From positions 558,001 to 622,000 of the forward strand of contig NZ_CP024965.1 in the NCBI RefSeq assembly GCF_002804005.1: a stretch of DNA of 64,000 nt, in the 5' to 3' direction. Position 1 is the first letter of the stretch. Every line of letters begins with the position of its first letter. The position numbers and the translations under genes were made by a program. This document shows, piece after piece, positions 1-64,000 of the stretch. Under the pieces are notes generated by a model that saw only the letters and a program-made list of their open reading frames with translations, made no database searches and was not told the DNA's origin. The stretch is from Williamsoniiplasma somnilux. Its GTDB lineage: Bacteria; Bacillota_I; Bacilli_A; Mycoplasmatales; Mycoplasmataceae.

Positions 1-12
1 TTTAGCATTCAT
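1..12 (-). CDS. start of a gene running off the left edge (partial)
   Basis: Only the first four codons (M-N-A-K) lie in the window. The call rests on an ATG at the right position behind a good ribosome binding site (AAAGGATG, complement of positions 13-28). No product can be assigned. Confidence 0.4.
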
Positions 13-79
13 GATTTCATCCTTTTAATATAATAATTTTACTATAAAAAAAGAGAGCTTTACGCACTCAATTTTGTTA

Positions 80-340
80 TTAAAAAACCATTTTAGTTAA
101 TCTAACTGCAATTGATTCTTCGTCTTTAAACCAAAAATAAATATTGATAATAAATAAAATTATTGATATATACATTAATGCTGAGAAAAGACCAAAAACA
201 AATTGTTCTTTTCTTGATTCAGGGCATCATGTGTTTCAAATTTTTTGACCAAGTGGTTTCATGTTCAAGATTCATAATACAAAGTTAACTATAAATAAAA
301 TACTGTTAACGAAAGATGCTAATACTCTGCTTAATTTCAT
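80..340 (-). CDS. small two-TM membrane protein, 86 aa, hypothetical
   Basis: Reads from MKLSRVLASF to TKMVF with two UGA-Trp codons. Two hydrophobic stretches (about residues 4-25 and 48-71) flank a polar loop that contains a Trp-Cys-Pro triplet. An AAGGAG-like site precedes the ATG. It is the next gene downstream of the 200-aa protein in the same orientation. I do not recognise the family; a small inner-membrane protein is all that can be said. Confidence 0.6.
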
Positions 341-390
341 AAATCGCTCCTTCTTAAATGCCTATTTACATTATACTACTTATAATTAAA

Positions 391-993
391 TTAGCAATTT
401 TTGATCATTTCAAAACCTAATTTTTGTCATTTTAAACGTGCTAATATTTCATTTTTAGTTTTTTCAATTCATTCTTCAACCAATTTCTTAGTAATAACGT
501 TTTTTAATTGAGGTTCTTCTTTAAAGTTTTTTGATTCTAAAAATTTTATTTGTTCAGATGTTCAATCAAATAAATTTGCGGCATTATCTTTTTCTTGTTT
601 TGATAAGTTTTTATTGTTAAAATTTTCAGTTACAGAATCTTTAAACTCACCGTTTAATTCTAAATAATAAAATAACTCTTTAAACATAGTTGATTTTAGT
701 TTTTGTTTAAAATCTTCATGTAATTTTTTTGATAAATCATCTTTTAAAATTAACATTGCAAAAAGATCCGATTGAGTAACATGATTTCTTTGATTTGCTA
801 AAGCTATTATTTTAATTATACGAACATATTCATTTAAATTTTGAGCAATTTCATCATGATTTTTGGCTAACAACCTCAAAAAATCATAAGCTACTTTATC
901 AGAGATTTTATTAATTTCTTCTTCCTGAAAAGTAACTATTAAAGAATTAATATTATTTTCTAATTTTGTTTGAAATGTATTTTTAATTTGCAT
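391..993 (-). CDS. hypothetical soluble protein, 200 aa
   Basis: Starts MQIKNTFQTK and ends EMIKNC after reading through three UGA-Trp codons; a standard-code reading stops it at residue 143. It has no signal peptide or membrane segment and is rich in Lys, Glu, Asn and predicted helix. Its ATG lies one base after the stop of the MFS transporter, whose last codons (ATG-GAG-TTA-TAG) supply the GGAG ribosome binding site. The two genes are therefore probably translationally coupled. No family recognised. Confidence 0.7.
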
Positions 994-994
994 A

Positions 995-2485
995 CTATAA
1001 CTCCATTTTTCTTTTTATTTTATTCAAAATAAAATTTCTTTCAACGTTTTTAACTTTAATGACAATTTCACCGTATTTTTTATATTCACCCAAGAAAGCA
1101 TCACCAAAGAAAATTACTCAGAATAAATATCCCATTGAAAATGCAAAAATTATAGAAAATAAAATCGAAATAACACTATTGGCATCATTCAATAAAGTTT
1201 GGTGTTCTAAATTATTTAAAACATCTTGAATTGTTTTAAATTTAGTAAAAAAACCAATATTTAAATTTTTCAAAACTAGAATAATTGTTTCAAAAATAAA
1301 CGGTCCTGCAAGAATTGCTGTACCAACAATTCCTGTTATTGGAATTGATTTAACTCTGTAAAGTCACATCATTGACATTCCATATAAAATATACAAACAC
1401 TGTGTAAAACATAAACCCAAAAAGAAGTTAGCAATAACAAAAACAAACGGGTTGTGAACGAAAGCAAGAATTAAAGATAATAACGAAGTCAAAATAATAG
1501 AAATTATCATAATGTGCTTTGGACCAATTTTTTTGTAAACAAAATTATATATTAAATAACCCACTAAAAATTGGGGAACTATATATCATTCTTTATAAAT
1601 TCTAATAATTTGATATATTTGATCTTTTGAAAAATGCATTTCTTTTAAAACTGCCGCTAAATATAAATCAATAAAAGATGCTTGAGTTAGTGAAAAAATT
1701 AGTCCTAGCGAAAATACGGTTATCAACAATATAATTAAAGTTTTTTTACTATAAGTTATAAATTGATTTTTTACTTCTAATTCAAACTCACCTATAAAAT
1801 ATTTATTTTCTTTAACAAATAAATTTAAAATTAATGAAACCAAAGATAAGAATATACATATTGAACCAGTAATATTAATATTAATTTTTTCTGTTCAAAA
1901 ATTAGAATTTTGAAATGCCAAATTTAAAGAAAGCATTCAACCCCCGATGAAAGTGCCTAATGATGTTAAGGCCCCGATTTTAACAGCTGTTTTTAAAGGA
2001 AAAAAACGATAATATGCTTGTTCATTAAAAATTAGTAAAAAAAGTAACTGCGAAGACAAAGAGAAACCCACAAGGATTCCACATACAATTGTTATAAAAA
2101 TTTGTTGTGAAGAATCATTAAAAATCATAATTAAAATCAATGAAATTATAGTCGATGCCATTGCTGCTCAAATTCAAATTCGACGCGATTTAATTTTGCT
2201 AGTAATTTTTGTTGCCAAAGGTTTAAAAATCATTGCAAAAAAAGTAGAAGCTCCAAAAATACCCAAAATAGTTAATCAAGTACTTGAATTTGTTTCTATA
2301 AAACCTAGTTGCATTGTTGAAGTTTTTATAACAAAGCCATTAGCAATTCAGATCAATAAGGTACTTATATAAAATAAAATTCATGTGCGTTCATTTTTTT
2401 CTTTTTTTGCCATTATTCAAATCAAAAAAATACCAAAAATGATAAATAATGGATCTAATAAAAATAAATCTCAATTAAATTTCAT
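995..2485 (-). CDS. MFS-type transporter, 12 TM, substrate unknown
   Basis: A 496-aa integral membrane protein with about twelve hydrophobic segments. The halves are separated by a charged loop (around residues 220-250, VKENKYFIGEFELEVK). A basic loop after the second or third pair (KITSKIKSRRIW) resembles the MFS cytoplasmic loop. It ends with a basic cytoplasmic tail (NVERNFILNKIKRKMEL). The fold suggests a major facilitator, but nothing in the sequence tells the substrate. It follows argS by about 25 nt on the same strand and overlaps the ribosome binding region of the 200-aa gene behind it. Confidence 0.7.
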
Positions 2486-2510
2486 ATTTTGCTATTTCCC
2501 TTCTTTAAAA

Positions 2511-4169
2511 TTACATTGTTTTTAATGGCGAAATTCCAATTAAATTAAAAGCATTTTCTAGAACTTGTAAAATAGATTGCACTAAAGATAAGCGAAATGC
2601 AGATAGTTGGACATTTTGTTCATCCACAATTTTTGTATCTGAGTAATAAGAGTGAAATTGTTTAACTAAAGATTGAATGTAATCACAAATTAATTGGGGT
2701 GCTCTATTTTTAGAAGCAGATTTAATAGTTTCACCAAAACTGTCAATATTTATTAAAATATTACGCTCTTTTTCATTTATATCAAAATATTTTTCAGCAC
2801 TTGGCGTAATAGATTTTTCCTTAGCTTGCTTCAAAATAGAATTACATCTAGCTGTTGCGTATTGAGCATAATAAACAGGATTTGACGAATTTCTTTGTTG
2901 CAATAAATCTAAATCTAAATCCATGTGTGAACTCGATGTTTTTGAAGCTAGCATATATCTTAATGAATCTTTTCCAACCATTTCTTGTAAATCGCTCAAT
3001 CAAACAGCTGTGCCTTTACGTTTAGACATTTTGTATTCTTGACCGTCTTTAATTAAACGAACCATTTGAACCATTTCAATTTCAACTAATTCTGGGTCAT
3101 TACCTAATAATGCCAACCCAGCTCTTAAACGAGCTATGTAACCATGATGGTCTCCACCTCAAATATTAATTAATTTATCAGCTTTACTTCTTTGAATTCT
3201 AATGTGATGACAAGCTAAATCAGGAACTATGTATGTTAATGTTTTATCAGATTTAATTAAAACGCGATCTTTATCATCGCCAAATTGAGTGGTTTTCAAT
3301 CATAATGCGCCATCTTTTTCATATGTAGCATTTAATTTTTTGTAAAGTTCTAAAAGTTCTTCAATTTTGTGTTCATCATACATTGCTTGTTCACTTGAAT
3401 AATATTCAATTTCAACACCAAAATCTTTTAATTGTTGTTTAATTATTTTTAAAAAATATTGTGTAGACTTAGCTCTAAATATTTCATGAACATTTTTATC
3501 ATTAATTAAATTTTCATTAAAAGATATTTCTCTAAATTTATCACCATATTCATCAACAAAAATTTGAGCGATATCTCCATACATATCTCCACCATAAGTA
3601 TTTTTGGGTAATTGTGCATTTACACCTAAAATTTTTAAATATCAAACAAAAACAGTTACAGCCAAGACATTAATTTGATTACCTGCATCATTTGTATAGT
3701 ATTCGGTTTGAACATCATAACCATCTTTCTTGAAAATGTTTTTCAATGTGTCTCCAATAACTGCATTTCTTGCATGACCAACATGCAATCAACCTGTTGG
3801 ATTAGCAGACACTAGCTCCACATTAATTGTCTTATTTTTTTTCTCATTATTTCCAAAATTATTTTTTTCTTCAAGCACACCCTTAATAACATCGGTAACA
3901 ATTTCAGATTTAAGAGTAACATTGATAAAACCAGGACCAGCAATTTCTACAAATTCATAATTATTAGTTTTTTGCAATTTTAAAATTATTTCTTCTGCAA
4001 TAGATTTTGGTGATTTTTGTAAAATTTTAGCATTCACAAGAGCAATAGTTGTTGAAAAATCGCCTTTAAAATTTGTTTTGTTAATTTCAACTATTGGTTC
4101 TGTTTTTAAATTCATTTGATTTGCAATTTCTTGCAAATCTTTTTTGAAAATATTGACGACTGATTTCAT
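2511..4169 (-). CDS. argS: arginyl-tRNA synthetase
   Basis: A 552-aa class I synthetase that charges tRNA-Arg with arginine in the cytoplasm. Visible features are the N-terminal additional domain, the HIGH-type motif HVGHARNA after NPTGW near residue 130, and the lysine loop KMSKRKGT near residue 380. A helical anticodon-binding domain ends the protein. Length is normal for a bacterial ArgRS. The Trp after NPTG is encoded by UGA. A strong hairpin terminator lies upstream, so it probably has its own promoter in the 50 nt before the start; the MFS gene follows closely. Confidence 0.97.
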
Positions 4170-4219
4170 ATATAACCTCTTATCTATGTTTATAATTATA
4201 ATTCAAAAATACACAAATT

Positions 4220-4250
4220 AAAAACGAACCATTCAATACGGTTCGTTTTT
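4220..4250 (-). terminator. intrinsic terminator after the lysine-rich membrane protein
   Basis: Perfect 11-bp inverted repeat (AAAAACGAACC / GGTTCGTTTTT) with a 9-nt loop. On the minus strand it is followed by a T-rich run. It sits between the stop at 4256 and the argS start. Confidence 0.85.
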
Positions 4251-4255
4251 AAAGA

Positions 4256-5287
4256 TTAATTTAATGTTGACACTGATGTAGTTTCAACCTGCATGCTGTT
4301 AATAATATTTTGAGTGTTATTATTATTAAATTCTATTTGTTTTAAGATTAAATCATGCATTTCAATTAGGTAGATTATTAGATAGATTAAAAAGATAAGA
4401 CCAAAAACAGGAATTCCAATTATAAAAATAACATTGGCTACAAAATCTACTTTTAAGCCGATCAAATTAGTTGTTCAAACACTAATGTCTATAAGAACAG
4501 GTCTATTTTGGAAATGAATAAAATCAAGAGTTATTCCGTCACCGTTAAATTGTGCATTTGCTAATTTCATTACAAATGCAATCAAAACTAAATTTATAAG
4601 CATTATTGTAAATAGATATAAAAAGAAATTTAACTTTTTTTTCTTCTTTACAAATGCAGAATTTTTATTTAAATGAATTTTATTAATAGTTTTTTTGTCA
4701 ATTTCAACATTATCATTTGCAAAAATCAATTTAGAATTAGAAGCTGTTAACACCTCTACATTTTCTTCGTTATTGTTTAAATAAATTTTCTTAACAATTT
4801 TGTTAGTTTTTTGTTTATTAGATTGATCATAGACAATTTCTTCAACTACAGGTTTTGTTTCATAATTTTCATTTACAAAACTTGTGATTTTTTTAATTAA
4901 AGAACCATTTGATTTTGGTTGTTTTGGTTTGACTTCTTTTATCAAAATTGGTTGTACAATAACTTTGCTTTGAACTTTTTTTGCTGCTGTTGATTTAATT
5001 TCTTTTGGTTTATTAGAAGTTTTATTATTGATAGCTGTCTTTTTTACGGCTGTCTTTTTAGTCACTGGTTTAGAAGAAATTGTATTTTTCGATGATTTTG
5101 CAACTACTTTTTTATTCATTACTTTCTTTTCTCCTTTTGCAACCATATGTAATGGCTCTTCTAACAAGTTAACTCTGTAGGGATAAGCTCTTAATTCATT
5201 ATTTTGTTTAATTCTTTTGGTTTTGTTAATTTTATTAGCTGTTTGTAAAACATTTTTAGGAACTGCAATATTAGTATTTTTTTTCAT
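4256..5287 (-). CDS. lysine-rich protein with C-terminal TM hairpin, 343 aa
   Basis: The ATG (MKKNTNIAV) was chosen over a TTG 27 nt upstream because GAGGTAAAG immediately precedes it. Residues 1-200 are soluble and very basic, with low-complexity Lys/Thr/Ala/Ser motifs (KKTAVKKTAINN) resembling histone-H1-like tails. Two membrane segments follow, about residues 230-252 and 290-318, then a short polar tail. This architecture (basic region plus two TMs separated by a short external loop) parallels the 305-aa protein at 7267-8184. It lies just behind frr. No known family; nucleic-acid binding at the membrane is only a guess from charge. Confidence 0.75.
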
Positions 5288-5314
5288 CTTTACCTCACTT
5301 ATTTCACTTAACAA

Positions 5315-5863
5315 CTAAATAGTCATTAATTCTTTTTCTTTTGCTTTTGCTAAATCATCAAGCTCCTTTGTATATTTGTCTGTTAGTGTTTGAATTTGTT
5401 TCTCAACATCTTTTACAAGATCTTCAGAAATATCTTTATTTTTTTTAGCACTGTCAATAGCATTGCGTCTTTCGTTTCTAATTCTGATTTTAAAAACTTC
5501 TAACTCTTTGTTTACTTTTTTTGCTAATTCTTTTCTAATTTCTTGTGTTAATGGGGGAATATTAATTCTAATAATTTCTGCATCAGCAATTGGGTTTAAA
5601 CCTAATCCCGCTTTATTTATGCCTCCAACAATTTCGCTTATTTGTGATCTATCATATGGTTTGATAGTTATCAACTGTGGTTCTGGAGTGTTGATTTGTG
5701 ATGTTTGACTAATTGGCGTTGGTGTTCCATAGAAGTTAACCATAACTTTATCCAAAATCGAAACGTTAGCTCTCCCTGTTCTAATTGTTGTTGCATATTC
5801 TTTTCAAGCATTTATCGTTTTTTTCATATCAGATTCTGTTAGTTGTAAAATTTGCTCTATCAT
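5315..5863 (-). CDS. frr: ribosome recycling factor
   Basis: A 182-aa protein with the RRF signature: TIRTGRAN near residue 30, YGTPTP, the central LIxIKPYDRS strand, and the long C-terminal helix with [13 protein letters not shown]. With EF-G it splits post-termination ribosomes. The ATG at 5863 has an AAAGGA site 9 nt upstream. It follows pyrH by about 20 nt, the normal pyrH-frr pair. Confidence 0.97.
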
Positions 5864-5884
5864 CTTAAAGTATCCTTTTCTAAA

Positions 5885-6598
5885 TTATTCTATTATTGTC
5901 GAATTTAACTTTCCATTCATTACTTTAACAATATTGTTTTCGCCTTGCATATCAAAAACTTCAATTTTCATTTTGCCATCTCTTGCTAAAGTAACAGCGG
6001 TTTGATCCATCACCTGTAAATTCTTTTTAGTCATTTCTAAATATGATATATGTTCAATCATTTTTGCATGAGGATTTATTTTTGGGTCCGAATCATAAAC
6101 TCCTGCAACACCATTTTTAGCCATTAACAAGACATCTGCGCCAATTTCTATAGCTCTAATAGTAGCTCCAGTGTCTGTTGTGAAATGAGCATATCCAGTT
6201 CCACCTGTAAAAATTAAAATATAACCTTCATCTAATTTGTTTCTTGCTTCTTTAAAACTATAAGATTTTGTTACAGTACGAATTTCTAAAGCTGAATAAA
6301 CAATTACTTTTTTATAATCTAATCTTTGAAGAGTTGCTTCTAAAGCTAAACCATTCATAACGGTTGCCATCATACCCATATAATCAGCATTAATCTGAGG
6401 TAATTCTAATGTGGAGGCCAACTTACCTCTTCAAATATTTCCGCCCCCAACAACAATTCCTAATCGTGCACCTTGAGTTGACAACTCAATAATTTGTTTT
6501 GCAACATTTTCTAATAAATCTTTTGAATAGATATCTTCTTCAGACCTCAAAGCTTCACCACTCAATTTTAATAATGCAGTTTTGTATTTTAAACCCAT
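5885..6598 (-). CDS. pyrH: UMP kinase
   Basis: A 237-aa amino-acid-kinase family protein that phosphorylates UMP to UDP. Seen: N-terminal LKLSGEAL, glycine loop VVGGGNIWRG, ADYMGMMATVMN (UMP site), and FTGGTGYAHFTTDTGA, where most UMP kinases have TGGTGNPFFTTDTAA. A strong AAAGGAG site precedes the ATG. It heads a pyrH-frr unit, but the rpsB-tsf genes that usually precede pyrH lie 13 kb away. Confidence 0.97.
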
Positions 6599-7266
6599 AA
6601 AACTCCTTTAATACTTATTCAAATTATAACTTAAAACATAATTATTATATAAATTTAGAAAGTAAACAAAAGTTTGGGGGCATAAAAAATTGGAAATGTC
6701 CAAATTTTTTATTTGTTAATTAACTTAGATATAAGTGTAGTCTATTTTTGTATACATGCAAAATACTCTTGATAATCTAATTTAATATTTCTGTTAAATT
6801 GAGTTTTTGCTATATATCTATATCTTATATATTTATATTAATTTTTAATTTATGTTACTTAAAATATTATGTTTAAAAAATAATTTTTTAAACATTTACA
6901 AAATCTGGCATTTCTAATAATTTTATTTGACTTATAAAAAATGAGAATGAGAATGATTAATAAATGCTTAACAAAATAACGCATCTTTTAAAAAAATAAA
7001 TCTGGTATTATTATTGGTATTTTTAAAAAAATAAAAATTATTAAAAAATTTAAAAATCTTTTTTTATTGAATAAAAAATGAATAAAATGTCTTGCAAAAT
7101 TTTAAACTAATTTGTAGTTCAAAATTTTGCAAGACATTCATTTAAAAGTGTTACACTTTCAGTTTTTAATTTGTGAAGTTTTAATTTGTATTTTTAAGTA
7201 TATATTTTTACTGGTTCTTATTTTTCTTAAATTATTTTCTATTACTAAAAAAAGAACATTTTCATT
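6599..7266. other. 668-nt AT-rich non-coding stretch at the edge of the ABC island
   Basis: No ORF with a start and ribosome binding site was found on either strand. It contains the pyrH ribosome binding site, a bulged hairpin with A and T runs at 6684-6710 that could act as a terminator, a long perfect hairpin at 7086-7138, and a small hairpin AAAGTG-TTA-CACTTT near 7145. The rest is low-complexity A/T sequence. Confidence 0.7.
7086..7138 (-). repeat. long inverted repeat (18-bp perfect stem, extended by 5 bp)
   Basis: AATGTCTTGCAAAATTTT at 7086-7103 pairs exactly with its complement at 7121-7138. After one mismatch, five more pairs follow (105-109 with 115-119), leaving a 5-nt loop. It lies about 130 nt downstream of the stop at 7267. 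It may terminate the island transcript, encode a structured RNA, or be the remnant of a small mobile element. Confidence 0.7.
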
Positions 7267-8184
7267 TTAATCTTCTTTTAATTCAATTTTTTTTGGTAAT
7301 TTTTTAGAAACTTTCTTTTTTCTTACTATAGGCTTTTTTTTGTTTATTTTAACTTCATTTGCTTTATCAACATTTTTAGCTGGCTTTTTTTTGTTTATTT
7401 CAGCTTTATTTACGTTATCAACATTTTTAGCTGGCTTTTTTTTGTTGAATTGGACATCATCATTATTTTTTATAATTTCGCTTGTTTCTTTTGCGGAAAG
7501 ATCTTGAAAATTAAGCTTTTGATATTCAACTTTTTTTAATTTATCACCTATTTTTTTCATAAAAAGAATTAATTCTTTTTTAGTCATTTCATCTAAAACG
7601 ACATCTTCAACATCTATGTTGTTTAAAATAGCATAGTTTTTAATTTTATAAGCATTTTTAACTAATTCACTTAAATTTTCTTTGATTAAAATTGAACCAT
7701 CTGATTTTGCTCTTTGTTGCAAGAAAGTCAACTCGTTATCACTTTCATCATTAATTTCTTCAAAAAATGTTTTGTCTTCTTCTTGATAAGGATAAATATC
7801 AGCATCAGGATTTTCAATTTCTAAAACATCAGGATTAATATTTGTATTTTCGGATGCTTGTGCTTGTTTTAATGTTATTTTTTGTTTGAACTTAATAACT
7901 AGAACAATTCAAGTAAGTACTAAAATAGGCAAAACAATTAACAAAATAATATTGGCTATGTAATCAATTATGTTGGACAAATTCAAGTTTGTTGGAGGAG
8001 TTATTCCAATAGTTTTAAATGCTTCTAAAATACTTCATTTATTTACGATTGCATTTACAATTTTTATTAAAAAGAATGCAACTATTATTGCTACTACAGC
8101 ACATATTAAACCAATTTTTACTTTATTAATTTTTGCTTTTTTTAACACTTCTTTTTTGTTGTTTGTTTTTTGTTGTTTTTCCAT
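7267..8184 (-). CDS. two-TM protein with a mini-domain shared with L20 and lysine repeats, 305 aa
   Basis: Two membrane segments (about residues 24-48 and 75-103) form a hairpin with a short outside loop. Residues 110-150 are acidic. Residues about 160-218 match the end of the extended L20 in this window; both carry MTKKELI then xxMKxIxDxLKK. The tail has three copies of a 17-residue Lys repeat containing KKKPAKNVD. The start is ATG behind AAAGGATACTA. It is the last gene of the ABC/lipoprotein block, after a 78-aa gene and a hairpin. No function is known; a membrane-tethered partner of ribosomes or nucleic acid is inferred only. Confidence 0.75.
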
Positions 8185-8205
8185 TAGTATCCTTTCTTAA
8201 TATAA

Positions 8206-8234
8206 AAACCCTTCTTTACATAAAAGAAAGGTTT
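8206..8234 (-). terminator. intrinsic terminator after the 78-aa gene
   Basis: A 12-bp stem with one mismatch (AAACCCTTCTTT / AAAGAAAGGTTT) and a 5-nt loop. On the minus strand TTTTTAT follows. It separates the 78-aa gene from the 305-aa gene. Confidence 0.75.
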
Positions 8235-8260
8235 AAGTTCAAGTTATTTTTAACTTTTTA

Positions 8261-8497
8261 TTATAAATTTATTCGATTTATAATATCTTCTAAATCATTA
8301 ATTAATTTGTTTAATTGTGAGTTGATCATTTCTGCATCTGATATAGAAACTCTAAATTCACCTAATTTAAATAAATTTTTATTATTACTAATTTCAAGCA
8401 TTAAATTTTTGTTTAATTGCTTTTTAAATTTAATTAAATCTTCTAAATTAGATTCTACATCATGACCACTAAAAAATTTTTTAATTTGTTCTGTCAT
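8261..8497 (-). CDS. small helical protein, 78 aa, hypothetical
   Basis: Sequence runs from MTEQIKKFFS to IINRINL. It has no signal or membrane segment, and heptad-like Leu/Ile spacing in both halves suggests a helical hairpin or dimeric coiled coil. It begins 20 nt after the 528-aa lipoprotein with an AAAGGT-type site, so it is probably cotranscribed with the ABC/lipoprotein genes. No family recognised; a small cytoplasmic partner of the ABC assembly is a guess from position. Confidence 0.6.
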   Translation of the reverse strand: MTEQIKKFFSGHDVESNLEDLIKFKKQLNKNLMLEISNNKNLFKLGEFRVSISDAEMINSQLNKLINDLEDIINRINL

Positions 8498-8516
8498 AAT
8501 TTTTTACCTTTCTATT

Positions 8517-10103
8517 TTAATCAACTACAGTAATTTGTTGAAGTAAAACATTCAATGTTCTATTTGCAGCTGTATATAAGTCGTCGTTGCCTTTTGTTAA
8601 AAACACTACATAATAACTTGTGTTTTGCGTATTTTTAATTGTTGATCTAGTCATTGCCTGACTTGAATCAACAAAACCACTTAATGATTTTGTTTGCCCT
8701 AAAACGCTTTCAAGATTTTCATTTAAGTTATCTTGATTTTTATCGAAGAATAAAACTTCATCAACTTTAAATAAACTTTCGCTTGTAGTAGAACCATAGT
8801 TAAATGAAGTTGAGTTTCTAAAATACTCACTATTTATAAATTTATTTATTTTCTCGTCTTTATCATCGCCTGTAAAAATAGCTAAGCTTTCTACAAATGC
8901 TTTTTGTTGCTCTTTTATAGTTTCTACATTTCAATCTTGAGTAATTTTTTTATTAGATAAATAATTTTTTTGAACTTTTGAAGTATTATTATTTGCACTG
9001 AATTGAATAAATTGTGGTTCAATGTGTTTATTATTGTTGTTTTCAGTTAAAACATACCATTGTAAAGCTTTAGATTGAATTTTTAAAATTTCAACACTCG
9101 TTTTAATTTCATTAAGTTTTTGTTCAATTATTTCTTGTGAAAATTCATATCCACTCTCTGCTTTTAAAATAACACTTACTTCATTTGTTCAATAAATAGA
9201 GTTCATATTTGCTGTTGAATCACTAATTTGTAAATTAGAAATGGTATCAATTAAAATTGCTTTATTTCCTAAGACGTTTTGTTGTTGAGTCAAAAGTTGA
9301 TTTTTAAAATCATTAAAATCATTAAAATTTCTGTCTTTTATTCATTTGTTTATTGCTTCTTTACTTTCCGTTAGAACATCGTTTTCAATAATAATAGGAT
9401 CAACAATTGTTCCAGTGCATGAGAATGTTTTATCTTCATCAGTAACATCTGAATTAAATTCATAATAGTCAGAGTCATTATTTTTAATGCCAATCATTCC
9501 TGTTATTTTAAAGTATGTAAATTGTGGTTCCAATGCTTTATTCGCTTTTAATATTTCAACTTTAATTTTGTTAAAAGCAACCCCTTCTGCAGGTGTGCCT
9601 GGAATTTTAGCATTTGCAACAAATGTATTTCTAACAACACTTTCACTTTTGTAATAAATTGTATCTAAAAAGTTTTGCAAACCTGCAACAGTAGTTTCTA
9701 ATTCTTGTTTAGTAATTTTTTTCTTTGGAGCAGGTTTATTTCCGCCAAAATTATAAATTAATGTAATACTGCCAGAATATTTATAGTTATTTTTAGAATT
9801 ACCATTACCGATAAGCTCAATACTTTGTTGTTTGTTAGTTGTTACACCTTCTTCAATTACATCACTAGCATTAACGGTTATTCCACCCGTAACATCAATT
9901 TTTTGATTAACAAGTTCTATTTCTAATGCTTCGTTAGTTCAAGGGTTTTGATCATCTTTTTTACTATGTATAATGGCATTTAAAAATCTTTCAACTGATT
10001 CAATGTTTTGTTTTTCAACTACTTTATCACCACATGAGATAACAACGGTTGATGCTGAACTTGTAACAATTAAACTTGACAACACTAATAGCAATTTTTT
10101 CAT
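8517..10103 (-). CDS. surface lipoprotein of the ABC island, 528 aa
   Basis: An N-terminal lipoprotein signal (MKKLLLVLSS, lipobox VISC with Cys24) predicts lipid anchoring outside the membrane. The remaining ~500 residues are Asn/Lys/Ser-rich with no recognised domain. The ATG comes 4 nt after the stop of the 659-aa lipoprotein, and an AGGA site lies inside the end of that gene, so the two are tightly coupled. It may be a distant relative of the two other lipoproteins here, but I see clear shared blocks only between those two. No function is assigned. Confidence 0.85.
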
Positions 10104-10107
10104 TTAA

Positions 10108-12087
10108 TTAAATTTTTCCTATTAATGTATATGTACCACTAGAAACTCAAGAAAATTGATCTCTTACAAAGTTGATTTTTAATAAGTTAGTAGTAATACC
10201 AAAACCTAGATTGTGATTACCACCATTAGCTCGGAAAGTAAGTCCTTTTGATAATTTATCTCCACCAGGACCAGTATAATCATCTGAAACAATTGCCGCC
10301 TGAACAGTTTTAGTTTTATTTTGTATTATTCTAAAAGTATCAATTCCTTTCATTTTAGAAATTAAATGTTCTTCTTTAATTTGACGTGCTTCAACTGTAC
10401 TTTCTAAACTATAAGCATTACTATATTCTTGATTTGTCTTTGAATTAAATGGATTATCATTTTCTTCTAAATTTGTTCAATAATCTCAAATATTAAAATC
10501 TTTGCCATCTTGAGTTTTAACACCAGTTGCTCCGCTCATTAAAAATTTCATTCGGCTTTGTCCGCTGGATGCTGATTCGTTTAATCAAACATCGCTTTCT
10601 TTAATTCCATAAAATTCATGAAAAGCTTTTAACATTTCTTCAATTCCATTATAATAAGCAGCAAAAATTGATGAATTTTCTGCATCAGTTGTTTCTGCTG
10701 TAGCAGTTTTGTCATTATCCATTGAAATTGAATAAGTAAATGATATATCACTTAGTCTTTGACTATAACCATTAGCTAATGAAAATTGTAAGCCTTTAAT
10801 TTGTAATTGTTCATTTGTAACTGATAACTTCAATAAGTTAGGTACTTTTTCATTTTGTTCAATTTCTATGCCATTTGTCTTTTCAAGGTAGTCAGTTTCA
10901 AAACTTTTTCCATATTCATCTACAGTTTTTGTTCAAGAATTTAATAAATCGTCATACAATTTTTTATCTCCACTTTTTCTTTGACCCTCTAATGTTATTT
11001 GAGAATCGGCTTTAATTTTTCCGAAATAAGTATTCCATGCTGTTCAATCAGTAGCTGCATCAAATGTAGGAATCTGAATCATACCCATTTTATTTATATT
11101 ATTATTATCTCTAATCATTTCAGAATCATAATAACTTACAGTAACAGCATTTAATAATGCAGATTCAGTATTTGTGAAATACTTAGTTTTAATTGTTTTT
11201 GTTAAATCCTGAGCAAAAGCTTGATTAAATCCTTCCACTGCTTTTTTATATGTATTAGTTGATGCCGATAATAAGTCCTGAGTTGTTAAATTAGTGTCAT
11301 ATGTTTTAAGATCATTATAATCTACTCATAATTTTTCATTTCCTTCTTTTAACATTTCACCAGCTAGCTTTGTTTGCACTGAGTCAATTGCAACTACTAT
11401 ATCTTTATCATCAGATATAGTTACTACTATGTCACCAGTTAATGTTTTACTGATTGTTTGGTTTTCAGCATCTAAATATTTGTATTTAGAAGAATAACCT
11501 AATCTAATGTTAGAAACAAAACTTTCACCTTCTAGTGCTGAATATTGCAATTCAGAATTTGCATAATTAAATGTTAAATCATCAATTCATTTTGAACCGA
11601 ATGTACCAATTATCACTTGGTAAGTTGAAGCAGAGATTGAATTTTTTAAATTAGCCATTGCTTTTGTTGGACTTAGTAATGATTCAACATTACCTTTCAA
11701 GGCCTTTTGTTGATCTTCGGTTAAAATATCATAAAATGGAACTGGTGGAAACTCTCCATCACTGCGTGTTGTAACCTCGGGTGTAGTTCCATTACTAGCA
11801 TTTTTATAAATTTCACTTAAATTATCTTTTTGAAAAAAAGTAAACCCATTAGTTGCAGCTTCTGTATCTAATAAGGTACTTCTTGACACCATTGGTGTTT
11901 GAACAATGCTGGTAAATTTAGATTTTACTTCACTTTCAAGTTTTTTAATTAATTCTCTAATTTCATCTTTTCCTTGATCTGGATTTGTTGGATTCTCATC
12001 ACCACCCTTATCACCACATGAAATTACTGTTGCTCCGGCTGTTGCTGTTAATCCAACAACACCTAATATTGATAATAATTTTTTCAT
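10108..12087 (-). CDS. surface lipoprotein of the ABC island, 659 aa
   Basis: The start MKKLLSILGV was preferred over an upstream in-frame start because AGAAGGAAG lies 5 nt before it. The lipobox is VISC (Cys about 23), followed by a GDKGGDENP linker. The body shares blocks with the 622-aa lipoprotein: FF-x-x-x-NL-x-EI, GDIVVTISDDKDIV (EDIVITISNQNDII there), a Trp-x-x-x-DL motif, and EGFNQAFA (EGFYQAYA there). The two are thus paralogues within one locus. It lies between the ABC permease and the third lipoprotein on one strand. Likely role: extracytoplasmic partner of the permease. Confidence 0.87.
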
Positions 12088-12118
12088 ATTTCTTCCTTCT
12101 ATAAATTTTGATTTTATT

Positions 12119-13834
12119 TTAAAAATCAAATTTTCTAAATTTGTATAAAGCTATTAAAAAGCTTATTAAACTTATGCTAAATAAAATTGCCAAATAATAT
12201 CATGGCTTGACATAATTTGCTGTTGTATCTTTTTCAATCATATTAGTAGAAGATATTTTTAAATCATATTCAGGATATCCTAAAAAAAGATTTTTTTGAT
12301 CTTCTAAATAAATTTTAGAATCTGAACTTGGACTAAACCATATATCATCATAATAAAATCCTAAGTTACCAGTATAAACCATTCACAACCCACTATATAA
12401 GTTAAAATAGGATAAGAATCGCATATTTTTACGACCTTTAGTGTAACTATTTCAATCAGCTGATGATTTTGCCACTGGTGTTGAAGACATAATTATATAA
12501 TTGCTTGAATATTTAATAAAATACTGTTCAATAATTCTTGCTGTGTACATTAAATTAAAATTTAATTGATCTTTTACTAAATTATTTGCGTTTGAAAATC
12601 TAAAACCATCAGAGTTTTGCCCCAAGATTGCATATTCATAAAAAGATTTAACATCTTGTTTTTTTAATGCATATTTTATTCATTGCTGCTCTATTTCTTG
12701 AGCAGAAGGATTCAGTTTTTCTAGATAACTAATATCAATTCCTGAATCTAAAAATAAAAAATCGTAAAATAAATCGTATTTTTCATATTGCAAATTATTT
12801 TTAAAATAAATTTTTATATCATTACTAAAGTTTCTAAAATCTTTTAATATTTTTAAAATCTTTTGGTTAGTTGTTTTAGCGATTAAAGTGTCTAAAGCTG
12901 ACTCAGATATAAAGGTATTATTAAGTGTTAGTTGAATATTAAACTCGTCACCTTTTTGTCATGATTCAGGCACAGTTTTATCTCTTAAAGGCTTAGAAAA
13001 TAACTTTAAATTTGTTTCTGTAAATACCACAGGAGCAGTATTAATTAAGCCTAAATCACTTCACATCTTTGTTCTTAAGTTAATATTCTTACTTGATGAA
13101 AAGTCGTCTTGAGTCATTTTATTAGTAATAAAATAATCATAAACATATTTTGATAGATCAGGATACTTAAGATTGCCTTTACTAATATTATTATTTAATG
13201 TGTATGCATCATAAATATCATTTAATTTAAATATTTGTCCATTTTCAAATTGAATATTATAACTTTTTTCATTTGCCTTAATAAAAGACATAGGAATATT
13301 TGCTATAAATGACAAAGCAAGCAATAATGTACAAATAATAGTTGTAGTTTGCAGTGTAAACATAAATATTAAAAATGTAATAAAGTTAATCAAAAAGAAT
13401 GTCGCAAGCAAACAATATAATACATACATTGATGTCATTCTTAAAATAAAAATATCATATTTAAATAATGTAAATGTAGCATAAAATAAATTAATAATAA
13501 GAAAGCTTATTAAAATATTTGTCACACATATTATAATGATTAGTAAATATTGTGCTATAAAAAATTTTGTTCTACTTACTTGATTGGTTAAAACAATATA
13601 AGTTGTTTTATCTTCAAAGTTTTTATTAAAGAAAAACTGGATCATTCTTAAAATGAACACAAACATTAAACAGCACACAAAAAATAAAATATAAAAGTTA
13701 AATATAACAACTTGTGTACTTCCTGATTTTGCAAATGCTAATATAATTCCGACAATAATTGAAACAACAATAGTTGATAAATTCAAGATATAAAACAACC
13801 GCTCTTTCAACAAACTTTTAAAACTAAATTTCAT
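12119..13834 (-). CDS. ABC permease with large external domain, 571 aa or longer
   Basis: Five hydrophobic segments lie in the first ~185 residues, then about 340 mostly polar residues, then one last segment (YYLAILFSISLISFLIALY) and a short basic tail. The layout resembles an ABC-2-type permease with a big extracytoplasmic domain before the final TM. The first in-frame ATG is at 13834, but no ribosome binding site precedes it. A textbook AGGAGGTG at 13941-13948 sits 8 nt before an in-frame ACG at 13931-13933, so the protein may begin 33 residues earlier. It is downstream of the ATPase and one lipoprotein. Confidence 0.82.
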
Positions 13835-13930
13835 TAACTTGATAAAGGGGATTCTTTTGTATTTAATAAGTTTGTCTTTTATAAAGTTTTGTAAAGAGTT
13901 TGGTTTCTTTTTTTCATAATTTTCTTCTAC

Positions 13931-13948
13931 CGTATTAAATCACCTCCT
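13931..13948 (-). promoter_or_regulatory. strong ribosome binding site facing an ACG codon
   Basis: The complement reads AAAGGAGGTGATTTAATACG. The Shine-Dalgarno core AGGAGGTG is followed 8 nt later by ACG, which is in frame with the permease. The intervening 33 codons are open and give a sensible charged N-terminus (VEENYEKKKPNS). This suggests either non-AUG initiation or a recent ATG-to-ACG change. Confidence 0.55.
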
Positions 13949-13968
13949 TTCAATGGAAATTGTGTTAA

Positions 13969-15837
13969 TTAAATTGATTCAATTAAAGTTCTTTCAAATC
14001 AATAAAATTTATCTGATTTGATTACAAAACTTAGGTTTAAAAATGATAAATCAAAATCAATTGAAAGATTGCTGATACCCTCTTTAAATTTTTTAAAAAT
14101 AAGCTGGTTATTACTGATGTCAATTATTGGAATGTTTTCTAATACCGAGTAATTATTAAATTGAAAATGAAAAGATGATGTATTTGTTTTATTTAAGAAA
14201 GTTTGCCGCTCTGATTCTGTTGAAGAAGTCAAACTTTGATTAAGCAAACTTAACGCAGCATTGACATCAGAAATACTTCTACCATTAAGAGCGTTTTTTA
14301 TTTCTCAAATGTTAGAATTTGTAAAACTAACTAATGGTTGATTATCTGAAAAAGATGTTCATGATGTTTTAGTTATTGCATATGCTTGGTAAAAACCTTC
14401 CAAAGCATTTATTGTATTTTGATAAAGTGCTTTAAAAATAGGGTCTTGGCTAGCAAAAAGTGTTTTTGTTTGAACTACATTGTTTTGAGTTAAATAAGTG
14501 TCATTTAAATTATTAGCAGATATTGCTACATAATATGAAATTGGACTAATTGGATGATAATAATTAAAATCATCAAAGTACAAGCTAAAATTATTTAAAG
14601 TAATCTCTCCATAACTAACTATTGAATTAGAATTGATTGCAAATTTGTCTTTAATTTTAGTTTGAAAACTATTTACTCAATCTAGATATTCATTGCTTAG
14701 ATATGTATAAATGTCTTTATTTCCTTTAACTAATTTATTTTCTAAAACGATTTGATCATCAGATAATAGTTGACTAAAAATAGTTTTAAATAAATTAATA
14801 TTAGTTTTGTTAGTTGTTGAAAATGAATCATCAATCAATAGTGTTTTCGCACCATACTTGTTGTCGCGTACATTAAAGTTATTAATTTGATCAATAAATC
14901 TAAAATTTTTAAATCTATTTTCTTTTTTAAAAGCAAAATTATAACTTTGGCTTTTTTTAGTAGTATTTGAATTATGTTCAGAAATATAGTTTAAGAAATT
15001 TTGTTCAAATTTATCAAATTTAAAAAGTTCTTCAAAATCACTATTTTTTAAATTAAACAATTTTGCATAATCACTAATTCTAAGATCATAAGCATCAAAC
15101 CAAGCTCATTTAAACTTATCTTTAACAAGGTTATCTCTAAGCTGACTAGTTGCAAACTTTAAATTATTAATTATGTCATTTTGATTTGAAATTGTAATAA
15201 CAATGTCTTCTTGATATTTTTTGTTAATTACATTACTGTTTATGTCAGTGTACTGATATGAAAAAACTAAATCTAGATTAACATTTGCTATATAGTTTTT
15301 ATTTTCATTATCAAAACTTAAATAGCCAAAATCTATGTTACTAAAATCATAAGAAATTCCATTAAATCAAAATTCATCATTTTTCAAATCTAAAATGCTT
15401 GAATAAAAAAGCAATTCACTTGACATTGAATTTAAAATACTTTTTTCCAGTTGACTAGCTTTTGTAACTTTGTTTAAATCATTAATTAAAGTATCTTTTT
15501 CTCTTTGAGATAAAAGATCATAATTTGAATTAACACTTTCATTTTCTTTACGCTTTTTTATTTCTTCTAAATTTGCTTGAGTAAAAAATCCATAATTTTG
15601 ACTTTGTTCACTCGTTTCATCAATGTAAATAATTTCATTTTGTTTTTCCAATAATTCATTATGAAATTTTGCTTCTACTTCTTGTTCAAAAGATTGACTC
15701 AAAACATAATAGTTATAAATTGGTTTATACTCTTGTTTATATTCTGCAGGTTTTTGACCACAAGCAGTAGTTATTAAACCCGCTGCTAAACTAAAAGTAG
15801 AAAATATTGGTAAGATTTTTTTTAACATTTTACTCAT
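13969..15837 (-). CDS. surface lipoprotein of the ABC island, 622 aa
   Basis: A signal sequence with lipobox TTAC (Cys about 26, followed by GQKP) predicts a lipid-anchored external protein. It is Asn/Phe/Tyr-rich, with no catalytic motif seen. Blocks match the 659-aa lipoprotein two genes downstream (EDIVITISNQND, EGFYQAYA, a FFTQANLEEI block). Start MSKMLKK is 7 nt after the ATPase stop; the second Met (MLKK) is an alternative start. The permease ribosome binding site lies just after its stop. It sits directly between ATPase and permease, which supports a shared complex. Confidence 0.85.
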
Positions 15838-15843
15838 GGAATT

Positions 15844-18567
15844 TTATTTGTTAAATTTTTGTATTAACAATATTTCATTTAATTTGCTTTTTTCTTCTTG
15901 AATTTCACGTCTAATTCTTTCAAGCTCTAAAATATTTTCGCGTTGTTTCATTTCACTATCAAATTTCGCTAACTTTTGATTCATTTCTTTTTCAAAAGCC
16001 ATTTCTTTTCTTAATTGCTCAAAATATTCTTTCTCTTTATTTAAATCAGACTTAATTTTTTCTAATTCTTGATCTTTTAATGAAGCAATATTTTGTTGTC
16101 ACATTTGTTGTTGCATGTTATGTTCGACAAAACCATTATGCAAACCTTGTGAAGCACCATAATATTTTTTTATATTCTGTTGTTCACTCATTTCGAATTT
16201 AAGTTTCTCTATTTCCTCTTTTAATTTTATTATTTCTAAGTTAGATGGTTTAATACTTGATGAATCTTCGTTAGTTAAATTAACTTTTTTTGTAGCCATG
16301 CCGTTTTTGAAAGTGTTAATTTCACTAGCTTCAATTTGAATTTGTGACATAAATTCTTTTAGCTCAAACAAACTATTCTTAATTGTTTCTTTTTCTACAC
16401 TAGCTGTCTTATTAAATTCATCATGGTATTCTTTAAATTCTTTTATTTTTTCTAAATATTCAGTTTTAGATTCTTGAATAATTTTTGTTTCTTCACTGAT
16501 GTTTTCAATATAATTTTTTAAATCTAAAAGTTTATTGGTAAAATCAGCTTTAATAGAATCAATTTCTTTGTATTCAGCAATTGTTGCTACAGCGATTTCT
16601 TCTTGCAGCTTTTTTAATTCATTAATTTTTGCATTTAATTCAAATTTTTGATTTTCAACTTGTTCATTTTCTAAATCAACTTTAGTTAAAAATTCTTCAT
16701 TGCTTTGTTTTAAAGCACTTAAATCCTTATCTAAATTACTTCTTGAACTATTGATTTCATCGGATTCAATTTGTATTTGAGTTAGATAACTTTTGAATTC
16801 TTTAATTTCATCTTGAATGATTTCCCGTTGAACAGCAACCAAGTCTTTAAATTGATTTTCGAACTCTTTAAATTCATTCATTTTTGATTGCATTTCATTA
16901 GTTAATGAATTTTCTGATTTTTCAATATAGGTTTTTAAATCATCAAGTTTAGTTGAAAATTCAGCTTTTATTAAATCGAACTGTTCATATTCACTAGCTG
17001 AAGCTAGACTAATTTCATCTTGCAATGCTTTTAACTCGTCAATTTTAATTTGTAAATCAGTTTTTTTAAATTCTAAAGCTTCAGTTTCAGATTCAGTTTG
17101 TTGTAAAAGCACTTTTAAATTAGCCGTTTGATCTTCAAACGTTTTTTTAGCTTCGTGAATAATTTCAGATTCTAGTTTAACCTTTTCAAAATAATTTTGT
17201 AAATCATCAATATTTAAATTAATTTCAGTTTTTTGTTCAGCAACAATTTGATTTATTTCAGCTTTTAAATTTTTAAGTTCTTGCACTTTATCAAAAAAAT
17301 CTGTTTTAATTGTATTAATTTCAGATTCTGTTAAAACATCCTGACTTGTATTGCTTGTGTCACTTAAAACTAATGGATCAGAATTGGTTATTGATGTCTT
17401 AGCAGAATCATCACTTATTAACACTAAATTATTTGATAAAGCAACTTTTATATCATATTTGTTTAAGTTTAAAATATTTTTGTATTTATCTTCTATTTTG
17501 TTTAAGAAATTTAATGCCTTGTCTATACCAAGTGAAGCATCAGAACTATCAATTGCAAATTCTTCTAGAGGTTCGTATTTTGGCTTGTAAGGTGTTTCTT
17601 TATCTTCTAACGCTTTTTTGATTGAATCCATGTTGATAACTTGCGGTACTACATCCTTAGGTTGCATATGATTTTTTTCTAAAATATCTAAAGCATCATT
17701 AAAATTTTGTTGTTTATTCAAACCAATAACTAAAGAATTTAAACCTAGATCACAATTAAATGTCAAAATATTATGTTGATTCAAAAGTTTTTCAACCTCT
17801 GCTAGTACAACATCTTTTTCAAATGAAACATTTATTTTTTTGTATAAGTTTAATTCCTCTTCTGACCCAGAAAATAACAATTTTCCCTTTTCTAAAATTA
17901 CAAAATTTTCAATTATGTTGTAGACTTCATCAATGTTATGAACAGTCAATATAATTGTACTATTAAATTTTTCTTTAAATTCTTTTAATATTTTGTAAGA
18001 TTCTCCTCTTCATTTTGAATCTAAATTAGCACCAGGTTCATCTAAAATAAGAATTTCTGGTTCTTTAATGAAACACAATATTAAATTCATTCTGTTTTTC
18101 ATTCCTCACGAAAATGCATTTAAAGGTTTATCTTTAGATGTTCATAAGTCAAATTTTTTCAATCAATATTCAATTCTTGATTTAATTAATGTTTTATTTA
18201 AACCCATAACATTACACATGTTGTATAAAAAGTCATAAGCTGTAATTGAATACAGTGAAAAATCCATTTGAGAGTAAAAACCTACTTTAGAGTTATTTTC
18301 AATTGAATTACTTTTTTTACGTTCTTTACCATCAATATAGATATTTCCTTCATAATTTAGAGTAGCTCCAAGTAATGAGTTTAAAAATACACTCTTACCA
18401 GATCCACTGCTTCCTAATAAGGCTGTAATTTTTCCTTTTTCTATATTAAAAGAAAGAGGGCCTATATTTACATCTTTAAATTTTTTATGAAAATGGTCTA
18501 CTATCACAGCATTGTTATTATGCTTTTCAAGCATAATTTGCTTTGATTTGAAAGCATTTTTTTCCAC
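15844..18567 (-). CDS. ABC ATPase fused to a ~600-residue coiled coil, 907 aa
   Basis: Starts at GTG with AGGAG 8 nt upstream. Residues 20-240 form an ABC ATPase: Walker A GSSGSGKS (52-59), Q-loop near 100, Walker B ILILDEP (172-178), D-loop, and switch His210. The signature is degenerate: FSWGM replaces LSGGQ, and the Trp is UGA-coded. Residues 330 to the end are almost pure coiled coil with a ~139-residue tandem repeat, ending in a Gln-rich stretch and another helix. Ordinary ABC subunits are 220-350 aa. It is the first gene of the ABC/lipoprotein cluster. ATP hydrolysis likely drives the permease; the tail may be a cytoplasmic scaffold (inferred). Confidence 0.88.
16315..17046 (-). repeat. 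tandem protein repeat in the coiled-coil tail (period 139 aa, 417 nt)
   Basis: Residues 508-646 and 647-751 of the ABC fusion align end to end. Shared blocks are KIDELKALQDEI / KINELKKLQEEI, LIKAEFSTKLDDLKTYIE / SIKADFTNKLLDLKNYIE, and IQIESDEIN / IQIEASEIN. The start of the second copy lies exactly 417 nt from the first. A weaker half-unit precedes the first copy. Confidence 0.8.
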
Positions 18568-19413
18568 TTTGTTTTCTCCTATGTCATTTTTAAAATTTTT
18601 TCATTTGATTTTGAAGTTAATTTTCCAAAATCTTGAGTTGATTGTCACAAAAAAAAAAAAAAAACAAGGTTTTTTCTAAATTTGATTAAAAAACATTGAT
18701 TTTTTAATTAAAAATATATTAATAAAAAATCACAAACGTTACAAAATAAGTGTTAATAAAGTAGTTTATGATATGCTTTATCAAAAAAAGCAATCATCAT
18801 AAATAAAATAAATGTAGTTATAATAAAATATTTATTATTAAATGATGTTTTTCTATTAATAATTAAAAAAATTATTTAAAAATTTTTATATTCAATTTTC
18901 AAAAACCAATTATTATTTAAGTTAACCTTTTATGGTACTAAATTTAAACAAATAATTAAATCCTTATGTTTTTTGCAAATTAATAATGTTTATCTTGACA
19001 TTTCAACAATTATTTTTTGTTTTTTAAAATTATGTGTAAATGCATAACTAATATGATTGACAAAAGTTAATAAGTATTTATTTAAAATCAATTTCAATAT
19101 TTATGAAACCTATGACTTTATTTTTTCATTCAACGCAATGTGTTGTTTAATAAAAATTTATTCAGTTTTTTACTTCTTTTTACAAAAGTTATTCAATCTT
19201 CAATTGTTAAGTCCGATAAATATAAAAAACTAAAAGTGCAATTTAATACTTTATTTTTGTCTATAAAAAAGGTAATTAGTTTTAGCTATTTAATTAATAT
19301 TTTTATCTAAAAGATAAACTAATTTATTTTAAAAAGTGTTATCTATTTAAAGTCTTTATATTAGAAAATTACTTATTTAAAATGTATTGTTATATTGAAA
19401 AAAATTAAAAACC
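18568..19413. other. long AT-rich non-coding stretch upstream of the ABC fusion
   Basis: About 850 nt with no supported gene. It holds the ribosome binding site of the ABC fusion, the T16 tract at 18649-18664, and long A/T-rich sequence. A 55-codon open stretch on the minus strand (about 19129-19290) ends in a plausible-looking basic peptide but has no start codon or ribosome binding site. It might be a gene remnant. Confidence 0.65.
18649..18664 (-). promoter_or_regulatory. homopolymeric T16 tract upstream of the ABC island
   Basis: Sixteen consecutive T on the coding strand, 82 nt before the GTG start of the ABC fusion. TTGTTT at the tract's 5' end and GACAAT just after it could be -35 and -10 hexamers separated by 15 nt, mostly T. 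A length change of two would give the ideal 17. Such tracts drive phase variation of mycoplasma surface lipoproteins; application here is inference. Confidence 0.5.
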
Positions 19414-19438
19414 ATAAAAAAACAAGCCTAAGCTTGTT
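19414..19438 (-). terminator. intrinsic terminator after the tsf-linked membrane gene
   Basis: AACAAGC / GCTTGTT stem with a 4-nt loop, followed on the minus strand by seven T. It abuts the stop codon at 19439 and closes the rpsB-tsf transcript. Confidence 0.8.
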
Positions 19439-20086
19439 CTAAACTTCCATATTTTTGAAATATTCGTCTGCATTTCCTTTTGATAATTCTTTTCCAGATA
19501 AGGAAATATTTTTAATTATAAATTGTCCACTTACAGATGTTGTTTTGAATTTTTGTCTTTTTTTAGATCTTTTGCCTTGAGAATAGAAAATGTAAACTGC
19601 TGATTTGCTTTCATCTAAAATAACTTTGCTAATTTTGTCATAAGCAATTGATTCCCCTAAAAATTGAATTTGTGAGTCATCCATAACAATTCCAAATTTT
19701 GAAATAAAGAATCACATTAAAATAACCATTGATAATAAATCGACAAATCCAATAGCAGCTAAAGATATTATGACTTTAAATGCTGTATCAGGTCCTTTTG
19801 CACCAAAAATATTTAGTGCTTCACTATAAAAAACAACAATAAGAATTCAATCAATTAGTAATAATGTTGATAATATTGAAATTATTGAAATGAATGGTAT
19901 CCCAATGATTCTAGCTTTATATTCAGATTTTATAAATTTATAAAGATAATATGCAAACATTCCCGAAAGAATTCCTCAAACAATCGCTAAAATTACTCCA
20001 ACAAGCATTACTTGCACATTAGGTTCACCAAAATTAGTTCCTAATTGACCATTAGGTCCAAAACCTACAAAAAAATTTAAATTCAT
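19439..20086 (-). CDS. membrane protein downstream of tsf, 215 aa
   Basis: Three to four hydrophobic segments in residues 25-135 (VMLVGVILAIVWGIL, IPFISIISILSTLLLIDWILIVVF, VIISLAAIGFVDLLSMVILMWFF). A soluble C-terminal domain of about 80 residues follows, with basic KRSKKRQKFKTT. The ATG lies 2 nt after the tsf stop, so it is cotranscribed with rpsB-tsf. The family is not recognised; the C-terminal part looks like a small beta-rich PH-like domain, but that is weak. Confidence 0.75.
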
Positions 20087-20088
20087 AA

Positions 20089-20985
20089 TTAATTACCTGC
20101 TACTTGAGCAGCTACTTCTGCTGCGAAATCAGCAACAATTTTTTCAATACCTTCGCCAACTTCAAAACGAATCATTTCTTTTAATGACACGTTTTTTGAT
20201 TTCAAGAACTCTCCAACTTTAAATTTTTCATCAACTACAAAACCTTGGTCTAATAAGTTAACTTCTGCTAAACGTTTCGATAATTTACCTTTTAAAATTC
20301 CTTCTAAAACATTAGCTGGTTTACCTTGTAATTTTTCATCATCTTTAGCATTTTCTTTAATAATGTGAAACTCTGCTTCAGAAAACTCAGAAGGAATTTC
20401 GTTAACTGATTTATATTTTGGAGCCATTGCAGCAACATGCATTGCAACATTGTAAGCATCACTTTTATCCATTACACCTTCAAATTGCAACATTACTGAA
20501 ACTCGTTTATTAGCGTGGTTGTAAAAAGTTGTTGTTGTGTTTGCTGATTTTTTCACCAATTCAAAACGACGTAATTCAATTTTTTCACCAATTGTTGCTG
20601 TTGCATGAATTAATGCATCTTTGATTGAAATACCTTTATTTGTGTGAACATCATGAGCTTCTTCTAAAGTTTTTACATTTGCATTTAATAAAGCATCAGC
20701 AATTTCTTCAATTAACACTAGAAAATCATTGTTTTTTGCAACAAAGTCAGTTTCTGAGTTAACTTCTAAAATAACAGCATAATCATTATTATCTTTGGCA
20801 AATGTTACGCCTTCTGCAGCAACACGATCAGATTTTTTAGCAGCTTTTGCTAAACCATTTTCACGCAACCAAACAATTGCTTCATCAATGTTTCCGTTCG
20901 TAGCTTCTAGCGCTTTTTTACAATCCATCATTCCTGCTTGAGTTGTATCTCTTAATTCTTTAATTAATTTTGCGTCTACTGCCAT
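20089..20985 (-). CDS. tsf: elongation factor Ts
   Basis: A 298-aa guanine-nucleotide exchange factor for EF-Tu. Seen: the N-terminal UBA-like domain with [16 protein letters not shown], the [20 protein letters not shown] segment, and the TDFVAKN motif that contacts EF-Tu. The length is typical. AGGAGATATAAATTT precedes the ATG. It follows rpsB by 19 nt, the conserved rpsB-tsf pair. Confidence 0.98.
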
Positions 20986-21004
20986 AAATTTATATCTCCT
21001 TTTC

Positions 21005-21778
21005 TTAATTTTTTTCTCTGTTACTGTTATCTTCTCTTGACACGAATGCTTCTTTTTTAGGAGCAACGGTTTTTAGTGAAGAAGGTGCCATTTTAATCCC
21101 TGCTGAATCAGCATATGCTTCAATCATGTTGTTAATTATTAAATTCACTGATTCCATAATGTCATCATTTGCTGGAATAGCAATATCAACCATATCTGGG
21201 TCAATGTTAGTATCACAAATTCCAATTACAGGAATACCTAACTTTCTTGCTTCTAAAACAGCGATTTCCTCTTGTTGAGGATCAACTACAAATAGAACAC
21301 TTGGAACTTTACGCATTTGTTTAATTCCACCTAGAACAAATTCTAATTTTTCTTTTTCTTTTAAAATTAAAATTTGTTCTTTTTTAGTTCTTAATGATAG
21401 TCTTCCGTCAGCTTCTTCTTTTTCAATTTCTCATAAATATTTAATTCTTGATGAAATAGTTTTTAAATTTGTTAATGTTCCACCTAATCAACGATTATTT
21501 ACATAAAAATTTCCAGAACGCATTGCAGCTTCTTTAACTGCTAATTTAGCAGTTCTCTTTGTCCCAACAAATAAAATTTTTCCATCTCTTTTTGCAATGT
21601 TAGCAATTAAATTTCTTGCAATATCTAATTGAGTCATTGTTTTTTCTAAATCAATTATGTGATTTTTATTTTTTGATCCAAAAATGAACGGAGCCATTTT
21701 TGGGTTTCATCTTTTGGTTTGGTGTCCGTATTGAACTCCAGCTTGAGATAATTCATCTCTTGTTAATTCTTTTAACAT
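21005..21778 (-). CDS. rpsB: ribosomal protein S2
   Basis: A 257-aa small-subunit protein. Seen: [15 protein letters not shown] near the N-terminus, [29 protein letters not shown], and the [28 protein letters not shown] block. The last ~25 residues are a variable charged tail. The ATG has AGGAGAGAG upstream. It is transcribed first in rpsB-tsf-membrane protein. Confidence 0.98.
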
Positions 21779-22132
21779 TTCTCTCTCCTTTTTTTTATTT
21801 GTTATGCTTCCTATAAGTTCGAACAATAACCACTCGTTTAATTTAATTTGAGCACTAGGTTCTTGAATTCCTTAAAGTGTATTAATTATTTTAAAAAAAT
21901 ATTAACAATTTTATTCTAACAAAAAACAACCCAATTTAATAGTTGGGTTGTTAAGAAAATGGATTAAACTATCTTAGAAATTTGGAAATGTCATTTGATC
22001 GAATTTGAAATCTAAATTTAAAATTTTCGTGTTTAACAACATTGGCATAATTCGATTAAATAAATTGTAATTAAAAATTTTTATATTACTAATTCGCAAA
22101 TTAAAGGATTCTATTAAATTATAAATAATTAT
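21779..22132 (-). other. intergenic region: rpsB leader and dipeptidase terminator
   Basis: The stretch has no gene. A possible rpsB promoter is TTGTTA (21903-21908) and TAATAC (21879-21884) with an 18-nt spacer, giving a ~95-nt leader. That leader contains a TTCGAA palindrome and could hold an S2 autoregulatory site, but no structure is certain. The terminator of the upstream dipeptidase gene is at 21921-21952. The rest, up to 22132, is featureless A/T-rich sequence. Confidence 0.5.
21921..21952 (-). terminator. intrinsic terminator after the M20 dipeptidase gene
   Basis: Ten-bp stem AACAACCCAA / TTGGGTTGTT with an 8-nt loop, followed by T6 on the minus strand. It lies about 180 nt downstream of the dipeptidase stop and just before the rpsB promoter. 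Confidence 0.8.
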
Positions 22133-23476
22133 TTATTTTGTTAACAAAACAATTGCTTTTGCATAGATTTCAATCATTTTTTTAAGATCATCAATTTTTA
22201 CATATTCATTATAAGCATGCATTGTCGATTCGTTGATATCGAATTCTGCACCGAATGCTACAATTCCAGGCATAGCTTTAGCATATGTACCTCCACCAAT
22301 GGCTAAAGGTTGTGATTTTAAATCACCAGTGACTTCACGATAAACTTTCATAATATTTTTAATAACTTTTGACTCTTTAGGAACATAAACAGAATCCTTG
22401 ATTCTTTCAATGCAAATGTCTAAATCATTTTTTTTCAAAAATAATTCAAGCTTTTTAAGAAAATTTTCAGGTTTTGTAAACACGGGAATTCGATAATTGA
22501 AAGACATTATTTGTTTGTGTTTGGTAATTTTTATTTTTCCTAAATTTTGAGTCAAATCCCCAGTTTCATCTTCAAGATTTCCAAAAATTTTTGAAAGATT
22601 TCAATTTAAATGAACATGTTTTGCAAGGAAATCTGTGCTTGGGTGGTGAACACCATTTTCAAACATTGCTTTTGCTAATCAAGTGGCAGCATTAACACCA
22701 ACTCACGGCAAAGAGCCGTGACCTGATTTGCCTTTAACAAATAAAAGATTATTTTTATATTCGGTATAAATATTATTTTTATTTAAATAATTAACAATAT
22801 CTTTTTCCTTAGGGCCTTTATAAGAAACATAATCTGCAATAACGTTATAAGTTTCTCCACCATTTATTTCAAATTCGGAAGGAATTTCAGAAATAATATC
22901 TAAATTAATAATTCATTTCTCAGCACAAACGACCGGAAATTCACCATCAGGAACATAACCAAATTTAGCAACTCCAAAATCAGCGATGTAAGCTTTTATT
23001 GATTCTCATGTAGTTTCTTCCGCTAAACCAAATATCATTCTAATTTTATATTTTGGTTTAAAGTTATTATCCTTTAAATACTTTAAAGCATATAAATTCA
23101 TCATCGTCGGCCCTTTATCGTCAAATGAACCACGACCAATTAATTTACCATCTTTTTCAATTGGAGTAAACGGATCGGTTACTCATTCTTCAATGTTTCC
23201 TGGGGGAACTACATCTAGATGACAAAGAATAACAAACAATTCATCACCTTCTCCATATTCCAAAAATCCATAACGATTTTCAGAATCTTGGTAAGTTTTA
23301 AACCCTAATTTATCCCCTAATTTAATTGCATAATCTAAAACATCTTTAACACCTTTACCAAAAGGCATTTTAGGTTGAGTTTCTTGCTTATAAGAAGGTA
23401 TTGATAATAATTGTTTTGTTTCTTGATAAGCTTCCGGAAAATAGTTCTCTAATAAGTCTTGCTCATTAATTTTCAT
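22133..23476 (-). CDS. pepV: M20-family dipeptidase (PepV-like)
   Basis: A 447-aa zinc peptidase. The metal-binding motifs of the family are visible: ILCHLDVVPPG (ligand His and catalytic Asp near residue 87), GRGSFDDKGPT (bridging Asp), FGLAEETTWES (catalytic and ligand Glu), VPDGEFP (ligand Asp), and near the C-terminus MHAYNEYV (ligand His). It would cleave dipeptides and some tripeptides in the cytoplasm, a logical partner of the Opp importer elsewhere in the window. It follows the J-domain gene by about 20 nt. Confidence 0.92.
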
Positions 23477-23494
23477 ATTAAAATCCTCTTTTAA

Positions 23495-24421
23495 TTATTT
23501 TATATCTCTAATTTTTTTGATTAAATCATATGCTGCATTTATTTCTGACATTTTAGATTTTGCACTTTCTGATTTATTTTTATCGGGATGATATTTCATT
23601 GCTAATTTTCGATATTGTTTTTTTAAATCATCATCTGTACAATTACGATTTAGTTGTAAAGTTTTATAAGAATTTTCAACTTCATCTAATTCGTGAACAT
23701 AATTAGTTTGTTGATGATTGTTTTGATTAGAATAAGCATTTTCTTGACCATAATTATGTTGGTTTTCCAGTTCTTGAAACATTTGCGTAATTATTTGATC
23801 AGTAATAGAACCTATTTTATTATTTAATTCATTCATGGTTGCAGTAATGTAATTTTCAAATGAAGTGACACTAAGAATCGTTCTTGGATCATGGTTTAAA
23901 TCCGCACCAATTCGCGCTACTACAACTTTATTAATAAATTCGTCAATAATGATTTCTTTAAATTCATTTAATCAAACGTTATAAACACTTAGTAAAAAAG
24001 CAATTGCTTGAGGACTTGTTCCTAACATCGAAGCATCAAATGATTTTAATAGTTTTTGTTGCTCCTGTTCTCATTTACGAAGCAGAACACTTTCATAACT
24101 ATTTAAAGCGTCAATTGTTGTATTAATCTTTTCTCTAGATAAACCTTGATTGGTTAAATATTTTCTAGTCTCTTCATAATCGCTAAAAAAGGGAAACTCA
24201 TTATAAAATTCAGTAAATTGATAGTACGGAATTTTAATCGCTTTATAAGTATTGTGTTGCCATATTCTTTTGTTGTTTTCAAAAGCATTTGCTGCATTTG
24301 TAGCTCCGCCTCTACTATTATTAGCGCCACTGTTTCGGCGTCTTATAAATGTTGTTCCTGAAAAACCACTCAAAAGAAAAAAGATAACCAAAGATATAAT
24401 AACTATTTCAAGAATTCCCAT
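23495..24421 (-). CDS. membrane-anchored J-domain protein, 308 aa
   Basis: One N-terminal membrane segment (IVIISLVIFFLLSGF) is followed by a Ser/Gly/Asn-rich linker. A ~150-residue helical middle domain and a Gln/Asn-rich spacer come next. The C-terminal J domain (about residues 240-308) carries the HPD motif (KYHPDKNKSES). J domains stimulate DnaK ATPase. Having the J domain at the C-terminus with no G/F or zinc region is a type III J protein layout, so it may recruit DnaK to the membrane. It is one gene only if two UGA codons are read as Trp. Confidence 0.88.
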
Positions 24422-24544
24422 TAAATTACACCTATCTTTTTAACTAATATACCATATTCAATTAAATTTTGTTTTTTCAATTATATTTTAATTTGAATCA
24501 TAATTTCTAAAAATTGTTTTTAATTTAAAAGCAAAAAGTAAATA

Positions 24545-24570
24545 AAAAGGAATCAAAATTGATCCCTTTT
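24545..24570 (-). terminator. intrinsic terminator after rpmA
   Basis: A 10-bp stem with one mismatch (AAAAGGAATC / GATCCCTTTT), followed on the minus strand by a T run. It closes the rplU-prp-rpmA operon. Confidence 0.75.
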
Positions 24571-24591
24571 ATAAAATTCAGTCTTTAATAT

Positions 24592-24882
24592 TTATTTAGC
24601 TTCTTGAGTAACGATTTTTACTCTTGTACGATTTTTACCAAATCTTTCATATTTAACGATTCCTGATACTAATGCGAATAATGTATCATCTCCACCACGT
24701 CCAACATTTTCACCTGGATGAATTTTAGTTCCACGTTGTCTAAAGATAATTGAACCTGCATTAGTAAATTGACCATCAGCTTTTTTGGCACCTAAACGTT
24801 TAGATTCAGAATCTCTACCGTTTTTAGTTGATCCTACTCCTTTTTTAGAAGCAAATAACTGTAAACCTAATAAGAATTTCAT
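24592..24882 (-). CDS. rpmA: ribosomal protein L27 (with cleavable leader)
   Basis: A 96-aa protein with L27 motifs [20 protein letters not shown] and [21 protein letters not shown]. It starts with [11 protein letters not shown], the extension that in Firmicutes and Mollicutes is removed by the Prp protease after Phe to expose the functional N-terminus near the peptidyl-transferase centre. The protease is encoded immediately upstream. It is the last gene of the operon. Confidence 0.98.
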
Positions 24883-24884
24883 AC

Positions 24885-25199
24885 TTAATGTACCTCCTTT
24901 AATTTTGCGTTTTTTGGATATTGAATTGCAATTGTTTCCAATTGCACTTTTAACATTTGCATTAACAATTGTAAGTCATTGTTTTTTAAATCCTTAACTT
25001 CAATAGTTATGTAATTGTCTGTGACTGCAATATCAATTGCAGTTTGGTAATTGATATCAAAATTATTCATAGCTCCAGTAACAATTGCTGTTAATCCTGC
25101 ACATACAAGATCATGACCATAATCTCCAGCATTAGCGTGACCGCTCATTTCTAATTTTTGATATTTTTTATCCTTGATAGTAAAAACTATTTTTACCAT
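24885..25199 (-). CDS. prp: ribosomal-processing cysteine protease Prp
   Basis: A 104-aa YsxB-family protein. The catalytic pair is present: His21 in MSGHANAG and Cys33 in LVCAGLTAI. It cleaves the N-terminal extension of L27, seen intact in the next gene. It lies between rplU and rpmA with 2-6 nt gaps, the standard order. Confidence 0.95.
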
Positions 25200-25205
25200 A
25201 ATAAA

Positions 25206-25508
25206 CTATTTTGCTAAAATTTCATTAATTTTAACTTTTGTATATGGTTGTCTGTGACCATAAACTTTATTAACGTTTTTCTTAGGGTGGTATCTTACAA
25301 CACGAATTTTTTTATCTTTACCATGTTTGATAATTGTAGCAGTAACTTTTGCCCCTTTAATAGTTGGAGTTCCAATAGTACCGTCGATCATTAACACTTC
25401 ATCAAAAGTGATCACATCGTTAGCTTCACCTTCTAACAATTCAATAAAGATTTCTTGTCCTGGTTCAACTTTAAGTTGTTTACCACCAGTTTTAATAATT
25501 GCGAACAT
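25206..25508 (-). CDS. rplU: ribosomal protein L21
   Basis: A 100-aa large-subunit protein: FAIIKTGGKQLKVEPG at the N-terminus, a central VTATIIKHGKDKKIRVVRYHPKK block, and a C-terminal GHRQPYTKVKI. AGAAAGGAAAAA precedes the ATG. It is the first gene of rplU-prp-rpmA and probably controlled through its leader RNA. Confidence 0.98.
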   Translation of the reverse strand: MFAIIKTGGKQLKVEPGQEIFIELLEGEANDVITFDEVLMIDGTIGTPTIKGAKVTATIIKHGKDKKIRVVRYHPKKNVNKVYGHRQPYTKVKINEILAK

Positions 25509-25652
25509 TTTATTTTTCCTTTCTGTTTAGACTCGCCTTTGTATGTGAGAGTTCAAAATTCTACTTAGGAACATACTGAAAAAATTTAAGAGCGGTTGAA
25601 GCCGTCAGGTTTTCAACATATTGATATTACTTGTTTTATTAACTAAAAACAA
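25509..25652 (-). promoter_or_regulatory. rplU promoter and putative L21 leader RNA
   Basis: A promoter is visible on the minus strand: TTGTTT (25647-25652), 17-nt spacer, TAATAT (25624-25629). The ~110-nt leader can fold: GTATGT near 25574 pairs with ACATAC near 25543, and GACGGCTTCAACCG forms part of a second stem. Position matches the L21 leader family of Firmicutes, but I could not check the covariance model. Confidence 0.5.
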
Positions 25653-25740
25653 TATATAAACAGGATATTTTAAGGTTTTTATTTTTCGCGTTAAAAAAGA
25701 GTTAAAATTAATTTAATTAATGAAATAAAGGATAAAAAAT

Positions 25741-26686
25741 ATGTTCAAAATTAAAAATTATACAAAAGGCTGAATAAAAGATTGGCATTTTTGGTTTGAA
25801 GCACTTTTAGGATTGGCTATTTTTGCTTTTTTATTTTTAAAAATAATTTTAGCAATTTTAGAAATAATAGAAATTCAAATAAATATTAGGCAATGAATTA
25901 ATGAACAGGATTTAGACAGTTTAACTACAGCACAAATTATGGCTCATTTAACAGATAAAACGATTTACAATCAAGATTATGCTTCTTGAATAATTATTGG
26001 TGTTAATAAAGAATCAGAAACAATTACTGCAATGGCAAATATTGGTAGTTACATTTTTTATTGATTTAGCTATTTTACTCATGATTCAAATATTTTAGTG
26101 GGAATATGATTATTAGCTTTGTCTTCAAGCAAAATTTATCCTAAATTAAATTCTAAAGATTATCGTTTTTTAACATATAACTGAAGTTTAGTAGTTACTA
26201 CTTTTATTACAATAACATCTGTAATTTTTACTTTTTTGTTAGTGCCTACATATTTTTTTGGAAATGTAAATCAAGGAGATATTAATATTACTTTTTTAGA
26301 TATCGTTTCAGGAGTTGTTTTACATATCATATTCCCATGAATTTTTATAATTTATCAAATTTGAATTAACCCCATGAAAGTGCAATTCGCTCCAAAAGAA
26401 TATGCAAAAAGAAAATGATTTGCTGGTCCGATGCTTTTGGTTATATATTCGGTCGGCAGCTGTTTTAATTAGGGGTGAGTTTAGAGCTCAAGATCTAAAA
26501 CCTGGCGCTACTAGATATCCTTATTTCTTTTTCAATATTCATGCCACTAACTTAATGGGTTTACCCGGATGGGCTTGATTGATTATTGCTTCAATTGCAA
26601 TCATTACAATTTATTTAGTTACTTCAAATACATACAATTATTCAGTTTGAAAAAAACAAGAAAAAGCAAAACTATCAAAAAAATAG
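25741..26686 (+). pseudogene. frameshifted multi-TM membrane protein (DUF1600/Pr6Pr-like)
   Basis: Reading from the ATG behind AAAGGATAAAAAAT gives about 240 residues ending at TAG 26470. In the +1 frame from about 26450, the reading continues without a break (AAVLIRGEFRAQDLKPGATRYP) to TAG at 26684, adding a further membrane segment. The total length is 3n+1, so one extra base around 26447-26470 is likely. The whole would be a ~314-aa protein with six or seven TMs, like a membrane family common in Spiroplasma and Mycoplasma. Either inactivated, a sequencing error, or a +1 recoded gene. It is divergent from rplU. Confidence 0.7.
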
Positions 26687-26698
26687 TTTTGCTTTTTT
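26661..26698 (+). terminator. intrinsic terminator, possibly bidirectional
   Basis: Fourteen-bp stem with AAAAGCAAAACTA in its left arm and TAGTTTTGCTTTT in its right arm, including the stop codon of the frameshifted gene. T6 follows on the plus strand; an A-run on the other side would also serve the convergent gene at 26707. Confidence 0.85.
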
Positions 26699-26706
26699 GG
26701 TTTTAA

Positions 26707-27021
26707 TTAATAAAAGGGATTTGTGTGAATAGAATTTTCAATTTCAGAATTAACATAATTATTAATATCAGAATAAACAATGTTATTGTTGCTTTTTAAA
26801 ATAGCTGAATCATCTCAAGAAATTGAAACATTTTTGCCAAAATTTATATCTGACTTAATATGGTTATCGCTTTCTTCTAAAAAAGCATAAAACATCCCGC
26901 CGACTCCTGTTATGAGATTTGTTACTGAATCAATTATATTTGCAACTCCATCCAATAAAGAACCGCTAATGTTTGTTCCGCCTTTAATTTGTTGTGTCTC
27001 TTTTAAGGATAAACTTTTGAT
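26707..27021 (-). CDS. small secreted-type peptide with double-glycine leader, 104 aa
   Basis: Residues 4-15 read LSLKETQQIKGG, matching the class II bacteriocin leader consensus LSxxELxxIxGG at L-12, S-11, E-8, I-4 and GG. The segment after the GG (TNISGSLLDGVANIIDSV) is amphipathic and Gly-rich, then an acidic, Asn-rich tail ends in NPFY. No ATG exists: the only codon at the right distance (4 nt) from AGGGGTGA is ATC at 27019-27021, in frame with the rest. It lies 19 nt after rsmI. The peptide would need a C39-peptidase ABC exporter, which is not in this window. Precursor of a bacteriocin or signal peptide is inferred. Confidence 0.6.
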
Positions 27022-27040
27022 TTTATCACCCCTATTTAGA

Positions 27041-27931
27041 TTAGAATTTTTTATAAAATTTTAAATAAAGATTATAAATTTCATTTTTATTTTTATTAAC
27101 TATATTGCTAGTTATTTCTACAGCTTGTTTAGTTTTAAAACCGTTATCAACATATTCTTGAACCTTTGAAGCAATTTGTTGGTCACTTAGGGTTTCAATC
27201 TCTTTTAAATGTTTGTCAACAACAATCACGAATTCACCTTTTTCTATAAACTCAGAAGAATTCAAATAATCATTAATTTCGCCAATTGTCCCAATAATGA
27301 ATTCTTCATTAATTTTAGTTAATTCACGAGCTATTAAAAGTTTTTGCGTAGATAAAAGGATTTGATTAAGATGATTGACAGTATCTTTGATTCTATGAAC
27401 AGATTCATAAATGGCTACAATTGCTGAACTATTATATTTGCTAATAATTTGAGCAATTTCTTTATATTTATTAACACCATTTTTTGCTTCGATAAAACCA
27501 TGAAAATAATTTTCTTTATTATTAAATCCTGAAGCAACAATAGCATGAATATATGCAGGGCCAACATTAATAGCAGAAACGTTAAAATTTATATTTTCAT
27601 TTCTAAGTTGAGAAATGAAATGTGCACCTGGATCAGAAATAACCGGAGCTCCTGCATCAGAAATTAGGGCAATGTTTTTTCCTGCCAATAACAAATCAAC
27701 AATTTCTTTAATCCTTTGTTGTTCATTGAATTTATGCAAAGATATTAATTTAGATTTAATATTATATTTATTTAATAAATTACCACTGGTGCGAGTGTCT
27801 TCACAACAAATAAAATCTACATTTTGCAATATACTAACAGCACGAAAACTAAAGTCTTCAAGATTTCCGATTGGAGTCCCGACCAAATAAATGGTAGGTA
27901 AATTGTTTTTAAAAGTTTTTTGAATAATCAT
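27041..27931 (-). CDS. rsmI: 16S rRNA C1402 2'-O-ribose methyltransferase
   Basis: A 296-aa SAM-dependent tetrapyrrole-methylase-fold enzyme. Seen: YLVGTPIGNLEDFSFRA, CEDTRTSGNLL, and ALISDAGAPVISDPG, the cofactor-site block of RsmI (YraL). The normal length has a C-terminal helical extension. It methylates C1402 of 16S rRNA in the P site. It is followed by the double-glycine peptide gene and preceded by the greA terminator. Confidence 0.96.
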   Translation of the reverse strand: MIIQKTFKNNLPTIYLVGTPIGNLEDFSFRAVSILQNVDFICCEDTRTSGNLLNKYNIKSKLISLHKFNEQQRIKEIVDLLLAGKNIALISDAGAPVISDPGAHFISQLRNENINFNVSAINVGPAYIHAIVASGFNNKENYFHGFIEAKNGVNKYKEIAQIISKYNSSAIVAIYESVHRIKDTVNHLNQILLSTQKLLIARELTKINEEFIIGTIGEINDYLNSSEFIEKGEFVIVVDKHLKEIETLSDQQIASKVQEYVDNGFKTKQAVEITSNIVNKNKNEIYNLYLKFYKKF

Positions 27932-27951
27932 ATAAACCTTTCATAAGTAAC

Positions 27952-27980
27952 AAAAAACCCATATTAAATTGGGTTTTTTT
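27952..27980 (-). terminator. intrinsic terminator after greA
   Basis: AAAAAACCC / GGGTTTTTT stem (9 bp), 10-nt loop, with T-rich minus-strand sequence. It overlaps the greA stop codon. Confidence 0.85.
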
Positions 27981-28446
27981 ATTTTACTGTTTTGATTGTA
28001 ATTTTATAAGGAGATTCAATATTTCTTATTTCTAATGTTTCACCAGCAAAATGACCTAAAATAGCTTTAGCAATTGGCGATTCGTTAGAAACTAAACCAT
28101 CAAAGGGATTTGCTTCAACAGCTCCAACAATTTTAATAGTTTTAATTGTTGTTTTCTTTCCTTCAATATATTCAATAGTTGAACCAATTTTAATTTCTCC
28201 GTTTTTTGATTTACCATCAATTATTTCTGCTTTAGAAATCATAGCTTCAATTTCTTGAATTTTTGCTTCTAATTCTGCTTGACGATTTCTTGCGGCATCA
28301 TAATCAGCATTTTCTGATAAATCTCCTTGGTTACGAGCTTCAACCAACTCTTCAATAACTTGTGGACGTACAACTTCGATTAAATTTTTTAATTCTGCTT
28401 TCTTTTCTTCTAAACCTTGTTTGGTTAAAATTATTTTTTCATCCAT
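27979..28446 (-). CDS. greA: transcription elongation factor GreA
   Basis: A 155-aa protein with an N-terminal coiled coil whose tip carries the acidic pair in NQGDLSENADYDAAR, and a C-terminal FKBP-like domain (IGSTIEY, SNESPIAKAILGHFAGE). It inserts into the RNA polymerase secondary channel and promotes cleavage of backtracked RNA. A strong AAAAAGGAG site precedes the start. It follows uvrC. Confidence 0.97.
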   Translation of the reverse strand: MDEKIILTKQGLEEKKAELKNLIEVVRPQVIEELVEARNQGDLSENADYDAARNRQAELEAKIQEIEAMISKAEIIDGKSKNGEIKIGSTIEYIEGKKTTIKTIKIVGAVEANPFDGLVSNESPIAKAILGHFAGETLEIRNIESPYKITIKTVK

Positions 28447-28472
28447 AATAAGTCTCCTTTTTAACTTTTTAA

Positions 28473-30239
28473 TTATACCTTACTATTTAAATATTCCAAC
28501 AATAAATTAGTTGTGTGCTTATTTTTAATTATCTTGTTTAAATTGTTAAAATCACTATTTTTCATTTGATTAATGGAATCATATTTTTTAAATAGTTCTT
28601 GAATTTTCTTTTTTCCTAAACCTTTAATTTTTTCTAAATCATTATGTAAAAAAGCTTGGTTTTGTTTTTTTCTAAATCCACTTTTAGCGTAATTATCAAC
28701 CCTTATCTGAATAGCTGATAAAAAATTAAATAAAGGAGTATTTTTAATTAGATTAATTTTTTCTTCTTTTGGTCCAATTAAATGAGAAGTTTTATGTTTA
28801 TCATCTTTAACTAACCCAATTACAGGAATATTATCTAAAGATAAACTTTCTAAAATCTTTTTAGCACTATGAATTTGAATAATTCCACCATCCATAATTA
28901 TTAAATCAGGGGCATCTCGCTTTTCAATCAATGCTTTTTGAAATCTTCTATAAATCATATTTTCTAATCTCGCAGAATCGCCCTGGTCTTCGATTTCAAT
29001 ATTGTATTTTCTAAATTCTTTAATCGAAGGTTTTCCTCCTTTATAAACAACACAACTACCAGTAACAAACTCATTGGCAATGTTTGAAATATCAAACATT
29101 TCAATATGATAAGGGTAAGTTTCGATTTTTAATAAATTTTGTAATTCATGTAATATTTTTTCATAGTTATTATTAACTGTTTGTGTTTTTAAACTATTTT
29201 GAACAATTGCTTCTTGAGCATTTATTTGTGCTAATTTTCATAAATTTATTTCGTTCTTTTTAATGGGTTTTGTCGCAACTTTTAGAACTTCTGGTTTTAA
29301 AAATTCAAAATCAACAATTTCTGGAATAATTATTTGTTTAGGAATCATGTTTTTTTGATAAATTTGATTAATATACAAAGAAATTACATCACTTAAATCT
29401 TGTCCATGATATTCACTAATAGTTTCATCTTTGAACAATAGTTTCCCCGCTCGATAAAACAAAGTTACGATAGATATTGTATTTTCTAAAGTCATGTAAG
29501 CAATAATATCTCTATCTAAATTATCATCTAAATCGACATCATTTTTAGCAAGCGCTAATTGAAGACCCTTTAACGAATCTCTGATTCTTTGAGCTTCTTC
29601 AAATTGAAGATTATCAGCAGCTTTTTGCATTTTCGACTCTAAAACAGCTATTACTTCTTTAGTGTCACCTTTAAAAAATTTGTCAATATGTTTTATTTGT
29701 TTTTTGTAAAAAAGTGGATCAACAACTTTAAAACAAGCACCAGAACATTGATTAATATGAAAATATAAACATGGAGAGCCTAAATTTCCTTTGCACCTTC
29801 TGAGTGGAAACGTTCTTTGTAGCACAGTCATAATTTCTCTAGCTGAACTACCTATTGGTAGTGGTCCAAAACTTCTTAAAGCTTTTTTATCAAATTTTCT
29901 TACATATTTATATTCAGGATCTTTTTCATTGGTTACAACTATATATGGGTAAGCTTTATCATCGTTTAATAAAATATTGAAACGCGGGCGATATTTTTTA
30001 ATTAAATTTTCTTCTAAAAGTAAAGATTCTCTTTCGTTATTGACTATAAAAAAATCTAAATCAGCAATTTCGCGAACTAGTCTTGTAGTTTTGATATTAT
30101 GAACACGATTAAAATATGATGATACTCTTTTATTTAAATTTTTAGCTTTACCAATATAAATAACTTTTTTATCTTTATTATAGTAAATATAACATCCTGG
30201 TTTAGAGGGCAAATTTTTAACTTTTTCTATAATATTCAT
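28473..30239 (-). CDS. uvrC: excinuclease ABC subunit C
   Basis: A 588-aa nucleotide-excision-repair nuclease. Domains in order: GIY-YIG nuclease (PGCYIYYNKDKKVIYIGKAKN, residues ~15-90), UVR motif (QFEEAQRIRDSLKGL, ~215), RNase-H-like endonuclease (EMFDISN, APDLIIMDGG, ~390-520), and a C-terminal helix-hairpin-helix (KIKGLGKKKIQELFKKY). It makes both incisions with UvrB. The start ATG is 3 nt after a membrane protein whose last codons supply GAGGAG. Confidence 0.97.
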
Positions 30240-30242
30240 AAT

Positions 30243-30959
30243 TTACTCCTCTAATTTTTCACTAATTGATTTTAAGTTAAATAATGGTTTACGAAAACAA
30301 AATTCTGCTTCATTTATTATATTTTTCTTATATTTAATTAATTTAATATTAAACTCTATTTGTCTTGGTATCATCCATATAAAAAGAAATAGTCAAATCA
30401 AAATCATTGTAATAAGTCCAAAAATAATCGCTCAATTAGATGCGTCGAAATTTTTAAAATAAACTATTTCAGCAACAAATAAAACTGGAGCATAAATCAA
30501 TATAAGCAAACTCATTAATGCTCATTTAATATTTAAAGATTTTAAAGATTTTAAGTTAGTTTGAGACTTAAAGTTTGGGTTTTCAACAACAATACCTAAT
30601 AAAGTATTAATAGTTTTATAATGATTATTAAATAAATAATATTGAGTTTTAGTTTGTAATAGTTCAAATGACTTAGTATTAAAATTTTTAAGAAAGTTAT
30701 TTATTTTATAAAATTGTCTATACGCAATTAGATTTTTTATAATGTTTTCAATCAAAGCGAAAAGTATAGGAATAACCAAATAAAAAATTAAAATAATAAT
30801 TTCATTATCGTTACCAACAAAATTAGTGAATAGCGAAACAAAATTTACAACAAGCACTAATAAGGGTATTGTAATTAATACCAAAGAATATCAAAAGCGA
30901 TTTAACACTTTAGCCATTTGTGAATCCAAAATTTGTTTTAATTTTTGTTTTTCTTGCAT
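30243..30959 (-). CDS. four-TM membrane protein, 238 aa, hypothetical
   Basis: Two hydrophobic hairpins (about residues 25-75 and 145-195) flank a basic cytoplasmic region rich in Asn/Lys and Phe. The N-terminus (QEKQKLKQIL) is charged. The stop lies 3 nt before uvrC, and its GAG-GAG codons form the uvrC ribosome binding site, so the two are coupled. No family recognised. The ftsK gene ends just upstream with its own terminator. Confidence 0.75.
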
Positions 30960-30989
30960 AAATACTCCGCTACTTATTATTATAAAATA

Positions 30990-31008
30990 AAAAGCATCTA
31001 CGATGCTT
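30990..31008 (-). terminator. intrinsic terminator at the ftsK stop
   Basis: AGCATC-TAC-GATGCT hairpin; the ftsK stop TAG is in its loop. TTTTTATTTTA follows on the minus strand. Confidence 0.75.
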
Positions 31009-33958
31009 CTCATTCATTATTTGGTTTAATTAATACTTCTCTTGGTTTTGCTCCGTTAAAAGGTCCGATAATACCGTTAGCTTCTAAAAGATCAATTAAG
31101 TTGGCTGCACGATTATGACCTAAACCAAATTTTCTTTGTAAGAAAGATGTTGAAGCTTTTTGATGAATAATTACATATTGTTTAACTTGTTCATATAATT
31201 CATCACCAATATTACTGTTTTCAAATACTATATTTGAATTCTTTTTATTTATATTAATGAAAGTCGGATCATAATTAACAATGTCTTGATTTTTAACATA
31301 ATCAACAATATTTTCTATTTCTTCATCACTTAAATAAGCACCTTGAGCTCTAATTAATTCTGAAGAACCAGGTGGCATAAACAACATATCTCCACGACCA
31401 ATTAATTTTTCAGCACCAATGGAATCAAGAATTGTTCTTGAATCTGTTCCTGTAGTTACTGCAAAAGCAATTCTTGTTGGTATATTTGTTTTAATTGTAC
31501 CGGTAATAACATCCACACTTGGTCTTTGTGTTGCAACTACCAAGTGAATTCCAGCAGCTCTAGCCATTTGCGTGATTCTCATTATTGATTCTTCGACACT
31601 TTTACGATCTCCAGTCATCATTAAATCAGCCAATTCATCAATTATGACAACAAAGAAAGGTAATCGATCCTTTTCCTCATTCTTTTTGTTATAACCTTCA
31701 ATATTTCTTGACCCTTGTTTAGCAAATAATTCATATCTTCTTTCCATTTCGGCAACAATCATTTTTAAAGCTTGTGATGCTTCTCGCATATCAGAAATTA
31801 CCGGACATAACATATGTGGCAAATTTGAATAAATTGATAATTCAACTTTTTTAGGATCAATCATTAAAAATTTAACTTCATGTGGTTTTGCTCTTAATAA
31901 TATCGAAACAATCAAAGCATTAATCATTACCGATTTACCTGAACCAGTAGAACCAGCTACTAATAAATGTGGCATTTTATTCAATTCTGCTGTCAAAGGT
32001 TCGCCTAAGACGTTTTTACCTAAGACAAATAAAAGTTTAGCTTCGTTTTGCTCTTCGGGAATTGATTCAATAATTTCGCGCATAGAAACAATTTCGGCGT
32101 TACCATTAGCTATTTCAATACCCACTAAATTTTTGCCTTGTATTGGCGCTTCTAAACGTATATTTTGTGAAGCCAATGCTAATTTCAAATCATTTTCTAA
32201 AGCTGTGATACTATTTACTTTTGTCCCTGGTTCTGGTTGAATTTCAAATTTAGTAACCGTTGGACCAATTATAGTATTAATAACTTTTGCTTTGATTTTA
32301 AATTGATTAAACACTTCATCAATTGCTAAAGCTTTTAAATTAGCATTCTCTTTATTTAAACGTTCTTTTTCTCAATCTTTTGGAATTTTGGTAAGAATAT
32401 TTAATTTTGGTAAAAGATAATTAATGTTAATTATTGGTTTTGAAATAACTGGCTTAGTATCAAAAGATAAATTTTCATTAATTTCCGGTTGCTCAACAAT
32501 TATATTTAGAGTTTTTTGATTAATTTCTTTTTTTTCACTACTTAAAATTTTGTCATCTTCAAAAAGTTCTTCAAAAAAATTAGTATCCGATAAAATGTCT
32601 TGATCTTCAATAGTTTCTGCCACAGCTATTTCTGATGTTGCCATAAAATCTTCAAAATTTGAATCAATTTCTTTATCAATCTTTTTGTTTGGTCCAAAAG
32701 GAGTAACGTTTTGTTCCTGTTCAAACAATTTTCTCGCCAAATTAGGATCAATATCTCCAAAATTACCGTTTTGGGGTTGATCGTTTAAAATTTCAAAAAC
32801 ATCGTTCTTTTTATTGAATAGTTCATTTGTTGCACTTATTTCATTAGTTTTTAGTTGATCTCTTTGTCTTCTAGATTTGAAAAAATTGTTGTTTTGTTCC
32901 AAATTTTCTAATGAATTAATGTTTTCTTTTAAAAAAATGTCGTCATCAAGATTAAGTTTGTGTGGAACATTTAAGGCATCTTCCAAAAATTTTAAACTAT
33001 CATTTGAGTCTTTTAATTCTTCAACTTGATGACGATTATATGATGGCATTTTAATTGTTAAATCTGATTGTGCAATTGCATCTTCAGATTCTTTTCCAAA
33101 AACGTTAAGAGATTTTCACATGCTATCTTTGGTTTCGATTTTGATGTTTTCTTGATTTTTTAGATTAGGATTATTTCGATTTTTTAACGATAATATTCTT
33201 AATGCCTTACCTTTTCTTTTTGCTTTAGGTTTCAAAAAGAAAAACATGCTACCAGTAAAAATTCAAGATGTATTAAAAAAGGCAATTAAAGTTCAAAATA
33301 CATAGGCACCAGGAATTGATAAATAAAGCGAAAGACCTGTCAAAATGCTTCCGAATGCTCCACCTCCAGCATATAAATTAAAATATCCTTTAGAGCTCAT
33401 TAAAAAGTCCATTTTATCAATTCCATAATTTGAGCCATATATAGAATTTTGCAATCAATTTTTTCAATAAATATTGAAAGTATCACTAAAGGCTGAATTG
33501 GATCACAATTTGTCAAAAGTAATATTGTCAACAACAATTTTATTCACATATATATTTAACATTAATGATAATGAAATAATTCACATTAATAGAAGTGATG
33601 TTAAAACAATCATTCCTAAAAAACGTTTTTTAAACTTAAAACGAATACCCGAATAAATACAAATATCTACAAAAAAAAGTAAAAGATAAATTGGAAATTT
33701 GAATCATCCAAAAATTAAATTAAAAATTGAATCATCAAAAAACTGACCAACAACGGTTATTCTTCCCGCTGAAAAAATTGTAAAGAAAAATAAGACAAGA
33801 CCCCAAATCATTCAAGCGATCGAATCTTGTTTATATTTTTTCTTTTTAGTTTCAAAAGCAATAGTTCTTTCTTCATTAAAATCATAATTAGCATAAACTT
33901 TGCCTTCAATTTTGTTTTCACTATTTAAGTTTTTTGAATTTTTTGATTCTTTAATCAT
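30998..33958 (-). CDS. ftsK: FtsK/SpoIIIE-type DNA translocase
   Basis: A 986-aa hexameric motor that pumps chromosomal DNA through the division site. Four to five TM segments lie in residues 48-250. An Asn/Glu-rich linker follows (~290-520). The motor has an alpha/beta region ending in Walker A VAGSTGSGKSVMINA (~670) and Walker B VVIIDELADLMM. The C-terminal gamma domain has STSFLQRKFGLGHNRAANLID, the DNA-reading winged helix. The protein ends KPNNEWEAS, where the Trp is UGA. AAAAGGTG precedes the ATG. Confidence 0.97.
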
Positions 33959-34039
33959 TTCAATACACCTTTTCATTATTTGACTTTAATAAATTATAAC
34001 AAATCTAGAACCTGACAAGATTAAGTTTCCTTTAATATA

Positions 34040-34068
34040 AAAAAATGCACTTTCTTAGTGCATTTTTT
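34040..34068 (-). terminator. intrinsic terminator after nrdE
   Basis: Perfect 11-bp stem AAAAAATGCAC / GTGCATTTTTT with a 7-nt loop, then T-rich sequence on the minus strand. It ends the nrdF-nrdI-nrdE operon. Confidence 0.9.
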
Positions 34069-34076
34069 AGTAGTTA

Positions 34077-36233
34077 TTAGATAACACAAGAATCACATTC
34101 ATAATTTTCAGAATCTTCTAATATTTCTTGACGAATTCTTACATAATAAATTGATGCACAACCTTTAGTAAAAGCACGGATATAAGCTTTATTTAAATCA
34201 CGAGTTGTAGCAGTGTCGTTCATAAATAATGTTAAAGAAATAGCTTGATCAACATGTTGCTGAGCAGCTGCGACAATGTCAATTATTGGATTAGGTCCTA
34301 ATTCGTATGCTCCAAAAGCATAATATTGCATATTGTCAAAATTAATGTTGTAAGCAGGAACATATACTCTTCCTAATTTACCTTCTTTACGAACTTCTAC
34401 ACTTGAGACAACAGGTTGTAAACTTGGTGTACAACTTGATAAATAACTAATCGAACCAGTTGGGGCTACTGCTAGTAAATGAGAATTAGCAAGTCCTGAT
34501 TTCTTGATTTCTTCAACAAGATTAATTCAATCTTCTTGAGTAGGAACTTGAACATTGTATTCTTTAAAAATTTCTTGAATACGAGTTGTCCCAATAGTTC
34601 ATTTGTCATTTGAACATTTTGTATATTTATCAAAATAATCACCTGTTGCAAATTTGGTTTTATCAAAATTTACAAATTTACCATAAATTTTAGCTAAACC
34701 ATTTGAAGCTTTAAAAGCATAAAAAGCAATTGTGTAAAAAAAGATATTAGTGAAATCAATTGCTTCAGGAGAATTATAATTTATTTTATTTGTTGCTAAA
34801 AACCCATGCAGATTCATTGCTCCTAAACCTACAGCATGATTATTTTTATTTCCTGCTTCTATACTTGGTGCTGAACGTAAATCAGTTTTTCTAGAGACAT
34901 GATCTAAAGCATAAATTGAATTGTAAATCATTTCTTCAAATTCGCTTCCAGATTTCATTGCTTTATCAATATTTAAACTTCCTAAATTACAACAAACATC
35001 TTCTCCGATTTTAGTGTAACTAAGGTCATCGCTCATTTCGCTCATTGTGTTTGGTTGAGCAATTTCACTACACAAATTTGACATCACAATACGATTTGGA
35101 TGCGCATTACGATTATTAACAGTATCATCAAACAATAAATAAGGATATCCACTTTCGAAATGTAATTCAGCAATCATTTGAAATAATTTACGAGCATTAA
35201 TATAAGTTTTTTTGATATTCTCGTTTTTAACCATATTTTCATACTCTTGAGTAATGGAAATATCACTTAATGGTTTTTTGTAAACTTTTTCAACGTCATA
35301 AGGACTAAACAAAGCCATTTCTTGGTTGTTTTTTGCTAATTCAAAAGTAATATCTGGAACGACAATTCCTAATGATAATGATTTAATGCGAATTTTTTCA
35401 TCTGCATTTTCGCGCTTAGTATCTAAAAAAGTTAAAATTTCAGGATGGTGAGCTGATAAATAAACAGCCCCTGCTCCTTGACGTTGACCTAATTGGTTTG
35501 CATAAGAAAAACTATCTTCTAGTAATTTCATTACAGGCACAATTCCGGTAGCTTGATTTTCGATATGTTTAATTGGAGCTCCAAACTCTCGTAAATTAGT
35601 TAAACATAAAGCAACCCCTCCACCACGTTTTGATAGTTGTAGGGAAGTTGTAATTGATCTTCCGATTGATTCCATGTTATCTTCAACACGCAGTAAATAA
35701 CAACTTGTATATTCTCCACGTTGTTTTTTACCAGCATTCAAAAAAGTTGGGGTTGCAGGTTGAAATCTTCCTGTCATTAATTCTTTAACTAATTTTTTTG
35801 CAATTTCAACATTACCATCAGCAAAAAAAATTGCATTCATAACTACACGATCTTCATAATGTTCTAAATATTGTTGGCTATCAAAAGTTTTTAAACCATA
35901 AGCGTTGTAAAATTTTAAAATTCCCATAAAACTTGGAAATTGGTGCTTAAAACTTAAAGCATAATTTGTTATTTTTTCTAAATCATCAAGATTATATTTC
36001 TTAATTAAATCAGCTTCATAATACTCATTTTTAATTAAGTAATTAATGCGCTGTTCAAAGGAATCAAATTTCATTGTATTTGGTTCGATATGATTTTTAC
36101 GATATAAAAGTGCCGCTTCACGGTCTAAGTGATAATTATCACTATTTCCTGAAAAAATTTTAGATTTAGCATTTAAATTAATGTAATCATCATTGGCAAA
36201 TAGTGAATTATTATTGTTATTATTGGGTTTCAT
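34077..36233 (-). CDS. nrdE: class Ib ribonucleotide reductase, large subunit
   Basis: A 718-aa catalytic subunit that reduces ribonucleoside diphosphates. Seen: PATPTFLNAG, SCYLLRVEDNMESI (first redox Cys), KRGGGVALCLTNLR, SNLCSEIAQPNT and VCCNLGSLNI (active-site Asn-x-Cys-x-Glu region), LLAVAPTGSISYL, and the C-terminal redox pair ECDSCVI. It lacks the ATP-cone of class Ia enzymes, as expected for NrdE. Its ATG overlaps the end of nrdI by 14 nt. Confidence 0.98.
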
Positions 36234-36693
36234 TTTTAGTCACTCCTCAGAAATTATTAATAATATTTTGAATGCTTAGAACATCTTGATTTGTTCCTAA
36301 GAGTTCAAATTGATATAACAATGGTACATTTAATTTTTTAGATAAAATAGGTCCTGCAATTGCGAAGGTGTCACCAAAATTGGTATTTCCCGATGCAATA
36401 ACACCACGACAATATTTACGATTATTTTCATTATTTAAAAATTTAATTACTTGTTTAGGAACAGCTCCACTAGTCAGTTCGCCCCCACCACTATAAGTTG
36501 GGCAAACAATTACATAATCTTGATTAACAGATATTTCTTCTTCAATTTCGCAAGGAATGCGAAAATTGGTAAAGTTTAATTTTTGAATAAAACGGTGTGT
36601 GTTATTTGAAGTCGAAGAAAAATAAACAACGCAAATTTCTCCAGTTGGTAAAAAGATTTGTTCAGTATTTACTCTAACAAGGTCTTTGTGCAT
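36220..36693 (-). CDS. nrdI: NrdI flavodoxin-like activator
   Basis: A 157-aa flavodoxin-fold protein: VVYFSSTSNNTHRFIQKL (FMN phosphate loop) and CPTYSGGGELTSGAVPKQV, GVIASGNTNFGDTF. NrdI supplies the oxidant for NrdF; in the metal-free class it drives Tyr-to-DOPA modification. The ATG (MHKDL) was chosen over an upstream TTG. A UGA-Trp codon extends the end to VTKNETQ, overlapping the nrdE start by 14 nt. Confidence 0.96.
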
Positions 36694-36695
36694 AA

Positions 36696-37730
36696 TTAAA
36701 ACTCTCAATCGTCGTCTTCAGTTTCTTCACTAACACCCATAACATAACTTGATCCATTTCCAGAAAAGAAATCATGATTTTCATCTGCTCTTGCTGACAA
36801 TTGAGCAAAAATTTCTGATTTTATTGTTGTTTCCTCTTCTGTGAATGGTGAATCATATCCTAAATTTTGTAAAAATTTACCTGCATTATAAATGCTGAAT
36901 TTAATAGCATCTTCGGCAATATCGAAACCTTCGTATAATTCATATAAATATTTTTTTTCTAAATCTATTAATTCATACATCACATCAAAAACAAATTTTT
37001 TCATTTCCTCTTGTTTTTCAGGACTCAGTGCCTTTAATTTTTGTTGGTATTTATAACCACTATAATAATTATGAATAACTTTATCTCTCAAAATTAAACG
37101 CACTATGTCAGATGTATTAGGCATTTTAGCTCTTGAAGATAAATAAAAAGGCAAATAAAATCCTCCATATAGCAAGAACCCAGGCATTAAAGCTGCTGCA
37201 ACCTTAGATTTAAAGGGATCATTGCCCACATAATAAGGAATTAAGGCCTTAGCACGTTCTTGTAAGGTTTTTGATTGCACAACTCAAGCATGAGCTTCTT
37301 CAATCTGTTCGCTTGAACATAAAGTTGAAAAAATTGTTCCATAACTTCGTGCATGAACACCCACCATGAATGCAAAGTTTGTATAAATTACTTGTTCATG
37401 ATCAGTTAATGAGTTTTGCATTTGGCTAGTGTCTCCAATTGTTGCCTGAACAGTATCTAAAAGCGTTAAACCTGTAAAGGTTCTCGTTACTAATTGCTGT
37501 CAATTAGGAGTTAATGTTTTTCATGATGTTAAATCGTTTGAAACAGGAATTTTTTCTGGTAATCAAAAATTCTGAGTAATGCGATTTCAAACTTCTAAAT
37601 CCTTATTATCATTAATAACATTTCAATTGATTGAACGAATATTACCCTTAAACCCGTTTAAAGCAAATTCTAGTGGTGAAACTGATTCTTTATAATATTG
37701 ATTTTTGCCGATATTTTTAATATCTTCCAT
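36696..37730 (-). CDS. nrdF: NrdF of the metal-free (R2e, VPK) type
   Basis: A 344-aa radical-generating subunit. Three of the four usual carboxylate metal ligands of class Ib are changed: Val123 in FMVGVHARSY, Pro183 in LMPGFLLYGG, and Lys217 in LRDKVIHNYY. Asp92, His126 and His220 remain, and Tyr130 is in place. This V/P/K set is the hallmark of the R2e proteins described from Mesoplasma florum and mycoplasmas, where a DOPA radical replaces the metal site. The AGGAGGATAAC ribosome binding site is strong. First gene of nrdF-nrdI-nrdE. Confidence 0.97.
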
Positions 37731-38157
37731 TTTTGGTTATCCTCCTTCTAACTAATTAATTGGTAAATATACAATTTGTAAAATTTTTAATTAATTATTA
37801 TTTGTATATAAATTTAAACAAAGCTTTAAATTGCATAAGCAATAAGATTTGATTATAGTTGTTTATTTCGTTAACTCAAAATAAGTTAATTTTTTTAATA
37901 CCCACAAAAAGTTCTGTTGAGTATGTAATGAAAATTATAACTAAAAAAAATTAGAAAAAAACACAATAAAAAAACTTTTTGAACAAAATTTAAAAACGGA
38001 AATTATTTTTATTTACAAACTTAAATTTTGTTATTCACTTTTCCACTTTGTGGAAAAATATGTTATAACCTTTATTAATTTGACGATAAAAATAGATTAA
38101 AAAGCGAAAGCTTTAAAAACTTTCGCTTTAATATTTCAAAGTTAATAAATTAGCTAA
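37731..38157 (-). other. nrd promoter region and oppA terminator
   Basis: The stretch has no gene. A candidate nrdF promoter is TTGAGT (37874-37879) with TATAAT (37852-37857), 16-nt spacer, giving a ~115-nt leader. A small TTTCCAC / GTGGAAA hairpin lies at 38040-38056. The oppA terminator is at 38101-38129. No clear NrdR box was found. Confidence 0.55.
38101..38129 (-). terminator. intrinsic terminator after oppA
   Basis: Ten-bp stem AAAGCGAAAG / CTTTCGCTTT with a 9-nt loop, followed on the minus strand by T5. It ends the opp operon. Confidence 0.85.
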
Positions 38158-40797
38158 TTAATCACCTAATTTATCTTTACCATTGTGCCCACGTGGGTAA
38201 GAAGCAGGATAACTAAATTCTTCATTTTCAAACTTAGTTTTAGCTTTGTTGTATTCTTCTCTATTTCAAAGTTTTGATAGCATCTTTACCCCTATTAAAC
38301 GATAAACGGCTTGTCCTGATGGTTGAGTTGAACGTGTAAATACATCAACATAGGTCATCGAAGGAGTTTTGTCAGCTACTGGAGCATAAATTGGTAATAA
38401 GAATTGTGATCTCATAACACCAGATAATTCAGCCAATGCTAATTTATTTGCTCTAGTATCTAAAACCCCCTCATTATCTCCATCAACCATTAATTTACTA
38501 AACTGTTGAAAACGATTTTTTAAATCCATAAATGCTTTTTGTTCATTAACATCTGTAGAAATAAAATCTATTTTCCCACCTTCGCCTTTTTTAAATAGTT
38601 TTGATCAACCAAAGAATGCATCAAACGATCCTCCAAGAGTAACAGTATTCAAGAAGTTAGCAGGATCAGCAAAATCTGGAGATCATCCTGATATCATAAT
38701 GCTAAATGCACCTTCATTTTGTTTTTTAGAAAATTCAGAATTATCAGTAGTTGGGGTTTGCACAATGTTCAATGGATTTGCAATACCAAAATCTTTTTGA
38801 GTATCAACAAAAGCTCCAATAATGTCATTGACACGTAAATTTACAGTGGTTGCTGTTGCTCCGCTTGTCATTCATTGAATTGTCACAGATTCTTTACCAA
38901 GTACTGCTTTTAAATCTCTTTTAATCTTACTAATAATTAATTCTGTTTTAGCTTTTAAATCTTCATATTCATATTTGCCAAAGTGTTTAATAAAATTCGT
39001 TAAATCAGCTTTATCAGCTTCTGCCACCGTTTCATTACCTTGATCATCCATAATTAAAAAAGCTTGCACACCAATTAAATCGTTATCTAAGTAAGCATCA
39101 ATTCCATCAGAGAGATTAGCAAATTTTGCTTTTCAATTATTAATTTGTTCATCTGTTGGTTTGATGTCTCCTAAAGAAGATCAAAGATTGGTTAAATATT
39201 GCCCCTTGTCATCTGAAGGGTGCACTTCTGGAGACGGTATATTATTATATTGACTTGAATAAATATCATTGTAGTAATCAACATAATCATATTTTATGCT
39301 TGCTCTTTCTTTGTCTGTTTTATCAATATCAGTGTTTGTTTGTTTGTCTACAGTGGTTGTATTTTTTGAAGTAAAAATATTTCTCACTAATTTTGAAGTT
39401 TTATTTCCGCCATCCATTGCTTCAGAGTAATATTTAGCAATGTAAGAACGATTCATTCTATAAGCCAAAAATTGTCTTACTGAATTTAAAGCCAAAGCTT
39501 TATTTGCATCAGCATATTTTTCATCTGTATTATTAAAGTTATATAAAAGTTCGAAAGTTGTTCCATTTAATTTTGTAACTGAATGTGATCCTTCAAATTT
39601 AGGATTTTCAGTGTTTTCACCAACATATTTGCTTCATCCAGCAGCATCACTCGGTGAGAAAGTAACCTCACTAATATCTCCTGCTTCAAATAACATTCTT
39701 GCTTTAGAAACATCAGTTCCACCTGTGTATGAATAAATAGCCTTGTCAATAAAGACATTATCTTTATTAAAGTAATTATTATTTTTAGTTAATCTAATGG
39801 TTTGCGTTGGTTCGTAATTTTCAATTACATATGCTGATGAATATAAAATATTTTCAAAACCTTTTGATGCATAGTTATAACCAGCCGAACTTCAATCTTG
39901 ATAATATTGCACTGCTCTATCAGGGATAGGAGCTCACGCTAGAAAAGCCGCCAAACCTTCAAAGTAAGGAGTTGGTTTTTGCAAGTGAACAACTAAATTT
40001 GGATCAAATTTTTCTTGACCTTCCGTTACCACCATATCATTATTAGCGAACTCATTTGGTTTATTAGCAATTTGCATCATTTTACCTTCTGCTTGAGATT
40101 CAACTAATAATTCTTCATCTGTTATACTAGAAAGCGCTTTTTCTCTTGCTGCGTCTAATTCTTCTGTTACATTAAATGCTAAAATGAATCTGTCAATATT
40201 ACGATTTGCATTTGTTTTTTGAGTTTCATCACCAGTTCCTGCATTTTGGTCAAATTTTGCATTGTACTTTCCACTATCTTTTGTTCTTAATTGATCAATG
40301 GCGGTGCTTAGTTTTTCACCATTTTTTATAATAGTACTTCAAGCAAAAGTTGTTTGCGACATATTATTCGGATTAAAAATATAACGCATTGTATTAAGCA
40401 TGTCATTAGCATCAACTTTATCAATCACATTTTGATTAATATCAACTCAAGTTGGCACATTACCAGGATCAGATATTTCGTCACGAACATGAAAATAAAA
40501 TTTAGTTGAATCTGCATTACTTGCTCAACGATCTGCTAAATCTCCTTGATAATTGTTATGTTCATCTCCGGCTAATAAGGTATCCACTAAATTAGATATA
40601 ATTGCCGAATCTTCACTTTGCATTGTAGTTGCACTTGAATAATATGTCATCGGTGCTTTAAAAGTTCCTTTAAAGATATTATCACTTTCTCGTCTTGTTA
40701 ATAAGGAATTGAAATTTACAGGACCACAAGCCACAACCGATACTGCACTAGAACCTACGATGGCAAAAGCTGCCAAAGATAATAATATTTTTTTCAT
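38158..40797 (-). CDS. oppA: oligopeptide-binding lipoprotein OppA
   Basis: An 879-aa extracytoplasmic solute-binding lipoprotein. The signal sequence has lipobox VVAC (Cys about 24). It is much longer than Gram-positive OppA (~550 aa) but typical for mycoplasmas. Recognisable SBP-family-5 features include the FKAPMTYYSSATTMQSED start, KFYFHVRDEI, VHLQKPTPYFEGLAAFLAW, and ISGWSPDFADPANFLNT. It is the last gene of oppB-C-D-F-A and delivers peptides to OppB/OppC. Confidence 0.95.
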
Positions 40798-40823
40798 AAT
40801 TTTGCCACCTTTCTTTTTAAAAA

Positions 40824-42680
40824 TTATTTGTTTTTTTCGTATTCGTTATATGCTTTTTTATATGCTTTTAATTCACGTTCATTAGCATAAATAAAATGAC
40901 CGTTTTTTACTTCTACTCATTGTGGAAAATCTACTAAATAATCAGAATGTTCAATTTCTGGTTCATATTTATAATGAACTTTTTTTCTTTCTTGTTCTGG
41001 GTCAGGTAGTGGGACTGCACTTAGCAATGATTTGGTATAAGGATGTAATGGATTGTAAAACAATTCATCAGCCTCAGCTAATTCCACGATATCCCCACGA
41101 TAAATAACCGCGATTCGATCAGCTACGAATCTTACAACCGATAAGTCATGAGCGATAAAAATGTAAGTCAAATCAAGTTCTTGTTGAAATTTAGCTAACA
41201 AATTCATTACCTGAGCACGAATTGAAACATCTAATGCTGAAATAGGTTCATCGGCAACAATGAAACTTGGTTTCATTACTAAAGCTCTCGCAATCCCGAT
41301 ACGTTGTCGTTGACCACCCGAAAATTCATGTGGATATCTTGATAAATGTTCCGGAAGCATACCAACTGTTGTTAACAATTGTAATACCAAAAAGTGTTTA
41401 ACATCTTTTCATTTAACATCACTTCTTTTAATTGTTCCGGCTTTTGCATCTTCGTTAGAATTAAATCACTCCATGTAAGCATTTGCTGCATCTTCATTTT
41501 TATATAATTCTGGAAAGTTGTCTAAACCTTCAGCAATAATTTGTTCAATTGCCATACGTTCATTCAATGAAGAAGCAGGATCCTGAAAAATCATTTGCAT
41601 TTCTTTTTTTAAATTTCTTTGGCGTTTTGCATTTGGCATTTCAAAAATTTCTGATTTTTTAATTTGCTCTTGAATATTTTTGAGATTCATTAATTCTAAA
41701 ATGTTTTGATATTTTTCAGCCATTAAAATATTATTTTGGTTTTTATGTTTTTGAATTTTTTGTTCAATTTGATTTTTGTATTTATTCCTTAATCTTGAAG
41801 GTGAAGTTAATGCGATATTGATAAATTGTTCATTTTCAGCCATTTTTATTAGAGTTGAAATTGATTTATGTAAAGTAATTATTTCTTTTAATTCAGTTCC
41901 TAAATCATTAAAGAATTTTGAAACAGAATTTGATTTACCCTCAATCACATCTTGTTTAATTTTTGACATTTTTTCTAAAGCATTTCAAATTTTGTTTTCT
42001 AATTCTTTAATCCCTGCAACTAAGTTATAAGTTTCCTTTTGATACTTATTGATTGCTAAATCTAATTCTTTATCTATATCGATTCAGTCAGATATTGAAT
42101 CGATAAATCTTAAAGTTTTTTGTTGAATTCTTAAAATCTTTAATAAACTTTTTAAATTATCTTTAACAGCAACTTTCACAAATGATAAATTAGCATCTTT
42201 TTTATGAGTTACTAATTTAGTTTTTTTAAGATTAACTCCTTCAGGAATAATTCTTGATACTCCATCTGGATATTCTTTTAAAGTTTTGGTTTTGAAATCA
42301 TAATATTTTGATTGTGTATACTTATAATCAACACGTTTAAATTCTTCTAAGTAAGTATTTAATCTAAGGGTAGTTGTATCTTGATTTGATTTCATTTTAT
42401 CCAAATTTTTTAGAATAGCTATATTTAATTTAAATAAATCTGGAGACATTCCATAAGCCATTCTATTTTTAAAATAAATAGCTCCGTCGCTTAATGGTTG
42501 AATACCCATTACAGCACGTCCGACAGTTGTTTTTCCTGATCCTGATTCTCCAACTAAACCAAAAGTTTCACCCTTGTAAACATCAAAAGTAACTCCTTTA
42601 ACAGCTTTAATTTTTTTCTTACCATTACCGAACTCAATTAATAAGTCACGAACTTTAATGATTGCGTCTTTGCGTGCCAT
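40824..42680 (-). CDS. oppF: oligopeptide ABC ATPase OppF with a large insertion
   Basis: A 618-aa ATPase. Walker [10 protein letters not shown] (~residues 44-52) is followed by about 280 extra, mainly helical, Lys-rich residues before the Q-loop [14 protein letters not shown] (~365). The usual end follows: signature FSGGQRQR, Walker [13 protein letters not shown], switch His in IAHDLS, and the Opp C-terminal [18 protein letters not shown]. Ordinary OppF is ~310-330 aa, so the insertion nearly doubles it. ATG lies one base after oppD stop. Confidence 0.96.
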
Positions 42681-42681
42681 A

Positions 42682-44382
42682 TTAATCACCTACCTTTGCT
42701 GCTGAAACAGCCGCTTTTAAACGACTTAATTGTTTTGGTTTAACAACTTTAGGAGAACGAGGATCTAATAACCATGTTTTAGCTTTATGAGTTTGACTCA
42801 CTTCGAAGAATGGGGGTTCATATTTGTAATCAATTTCCAAAGCAAATTTATTTCTTGGAGCAAAAGCATCACCTTTAATTTCGTTAAATAATGATGGAGG
42901 TGTCCCACTAATTGAAAATAATTCATCTCCTTTTTCACCAAGTTGTGGCAACGAAGATAATAATGCTCAGGTATAAGGGTGTTGAGAATTGAAGAAAATT
43001 TCTTCTGTTGTTCCGTATTCAATAATTTGTCCCGCATAAACCACAGCTACTCTATCAGCAATATTTGCAACAACACCTAAATCGTGAGTAATAAAAATAA
43101 CTGTTAGCCTATATTCTTCTTTTAATTCTTTAATTAAATCTAAAATTTGAGCTTGAATTGTCACATCAAGTGCTGTTGTTGGTTCATCACAAATTAAAAT
43201 TTTAGGTTTACATGCTAGAGCTACCGCAATTACTATACGTTGTCTCATTCCTCCTGAGTATTTACCCGGTATATCCTTAAATCTTTTTTCAGCATCATTG
43301 ATTCCAACTTTTTTCATTAAATTAATTGCTTCAATTTTAGCTTGTGCATGATTCATGTTTTGATGAGTTCTTAAAACTTCACAAATTTGGTAACCAACTG
43401 ATAAAAGTGGATTTAAAGAAGTCATAGGATCTTGAAAAATTGTAGCAATAGTTCCTCCACGCAATTTTTTCAAATTAGAACGAGCTTTAATTTTAATTGC
43501 AATTGTTGCTTTTTTATTAAATTTTCATAACTCAGATAAAGCTTCAATCTCTTCAGCATAAATTTTCTTTTTAGTTTTGATTTCTTTAAAAATTTTTTTA
43601 ATACTATTTTCTACATCGTTTAGATATTCTAAAGATTTAATATAAGCAAAATGTTTATCAAATTCTAAACGATCAAAAACCCCAGTTTTAGCATAGTTCT
43701 CTAAAAATTTAACAATTTTATTAAGTTTAAATTTTTTGATTACTGAAATTCTCTTAAAGTTAACAATTTCTTGTTGAGCTGTTTCAATTAATGAATTTAA
43801 ATCCGAAATTTCGTTTTCTTTTAAAACCTTTGAAGAATTCAGTTGTATGTATTTATTTAATTTTTGAATTTCAGCATTCAAAAGATCATATTTAACCATT
43901 TTACTATTATTTGAAAATTCATATTTAGCTTTAATTGCATCTGCTTTAGATTGCAATTTGCTAATTTTTATTTTTAAATTTTCAATACTTGTTGTATTAA
44001 TTTTTTTAATTTCGGTTTTAGCATTTTTAATTTTTTCCAAGTTATATTTTTCAATACTTTTAACAGAATCATTTGCTAAGGCGTTTCTATGAAATTTAAC
44101 TAAATCAGTTTCTTCTTTAAAAAATGAATTTTCATCGTTTTTTGAAGTTTCATTAGGATAATAAGTTATTGTTCCATTAGCAATGTAACCGTTTGATTCA
44201 AGCATATTAGTCATTGTCTTTGTTAAAACAGATTTTCCTGATCCTGATTCACCAACAATTGCTATTGTTTCACCATCATAAATGTCAAATGAAACATTAC
44301 GAATTGAACTTAAGACACGTGATCGAACACGAAATTTAACAACTAAATCTTTAATAGATAAAATTTTATTTCTATTTTCCAT
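42682..44382 (-). CDS. oppD: oligopeptide ABC ATPase OppD with a large insertion
   Basis: A 566-aa ATPase. Walker A GESGSGKS (44-51) precedes about 210 extra coiled-coil-like residues, and then the Q-loop TIFQDPMTSLNP (~315). The signature YSGGMRQR, Walker B ILICDEPTTALD, switch ITHDLG and the Opp tail SQHPYTWALLSSLPQ follow. The insertion is at the same place as in OppF, so the pair may contact each other. Preceded by AGGAGAAAC. It hydrolyses ATP to drive peptide uptake. Confidence 0.96.
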
Positions 44383-44408
44383 AATGTTTCTCCTATGTTT
44401 TTTCTTTA

Positions 44409-45398
44409 TTAACGATGATTTTTAGGATCTAATGAGTCTGCAAACACTTTTGCTACTAAAAAGAACACAATTGATACTGTTGTGATTAATACAATCGGGA
44501 TAATTATTAAATGCGGATGGTCTTGTCATGCAGAACCAACCATTACGTTATTTAAAACTTTACCTAAAGATGTTGTTGATTTACCATCTGTGAAAGCAAA
44601 TCCTAAAAATGATAATGAGGAATCTATCGAAATTGCATTGGGAATAGCAAACGCTCCTGTTTGAACAATTACTGGTAATATTTTTGGCATAATATTTTTT
44701 CTAATTATCTTATTAGGTTTCGACCCTAATGAAATTGAAGCTGTATTATAATCTGTATTTTTTACCAACATGATTTGCACACGGATTGTTGAAGCCATAC
44801 TAATTCAAGCTTGTAATGATATTCCGAAAATTATTGGTCAGTAAGCATTTCCTAATAAGAAAATTACTAACAATAACAAAATTAATTGTGGAACTAACTG
44901 TAAAAAGTTAGTAAGTTGAATAAATAAAATATCTGTTTTTCTAAAGTATCCCCAAATTGAACCAAATAGAATTCCGATTGAAATTTGAATCACTGTTAGT
45001 AATAATGCAAATAATAATGTTGTTCGCATTCCTGCTCAAATTTCAATTCAAAAGTCTTCACCTTGTACTCCTAAACCAAAAACATATTCCCACGAAGGGT
45101 TAGCTACAGTATTGGATGGTCGATCAGTTGGATTTGAAGGCACTGCTTCTTTTCCGATTGGAACAAATATTGCCAAAGCAATAAAAATTAATAATAAAGA
45201 TACACATATAATAAAAGTCCAATTAGTTATTAATAATTTTCCAACTGTCTTTCAATAACTATAAGGTTTTGAAGCTAAATGTTCAGAATCGTTATTTTTA
45301 ATTCCAACCACTGTAAATAAGGATTTATCTATTTCATCAAATTTCACTTTATTAATTTTTTTAAATCGATCACGATCAATATCTTTTTCTATTTTCAT
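44409..45398 (-). CDS. oppC: oligopeptide permease OppC
   Basis: A 329-aa permease. A basic cytoplasmic N-terminus leads to TM1 (LLITNWTFIICVSLLLIFIALAIF), an external loop, and five more TMs. The EAA-type loop reads TASISLGSKPNKIIRKNIMPKILP, the site that docks the ATPases. Conserved ALSFLGFG-like FLGFAFTDGKST lies near the end. It follows oppB by about 55 nt. Confidence 0.95.
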
Positions 45399-45453
45399 GA
45401 AATAAACCTCCTTTAAAAATTAATATTTTCTGAATTTGTTTTATTTTGTTTCA

Positions 45454-46704
45454 TTATTTTTTATTCAGATTTACACGTGGATCCATTGCTACCAAAAATA
45501 AATCTGAAATTAATGATGAAAATATTGTTATAAATGAAGCGAAAGATACATAACCTAAAATTACAAATGAGTCTTTAGTTCCTCCGATTGCGGCAACAAT
45601 ATATCTTGCCATTCCCGGAATAGCTCATTGCTGTTCGGTTAATATTGAAGCCCCAAATAAAGTTACTGCTAAATCTAATGGAAATTGTTTTAAAATTCTT
45701 ATTCCGGCATTTCTAAAAATGTGAACATAGAAGACTTTGGTTGATCCCAAACCTTTAGAGTAGGCAAATTTAGTGTAATCTGCTGTCATTTCATCAATTA
45801 CATAACGTCTAGTTAAAATAATTGTACTTGGTGTCATCATTAGCATTAAAACAACTATTGGTCAAAATTTAGTTCAAAATGATCCAGAACTAAATAATCC
45901 AGATTGTCCTAAACCAGATACCGATAATAAGTAAAGACCTAAAACGATTACTAACCCTGGAACCGCTACTAATAACACTGAAAATCCATTGATTGCTGAA
46001 TCTAAGATTTTGCCTTTTTTCTTAGCCGCTTGAATTCCTAACGGAACACCAATTAAATATGATAAACATACCGCTACTGATCCAAAAGCTAATGAATATG
46101 GAATTGCTTTGCTAAACAATTGTAAAACATCTGATTCCGGAGTTGCAATTGAAGTTGATGATACAACCCCTAAGTATATTCATCTAGTTTCAGTAACTTC
46201 TGAAACTTTAACAATTTCATTATTAACTAAGGCAAATTCGTAATCAACTGGAATTTCTTTAGGAATCAAAGGGAAAATATTTTTTAAATAATTTAACAAT
46301 TGTTCACCTATTGGTCCATAAACTCCAAACTTTTTCATTCTTTCGTCAAGTAAACTTTGCAACTGTGCTTCATTTAAACCCATTTTATTTCAATTTTCAG
46401 GTAAGTATTGTGTATCCGGAGTTACTATTCTTACTAAAATAAATAAAATAACAACGGCTACTAATAAGGTCATTAATCCATAAATAATACGTTTGAATGA
46501 ATAACCAATTAAGGGGCGATGAACAAAATATTTGTAAATATTCGCTGATATATCCTCGTATCAGTATTGAAAAGATTTTAAAGAAGATGTTTTAGCATCA
46601 ATTAATTCTTCATCTAAATTAAAATCTAACGATTCTAAATCTAAATCAATTTGCTTAATTTTATTGTTCTCATTATTTAAATCTGTATTAACAAAAAATG
46701 CCAT
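45454..46704 (-). CDS. oppB: oligopeptide permease OppB
   Basis: A 416-aa permease. A ~65-residue acidic cytoplasmic extension comes first, then TM1 (IIYGLMTLLVAVVILFILVRIVTP), a large external loop, and five TMs. The EAA loop is DYTKFAYSKGLGSTKVFYVHIFRNA. It is first in the opp operon; about 260 nt upstream separate it from the divergent gene at 46967. Confidence 0.95.
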
Positions 46705-46966
46705 AAATATTAGCCCCCTCTTCTATCCGAATTTTTCTATAAAATATTTGGTATCCGCAAAAAGGTGAAACCTTAGTGCTTGGTTGCTTGAATTTTATAA
46801 TAGGACTAAAGGTCACTAATATAACTATAAATTCTCTCTTTAATATATATAAAAGTTGAATATAAATCAAATTTGTATAAGTTAAAGGTTTTTATTTACT
46901 ATACACACTATTTTTTACTTTTTCAAGTTAAAATATAAATTAATTAATAAGAAAGCAGGAATTTTA

Positions 46967-47440
46967 ATGGAAAACAAAAAGACTAAGCTTAAAGATTATC
47001 GTCTTTCGCAGAAGAAAACTCACGAAATCGAAGTTGCTGAAGCTATTAATGAAACTTATACAAATCGTTCACAATTAAGCCACTACAACCAAATCAAAAG
47101 GATAAAATGATCAAGTTGACTAATTGTTTTAACAATCGTAGTTATTGGAGCTGGTTTAACATGACTTGTTGGATATTTAGCAATTAATTCTGAAAAAGCA
47201 CCCAATTGACAAGCGACTGGTTGATTTTCTTTGGCATATACTTCGGTGATTTTTTTAATTTATTGAGTAATTGGTTTTGTTCGTAATAAAGAAGCTGCAA
47301 AATTTTTTAATGATAGACGTCGTAGATATCAAAGAACAATCCAAGATTGAGAAGCAAAAATATATTTAACCAAGAAAATTTTATTATTATCATTCATTCC
47401 AATGCTAATTATTACAATTGTGACAAATTTAATATATTAA
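46967..47440 (+). CDS. two- to three-TM membrane protein, 157 aa
   Basis: A charged N-terminal ~45 residues (TKLKDYRLSQKKTHEIE) precedes hydrophobic segments at about 48-70, 85-103 and 135-157. The middle loop is very basic (FFNDRRRRYQRTIQDW). Starts ATG behind AAGCAGGA. It is divergent from oppB and convergent with the RNase J gene. No family recognised. Confidence 0.75.
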
Positions 47441-47470
47441 AAGGCAACTTGTAATTTATAAGTTGCCTTT
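47440..47470 (+). terminator. intrinsic terminator, convergent genes
   Basis: Perfect 11-bp stem AAAGGCAACTT / AAGTTGCCTTT with a 9-nt loop, then a T-rich stretch on the plus strand. It lies between the convergent stops at 47440 and 47474 and may serve both. Confidence 0.88.
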
Positions 47471-47473
47471 ATT

Positions 47474-49231
47474 TTATTTTTTTCTATTAAAATTATTTTT
47501 ATTTTTCATATTTTGATTTCTATTATTTCAATTTGATCTAATATTAGGAACAAAATCTTTTCCATCAATTTCGTTAATTATCGATAAAACAATTGGTTGC
47601 TTACCAGATTCTTGTTTAATTGAAGAGCGAACTTTGCTAATAATGTCTTTTTTAATTTGATTTAAATCATAAGCTTGTGGACTTTCTTTAAATAAATTTT
47701 GACCTTTAATAATAATTTCTTCAATTTGTTTTTGCAAAATTTTAAAAATTGGATTTTCTTCGTTAATGTAAATAACCCCACGCATTTGAGTATCAATTAA
47801 AGAAACAAGTTCTTTATTGCGACTATCAATAGTAGCACCAACAATAATAACACCATCAGTTGCTAATTGTTTACGTTCATTTAAAACAACACTCCCAATG
47901 TCTCCAACACCAATTCCATCAACATAAACATCGCCCTCTTTAATTGTTTGCTCTGAAATAGCTAATGTTTTTTTTGACAAGACTAAAATCTGTCCGTTAT
48001 CAATTGTTAAAATGTTTTCTGGTTGAACACCAGCATCAATTGCTGCTTGTTCAGCTTTTAAAAAATCCTTAAATAAAGCTTTTACAGGCACAAAGTATTT
48101 TGGCTTCATTATTGAAGCCATTACTTTAATGTCTTCATAAGATGCATGCATTGCTCAAATGTTTTTATCAGATAAAGCCATAACTCTAGCATCAGTTCTT
48201 GCTAATTCATCTAAAATTTGAGCATGTCTTTTTTCAACACCTGGGGCTGGAGGAGTTGCTATGATTATTAAATCTTTTTCATTAAATTCAATTACTTCAT
48301 CATTTCCGTTTGCAATTTTAGCCAATTTAGAATAAAGCACATCACCAGTTCCAGCAATGATTAAAACTCCATTTTCTGATTGCATATAATCAGCAACAGA
48401 AAAAATATCTTCTTTAGTTAATTTTAAGTTTTCATGAATCATATTTGATGACAGTATTGATGTCATTGTAGTTCCATAAACAGCGATTTTGCGACCGTTC
48501 TCTTTTGCTTGAAAAATTATTTCTCCCAATTTAAAAATATCTTCTTCAAAAATTCCAACAGCAATTCTTGTTTTCTTTTCTTTAAATGGAGCACTTATAT
48601 ATCCTTCAATTTTATGATTTGGAACAGTGTAACCCATTCTGCTAGCAAATTCTGAATCAGAAATTAAAGCTAAAACACCCTTTTCAGCAATTTTGTTTAA
48701 ATGTGAAAAATCTGTTGAAAAATATGATTGCTCTTGCCCGTCAATAATATAATCACCGGCATAAACAATAACACCAATTTCGGTATGAAAAGCGTAACCA
48801 AAAGATTGTGGGGAAGCTGAAGTAGTTCTAAAAATTTCAACTTTAGTTGTTCCAAAAGTTAAAACTTCTTTATCGTTTATTATATGAAAGTTTTGATCTT
48901 TGTTTTTTAATCTAAATTTTTGGTTTTTAATTTGTAAAACTAAACTTGTTAATTCATTACAGTAAATCGGAACATCCATTTCTTTTAATATATAAGATAT
49001 TGCCCCTGCATTATATGAAGCTGGGTTTGTAACAAAAACCCCTTTAATTCGTTTTTTATTTTCTTTTAAAAATTCTAGATTTGGAATAACCACATCCACA
49101 CCCAAAATTCCTTTTTCTGGATACTTAATCCCAGCATCTAGAATAAATAAATCCTTTTCAATTTCTAATGCAAAAAGGTTTTTACCCCTTTCATCTTGAC
49201 CACCGATTGCAATAAATCTAATGTTTGCCAT
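47474..49231 (-). CDS. degenerate RNase J-family protein, 585 aa
   Basis: The full-length RNase J frame is clear: IGGQDERGKNLFALE, the beta-CASP region with KIAVYGTTMTSI, and the C-terminal VYVDGIGVGDIGSVVLNERKQLA block. But the metal-binding HxHxDH motif is replaced by TNPASYNAGA (residues 68-77) and FIPxHGEY by FVPVKALF. Only part of the other His set remains (WAMHASYED). This looks like a non-catalytic paralogue, comparable in idea to the weaker RNase J2 of B. subtilis. An active RNase J should be encoded elsewhere. A basic Asn-rich tail ends it. Confidence 0.88.
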
Positions 49232-49356
49232 TTTATTCCTCTTTTCTATTAAATTTTATTAAATTAAATTAATTTTATAAAAAGTTTTCGAATCGCGATA
49301 AACGTTAGATTCGTTCTTAAATTATTATACCTAAATATAAGTAAAAAAAGGTAATA

Positions 49357-49381
49357 AAAAAGCAAATCAAGTTTGCTTTTT
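49357..49381 (-). terminator. intrinsic terminator after nadK
   Basis: Ten-bp stem AAAAAGCAAA / TTTGCTTTTT with a 5-nt loop, overlapping the nadK stop, and T-rich on the minus strand. Confidence 0.8.
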
Positions 49382-50171
49382 AATTTTTAGAAGAATCATT
49401 TAAAACAAAAATATCATTTAAAATTTTAGTTTTAGATTGAGGATTTAGTGATAAAACATTTATTTTAATTTTTGAAATTTTTATTATTAATTTTTCATTT
49501 TCTGGAATTACATTTTTTGTATCAATACTCATTATAAAATCATTTTTATTTTCTAAAACGATTTCAATAATTTGATCTTTATTAAAAATAATTGGAGCAT
49601 TTAAAGTTCTAAATTTATTGGTTGATACCGGAAACAATTCTTGCATTTCAAATAAGTCTTGATTGGGAAAAATTATTGCTCCTCCAGATGATTTCATAAA
49701 ACCAGTTGAACCAGAAGGGGTTGAAAATACTAATCCCGTTCCTTTAAATGCTTCTAGCAATTCTTCATTAATATAAATTTCCATTCTCATCGGTTTAATA
49801 TTGTTCATAATTTTAATTTCATTAATTGCATAATTAATGTTTGAACCATGATTGACTTCTATTAATGAAAGCGACAATGTTGAAAGATGATTTTCTAAAC
49901 AAGGAATTATTTCTTTAATTGTAGTTACTGAATTATGATTTGTGTAAAAGCCAATTCCACCAAATTTAATTGGCACAAAAATAATCTCTGATAATTTATT
50001 TTGAAATTTTTGGACAGCCGATAAAAATGTTCCATCACCACCAATTACGAAAACGTAATTGGGATTAAATTCATCATGGATGTATTGAGGTTTGGTTTTA
50101 AGTAAATTAATTAATGCTTGTTCGATTTTTATTGCATCTACATAGGTATTTCTAATGACTGCATATCTCAT
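49380..50171 (-). CDS. nadK: NAD kinase
   Basis: A 263-aa enzyme that phosphorylates NAD to NADP. Seen: FVIGGDGTFLSAVQ (catalytic GGDGT), FGGIGFYTN, the NE-x-x-I motif (INEIKIM), GTGLVFSTPSGSTGFMKSSGG, and a C-terminal SIDTKNVI. Typical length for mycoplasma PpnK. Confidence 0.96.
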   Translation of the reverse strand: MRYAVIRNTYVDAIKIEQALINLLKTKPQYIHDEFNPNYVFVIGGDGTFLSAVQKFQNKLSEIIFVPIKFGGIGFYTNHNSVTTIKEIIPCLENHLSTLSLSLIEVNHGSNINYAINEIKIMNNIKPMRMEIYINEELLEAFKGTGLVFSTPSGSTGFMKSSGGAIIFPNQDLFEMQELFPVSTNKFRTLNAPIIFNKDQIIEIVLENKNDFIMSIDTKNVIPENEKLIIKISKIKINVLSLNPQSKTKILNDIFVLNDSSKN

Positions 50172-50276
50172 AATGTAATTCCTTTAATCTTTATGTTTAT
50201 TATATAAAAAATAAATCCCGAAAGATTTATTTTTCTTTAAACAAACTTAACTTATTTGTAAGAAGACTAGTTAAAT

Positions 50277-50342
50277 TTATTTACAACTAGTTCCGTTTGA
50301 TGCACAAGTACAGTCATTACATTTGCAATTGCAGTTACACAT
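50277..50342 (-). CDS. metallothionein-like mini-peptide, 21 aa
   Basis: Begins MCNCNCKCNDC; Cys occupies positions 2, 4, 6, 8, 11, 13 and 20, with four Cys-x-Cys spacings. No hydrophobic residue besides Met1 and one Ala. The ATG is 4 nt after the ArsR stop, and the regulator's last codons (GGA-GGT) supply the Shine-Dalgarno. Seven thiols in 21 residues could bind soft metals such as Cu(I), Zn or Cd. Too short for automated annotation. Function is inferred from composition and from coupling to an ArsR repressor. Confidence 0.65.
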   Translation of the reverse strand: MCNCNCKCNDCTCASNGTSCK

Positions 50343-50346
50343 AAAT

Positions 50347-50652
50347 TTATTTACCTCCATTTTGATAAATTTTATCCATATTCATAATAAAATGATGAAT
50401 TTCACTTAGCTTCTTAGCATTGAAACTATAATTTTTAAAAGTGCCCTCTTTTGTAACCGTAACAAGATCAGCTTCATGTAAAAATTTCATATGATACGAA
50501 AGTGTTGGTTGAGTAATGTTTAGGTTTTTTAGAATATTATTTGCACATAAACAATTAAGTTTTTCTTCTGCTAAGAGTGAAATAATTTTAATTCTTGTTG
50601 GATCAGATAGTGCTTTAAAAACTAAAGCATATTCTGCATAATCATGTTTCAT
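50347..50652 (-). CDS. ArsR/SmtB-family metal-responsive repressor, 101 aa
   Basis: A winged-helix repressor: FKALSDPTRIKIISLLA (helix 1-2), NCLCANNIL (Cys-x-Cys where CadC/ArsR-type sensors bind metal, alpha3), NITQPTLSYHMKFLHEADLV (recognition helix), and a beta-wing KEGTFKNYSF. Such proteins leave DNA when they bind metal. It is translationally coupled to the Cys-rich peptide. A 9+9 inverted repeat overlaps its own promoter, so autoregulation is likely. Confidence 0.92.
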   Translation of the reverse strand: MKHDYAEYALVFKALSDPTRIKIISLLAEEKLNCLCANNILKNLNITQPTLSYHMKFLHEADLVTVTKEGTFKNYSFNAKKLSEIHHFIMNMDKIYQNGGK

Positions 50653-50673
50653 AATTGTCTCCTTACAAGTATA

Positions 50674-50706
50674 ATTATAATCAAATATAGATAAATGTCT
50701 ATATTT
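50674..50706 (-). promoter_or_regulatory. promoter and operator of the ArsR operon
   Basis: TATAAT on the minus strand at 50674-50679 is a -10 box. Upstream, AAATATAGA (50683-50691) and its complement TCTATATTT (50698-50706) form a perfect inverted repeat with a 6-nt spacer. It spans the -35/-10 gap, a typical ArsR operator position. Confidence 0.65.
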
Positions 50707-50750
50707 AAATAGATATTTATCAATTTATGAATTTATTAATTAAAAAAATA

Positions 50751-50779
50751 TTGAAAATCTAGTGATAAAATCATATTAA
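50751..50779 (+). promoter_or_regulatory. trpS promoter
   Basis: TTGAAA (50751-50756), 17-nt spacer, TATTAA (50774-50779). Transcription would begin about 20 nt before the ATG, leaving no space for a T-box leader. Confidence 0.6.
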
Positions 50780-50805
50780 TTATAGTTAATAGGAGCAACA
50801 AGAAT

Positions 50806-51813
50806 ATGAAAAAAAGAATGGTTTCAGCAATTACTCCAAGTGGAACAATGACTTTAGGTAATTATTTAGGGGCAGTGAAGCATTTTATTGACTTTCAAGA
50901 TGAGTATGAAATGTTTATTTTTGTTGCCAACCTGCATGCTATTACAATTCCGCAAGAAAAAGAAAAATTGCGTAAAAACATGAAGGAAATCGCAACACTA
51001 TATTTTGCTTGTGGATTAGACCCACATAAATCTACAATCTTTGTACAATCTGATGTAATGGCACACGCTCAATTGGGATGAATCTTAAATACCCAATCAA
51101 CAATTGGTGAATTATCAAGAATGAGCCAATTTAAAGACAAATCTAAAAAAGCAGAAACAACTGGCAAAGGTTACATTCCTGCTGGACTATTTACGTATCC
51201 AACATTAATGGCTGCTGATATTTTGTTATATGATGCTAATTTTGTACCCGTTGGTGTTGATCAAAAACAGCACGTAGAATTAACCAGAGATTTAGCAGAA
51301 AGAATTAATAATAAATATAGTGATGTGTTTACAATTCCAGAACCATTAATTACTGAAAACAAAATTAAAATTATGGATCTTCAAGACCCTACCAAAAAAA
51401 TGAGTAAATCAAGCGATAATCCCAAGGCAATCATATTAATGCTAGATACTCCAGAAATGATTAAATCGAAAATCAAAGCAGCTTTAACTGATTCTGAAGG
51501 CATAATTAAATATGATATCGTTAATAAACCTGGAGTTTCAAATTTACTTACCATTTATTCAATTTGTAAAAATATAACTATCAAAGAAGCTGTTAAAAAT
51601 TTTGAAAACAAAAATTATGGAGATTTAAAAAATGAAACAGCTGAAGCGATAATTGAAATTGTTTCTCCAATTCAGGAAAAATTTAAGAAATTGTACAATA
51701 GTTCAGATGTAGAAGATTGATTAAATAATGGCGCTAATAAAGCTAATTTAATTGCTAATAAAAAATTAAATAAAGTTCAAAACGCTTTAGGTTTGAACTT
51801 TAATAGAAAATAG
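50806..51813 (+). CDS. trpS: tryptophanyl-tRNA synthetase
   Basis: A 335-aa class I synthetase. Seen: ITPSGTMTLGNYLGAV (HIGH-type TLGN), the FTYPTLMAADILLYDANFVPVGVDQKQHVELTRD core, and KKMSKSSDNPKA (KMSKS). The enzyme charges the tRNAs that read both UGG and UGA in this organism. It is one of the few plus-strand genes. AGGAGC precedes the ATG. Confidence 0.98.
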
Positions 51814-51824
51814 TGAGGTTTATT

Positions 51825-51947
51825 ATGAGTGAAAAAGAAAGAATTTTTATTAAACAATTTAATAAATACATAGATGAATTAACCAAAGAAGAATGAATCG
51901 CTATGAACAATGAACATTGTGATGGCCCTTTGAAAAAATGCAAATAA
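51825..51947 (+). CDS. 40-aa charged peptide after trpS
   Basis: The ATG is 12 nt after the trpS stop, with GAGG upstream. The sequence begins MSEKERIFIKQ, has ELTKEEWIAMNNEHCDG and ends KKCK, with a UGA-coded Trp, one His and two Cys in the last ten residues. A terminator follows at once. The coding call rests on ribosome binding site, position and amphipathic look. No family recognised. Confidence 0.55.
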
Positions 51948-51975
51948 AAAAGACAGTCTGTTGGTTGTCTTTTTT
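51946..51975 (+). terminator. intrinsic terminator after trpS
   Basis: AAAAAAGACA pairs with TGTCTTTTTT around a 10-nt loop, followed by T-rich sequence on the plus strand. It also separates the convergent gene at 51974. Confidence 0.8.
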
Positions 51976-52324
51976 ATTTGTTTCAAAATGATTCATCAAA
52001 TTCTCATTTCATCGCTTTCACATATTTAAGTTGCTTGCGAGAATCTAAAGATTGGCGATTTTCAATACACGATTGATGAACTGCAATAAAATTAGTAAAT
52101 TCTAATTTAGGTTTTTTGGCATTAATTAAGTCTATTGTTCAAGCAAAGCTATCATTTTGATTAATTCCTGCAAAATTTTTTCTTTCAATATGAAATTTAC
52201 AAATGTAACACAATCTAAATTCAATTTCATTTTTATTCAAAAGAATTGGGGAATTTGATCAAGCAGCTTCTAAATCCGCAAGTTCAAAATCTATAATTCC
52301 TGTTATTTGATCAAGTGTTGCCAT
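51974..52324 (-). CDS. hypothetical protein with Cys-x-x-Cys, 116 aa
   Basis: Starts MATLDQITGIID behind a GGAGAT-type site and contains four UGA-Trp codons. Residues around 45 read RLCYICKFHIERKNF, a possible metal site (Cys-x-x-Cys plus His), with AVHQSC further on. It has no membrane segment. The N-terminal two-thirds is acidic and the end basic, with aromatic residues. It lies after the helicase terminator. I do not recognise the family. Confidence 0.72.
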
Positions 52325-52357
52325 TTTTATCTCCGATTTTAAATAAATTATAAAATA

Positions 52358-52377
52358 AAAAGAACCTAATTGGTTCT
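52358..52377 (-). terminator. intrinsic terminator after the DEAD-box gene
   Basis: AGAACC / GGTTCT stem with a short loop, T-rich (TTTTTATTTTA) on the minus strand. Confidence 0.7.
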
Positions 52378-52379
52378 CA

Positions 52380-54050
52380 TTAATTATTTTTTTTCTTAAT
52401 TGAGTTAGTTGTTCTTCTTTTTGGTTTGTCACTAATTATTTCACTATTTTCAAAACGAGGCTTTTCATCAAAATTTCTTTTTGGTTTGTTTTTAAAATTA
52501 TCATTTGATCTTGATTTTGGTTTATCGCCGTAACTTCTTTTTGGTTTGTCACTAAAGTTTTCGCTAGATTTTGAGCGTGGTTTGTCACCGTAACTTCTTT
52601 TCGGTTTGTCACCAAAGTTGTTGTTTGATCTTGATCTTGGTTTATCGCCATAGCTTCTTTTTGGTTTGTCACCAAAAGATTCTTTTGATGAAAAATTTTC
52701 TTTATCTTCAAAATTTCTAGATTTACGAGCATAAGTTTTTTCAGAATCATTGTTTGTCTTCTTTTTATAACCATCACGACGACGAGAATTTTTGTTTCAA
52801 TCATTTGATTTTGAAAAATTTCTATTTCTACCATTATCACGACCACGAGAATTTCTACGATCATCACCACGTCTAAAGTCTCTACTTTCATATGGTTCTA
52901 TATGAGCAATTCTTAAAGATTCATCAATTTCTTTCATAAATTCTTCATCTGTTATTTCATGAATTTTAATTTGATAGTGTTTTTGAATGTCTTTTACTTG
53001 ACGCAATGCTTCTTTAGTAGAAACAAAAGAAATAGTATCTCCCATTTTGTTATTTCTACCTGTTCTTCCGATACGGTGAATAAATTGTTCGTTTTCTTTA
53101 GGAATATCATAGTTAATAACAAAATCTACATCATCAATATCGATTCCACGCCCAACAACATCAGTTGCCACTAAAACATTAAATTCTTCACTTTTAAATC
53201 TTCTAATAGAAGCACTTCTTTGACTTTGTTTTTTATCACCATTAATTACAACTGATTTAAAACCAAAACTATTTAAATTTTTTGCAATTTTTTCAGTGTG
53301 TGATTTAGTGTTTGTGAAAACAATTGCTTTTTTAGGTTTTTTAGCCATAAAAAAGTTTATTAAAATAATTTCCTTATTCTTGTTTGTTGTATAAACAAAT
53401 TCACTATTAATGTTGTCGTTAACTTTTACTTCATTTTTTATTTCAACAAAAGTATATTCACCCATATATTTTTGAGCTAATTCTAATACTTTAGGGGTTG
53501 TTGTTGCCGAAAATAATCCAACTTGAACTTTTTGTTCAATTGATTTAAAAAATAAATCAATTTCATTTTTAAATCCCATTTTTAACATTTCATCAGCTTC
53601 ATCTAAAATAACAGTTTTAACATTTTGTGTATTTAGAGTTTTACGGTTTAAGTGATCTGCAACTCTTCCCGGAGTTCCTACAACGATTTGTGATATTTTC
53701 ACCTTTTTAATTTGATCAACAATTCCCATACCCCCTATTAAAGATGCTGTTTTTAAATTAGGTATGTGTGAAGACAAAATATTAATTGTTTCAAGAATTT
53801 GTAATGCCAATTCTCTAGTTGGCGCTAAAATAACCGCTTGTACTTTTTTTGATTCTGTGTCAATATTTTGTAAAATTGGTAGTACAAAAGTTGCAGTTTT
53901 TCCTGTTCCTGTTCCTGATTTACCAAATATATTTTGTCCATCTAAAAATACAGGAATTGCTTTTTCTTGTATTTCAGTTGGTGTTGAGAAGTTTCGTTTT
54001 TCTAAAATCCTTAACAATTCTTCTCTTAGTTTTAATTCTTTAAATTCCAT
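52380..54050 (-). CDS. cshA: DEAD-box RNA helicase with repeat tail
   Basis: A 556-aa helicase. Motifs in order: Q motif (FSTPTEIQEKAIP), I GTGTGKT, Ia APTRELA, Ib TPGR, II DEAD, III SAT, IV VFTNTK, V ATDVVGRGIDI, VI HRIGRTGR. After residue ~390 the tail is disordered and Arg/Asp/Asn-rich, then has five 20-residue repeats of the type FGDKPKRSYGDKPRSRSNN. It likely unwinds mRNA or rRNA structures, as CshA in Firmicutes. The symbol is an assignment by family, not by orthology. Confidence 0.93.
52383..52679 (-). repeat. 60-nt tandem repeat encoding the helicase tail
   Basis: Five 20-codon units (the last is 19). Unit starts are at 52679, 52619, 52559, 52499 and 52439. Units 1-3 share DKPKRSYGDKP; units 4-5 diverge. 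Net charge is strongly positive. Confidence 0.85.
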
Positions 54051-54210
54051 TTGAACCTACCTTTATTTATTATAATTGAGATAAAATCCTATTAAAATTT
54101 AATGTTGAAATTAATGTTAAAAAATAAGTAATCACAAGTATATTAATATATTGTATCATTTAATAGCAAAATAATTACAAAATGCGCATATGTGTTCATA
54201 GCTAAAAAAT

Positions 54211-54237
54211 AAAAAATAGAGATAAAAAATCTCTATT
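54211..54237 (-). terminator. intrinsic terminator after fruA
   Basis: AATAGAGAT / ATCTCTATT stem (9 bp) with a 5-nt loop, T-rich on the minus strand. Confidence 0.82.
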
Positions 54238-54251
54238 AAAAATATATTTTT

Positions 54252-56795
54252 TTAAATAAGCTCTTGATTGTAACGAACAACAAAATCTTTTCTTAATTTT
54301 TCAGAATTATTATTTTTTAAGTTTAAAGCATCCTGCTTAATTAATGATTTTTTATCACGTAATTCAACTAAAGCTTTAGTTTTTTTAGCCTTATTTTGCT
54401 CGTTTTTTAGCAATTGATGTTGTTCATTAATTTTAGCAATTTCACTTTTTAATTTATTATTAACATTTTTTTCAAAATCATCAATTTCAGATTTTTTTGA
54501 TTTAATAAATTCTTTTTCTAATATAGAAATGTTTTTGTATGATTCTTTAGATTTTAAAACATCATTTTTATATTTATTAATAACGTTTTCTTTATCAGTT
54601 TTAATAACAGCTAATTCTCTTAATGTTTGTTCATTAACATTATTCGTTTCTAAACCTTCTAGTTTTGCTGCTTTAATTTTTTCTTTTCCGTCTTGTTTAA
54701 TCTTCAAGGCCTTTTCATTTAAAGTTCTAATGTCTTCTTTTTTATTTTCAGACAAAATATTTAAATGTAAAACGTGAGCTTTCTTAACTGATCCATATTT
54801 ACCTGCATCATATGTTAATCATAATCCGTAACTTAAAGTTGTTACAGCAACTCCAGCTGCAACAGCTATAAAGTAATAGAATGTACTTAATCCATATGGA
54901 ACTGCTCCTAAAATAGCTACAATTGGTCCACCATGAGCAGCGGCATCTGTAATTAAGAATGCTCCGGCAATTCCCCCGGCAACAGCACTTCCTGCAACGT
55001 TACAAATTACTGCACGTTTAGGATCTCTAATTGCAAATGGGATTGCTCCTTCAGAAATTCCAATTGTTCCCATGATCATTGCTGAAATTCCCATTCCTCT
55101 TTCTGCATCTGAGAAAAATTTTTTAAACAACACAGTTGTTAATCCCATTCCAAGTGGGGCAACTGGAATCCCTGCTGCCATTGCACCCATTGGTTGTTCA
55201 ATGCCTTGAGTAATTAATGCTGACGAAGTAATGAAAGCGATTTTGTTAATTGGTCCTCCCATATCAAATCCAGCCATTGCTCCAAGTACTAGGCCTAATC
55301 CTAAACCAACTCCGATACCAATATTTCCTTGATAAGCAGTTTTGATTCCAGTTGATATTTGTTGCATTAACCAACCAATTGGTGCACCCAATACATAAAT
55401 GAAAATAATACTAATTCCAATCCCTGCAATTAAAGGAATAAAGAAAATCGGCATTGCTGGAGCTAATGATTTAGGCACTCTTCAAGTATTTACTCATCTC
55501 ACAAAATAACCTACTGCCAATCCAGCAATTATTGCTCCAATGAAACCCATTGGAGTTTCGATAATTCCCATTCCTGGAATTCAATTTGAAAGCGAAGATG
55601 GGGTGTTACCGATAAATGCTCCTACCATTGCTGGGGCAATTGCTGCTCTTCCAGCAATTGAATTACCAATAAATCCAGCTAAAATCGGAATCATTAAAGC
55701 AAATGCTCCACCACCAATTAATTCAAGAACGTGTAATGGTCCTCATTGAGAAACTATAGGTGATAAATCACCATTTGGCAAAACAGTTTGACCCATAGTA
55801 TTAGCCGTTGGTCCTCAAATAGCTTTTGCTAAACCAAGAGAAAAGGCTAAACAAATTCCACCAAGAACAATAACCGGAATCATATAACCAATACCAGCTA
55901 AAATATGTTGTAATACTCCTTCTTTTTTACCAGCGGAGCTAACACTTTTTTTGTTATCAAAAGAAGTGATTTTTGAATCGCTATTAATAACAGCAGCATC
56001 TTTTAAAGCTGTTTCAATAATTTTTTGAGGTGCTTTAATGGCCTCCCCAACCTTACAACTATAAACTCTTTTTCCTGCAAATCTAGAAGTGTCAATAGCA
56101 GTGTCTGTTGCAAGAATAACAATATCTGCATTTTCAATTTCTATAGCTTTTAACGGAGTACCAATACCTTTAGAACCTTGGGTTTCAATTCGGACATTGT
56201 AACCTAATTCTTTGGCGGCTGAGATTAATCTGTCTTCAGCCATATAAGTATGAGCGATTCCCACAACACAGGCAGTTACTCCAACAATATTTAATTGTTT
56301 TAGATTTTTATTTAAACTTTTAGTATTATTTTCTTTAGTTTGTTTCTTATTTTGATTTAAAACTTGCAAGATTTTATTAACATCTTTTGAAGTTTTTAAA
56401 ACTTTTTTAAAATTTTCATCCATCATTTTAATTGCAATACTTGAAAGTATTTCTAAGTGTTGATCACCATTTGGTCCTTCAGGAATTAAAAGCGCAATTG
56501 CAACTTTTGTAAATTTATTATCCATTGATTTTCAATCAACATCATTTTTAAATCTTAATACAAAAACCGCAGCTTCTTGAACTTCTTTTATTCTGGCATG
56601 AGGTATAGAAAAACCATCTTCAAAACCAGTTGTTCCTTCAAGCTCGCGATTTTTAAATCCACTGATTAAAGCTTTCTTGCTTGTAATTAATTTCATATTT
56701 AAAGCTTGATCAGCTATAAAAGCAAAAGCATCATCTTGAGATTTAACATCAACATCTAAAAAAATATAATCTTTTTTTAGAATTTTATTATTCAT
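54252..56795 (-). CDS. fruA: fructose-type PTS EIIABC with C-terminal coiled coil
   Basis: An 847-aa permease. EIIA: His66 in FSIPHARIKE. EIIB: Cys176 in GVTACVVGIAHTYMAEDRL (usual TACPTG is TACVVG here). EIIC, about residues 285-665, has nine or more TMs with GGPINKIAF and the EQPMG loop. Residues 681-847 are an extra Lys/Glu-rich coiled coil not found in ordinary FruA. It imports and phosphorylates fructose or a related sugar. A strong AAGGAGGAA precedes the ATG. The RpiR-family gene lies directly upstream, with an inverted repeat between. Confidence 0.93.
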
Positions 56796-56824
56796 ATTTT
56801 TTCCTCCTTATTTTATTAAATAAT

Positions 56825-56870
56825 AAAAATATTCACAAAATTGTAAAAATTACATTTTGTGAATATTTTT
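56825..56870 (-). promoter_or_regulatory. 17-bp inverted repeat between rpiR and fruA
   Basis: The arms (AAAAATATTCACAAAAT and its complement) match perfectly around a 12-nt loop. It may terminate the rpiR transcript. Its arms hold the ATATTCACAAA element found upstream of the other PTS gene, so it could also be a regulator site. It is 30 nt before fruA. Confidence 0.65.
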
Positions 56871-56887
56871 TAAATACATATTTCCGC

Positions 56888-57703
56888 TTACTTGGAAATA
56901 TCCGTTTCTCAACGTCAAGCTTCTGCAACATCGGGTTTTAAAATGTCATGAGTTATGATTTTTTTAAACAATAAGTCTCAAAGTGCTAAAGCAGCTACTT
57001 TGCTAGTAATTGAGAAAGTTCTGTACTTTGGATCATTCGAATAAACCAAAAGTGAATAAGTTGCAACTTGTCTTAATTGAGAGTCAAAATTTCCTGTAAT
57101 TGCAAGGACTGGAACTTTTTTACTAATTGATTCTTGAGCAACTTTTAATGTTTCAAATTTATCTCCAGAGTAAGATATTATGATTGTTAAATCATCTTTT
57201 GACATAAAATGTAGATTAATTAATTGTTGGTGTCAATCTTTACCTATTAAGACGTGTTTCCCAATTTGAGATAATTTATGTTCAATTTCAACTTTAAGAG
57301 TTTCATTTCCACCCATTCCGGCAATGTTAATTTTTTTAGCTTTTACTATTTTTAATGCAATTTGTTCAAAAAGTTCATGATCAATGTTTTCTAATGTTGT
57401 TCTAACATCACTTAAAATATCCGAACCATCCATAATTTCTTTTTCATGAGGAGTATTGTCGTTATCAGGAAAAAATTTTAAACTTTCAAAATTTACCGCT
57501 TTTACTAATTTTTTAAAATTTTCCAAACCTAAAGTTCTAACAAAACGAGTTACTGTAGGTTGCGAACAACCAGATTTTTCAGCTAACTCTACAATATTAA
57601 GATTAAGTCCGTTTTGTTTAGAAATTTCACAAAGAATTGCTTGAGCAATATTACCATTAATATTTTTTTCTTTTGAAATTTTATTTATTTTTTCCAATAT
57701 CAT
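56888..57703 (-). CDS. RpiR/MurR-family sugar-phosphate regulator
   Basis: A 271-aa regulator. The N-terminal HTH reads NIVELAEKSGCSQPTVTRFVRTLGL; a C-terminal SIS sugar-isomerase fold (NIAGMGGNETLKVEIEHKL, ISYSGDKFETLKVAQESISKKVPVLAITG) would sense a sugar phosphate. Adjacent to fruA and preceded by two TATTCATAAA copies, so it likely regulates itself and PTS genes. No inducer can be named. Confidence 0.92.
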
Positions 57704-57761
57704 ATAATAACACCTCTACTAATATAAATATAAGCACAATTATTTTAAAAATGTATATTTC

Positions 57762-57781
57762 TATTCATAAATATTCATAAA
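57762..57781 (-). promoter_or_regulatory. candidate RpiR operator upstream of rpiR
   Basis: Two directly repeated copies of TATTCATAAA, about 60-80 nt before the start. The same motif (ATATTCAYAAA) recurs at 56825-56870 and 62542-62579. Confidence 0.45.
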
Positions 57782-57806
57782 GTAAAACTTTTTGTCAAAA
57801 CAAAAG

Positions 57807-57830
57807 AAAAGAACCTTCGAAGGTTCTTTT
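57807..57830 (-). terminator. intrinsic terminator after rplT
   Basis: A 24-nt perfect palindrome, AAAAGAACCTTC then GAAGGTTCTTTT, just after the rplT stop; T-rich on the minus strand. Confidence 0.85.
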
Positions 57831-57836
57831 ATATTT

Positions 57837-58709
57837 TTATTTTTTTAAAAGATCACGAATATCTTTCATATATTTAATTAATTCTTTTTTAGTCATATCA
57901 CGCAAATTTGCTTCTGCAACTTTTTTGTTTTCTTTTGGTGCTAATGAACGTATTTTATTAGCGTGTTTTTGTAATTCTGAACGAGCTTCAGTAATTGAAT
58001 CTGATCCATCTAGTTTAGCTCTTTCTTCAGTTGACATTGCAGCAAGTTTAGCTGCTTTTTCTGCTTTTTTAGCTTCTTGAGCTGCTTTAATTGCAACTTT
58101 TTCAGCTTCATCTTTAGCTGCAGCTAATGCAGCTTCGTGTTTAGCTTTTTCAGCAGCTTCGTGTTTAGCTTCTTCTTCTAAGTTAGCTGCATATTTTGCT
58201 TCCATTGCTTTTAAAAAGTCGTGTGAATCAACTTCGTCTTTAATGATTTCTTTTGTTGTTTCTTTAATGTTTTTTTTAGGTGCTTCAGCTTTAACTTCAA
58301 CTTCTTTTTTAACTGGAGCAACAAGTGGTTTTGCTGTCGATTTAGTTATTGGAGAATTTAAAGCTTTTTGTACAGCATTAACAATTTTTTCAAATTCTGA
58401 TGGTTGAGAAATTGCTAATTCTGATAACATTTTTCTATTAATTTCAATTCCTGAAAGTTTTAATCCATTCATAAATTTTGAGTATGATAAACCAAATGGT
58501 CTAACAGCTGCATTAATACGAACGATTCATAATTGTCTAAAGTCACGTTTCTTTTGTTTACGCCCAACAAAGGCATATGCCATAGAACGTACTACTTGTT
58601 CATGCGCTTTTTTGTATGATGATTTTTTTAATCCATAGTAACCTTTAGCACGTTTGATTCAACGTTTTCTTCTTGCTCTAGTTACTTTTCCAAATTTTAC
58701 TCTTGCCAT
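57837..58709 (-). CDS. rplT: ribosomal protein L20 with a 170-residue extension
   Basis: Residues 1-~118 are a normal L20 ([67 protein letters not shown]). Residues 119-290 are extra: a linker, an Ala/Glu/Lys-rich helix ([20 protein letters not shown]), then a ~55-residue module ending with [19 protein letters not shown] that recurs in the membrane protein at 7267-8184. L20 is usually ~118 aa and organises 23S rRNA assembly. It is last in infC-rpmI-rplT. Confidence 0.95.
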
Positions 58710-58730
58710 ATTTTCATTCCTCTCTCCCTA

Positions 58731-58925
58731 TTAATCTTGTAATAAACCTTTTAAACGCTTCATATCTGTTCTATCAACAAAAGTTGATTTTTCTAATTGA
58801 CGTTTTTGTTTAGTTGTTTTACCAGTAGCTCTATGAGATCTGTAAGCATGAGCACGTTTTAATTTTCCTGAACCTGTTTTTTTAACACGTTTAGCTAATG
58901 ACTTTTTTGTTTTCATTTTTGGCAT
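58731..58925 (-). CDS. rpmI: ribosomal protein L35
   Basis: A 64-aa basic protein with the L35 signature [20 protein letters not shown] and [19 protein letters not shown]. It sits between infC and rplT, the conserved order, with 20-30 nt gaps and AGGAG-type sites. Confidence 0.97.
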
Positions 58926-58954
58926 AATTTCAATTCCTCCAGTATTTCTATTTT

Positions 58955-59503
58955 CTAATTTTTCTTAGGCACAACATACATATCTAAAAATCTTGTGTTT
59001 AATTTAGCTTCTTTTTCAATTTTTGCAACATCTTCAATTTTTTTAAAAAATTTATCTAAAGTTGCTAATCCTAAATCTTGATAAGCAATTTCACGACCTT
59101 TAAATTTTAAAGAAACCTTAACACGATCTCCATCTAATAAAAATTCTCTTGCTTTTTTTGCTTTAGTATCTAAATCATGTTCACCAATATTCACAGTTAA
59201 ACGAATTTCTTTGTTTTCTACTTTTGATTGGTTTTTCTTAAGTTCTTTAGCTTTTTTTTGTTGTTCATATTTATATTTACCAAAGTTAACAATTTTAGCA
59301 ATTGCTATACCATCTGGTTGCAAACCAACTTGAAGAAGATCAAGCTGTAAAGATTCGGCTAATTCAATAGCCTCTCTTTTTGACATAATTCCTCTTTTAT
59401 CACCGTTTTGATCAATAACAAAAATTTCTTTTGCTTTAATAAATCCATTAATTGGATCTTGATCTTTTTTAGCTGGTTGTCTTGAGTTTCTGTTTTGGTC
59501 CAT
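58955..59503 (-). CDS. infC: translation initiation factor IF-3
   Basis: A 182-aa factor: N-terminal domain with [23 protein letters not shown], linker KKNQSK, and C-terminal domain [41 protein letters not shown]. It starts at ATG behind GGGGGAA, not at the AUU start found in many bacteria. First in infC-rpmI-rplT. Confidence 0.97.
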
Positions 59504-59660
59504 TAAGTTCCCCCTGTGTAAATAAAAAATGTGCCGTTAAATAATTAGAAAGCACATTTTTTATAATATTTAAATTTATAAATAAGTATAATTTTGTCTA
59601 CCATTTCACAAACTTGCTAATGGTGAGCATAGTGCTTCTTCTTTTTAACATAGTTATTTT
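59504..59660 (-). promoter_or_regulatory. putative L20 leader (attenuator) of infC-rpmI-rplT
   Basis: The leader contains a terminator-like hairpin at 59524-59562 (AAAAAATGTGC / GCACATTTTTT) followed by T-rich sequence immediately before the infC ribosome binding site. Upstream there are other potential stems (CCATT / AATGG). Position and hairpin match L20-controlled attenuation in Firmicutes. Identity not tested against the leader model. Confidence 0.55.
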
Positions 59661-59699
59661 ACAATAAAATAGTCAATAAATGCAATTATTTTTAAATTT

Positions 59700-60359
59700 T
59701 TAATTAAATTTTTTAACATCAGAAATATATGGGTTTTCACGTTCTTTATTTCTAAATAAATTATTGTCATCACAAAATTTAGATAACTCTTTTTCTAATT
59801 TTTGTAATTGTTCTAATATTTTATCTTGTTTGTCATTAGAATTATTTTCATTATCAAGTTTATACTTTAAATCTCTAATTTGCTCTTCAATTTTGTATTG
59901 TTTCAAACGTAAATTATATCGAAGTTGCTTATTCTCTTTTGTTCACTTATTTTCAGGAATAATTGTTGTTCCGTGAAAATAGTCAATATCAACATGTTGG
60001 CAACCTACATGATGATACCCCATAGAAATAGCTTCGCTCATTGTTGTAACATTTTGACCAAATTCTTCCAAAGAAATTACCTTGTTTTCAAAAGGTCTAC
60101 ATAAAGAACAAGAATCCTCTCTTTCTTCAACATAAACTGTTACAGTGGACCTAATTGATTGTTTTTTTCCAAAACCATTATATATGCCTCATAATAAATT
60201 GTTAGAACTAGGCTTTAAATTTTTTGGAATGTCTTTTTGTTCTAATGATGGTGTATTTTTTTTGGTATTTTTTTTAAAGAACGGAATTATCATAATGATT
60301 GCAATTCCAACCACAATAATAATTAATAAACCTCATCAAGGTAATTGTCCAATATTCAT
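59700..60359 (-). CDS. membrane-anchored protein with phage minor-capsid-like zinc domain, 219 aa
   Basis: One N-terminal TM (LIIIVVGIAIIMIIPFF). Residues ~85-160 read CSLCRPFENKVISL, then GYHHVGCQH, as in the C-terminal domain of phage minor capsid protein 2 (Cys-x-x-Cys and His-x-x-Cys-x-His). A Trp-x-x-x-x motif follows, then a QYKIEEQIRDLKYKL helix, also as in that family. A coiled coil ends the protein. It shares an operon with a 70-aa zinc-ribbon-like protein. Role unknown; not part of a visible prophage. Confidence 0.6.
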
Positions 60360-60363
60360 ATAT

Positions 60364-60576
60364 TTAATTATTATGATCGTTTAAATGACCATAATACTCC
60401 TTTATTTCTAATGTTGATATTTTTTGCTTTTTATCGCAATCAACACATTTACCTAATTGATCTGTTGTTTCGTCTTCAAAATTAATTGCTTTGTTGAAAA
60501 CAAATTTTTTGTAATCTCAACATTTTTTACAAAACATAAATAACCAATCATTATCATTATCAAAATTAAATGCCAT
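60364..60576 (-). CDS. small zinc-ribbon-like protein, 70 aa
   Basis: Contains two Cys-x-x-Cys pairs, FCKKCW and KCVDCDK, about 28 residues apart, typical of a zinc ribbon. The rest is acidic. An AAAGAGGATG site precedes the ATG. The stop lies 4 nt before the start of the 219-aa gene, so they are cotranscribed. Confidence 0.7.
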
Positions 60577-60602
60577 ACTCATCCTCTTTACAAAATAATT
60601 AT

Positions 60603-60634
60603 AAAAAATAAATGTGGTTACACATTTATTTTTT
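60603..60634 (-). terminator. intrinsic terminator after the glucose-type PTS gene
   Basis: A 14-bp perfect stem (AAAAAATAAATGTG with its complement), 4-nt loop. It lies between the PTS stop at 60646 and the zinc-ribbon gene. Confidence 0.85.
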
Positions 60635-60645
60635 GAAATATTTAA

Positions 60646-62502
60646 TTATTTTTTAACTTTTAAATTTAACTGGTTTTTAATAGAATTGGCAACATGTTCA
60701 ACATCTGAACCAACAATAATTTGTAAAGCTTCTTTACCTAATCTTTTTAGACCAAAAGCTCCTGATGCTTTTATTTTTGCATCATTAACTTTTGCATTAT
60801 CTTTTAAAATTAAGCGCAAACGTGTTGAGCAGTTATCTACAGAAACAAAGTTATTTTGACCAATAGCATCAATTATGTTTGAAGCCATTTTGTCATATTT
60901 ATCTTCTTTTTTTACATTTTTAGATACTATTTTAGTAGTTGATTTTTGTTCAACTGCTTTGTTATCAGCAAAAGCATCAATTGGACCTTGATATTCATCT
61001 TCTCTACCTGGTGTTTGAATATTTTTAGCTTTAATTACTCATGAGAATATTAAGAAGTATACTCCACCTGATAAAGTAATTAATGCAAATATTCATAATG
61101 GATTTGAAGTAATGTGGTAGACACCTTCATTATTTTGGGCAAATCCTCATGATTGCGCAAATGAAACTGCTAAATCAATTAATCCAGCACTAAATCCGAA
61201 CCCTATTTGAATGTGCATTGCTGTCGTGATTGCAATAAAGATTCCAGTTAAGGCAGCGTGAATTCCTAACAACAATGGTGAAATAAATGCAAATGTGAAT
61301 TCGATTGGTTCTGTAATTCCTGAAATAAACGAAACTGCAGCAACTCCTCCTAAGAATCCTGATACTTGTTTTCTGTTTTCTTTTTTAGCTGTGAAAATCA
61401 TCGCTAATGCGATTGCAGGAATTCCACCCATCATAATTGGGAAGAAACCTGTTTGGAATAATCCTGATCCAGCAATTCCTTTAGCAAAAGCATTAATATC
61501 CCCATTAACTCATTGAGTTATTCCTGGATTTGCGATAATTCCACTACCTGGAGAAACAACTTCTCCATTAATTGGTAATTGGAATCAGAAGAATGTATTT
61601 AAAATTTGGTGCAATCCAAATGGTAATAACAATCTGTTTAAAATTCCGTATACTGCAGTTCCAGGAATTGCAACTGCAGGATTAGTTGGGTCAGCTACTG
61701 CTTGACCAAATTTCATTAAAGCTCATTGAATTCATGGTCAGAAAATTGCAAACGCAAAAGCTGTAGGGATTGAAACTACTAAAGCCATCATTGGCACAAA
61801 TCTTCTTCCTCCAAAAAATGTTAAAGCTGTCGGCAATTTAATTTCTTTGTATTTGTTATATAAAGTTGCTGACAAGCATCCTGAAACTATGCCTCCAAGT
61901 ACACCGATATTTAAAACATAAGCGGCTCCAATTACTGTTTTACCATCTGCACCCATTACTTTTACATAAAATAATGATGATCAAGTTCCATAAACTTCTT
62001 TTAATACTGGTTGCCCATTAACAATTTCTGCAACTTGATTATGTGAATCGAATGTTAAAACATTTTTATAAATCATTTCTGGTAACCCATGTTCTGCTGT
62101 CATAACCGCTAAGACTAAGTAGAAAACTGCTCCAACTAGAGCCACTTCTCCACGGTGGTCTTTAGCTAATCCAAAGGCAACTCCGATTGAAAATAACAAT
62201 GGAAGATTATCAAAAACAACTGCACCCGGTTTTTGAATAATAAATGAAATTCAGTAACCAGCTTCATTAATAATGTTTCCAGAAGTATCGGTTGAATAAG
62301 TAATTCCTAATGCACCAAAACGATTCAAAATGGCAGCAAATGGTAAAACCGCAATTGGGAATTGTAGTGCTTTTCCTAATTCTTGCAAGAAGTTAAGCAC
62401 TTTGTTTCCCCGAGATTGACCGTTTTTAATATTTAAAGACTTTTCTTTTTTAGCTCTAGATAAAAAAGAATTAGTCTTTATGTTTTTTATTGTATTTGTC
62501 AT
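60646..62502 (-). CDS. ptsG: PTS glucose/N-acetylglucosamine-type EIICB
   Basis: A 618-aa permease. EIIC (residues ~35-470, about ten TMs) includes GKALQFPIAVLPFAAIL, LPFGLHQILNTFFWFQ and GGVAAVSFISGITEPIEF, typical of the glucose/GlcNAc family. A linker leads to EIIB with the phosphorylated Cys in VDNCSTRLRLIL (Cys about 558). No EIIA is fused; crr next to it can supply that function. Whether the sugar is glucose or GlcNAc cannot be told. Confidence 0.93.
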
Positions 62503-62541
62503 TTCTTTTTTTCCTTTCTAAAACAAGTATAATGAATAAAA

Positions 62542-62579
62542 TATTCATTATTTACAAAATATTCACAAAATATTCATAA
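62542..62579 (-). promoter_or_regulatory. candidate RpiR operators upstream of the PTS EIICB gene
   Basis: Three TATTCAY elements lie here (TATTCATTA and TATTCACAAAATATTCATAA); ATGAATA-AAA-TATTCAT at 62532 is palindromic. They are just upstream of a -10 box TATACT (62526-62531). Same motif as beside rpiR and fruA. Confidence 0.5.
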
Positions 62580-62608
62580 TAAAAAGTTTTTTTTCCAAAA
62601 AAATTTCC

Positions 62609-62634
62609 AAAAAAAACTTTGGTCTAAACCAAAG
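62609..62634 (-). terminator. intrinsic terminator after the 95-aa gene
   Basis: CTTTGG / CCAAAG hairpin overlapping the stop, then a run of eight T on the minus strand. Confidence 0.75.
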
Positions 62635-62911
62635 CCCCTACGCCTACTGCTGTAAGTATTATTCCTGCGACAAAACCAACACCTATCAAAAATATATAAG
62701 TATAGTTAGATCAAAACGAAAACATTTGAAAACGCATTCTTTTTCTAGACGCTGTTTCTTTAAAATCACTTCTTTCATTTCTTTCTTTATTTTTTCTTTT
62801 TATTTTATATAAGAAAATTATTGCTATAGCCAAAACAATACATAGAATACCTCCAGCGAGCATTCCTCAAGCACCACCAATTGAAAGTGTTGCTAATAAT
62901 CAAAAACTCAT
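62624..62911 (-). CDS. two-TM small membrane protein, 95 aa
   Basis: Two hydrophobic segments (about residues 4-33 and 73-95, Gly-rich) flank a basic cytoplasmic loop (KIKRKNKERNERSD, SRKRMRF). ATG behind AGAGGTG. Located between crr and the PTS EIICB gene on the same strand. No family recognised. Confidence 0.7.
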
Positions 62912-62959
62912 AATTCACCTCTTGATAAAAATTATTATATATAAAATTGAACGAAATAA

Positions 62960-62979
62960 AAAAACCTTTGCAGGTTTTT
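62960..62979 (-). terminator. intrinsic terminator after crr
   Basis: AAAAACCT-TTGC-AGGTTTTT hairpin followed on the minus strand by T-rich sequence. Confidence 0.8.
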
Positions 62980-63000
62980 AAAAATATAAAATAAAAAATA

Positions 63001-63474
63001 TTATTTTAAAATCGCAACAAGGTCACCTTTTTTAACTGCACCTTTTTTAACAATTTCTATTGTTTTTCCGGCAGTGTTTGTGAATACTAGTGGTGTTTTT
63101 ATTGAAGGAACTTTTTTAGCTATAAGTTTCAAATCAACATCAACCAATTTGTCTCCTACTTTAACTTTTTGTCCTTGAGAAACAACACAATTAAAACCTT
63201 CTCCCTCTAAAGTAACTGTATCTAAACCGATGTGTATTAATAGTTCAACATCTGATTTATGTTTTATACCATAAGCATGTTTTGTTGGAAATACTGATAC
63301 AAGTTCTCCATCAATTGGTGAAACAAATTCCCCGTTTGCTGGATCAAAGGCAAATCCATCACCCATCATTTTTTCTTTAAAAACTTCATCTTCAATTTTA
63401 TCTAATCCAATTATTTTTCCATCAACTGGAGCAAAGATTTCGATTTGTTTATTTTTTTTGCTAAATAATCCCAT
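63001..63474 (-). CDS. crr: PTS glucose-type EIIA component
   Basis: A 157-aa EIIA-Glc: FAPVDGKIIGLDKIEDEVF, FVSPIDGELVSVFPTKHAYGIK, and the active His in LLIHIGLDTVTLEGEGF. It takes phosphate from HPr and passes it to the IIB domains of IICB permeases such as the one 500 nt downstream. Its own terminator follows. Confidence 0.97.
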   Translation of the reverse strand: MGLFSKKNKQIEIFAPVDGKIIGLDKIEDEVFKEKMMGDGFAFDPANGEFVSPIDGELVSVFPTKHAYGIKHKSDVELLIHIGLDTVTLEGEGFNCVVSQGQKVKVGDKLVDVDLKLIAKKVPSIKTPLVFTNTAGKTIEIVKKGAVKKGDLVAILK

Positions 63475-63547
63475 TTGTTTTCTCCTTATATTTATTTATA
63501 AATACTTAATTATTATACTAATTTTTGAATAAAGAAAAACAATTATG

Positions 63548-63584
63548 TAACTCTATGTACAATATCTAACTCTATGTATAGTAT
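63548..63584 (+). repeat. two 19-nt direct repeats in a divergent promoter region
   Basis: TAACTCTATGTACAATAT and TAACTCTATGTATAGTAT, exactly 19 nt apart, between crr and the 63641 gene. Each contains a TATRNT-like element, so they may be tandem operators or duplicated promoter boxes. Confidence 0.6.
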
Positions 63585-63640
63585 TTAGAAACTTAATTAC
63601 ACTTTTATGTGTTAGTATTAGTATCAAAAGGAGAATAATT

Positions 63641-64000
63641 ATGAATCACATACCAGAATATATTTTTGCAATCTCTACAAGTGTTCTTCTAATCGGATCA
63701 CTGTTTGTTTTTCATAGATTTTGAGCAAAAACCACAAAAACTATTTGAGTGAGATTAGTTATTTTTGCTTGAATATTAGCATCACAAATTTGATTTTATG
63801 TTCACGAACAAATATTCAATAGTTCAATACCCGAAACTTTCATGTACTGAGAGTTATGCAATATTGTTACTTGATCAACATTGTTTTTAATGATCATGCC
63901 TTCTAAATTTCAAGTAGACATTTTTATGCCTTTGGCAATTATTGGTCCACTTTTAACAATAGTTGTTCCGACTGAAGAATCAACAGCGTTTGGATTTAAC
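63641..64000 (+). CDS. TMEM164/YwaF-like membrane protein (partial)
   Basis: The first 120 residues are in the window and the gene continues past the right edge. AAAAGGAGAATAATT precedes the ATG. Four TMs are visible: FAISTSVLLIGSLFVFH, IWVRLVIFAWILASQIW, YWELCNIVTWSTLFLMIM, and PLAIIGPLLTIVV. This layout, with LCNIVTW and a short loop, is like the TIGR02206 (YwaF/TMEM164) integral membrane family. Confidence 0.75.

What the first reader, a model, noticed from the sequence alone, without database searches (positions are those of the whole stretch)
6599..19438. A lineage-specific ABC/lipoprotein/coiled-coil island splits the rpsB-tsf and pyrH-frr pairs
In most Firmicutes and many Mollicutes, rpsB-tsf-pyrH-frr are adjacent. 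Here tsf (20089) and pyrH (6598) are 13 kb apart. The space holds a one-direction cluster: ABC ATPase with coiled-coil tail, lipoprotein, permease with large ectodomain, two more lipoproteins, a 78-aa protein and a lysine-repeat membrane protein. Long AT-rich non-coding stretches (668 and ~850 nt) lie at both ends. The architecture does not match standard import, export or LolCDE-type systems that I know. A trans-envelope machine coupling ATP hydrolysis to surface lipoproteins (adhesion, motility or release) is a reasonable hypothesis, but inference only.
Basis: partly seen in the sequence, partly recalled or inferred. Interest (0 to 1): 0.85.

Follow-up and report, generated by a model that had tools for sequence, protein, structure and literature searches.

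The report
Transferred ABC-lipoprotein operon beside pyrH
A wall-less bacterium carries, wedged between two gene pairs that are normally neighbours, a probably imported operon for an unusual ATP-driven membrane machine with its own surface lipoproteins, preceded by a 16-T stretch of a kind that recurs near promoters across this bacterial family.

Summary
In 17 of 17 relatives read in detail, rpsB-tsf-(membrane gene)-pyrH-frr are neighbours, with 18-164 bp (9), about 1.2 kb (6), 2.1 or 4.3 kb before pyrH, against 12.8 kb here. The 215-aa gene next to tsf belongs to the old neighbourhood, not the island. The seven-gene cassette is not unique to this genome: it recurs in the same order, at other sites, in five Mesoplasma-group species. 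Its divergence from those copies is 1.3-2.2 times that within the group (core genes 6-11 times), and permease and core trees conflict, so horizontal transfer is the best reading. The lipoprotein-permease-ATPase core is a larger family, up to 17 permease hits per Spiroplasma-type genome. The permease is ABC-2/type V (profile hit to PmtD, fold match to NosY) with a ~350-residue ectodomain that matches no solved structure; the lipoprotein LpA matches none either. An unreported feature, a T16 run ~81 nt before the ATPase start, belongs to a discrete class (A/T runs of 11-14 nt: none; 15-20 nt: 89 in 1.65 Mb), mostly promoter-proximal. Phase switching is possible but untested. The mechanism (export, or mechanical work on lipoproteins) is inference.

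The parts
15844..18567 (-). ABC ATPase with Walker A, signature FSWGMK, Walker B, then a ~500-residue Glu/Lys-rich coiled-coil tail; likely start GTG 18567 after AGGAGAAAAC (ORF call reaches 18648)
   Evidence: ABC_tran E 4e-25; motifs; heptad power 3.52 vs shuffle mean 0.66, max 2.9 of 500; start by comparison with relatives
13969..15837 (-). LpA, lipoprotein (lipobox Cys 26), 622 aa; homologous to LpB and to the lipoproteins of Spiroplasma-type cassettes
   Evidence: hhalign 98.7-99.7%; AF2 pLDDT 80.6 with no PDB match
12119..14002 (-). ABC-2/type V permease: TM1-5, ~350-residue ectodomain, TM6; start codon unclear (strong ribosome-binding site followed in frame by ACG; next ATG at 13834)
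10108..12087 (-). LpB, lipoprotein with plasma-type signal peptide; likely start ATG 12087
   Evidence: NF038029 E 1e-9
8517..10103 (-). LpC, lipoprotein unrelated to LpA/LpB
8261..8497 (-). 78-aa helical protein, the most conserved cassette member (88-94% identity in Mesoplasma-group copies); found only in genomes with the full cassette
7267..8184 (-). Krep: two TM helices, a ~63-aa domain shared with tails of ribosomal and other proteins, Lys-rich repeats; a terminator-like hairpin (8234-8206) precedes it, so it may be a separate transcript
18649..18664 (-). T16 run (coding sense) in the context CTTG-T16-GTGACAAT, ~81 nt upstream of the ATPase start; candidate promoter spacer
7089..7135 (-). 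strong terminator-like hairpin downstream of the island
   Evidence: z -9.5
19419..19440 (-). terminator-like hairpin after the 215-aa gene, closing the tsf unit before the island
19439..20086 (-). 215-aa membrane-protein gene of the ancestral tsf neighbourhood; upstream edge of the island, not part of it

Best explanation
A self-contained surface operon was acquired horizontally from a Mesoplasma-like donor and inserted between the tsf and pyrH transcription units. It encodes an ABC-2/type V transporter-like complex (one ATPase gene and one permease gene, so probably a homodimer of each). ATP hydrolysis in the cytoplasm moves the membrane helices and with them a novel permease ectodomain that engages the co-encoded lipoproteins LpA and LpB. 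The work done is either export of a substrate handed to the lipoproteins or mechanical remodelling or release of surface lipoproteins. The coiled-coil tail, the 78-aa protein and the two-TM protein are accessories of this clade's version. Transcription probably starts at a promoter containing the T16 run. Shown: synteny, insertion, cassette conservation, ABC-2 relationship, unmatched ectodomain, discrete T16 class. Inferred: transfer direction, complex formation, kind of work, promoter activity, any switching.
For: Insertion. Cassette in five other species at other sites. Transfer: divergence ratios and conflicting trees, core G000 with its genus 99/96, permease G000 with g7 95/99. Lipoprotein directly upstream in 53 of 89 permease loci, ATPase within three genes in 72 of 89. 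ABC-2: PmtD profile hit E 3e-5 over positions 17-188, ABC2_membrane hits in 5 of 60 members, NosY fold match prob 1.00, TM-score 0.60 on the target. ATPase motifs complete. Own terminators. T16 element.
Against: Foldseek E-values are weak (0.13) and rest on the membrane part. LpB is only 48% identical to g7 copies. No experiment shows a complex, a substrate or expression. Donor and date of the transfer are not fixed; loss in other lineages is not excluded.
Confidence: 0.6

Rival explanations
1. An ordinary ABC-2 exporter of a peptide, lipid or drug (PmtCD-like); the lipoproteins are bystanders or cargo and the ectodomain only gates the exit.
For: Best sequence-profile hit in the PDB is PmtD; ATPase family best hit is DrrA-type.
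Against: The lipoprotein family is linked to the permease in distant genera, and an ectodomain of this size is absent from PmtD-like permeases (hit confined to positions 17-188).
Confidence: 0.35
2. Mechanical transmission as in NosDFYL: ATP hydrolysis drives conformational work on extracytoplasmic lipoproteins without transport.
For: Top fold matches are NosY chains; the co-encoded surface proteins and the permease ectodomain occur as a linked set.
Against: No NosD-type beta-helix is seen: LpA has another predicted fold, and the fold match covers only the membrane part.
Confidence: 0.3
3. Vertical descent: the cassette is ancestral to this family and was lost or replaced in the window's closest relatives, then relocated next to pyrH.
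For: Core cassettes are widespread in the family; G059 in the same genus has a shorter relative.
Against: Cassette divergence G000-g7 is only 1.3-2.2 times that within g7, while core genes show 6-11 times; tree conflict; cassette-less tsf-pyrH site in all relatives.
Confidence: 0.15
4. The T16 run is a fixed structural promoter spacer or DNA-bending element, not a phase-variable switch.
For: Lengths are tightly 16-17 across species; some T runs precede housekeeping-type genes; in M. agalactiae the T tract by the vpma promoter gave no negative phenotype in phase-locked mutants (PMC2268961).
Against: Runs this long are expected to slip; lengths of 15-20 occur; spacer-length switching is reported for vlp, maa2 and vmm (cited in PMC2268961).
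Confidence: 0.5
5. ABC importer with lipoprotein substrate-binding proteins.
For: Lipoproteins next to an ABC system are typical of importers.
Against: Permease is ABC-2-like; LpA shows no substrate-binding-protein family or fold match.
Confidence: 0.05

Closest known systems
NosDFYL ABC complex (NosY permease)
   Same: Membrane-domain fold (prob 1.00, TM-score 0.60 on NosY); ABC system working with extracytoplasmic proteins including a lipoprotein (from general knowledge)
   Different: Large permease ectodomain and coiled-coil ATPase tail here; no NosD-type beta-helix found (LpA only was folded); weak E-value
PmtCD (S. aureus phenol-soluble modulin exporter)
   Same: Profile similarity over TM1-5 (E 3e-5)
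   Different: PmtD lacks the ectodomain; no lipoproteins in the system as I recall it
LolCDE / MacB (type VII)
   Same: ABC ATPase plus a permease with a large outer domain acting on lipoproteins or partner proteins
   Different: No FtsX/MacB family hit; ectodomain lies between TM5 and TM6, not between TM1 and TM2
Slippage promoters of mycoplasma lipoprotein genes (vlp, maa2, vmm); vpma T tract
   Same: Repeat tract between or beside promoter elements upstream of surface lipoprotein genes (PMC2268961)
   Different: Length switching not shown here; tract length conserved at 16-17 between species

Membership tests
ABC-2 / type V ABC exporter | ATPase with Walker A, signature and Walker B | tested here: met
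   GSSGSGKS, FSWGMK, ILILDE; ABC_tran 89 bits
ABC-2 / type V ABC exporter | Permease membrane domain of ABC-2 family | tested here: met
   Window protein alone has no Pfam hit, but the family profile hits PmtD, 5 of 60 members hit ABC2_membrane, fold matches NosY, ABCG
ABC-2 / type V ABC exporter | Exports a substrate | not testable with these tools
   no experiment
NosDFYL | NosD-type beta-helix partner | tested here: not met
   LpA has a mixed helix/strand model and no such match; LpB and LpC were not folded
NosDFYL | NosY-like membrane fold | tested here: inconclusive
   prob 1.00 but E 0.13; shared with other type V permeases
LolCDE / MacB | FtsX/MacB permease family with ectodomain between TM1 and TM2 | tested here: not met
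   no such Pfam hit in 60 members; topology of the model
ABC importer | Substrate-binding lipoprotein of a known SBP family | tested here: not met
   no Pfam family for LpA/LpB/LpC above cut-off; no SBP fold for LpA
Slippage-switched promoter | Long homopolymer near promoter elements of surface genes | tested here: met
   T16 at 18649-18664; class enriched upstream of cassettes (27/88 vs 16/352)
Slippage-switched promoter | Tract length varies in a population and sets expression | not testable with these tools
   one genome per species held; no reads or RNA data

The most novel reading that the evidence does not exclude
A family of mobile, often amplified mechanochemical complexes of wall-less bacteria, in which an ABC-2 transporter with a new ectodomain does mechanical work on its own surface lipoproteins rather than transporting, switched by slippage of a T16-17 promoter spacer that forms a family-wide contingency system.
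Probability: 0.15. Interest if true: 0.8.

Novelty: new variant of a known kind. Interest (0 to 1): 0.58.

Why it matters
It turns an unexplained gap in a conserved gene order into a concrete transfer event of a whole surface machine, defines a lipoprotein/ABC-2 permease family with an unmatched ectodomain that some Spiroplasma-type genomes carry in up to 17 hits, and points to a discrete class of T16-17 promoter-linked tracts that makes phase variation in this family directly testable. A genome of exactly the size I recall for Mesoplasma florum L1 (G010, 793,224 bp) carries the T16 element, the ATPase and the start of LpA, so the work could be done in that non-pathogenic model species.

Tried and rejected
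Absence of the permease in G010 is not biological: that stretch is masked (N at 1-9001 of L170). Cassette on plasmids: no match (a standard-code tblastn can miss TGA-rich genes). Rfam families in the island: none at gathering threshold. Direct or inverted repeats shared by the two island ends: nothing above shuffles. Conserved flanking DNA: only the T16 element and low-complexity matches. tRNA at the site: none found in the window. A genome-contig scan found only Mesoplasma seiffertii. Literature: no paper found on this cassette or on T16 tracts in this family, but the library is open-access only. One search was a failed script.

Full report
What is there. The window lies in a single-contig 868,413-bp genome (G000:C1:558001-622000) that reads TGA as Trp. 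Between pyrH (5885-6598) and a 215-aa membrane-protein gene next to tsf (19439-20086) lie seven genes on one strand: ABC ATPase, LpA, permease, LpB, LpC, a 78-aa protein and a two-TM Lys-rich protein. The likely ATPase start is GTG 18567 after AGGAGAAAAC; LpB probably starts at ATG 12087.

Insertion. tsf and pyrH were located in 60 family genomes. In 44 of the 59 others they lie within about 5 kb; in 15 (all 14 genomes of g8, and G005) they are far apart by rearrangement. A homologue of the 215-aa protein is found in 59 of 60, beside tsf. Seventeen loci were fetched and read: rpsB-tsf-215aa-pyrH-frr in all, with 18-164 bp between the 215-aa gene and pyrH in nine, 1.1-1.2 kb in six, 2.1 and 4.3 kb in one each, and 12.8 kb only in G000. 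In G008 the 1.2 kb holds a polysaccharide-deacetylase-like gene and a small ORF. So the island sits in a slot that others have filled with other genes. Terminator-like hairpins lie after the 215-aa gene (19440-19419) and downstream of the island (7135-7089, z -9.5).

The cassette elsewhere. Permease homologues and 20-kb neighbourhoods show the same gene order in G007 (two copies), G008, G009 (two, in tandem), G011 and G013, at other sites; the 78-aa gene is intact in all but the second G009 copy. G010 shows the T16 element, the ATPase and the start of LpA before masked sequence. More distant genera have a core of lipoprotein, permease and ATPase, with 16-17 permease hits in G042 and G044. Of 89 permease genes, 53 have a lipoprotein directly upstream and 72 an ATPase within three genes. 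LpA, LpB and the Spiroplasma-type lipoproteins are one family by hhalign; LpC is not.

Transfer. Core proteins (tsf, pyrH, frr, rpsB) are 94-97% identical within the g7 group and 62-71% between G000 and g7. Cassette proteins vary more within g7 (69-93%) yet only somewhat more between G000 and g7: permease 76%, ATPase domain 87%, LpA 68%, LpC 64%, Krep 60%, LpB 48%; the 78-aa protein is 88-94%. The divergence ratio is 1.3-2.2 for the cassette and 6-11 for the core. Trees agree: four core proteins put G000 with its own genus (99/96), the permease puts it sister to all g7 copies (95/99). Transfer from a Mesoplasma-like donor is the simplest account; vertical descent with losses is not excluded.

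What the machine is. No Pfam model hits the window permease, but 5 of 60 homologues hit ABC-2 families, and the family profile matches S. aureus PmtD over positions 17-188 (E 3e-5). AlphaFold2 gives a confident model (pLDDT 91.3): five TM helices, a mixed domain of ~350 residues, a sixth TM helix. The TM part matches NosY (prob 1.00, TM-score 0.60 on the target, E 0.13), then ABCG proteins and PmtD; nothing solved matches the ectodomain. Outside the family, in a 395-genome sample of the class, only short, weak, mostly TM-part matches were found. LpA has no solved relative by profile or fold. The ATPase has complete motifs and a heptad-periodic tail that most other family ATPases lack.

The T16 element. 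Upstream of the ATPase lies CTTG-T16-GTGACAAT. A T16 run recurs in the g7 cassettes except one diverged G007 copy. Over 1.65 Mb from the fetched loci, A/T runs number 845 (8 nt), 63 (9), 6 (10), 0 (11-14), 7 (15), 43 (16), 32 (17), 5 (18), 1 (19), 1 (20): a discrete class. In the window it is the only run above 8 nt. Of 87 unique tracts, 49 lie within 200 nt upstream of a gene with T on the coding strand, 5 only in the other sense, 33 neither; random positions give 4.3%. Cassettes carry it more often than other genes (27/88 against 16/352, p 8e-11); other lipoprotein genes are intermediate (7/43). The sample was drawn around permease loci, so genome-wide rates may differ. G000 has eight runs of 13 or more in all, several before lipoprotein or membrane-anchored genes. 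Spacer-length switching is reported for vlp, maa2 and vmm in other mycoplasmas, while the vpma T tract was found not to switch (PMC2268961). M. florum promoters were reported with a TAWAAT -10 box and an extended element but no clear -35 box (PMC7745072). Promoter function is likely; switching is open.

Mechanism. One ATPase gene and one permease gene suggest a homodimer of each. The linkage of lipoprotein and permease across genera suggests that the ectodomain acts on the lipoproteins. Whether a substrate is exported or force is transmitted cannot be told from sequence; I put the two at about equal odds. What is new is the combination: ABC-2 core, unmatched ectodomain, dedicated lipoproteins, amplification and T16 promoter element; the parts are variants of known kinds.

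Noticed in passing
window 57837-58709 (ribosomal protein L20) and 7267-8184 (Krep); L240, L245, L246, L253, L257, L239, L241: A ~63-aa domain (ERAKxDGS...RSELQKHAN...[14 protein letters not shown], 12 invariant columns) ends ribosomal proteins L20, S6 and S16, a HU-like protein, PTS-like permeases and small membrane proteins, and lies inside Krep; 1-7 copies per genome in Mesoplasma/Entomoplasma-type genera, weak Rho_N similarity.
   Followed up: partly
window 18649-18664; L152-L158 and other T-tract loci: T15-18 runs form a discrete length class across the family and precede lipoprotein, PTS, ABC and some housekeeping-type genes.
   Followed up: partly
window 13900-14010: The permease has a strong ribosome-binding site (AAGGAGGTG) followed in frame by ACG instead of ATG/GTG/TTG at normal spacing: a non-standard start or a sequence error.
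   Followed up: no
L230:2903-6754 (G054) and L223:3122-4185 (G008): The slot between the 215-aa gene and pyrH holds unrelated inserts in other genomes: a 1283-aa ORF in G054, a polysaccharide-deacetylase-like gene plus a small ORF in G008.
   Followed up: partly
G007:C1:404040-404352, G008:C1:543541-543684, G009:C1:582931-583050: Permease and 78-aa gene fragments (broken copies) near or apart from intact cassettes suggest repeated duplication and decay.
   Followed up: no

What the first reader, a model, noticed from the sequence alone, without database searches (positions are those of the whole stretch)
26707..27021. Double-glycine leader peptide gene with an apparent AUC start
LSLKETQQIKGG matches the LSxxELxxIxGG leader at five key positions, followed by a Gly/Ser/hydrophobic segment typical of exported peptides. 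This type of leader is cut by C39-peptidase ABC exporters in lactic bacteria; it is not a standard annotation in Mollicutes. The only start at proper distance from AGGGGTGA is ATC, so it may be translated weakly or recently silenced. Possible bacteriocin or cell-cell signal.
Basis: partly seen in the sequence, partly recalled or inferred. Interest (0 to 1): 0.8.

Follow-up and report, generated by a model that had tools for sequence, protein, structure and literature searches.

The report
Missing cargo peptide of mycoplasma exporters
A tiny gene in a cell-wall-less bacterium makes a peptide with a cut-here tag for a particular type of exporter; relatives of the gene run through two families of these bacteria, and they are good candidates for the unidentified cargo of an exporter those bacteria are known to carry.

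Summary
The minus-strand ORF 27021-26707 starts at ATC, behind AGGGGTGAT, 19 nt after rsmI. It has a 15-residue double-glycine leader whose DNA pattern occurs once in the genome. The genome has one C39 protein, about 85 kb away, with catalytic residues kept.

The peptide belongs to an unnamed family: 51 of 60 genomes of the window's GTDB family carry it. Peptide and C39 exporter are both found in 49 and neither in 8. In a second family, 78 of 79 exporter genomes have it. The two copies that lost the last glycine sit in genomes whose exporter is gone or in pieces. The gene is under purifying selection. A 2019 paper found no such peptide for a mycoplasma C39 exporter.

The ATC start is probably not decay: 8 of 51 copies, this one included, have ATA, ATC or ATT there. 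Unexpectedly, exporters of the window's relatives have lost Walker A, yet the remnant is under selection. Bacteriocin, signal or envelope role stays open; nothing here shows expression.

The parts
26707..27021 (-). GG-leader peptide gene, 104 aa, genetic code 4 (one TGA read as Trp)
   Evidence: homologues
27019..27021 (-). AUC start codon, residue -15 from the cleavage site, in the column where 38 of 51 homologues have ATG
27025..27033 (-). extended Shine-Dalgarno AGGGGTGAT
26977..27021 (-). 15-residue leader, with L(-12), E(-8), I(-4), G(-2)G(-1)
   Evidence: recognition positions from PMC6363468 passages
26710..26976 (-). predicted mature peptide of 89 residues: Gly/Ser-rich hydrophobic stretch, then the conserved KSDINFGKNVSISWDDS segment and a polar tail
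   Evidence: single-sequence AlphaFold helix 17-64, mean pLDDT 64.9
27041..27931 (-). rsmI, upstream gene, 19 nt before the start codon; upstream neighbour on the same strand in 36 of 51 homologous loci
   Evidence: the name rsmI is recalled
26661..26697 (-). terminator-like hairpin after the gene, also terminator-like for the convergent + strand gene

Best explanation
It is the precursor of an exported, membrane-active-looking peptide. Ribosomes start at the AUC codon with help from the extended Shine-Dalgarno, which keeps output low. The genome's only C39 protein binds the 15-residue leader, cuts after Gly-Gly, and lets the 89-residue peptide out or into the membrane. The family is the main cognate substrate of C39 exporters in at least two families of Mycoplasmatales, so those exporters are not orphans. 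Shown by sequence: the gene, leader, family, co-occurrence, joint decay, purifying selection, recurrent non-AUG codons at the start position, and pseudo-ATPase exporters among the window's relatives. Inferred: initiation at AUC, cleavage, export, low output, and the role. I take a bacteriocin-like or self-directed membrane action as most likely (about 0.5), ahead of a signal or envelope component (about 0.35 together).
For: One leader-pattern match and one C39 match in the genome. Window's family, 60 genomes: both 49, peptide only 2, exporter only 1, neither 8; Fisher 1.5e-7 as searched, 7.2e-7 after two genomes with partial exporters are moved. Second family: 78 of 79 exporter genomes have the A3 peptide; the two peptide profiles match, hhalign probability 98.3, E 1.4e-14. 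The last glycine is kept in 49 of 51; the two exceptions are G023, exporter gone, and G031, exporter in pieces. Two genomes have exporter remnants and no peptide: G153, G199. dN/dS 0.02-0.42 in the 21 pairs of 22 with dS above 0. A C39-type Cys motif in 20 of 21 exporter regions. Leader positions L(-12), E(-8), I(-4) fit C39 recognition.
Against: No cleavage, export or expression was observed. The peptide gene is about 85 kb from the exporter gene. The exporter of this genome lacks Walker A, so ATP-driven export is doubtful. G022 has a full-length exporter ORF, yet no peptide was found. G139 has a C39 match and no peptide hit. G010, G017 and G202 have damaged exporters but keep the glycine, so glycine loss is 2 of 5 damaged or absent against 0 of 46 others, p 0.008, the 46 not all checked for integrity. 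Position -7, hydrophobic in known leaders, is Leu or Met in only 18 of 51, and Thr here. None of the counts is corrected for relatedness.
Confidence: 0.78

Rival explanations
1. An ordinary class II-type bacteriocin used against competitors.
For: Gly-rich helix after the leader; 2 of 17 A3 members match Pfam Bacteriocin_IIc, best E 8.8e-4; the window peptide has a weak match to lactococcin G-beta NF038034, 13.6 bits against a cut-off of 37; 5 of the 8 peptide loci of genus g7 carry a second GG-leader ORF directly downstream, as two-peptide bacteriocins do.
Against: Single copy by profile and pattern, beside rsmI in 36 of 51 loci, purifying selection, no same-strand neighbour that could be an immunity gene, C-terminal motif shared by two families. 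The convergent neighbour is a split membrane-protein gene of unknown role.
Confidence: 0.35
2. A cell-cell signal or an envelope component that the producer itself needs.
For: Wide conservation together with the exporter; a weak start codon position.
Against: A mature length near 89 residues is long for a pheromone (recalled); peptide and exporter are both missing by these searches in 8 of 60 genomes, one of which (G008) is an incomplete assembly with part of an exporter.
Confidence: 0.3
3. The gene is decaying in this genome: the ATC is a dead start.
For: No in-frame ATG; no close relative of the window species is held to test selection on this copy alone (nearest pairs have dS near 2 or more).
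Against: ATA, ATC or ATT at the same codon in 8 of 51 genomes of four genera, 7 of them behind GGTGAT and 6 of them without any in-frame ATG; dN/dS 0.19 and 0.41 between pairs that both have such codons; full ORF and intact leader here.
Confidence: 0.1
4. Leader-like N-terminus by chance; the C39 protein has another job, such as the lipoyl-peptide import proposed for JCVI-syn3A 0401.
For: The 2019 model paper proposed it because no GG peptide was known (passage).
Against: Co-occurrence, loss of the last glycine with the exporter, constant leader register.
Confidence: 0.06

Closest known systems
GG-leader class II bacteriocin precursors (Pfam PF10439, NCBIfam TIGR01847)
   Same: Short leader ending in Gly-Gly with L(-12), E(-8), I(-4); hydrophobic Gly-rich stretch after it; relative L016 passes the TIGR01847 cut-off, 16 against 15.7 bits
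   Different: The window peptide matches neither model at E up to 1; longer mature part with a conserved C-terminal motif; single copy, unlinked to the exporter
PCAT/AMS peptidase-containing ABC exporters (PCAT1, ComA, LahT)
   Same: C39 domain with Gln, Cys, His and Asp invariant in five aligned exporters incl. this genome's
   Different: Here and in nine relatives the ABC domain has no Walker A; ABC_tran fails in 6 of 6 of these tested, though the part is under purifying selection
NCBIfam NF045998, Mbov_0121 family peptidase domain-containing ABC transporter
   Same: The window genome's exporter matches over 5-623, E 2.5e-47
   Different: 161.5 bits, far under the cut-off of 500
NCBIfam NF045747, MPN313 family (no function given)
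   Same: Members, e.g. in the 580,076-base genome G047, have 15-residue GG leaders; weak matches from 3 of 17 and 1 of 19 peptides of my alignments
   Different: Different C-terminal part; kinship with the window peptide not established
Genes with AUU/AUA starts and extended Shine-Dalgarno (S. aureus infC, cvfC1, ccpN)
   Same: Non-canonical start with strong, extended SD (PMC13009471 passages)
   Different: There the start was mapped by ribosome profiling; here it is inferred, in a secreted-peptide gene, and the codon varies between species

Membership tests
GG-leader (double-glycine) exported peptides | Leader ending in GG with hydrophobic -4 and -12 | tested here: met
GG-leader (double-glycine) exported peptides | C39 peptidase encoded in the same genome | tested here: met
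GG-leader (double-glycine) exported peptides | Cleavage after GG and export | not testable with these tools
   needs biochemistry
Class II bacteriocin (PF10439, TIGR01847) | Match to the family models | tested here: not met
   window peptide: no match at E up to 1 in either; some relatives match
Class II bacteriocin | Adjacent immunity gene | tested here: inconclusive
   no same-strand candidate beside it; the convergent neighbour is a split membrane-protein gene of unknown role
Class II bacteriocin | Killing activity | not testable with these tools
   needs an assay
PCAT/AMS exporter (the C39 protein of this genome) | C39 domain with catalytic residues | tested here: met
PCAT/AMS exporter (the C39 protein of this genome) | ABC ATPase with Walker A and signature motif | tested here: not met
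   ABC_tran 13.7 bits against 25; no Walker A or signature found
NF045998 Mbov_0121 transporter | Score over curated cut-off 500 | tested here: not met
   161.5 bits
NF045747 MPN313 | Match to the family model | tested here: not met
   no match in G000 nor for the window peptide

The most novel reading that the evidence does not exclude
Mycoplasmatales carry one inherited, single-copy exported-peptide system. Its peptide is dosed by near-cognate start codons, and in the window's relatives its exporter has become a pseudo-ATPase that still cuts the leader, so that maturation and release run without ATP hydrolysis by that protein.
Probability: 0.35. Interest if true: 0.85.

Novelty: new variant of a known kind. 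Interest (0 to 1): 0.74.

Why it matters
Mollicutes have kept a C39 exporter through extreme genome reduction (218 of 248 genomes searched), and the minimal-cell paper could name no substrate and proposed an unrelated job (PMC6609329 passage). A conserved candidate substrate makes that question testable with one purified domain and one short peptide. The pseudo-ATPase exporters ask how a peptide gets out without the usual engine. Recurrent ATA, ATC and ATT codons at the start would make gene finders that accept only ATG, GTG and TTG miss or truncate such genes, as happens to this one.

Tried and rejected
Upstream in-frame ATA (near 27054) as start: rejected by eye, no Shine-Dalgarno before it. 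Promoter scan: 13 sites against 14.5 expected, so the TTAATA-TATAAT at 27099-27071 is no evidence. Rfam: no match in the window at gathering score. HPr identity to PDB 1pch (M. capricolum, recalled) was at most 78 percent in the 60 family genomes, so I take it that no genome of that cluster is held; JCVI-syn3A itself is untested. A second GG peptide in Mesoplasma-like genomes (G022, G027, G138, G034): rejected, the hits lie in large membrane proteins. The G139 hit of NF045747: rejected, a large protein. Stronger Shine-Dalgarno pairing of ATA/ATC/ATT genes by duplex energy: not significant, p 0.07, although GGTGAT stands before 7 of 8 against 2 of 38 ATG genes. Solved structures: no hit for the exporter at 1e-5, nothing I could use for the peptide profiles.

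Full report
What is there. The window lies at 558001-622000 of an 868,413-base genome. On the minus strand, 19 nt after the rsmI stop (27041), an ORF runs from ATC at 27021 to a stop at 26707. It reads IKSLSLKETQQIKGG, then 89 residues with a Gly/Ser-rich hydrophobic stretch and a VSISWDDS segment. A single-sequence AlphaFold model gives one long helix, residues 17-64, at modest confidence (mean pLDDT 64.9). A terminator-like hairpin follows at 26697-26661, and another separates the upstream greA-like gene from rsmI (gene names recalled), so rsmI and the peptide may form one unit; that is inference.

Is it more than chance? A degenerate DNA pattern for the leader occurs once in the genome, at this gene, and not in the reversed control. 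Among 60 genomes searched, 36 gave a match to the peptide at E 0.1 or better. A profile of 19 peptides (A1) was run on 248 genomes of the order: 93 matched at E 0.1 or better, among them 51 of the 60 genomes of the window's family, all 51 at 3.1e-11 or better; matches in other families are weak. I read all 51 leaders. Residue -1 is Gly in 49 of 51; -2 is Gly in 41, Ala in 9, Glu in 1; -12 is Leu, Met or Ile in 51; -8 is Glu in 26; -4 is Ile, Val or Leu in 46. C39 proteases read -12, -8, -7 and -4 (PMC6363468, passages). Position -7 is Leu or Met in only 18 of 51.

The family reaches further. Peptides of a second family (f7) were aligned as A3 (17 sequences); the profiles of A1 and A3 match with hhalign probability 98.3 and E 1.4e-14. 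From genome sizes I take f7 to hold Mycoplasmopsis and Metamycoplasma: G167 has 877,438 bases, G233 1,003,404 and G084 665,445, which I recall as M. agalactiae PG2, M. bovis PG45 and M. hominis. These names are recalled, not given by a tool. NCBIfam NF045747 (MPN313), without a stated function, also has GG leaders of this length, for example in G047 of 580,076 bases, but its kinship with the window peptide is only weakly supported. The window's own species was not identified.

Exporter. The window genome has exactly one C39 match, in a 636-residue protein with a GTG start at genome position 497945-499855, minus strand, between a PfpI-like gene and ybeY (gene names recalled), about 85 kb from the peptide gene. 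Over 248 genomes, 218 have a C39 match. In the window's family, as searched: both peptide and exporter 49, peptide only 2 (G010, G023), exporter only 1 (G022), neither 8; Fisher 1.5e-7. Two entries need a note: G010 has an exporter broken over several frames, and G008, an 85 percent complete assembly counted under neither, has the end of an exporter at a contig edge. With both moved, Fisher is 7.2e-7. None of this is corrected for relatedness. In f7, 78 of 79 exporter genomes have the A3 peptide at E 1.6e-10 or better; G139 lacks it. The tool cut its list, so f7 genomes without an exporter could not be counted.

Joint decay. The two peptides that lost the last glycine are G023 (GV) and G031 (EV). 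G023 has no exporter left; a search with a close exporter found only matches of about 30 percent or less to the ATPase part there. The exporter of G031 is in pieces. G017 and G023 peptides differ by two nonsynonymous and no synonymous changes. Remnants of the exporter without a peptide occur in G153 and G199. Against this, G010, G017 and G202 have damaged exporters and kept the glycine, so the glycine is lost in 2 of 5 genomes with a damaged or absent exporter and in 0 of 46 others, p 0.008; the 46 were not all checked for integrity. G022, whose 793,224 bases I recall as Mesoplasma florum L1, has a full-length exporter ORF, but no peptide was found, and the DNA segment that holds it in G034 gave only a 70-base match.

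Selection. Of 22 close pairs, 21 had dS above zero, with dN/dS from 0.02 to 0.42. Six wider pairs gave 0.19 to 0.41. Values at the highest dS, including both pairs with the window gene, are near saturation.

Start codon. Of 51 homologues, 38 have ATG at residue -15, 3 ATC, 3 ATA, 2 ATT, 3 GTG and 2 TTG; 10 have no in-frame ATG upstream of the leader core. G150, G004 and G002 do have an upstream in-frame ATG, so their start is less certain; this leaves 6 genomes with ATA, ATC or ATT and no ATG. Controls by the same kind of test: rsmI without ATG in 2 of the 33 loci where its motif was found, of 51 given; ybeY in 0 of 10 of 29 given; but the exporter gene itself in 12 of 23 of 29 given, so weak starts mark both peptide and exporter genes. 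GGTGAT stands before 7 of 8 ATA/ATC/ATT codons and 2 of 38 ATG codons (Fisher 5e-6, uncorrected for relatedness); the pairing energy does not differ significantly, p 0.07. In S. aureus, AUU and AUA starts with extended Shine-Dalgarno motifs were mapped by ribosome profiling and reduce initiation (PMC13009471, passages). So an AUC start that works at low level is the best reading; silencing is less likely.

Pseudo-ATPase exporters. Of 21 exporter regions read, 9 have Walker A and a signature motif, 10 full-length ORFs have neither, and 2 are broken (G031, G167). The 10 are G000, G001, G002, G003, G004, G005, G006, G015, G018 and G022. The C39 Cys motif was found in 20 of 21 regions (the script picks ORFs by it); it found the His in 19 of these, and in G014 I see it by eye in the sequence. 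Gln, Cys, His and Asp are invariant in the five exporters of alignment A2. Pfam ABC_tran passes in 4 of 4 intact proteins tested and in 0 of 6 degenerate ones. The degenerate part is still under purifying selection, dN/dS 0.21 and 0.23 in two pairs. So in these relatives the protein looks like a leader protease with membrane helices and a structural, non-ATPase tail. How the peptide leaves is open; self-insertion of its hydrophobic helix is my guess.

What is known. The JCVI-syn3A model paper says that no candidate GG peptide was found for its C39 protein 0401, in line with an earlier survey of mycoplasmas, and proposed lipoyl-peptide import instead (PMC6609329, passages; the survey itself, Dirix 2004, was not held). 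Ten searches of the paper library listed no title that reports such peptides in Mollicutes; I saw the listed rows and abstract starts only, plus passages of six papers, long lists were cut, and most subscription papers are missing from the library. Pfam does not name the window peptide, and NCBIfam gives only two matches far below cut-off.

Verdict. A real, conserved GG-leader peptide gene with a plausible near-cognate start, the best candidate substrate of the Mollicute C39 exporters that I could find. Cleavage, export and role await experiment.

Noticed in passing
25741-26472 and 26402-26686, + strand: A membrane-protein gene convergent with the peptide gene appears as two overlapping ORFs in different frames, either a frameshift or a sequence error; no relative was compared.
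   Followed up: no
L021, L072, L155, L163, L169 (genus g7): A second GG-leader ORF lies directly downstream of the peptide gene in 5 of the 8 g7 peptide loci, an arrangement like two-peptide bacteriocins.
   Followed up: partly
L187:417-1214, + strand: The exporter ORF of G167 is only 266 residues long, although its peptide ORF is intact.
   Followed up: no
L033 and L328 (G017); L329 (G202): Exporter genes of genus g7 look damaged more than once: a frameshift in G017, many stops in G202.
   Followed up: partly
L315:1600-1788, minus strand (G045, family f10): An AG-leader peptide of a third family also seems to start at ATT, behind GGAAGTGAT.
   Followed up: no
exporter loci of the window's family (list): 12 of 23 exporter genes have no in-frame ATG before the C39 motif; by eye the starts look like TTG, GTG or ATT.
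   Followed up: partly

What the first reader, a model, noticed from the sequence alone, without database searches (positions are those of the whole stretch)
50277..50706. Minimal metal module: ArsR sensor coupled to a 21-residue Cys-rich peptide
An ArsR protein with a Cys-x-Cys in helix 3 is directly followed by a peptide with seven Cys in 21 residues. The end of the regulator gene is the ribosome binding site of the peptide. A 9-6-9 inverted repeat sits in the promoter. This would be one of the smallest metallothionein-like systems, and easily missed by gene finders.
Basis: partly seen in the sequence, partly recalled or inferred. Interest (0 to 1): 0.8.

Follow-up and report, generated by a model that had tools for sequence, protein, structure and literature searches.

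The report
ArsR-controlled miniature metallothionein-like peptide
A tiny 21-residue, cysteine-packed peptide sits under the control of an arsenic-type metal sensor in a wall-less bacterium, and the same sensor, DNA switch and tiny peptide recur in at least ten relatives, pointing to one of the smallest genetically encoded metal-trapping systems so far suggested in bacteria.

Summary
In detail: arsR (50652-50347, -) is followed after 4 nt by a 21-codon ORF with 7 Cys (50342-50277). Its Shine-Dalgarno lies inside arsR's last codons, an inverted repeat overlaps the -35 box, and a terminator hairpin follows. It is conserved. All ten genomes of a sister genus (probably Spiroplasma) that carry this ArsR also carry a 21-28-aa CTCxxCTCxxCxC-like peptide beside it. 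There the two genes are convergent, and the shared operator ATAGA-N6-TCTAT sits on the peptide's promoter, not on arsR's. A congener keeps the operon, but its peptide ORF is 8 codons (MCPDCGCC). The ArsR clade nests inside ArsRs of arsenic operons (acr3, arsD/A, arsM, arsP neighbours), many with the same operator. These genomes lack acr3 and arsB. The only ArsR genome without the peptide has a heavy-metal P1B ATPase under a similar operator; the others have none. Best reading: a metal(loid)-derepressed mini-metallothionein, the last effector of a reduced ars-type module. Which metal is bound, and whether the peptide is translated, are untested. It is a new variant of a known kind (ArsR/SmtB-controlled metallothionein).

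The parts
50347..50652 (-). arsR: 101-aa ArsR/SmtB-family repressor with C33-x-C35 just before helix 3
   Evidence: NF033788 and HTH_5 above curated cut-offs; closest solved structures by sequence 6j0e and 6j05, As(III)-responsive ArsRs; model pLDDT 90
50277..50342 (-). 21-codon ORF MCNCNCKCNDCTCASNGTSCK, 7 Cys: miniature metallothionein-like peptide
   Evidence: Cys-dense relatives beside ArsR in 10 other genomes; no Pfam, NCBIfam or PDB match
50354..50358 (-). GGAGG Shine-Dalgarno of the peptide, inside the last codons of arsR, 11 nt from the ATG
   Evidence: read from sequence; congener has AGGAGG at the same place, 5 nt from the ATG
50683..50706 (-). operator AAATATAGA-CATTTA-TCTATATTT; core ATAGA-N6-TCTAT at 50687-50702
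   Evidence: only exact core copy in the 64-kb window; same core on ars operons of other Firmicutes and on the peptide promoter in 10 relatives
50709..50724 (+). second, imperfect operator copy ATAGATATTTATCAAT (1 mismatch)
50674..50701 (-). sigma-70-like promoter TAGACA-16-TATAAT overlapping the operator
   Evidence: 11 of 12 consensus bases; promoter-like sites overall not above shuffles
50206..50235 (-). 13-bp stem-loop followed by a U-rich stretch: probable terminator after the peptide, before the NAD-kinase gene
   Evidence: two-hairpin fragment, z -3.85; the consensus scan did not flag it, probably because the stem is A/T-rich

Best explanation
A two-gene metal(loid)-responsive operon. 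Shown by sequence and comparison: an ArsR of the arsenic-operon clade, an ATAGA-N6-TCTAT operator overlapping its promoter, and a 21-aa peptide ORF with 7 Cys coupled to arsR. Inferred: apo-ArsR sits on the operator and blocks its own promoter. A thiophilic metal(loid), most likely As(III)/Sb(III), with Cd(II), Zn(II) or Cu(I) as alternatives, binds Cys33/Cys35 (and in relatives further Cys) and releases DNA. The transcript is translated first for ArsR and then, from a Shine-Dalgarno inside arsR, for the peptide. The peptide wraps the metal in thiolates like a very small metallothionein, lowering free metal until ArsR re-binds. In these reduced genomes the peptide stands where relatives of the regulator have efflux or modification genes.
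For: Anatomy. ArsR family assignment, As(III)-ArsRs as best PDB sequence matches, clade nested in ars-type ArsRs with 98/93 support. Neighbours of that ArsR type elsewhere: ACR3, ArsD, ArsA, ArsC, ArsM, ArsP, with the same operator core in many. In 10 of 10 relatives of genus g9 with this ArsR a 21-28-aa peptide with 6-8 Cys lies beside it, with the operator on the peptide's promoter while arsR's own promoter lacks it. Cys positions are kept, with both TGT and TGC used, while other residues vary. Congener with the same operator and coupling. acr3 and arsB 0 of 60 genomes. P1B heavy-metal ATPase above cut-off in 1 of 15 genomes tested, the ArsR genome lacking the peptide, with a 1-mismatch operator about 36 nt upstream of it.
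Against: No expression, ribosome-profiling, proteomic or binding data. The metal is unknown: the ArsR of G004 accompanies a His-rich P1B ATPase, which suggests Zn/Cd/Cu rather than arsenic there. Two of four genomes of the window's genus have no such ArsR. The congener's peptide ORF is only 8 codons. The peptide has no detectable family match, and peptide homology between the two genera rests on Cys spacing and context, not on alignable sequence. The Shine-Dalgarno to ATG spacing in the window is 11 nt, at the long end.
Confidence: 0.72

Rival explanations
1. Same module, but the physiological ligand is Zn(II), Cd(II) or Cu(I): the ArsR has drifted from arsenite sensing and the peptide is a zinc/copper buffer like SmtA or fungal copper metallothioneins. 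(This is a sub-version of the best explanation, not an alternative to it.)
For: In G004 an ArsR of the same clade lies beside a His-rich heavy-metal P-type ATPase with a similar operator. C33/C35 are shifted relative to the canonical CxC of ars-type ArsRs. CxC/CxxC spacing is typical of Cu(I)/Zn(II) metallothioneins (general knowledge).
Against: Closest sequence relatives, operator and closest solved structures by sequence are all of arsenic-operon regulators.
Confidence: 0.35
2. The short ORF is a Cys-responsive leader peptide (attenuator) whose translation, not its product, matters, as reported for polycysteine uORFs of mycobacteria.
For: Short Cys-rich ORF followed by a hairpin and, on the same strand, an NAD-kinase gene. 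Such attenuators exist (Canestrari et al. 2020, seen here only in the reference list of PMC9031893).
Against: In the ten relatives no gene follows on the peptide strand before a terminator-like hairpin and the convergent arsR. Cys are in spaced CxC/CxxC patterns rather than runs, and the operator sits on the peptide's own promoter.
Confidence: 0.06
3. The peptide is a metallochaperone or co-sensor for ArsR itself, handing metal to or removing it from the regulator; it may have arisen as a detached Cys-rich C-terminal tail of an ars-type ArsR.
For: Ars-type ArsRs carry Cys-rich C-termini (for example EDCNCKDCGFGCG in L016, DECVCHNKNCSC in Listeria), and in the window the tail is absent and the peptide starts where it would lie.
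Against: In the ten relatives the peptide is on the other strand and ArsR keeps its CxxC tail, so fission cannot explain all cases.
Confidence: 0.12
4. Chance ORF after arsR without function.
For: Short ORFs are common; no expression data; the congener has only an 8-codon ORF.
Against: Zero comparable ORFs in 60 shuffled windows; conservation of Cys-dense peptides and operator in 10 further genomes.
Confidence: 0.04

Closest known systems
SmtB-SmtA of Synechococcus (ArsR/SmtB repressor controlling a metallothionein)
   Same: ArsR-family repressor, operator at the promoter, Cys-rich metal-binding product as the regulated gene
   Different: SmtA is about 56 residues with a zinc-finger fold and smtB is divergent (length and arrangement from general knowledge); here the product is 21 aa, co-operonic with or convergent to arsR, with no sequence match to the bacterial metallothionein family, and the regulator is of the arsenic-operon clade
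arsR-acr3 / arsR-arsD-arsA operons of Firmicutes
   Same: ArsR clade and ATAGA-N6-TCTAT operator
   Different: efflux, reductase and methylase genes are not beside it and acr3/arsB are absent from the genome; a Cys-rich peptide takes the effector place
Fungal family-I copper metallothioneins (Neurospora crassa, Agaricus bisporus; 7 Cys, about 25 aa)
   Same: similar size and number of Cys (seven Cys, six Cu(I) for N. crassa, PMC13107397; the length is from general knowledge)
   Different: different Cys spacing, eukaryotic, no ArsR; resemblance in size only
MymT of Mycobacterium tuberculosis
   Same: small, originally unannotated Cys-rich ORF that binds metal (PMC7558416)
   Different: 4.9 kDa, needed for copper resistance; relation not tested beyond family searches

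Membership tests
ArsR/SmtB metalloregulators | winged HTH matching ArsR family models | tested here: met
   HTH_5 48.5 bits (cut-off 22), NF033788 73.6 bits (cut-off 55); fold matches 6j05, CadC, CzrA
Arsenic-operon ArsR clade | clusters with ArsRs of ars operons apart from CadC-like ArsRs | tested here: met
   100/98 for the joint group, 98/93 for the nested clade of this family
Arsenic-operon ArsR clade | ATAGA-N6-TCTAT operator | tested here: met
Arsenic-operon ArsR clade | arsenic genes in the operon or genome | tested here: not met
   acr3 and ArsB 0 of 60 genomes; so it is filed as a relative of the regulator clade, not as an ars operon
Arsenic-operon ArsR clade | release from DNA by As(III) | not testable with these tools
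   needs gel shift
Bacterial metallothioneins of the SmtA family | sequence match to the family | tested here: not met
   no Pfam match at E 1 for any of the peptides scanned and no NCBIfam match for the window peptide; the peptides are too short for this to be a sensitive test
Metallothionein-like (functional sense) | very high Cys content in CxC/CxxC patterns, no aromatic residues | tested here: met
   7 of 21 Cys, no aromatics
Metallothionein-like (functional sense) | binds metal through thiolate clusters | not testable with these tools
   needs peptide titration

The most novel reading that the evidence does not exclude
In a cell with an 868-kb genome, the arsenic detoxification operon has collapsed to a repressor plus a genetically encoded chelating peptide of 21 residues, down to 8 (MCPDCGCC) in a congener, that is the sole arsenite/antimonite defence: a previously undescribed class of arsenic-binding mini-metallothioneins.
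Probability: 0.3. Interest if true: 0.8.

Novelty: new variant of a known kind. Interest (0 to 1): 0.62.

Why it matters
It extends metallothionein-type control to near-minimal cells. It shows a regulator-operator pair re-targeted from efflux pumps to a chelating peptide, and supplies peptides small enough to synthesise and test directly. At 21-28 aa such genes fall below usual gene-finder limits, so a class of bacterial metal-handling peptides may be systematically missed.

Tried and rejected
A first pattern, CxCxxCxC without residue constraints, was too loose (60 of 60 genomes hit) and was replaced by C[KNT]CxxC[NT]C. The extra hits of that pattern outside the ArsR-linked and g7 peptides lie in large or unrelated frames and were discarded. 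Most ArsRs found by the search for related loci (L017-L082) are CadC-like or otherwise distant and have no Cys peptide beside them; some served as outgroup. A second regulon member in the window's genome was sought with the operator: near-matches were no more frequent than in the reversed-pattern control. Library searches found no report of such peptides in this group; subscription papers are not covered. Folding the 21-aa peptide was not attempted because metallothioneins generally have no fold without metal. A call that tried to translate the ATPase of L004 by coordinates failed and was redone with letters. Naming the organism: 868 kb, TGA=Trp and three congeners suggest Williamsoniiplasma, and genus g9 suggests Spiroplasma and g7 Mesoplasma; all are unverified inferences.

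Full report
Observation. The reverse strand at 50652-50347 encodes a 101-aa ArsR; four bases after its stop codon an ATG at 50342 opens MCNCNCKCNDCTCASNGTSCK, ending at 50277. The peptide's GGAGG (50358-50354) lies inside the final Gly-Gly codons of arsR, 11 nt before the ATG. A promoter TAGACA-16-TATAAT overlaps the inverted repeat AAATATAGA-CATTTA-TCTATATTT at 50706-50683, and a 13-bp hairpin with a U-rich tail follows the peptide at 50235-50206. An ORF so dense in Cys occurs once in the window and never in 60 shuffled windows; the constrained motif occurs once in the whole 868-kb genome and not in the reversed control. The Cys-x-Cys of ArsR lies at the edge of helix 3, not inside it, in a confident model.

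Conservation. ArsR relatives occur in 14 of 60 genomes of the family (the weakest, at E 7e-4, is a distant ArsR). In all ten such genomes of genus g9 (by size and code probably Spiroplasma, unnamed here) a peptide of 21-28 aa with 6-8 Cys lies next to arsR, for example MLGIYSLCTCEVCTCTNCQCGK and MLNISTACNCDVCTCTNCTCSSCSCTK. There the peptide is convergent with arsR, tail to tail, with a hairpin between. The Cys framework is kept while most other positions vary, and Cys codons are both TGT and TGC: this looks like selection on the protein rather than on the DNA.

Operator. In those ten genomes the peptide, not arsR, carries the near-invariant TTATCTATATAGATAGTTATCTATATAGATAA just before its Shine-Dalgarno; with up to three mismatches the pattern occurs at one place per genome in exactly these ten and nowhere else in the 60. 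Its centre is ATAGA-N6-TCTAT, exact in nine and with one mismatch in the tenth, the same core as in the window (exact once in 64 kb) and in the congener G058 (ATAGATAATTATCTAT). So gene order differs but sensor, site and Cys peptide go together. This is the strongest evidence for a functional link.

Congener. In G058 (ArsR 57% identical) the arsR stop codon is part of TAGGAGG, followed five bases later by ATG TGT CCA GAT TGC GGA TGC TGC TAG, that is MCPDCGCC. After the TAG the frame goes on with further Cys, so this may be an extreme reduction or a truncation; it cannot be decided here.

What the regulator is. The best PDB sequence matches are the As(III)-responsive ArsRs 6j0e and 6j05. Plasmid and genome relatives of the same type lie in arsenic operons: Peptoclostridium arsR-DUF2703-acr3 with arsC, Enterococcus arsR-arsD-arsR-arsA, Listeria arsR-arsD-arsA, Lactiplantibacillus arsR-arsenic transporter. 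Other hits precede acr3, arsM, arsD, arsC or an ArsP_1 permease. Many of their promoters carry the same operator core. In a tree the 13 ArsRs of this family form one clade (98/93) inside the ars-type group, which is separated from CadC-like ArsRs (100/98) (bootstrap not fully settled). Hence the regulator most likely descends from an arsenic sensor.

What it controls now. ACR3 and ArsB are absent from all 60 genomes. Among 15 genomes tested (the 13 with this ArsR and two congeners), only G004 has a heavy-metal P1B ATPase above the curated cut-off. G004 is the ArsR genome without the peptide; its ATPase gene lies directly before arsR on the same strand and has ATAGATAATTGTCAAT (one mismatch) about 36 nt upstream of its start. 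Pump and peptide thus replace each other under one regulator type. The sample is small, but this is what a shared detoxification role predicts. The His-rich N-terminus of that pump leaves Zn, Cd or Cu open as ligands.

Mechanism. Shown: gene order, coupling signals, operator and its conservation, clade of the regulator, complementary effectors. Inferred: apo-ArsR represses; metal(loid) binding at C33/C35 derepresses; the peptide chelates metal and closes the loop. Not shown: transcription, translation, metal identity, phenotype.

Comparison. Functionally it works like SmtB-SmtA, an ArsR-family repressor with a metallothionein target. It is not filed under the SmtA family (no match) nor as an ars operon (no ars genes). 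Seven Cys equals the count of the small fungal copper metallothioneins (PMC13107397). A library search returned no description of this in the group, within the limits of open-licence papers.

Noticed in passing
L205, L089-L095, L113-L115 (genus g7 genomes, probably Mesoplasma): All seven g7 genomes encode a 36-37-aa peptide with 11 or more Cys (for example MSDNKCTCKTCNCADCTKDGCTCKDCNCTMSECSCD) without any such ArsR; it has its own promoter with tandem TTTATATACATA-like repeats and a conserved AAGGAA...TTCCTT just before GGAGG.
   Followed up: partly
L090 1696-2016 and equivalents in the other g7 loci: Divergent from that peptide is a ~106-aa protein with a possible DNA-binding N-terminal part and a Cys-rich C-terminus (CDCC...C...CIVCHDC), no confident Pfam match: a candidate different metal sensor.
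   Followed up: no
L142 1474-1593 (G077, another family of the order): A 24-aa peptide MKNLNCKCKTCNCKDCKCEKTCSC, 8 Cys, without such an ArsR detected: similar mini-peptides may be wider spread.
   Followed up: no
L003, directly after arsR: 8-codon ORF MCPDCGCC followed in frame after TAG by CLFCQHKTNLC: either an extremely short peptide or a truncated longer one.
   Followed up: partly
L206, upstream end of the ATPase gene (G004:C1 near 598056-598524): P1B ATPase with an N-terminus of many NHSEH repeats, next to the ArsR relative.
   Followed up: partly
L005, L006, L009, L013, L014 next to arsR: A predicted lipoprotein with a thioredoxin-like CPHC/CDHC/CEYC motif (SCSSN...FILYIGADNCPHC) lies divergent from arsR in most g9 genomes looked at.
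   Followed up: no
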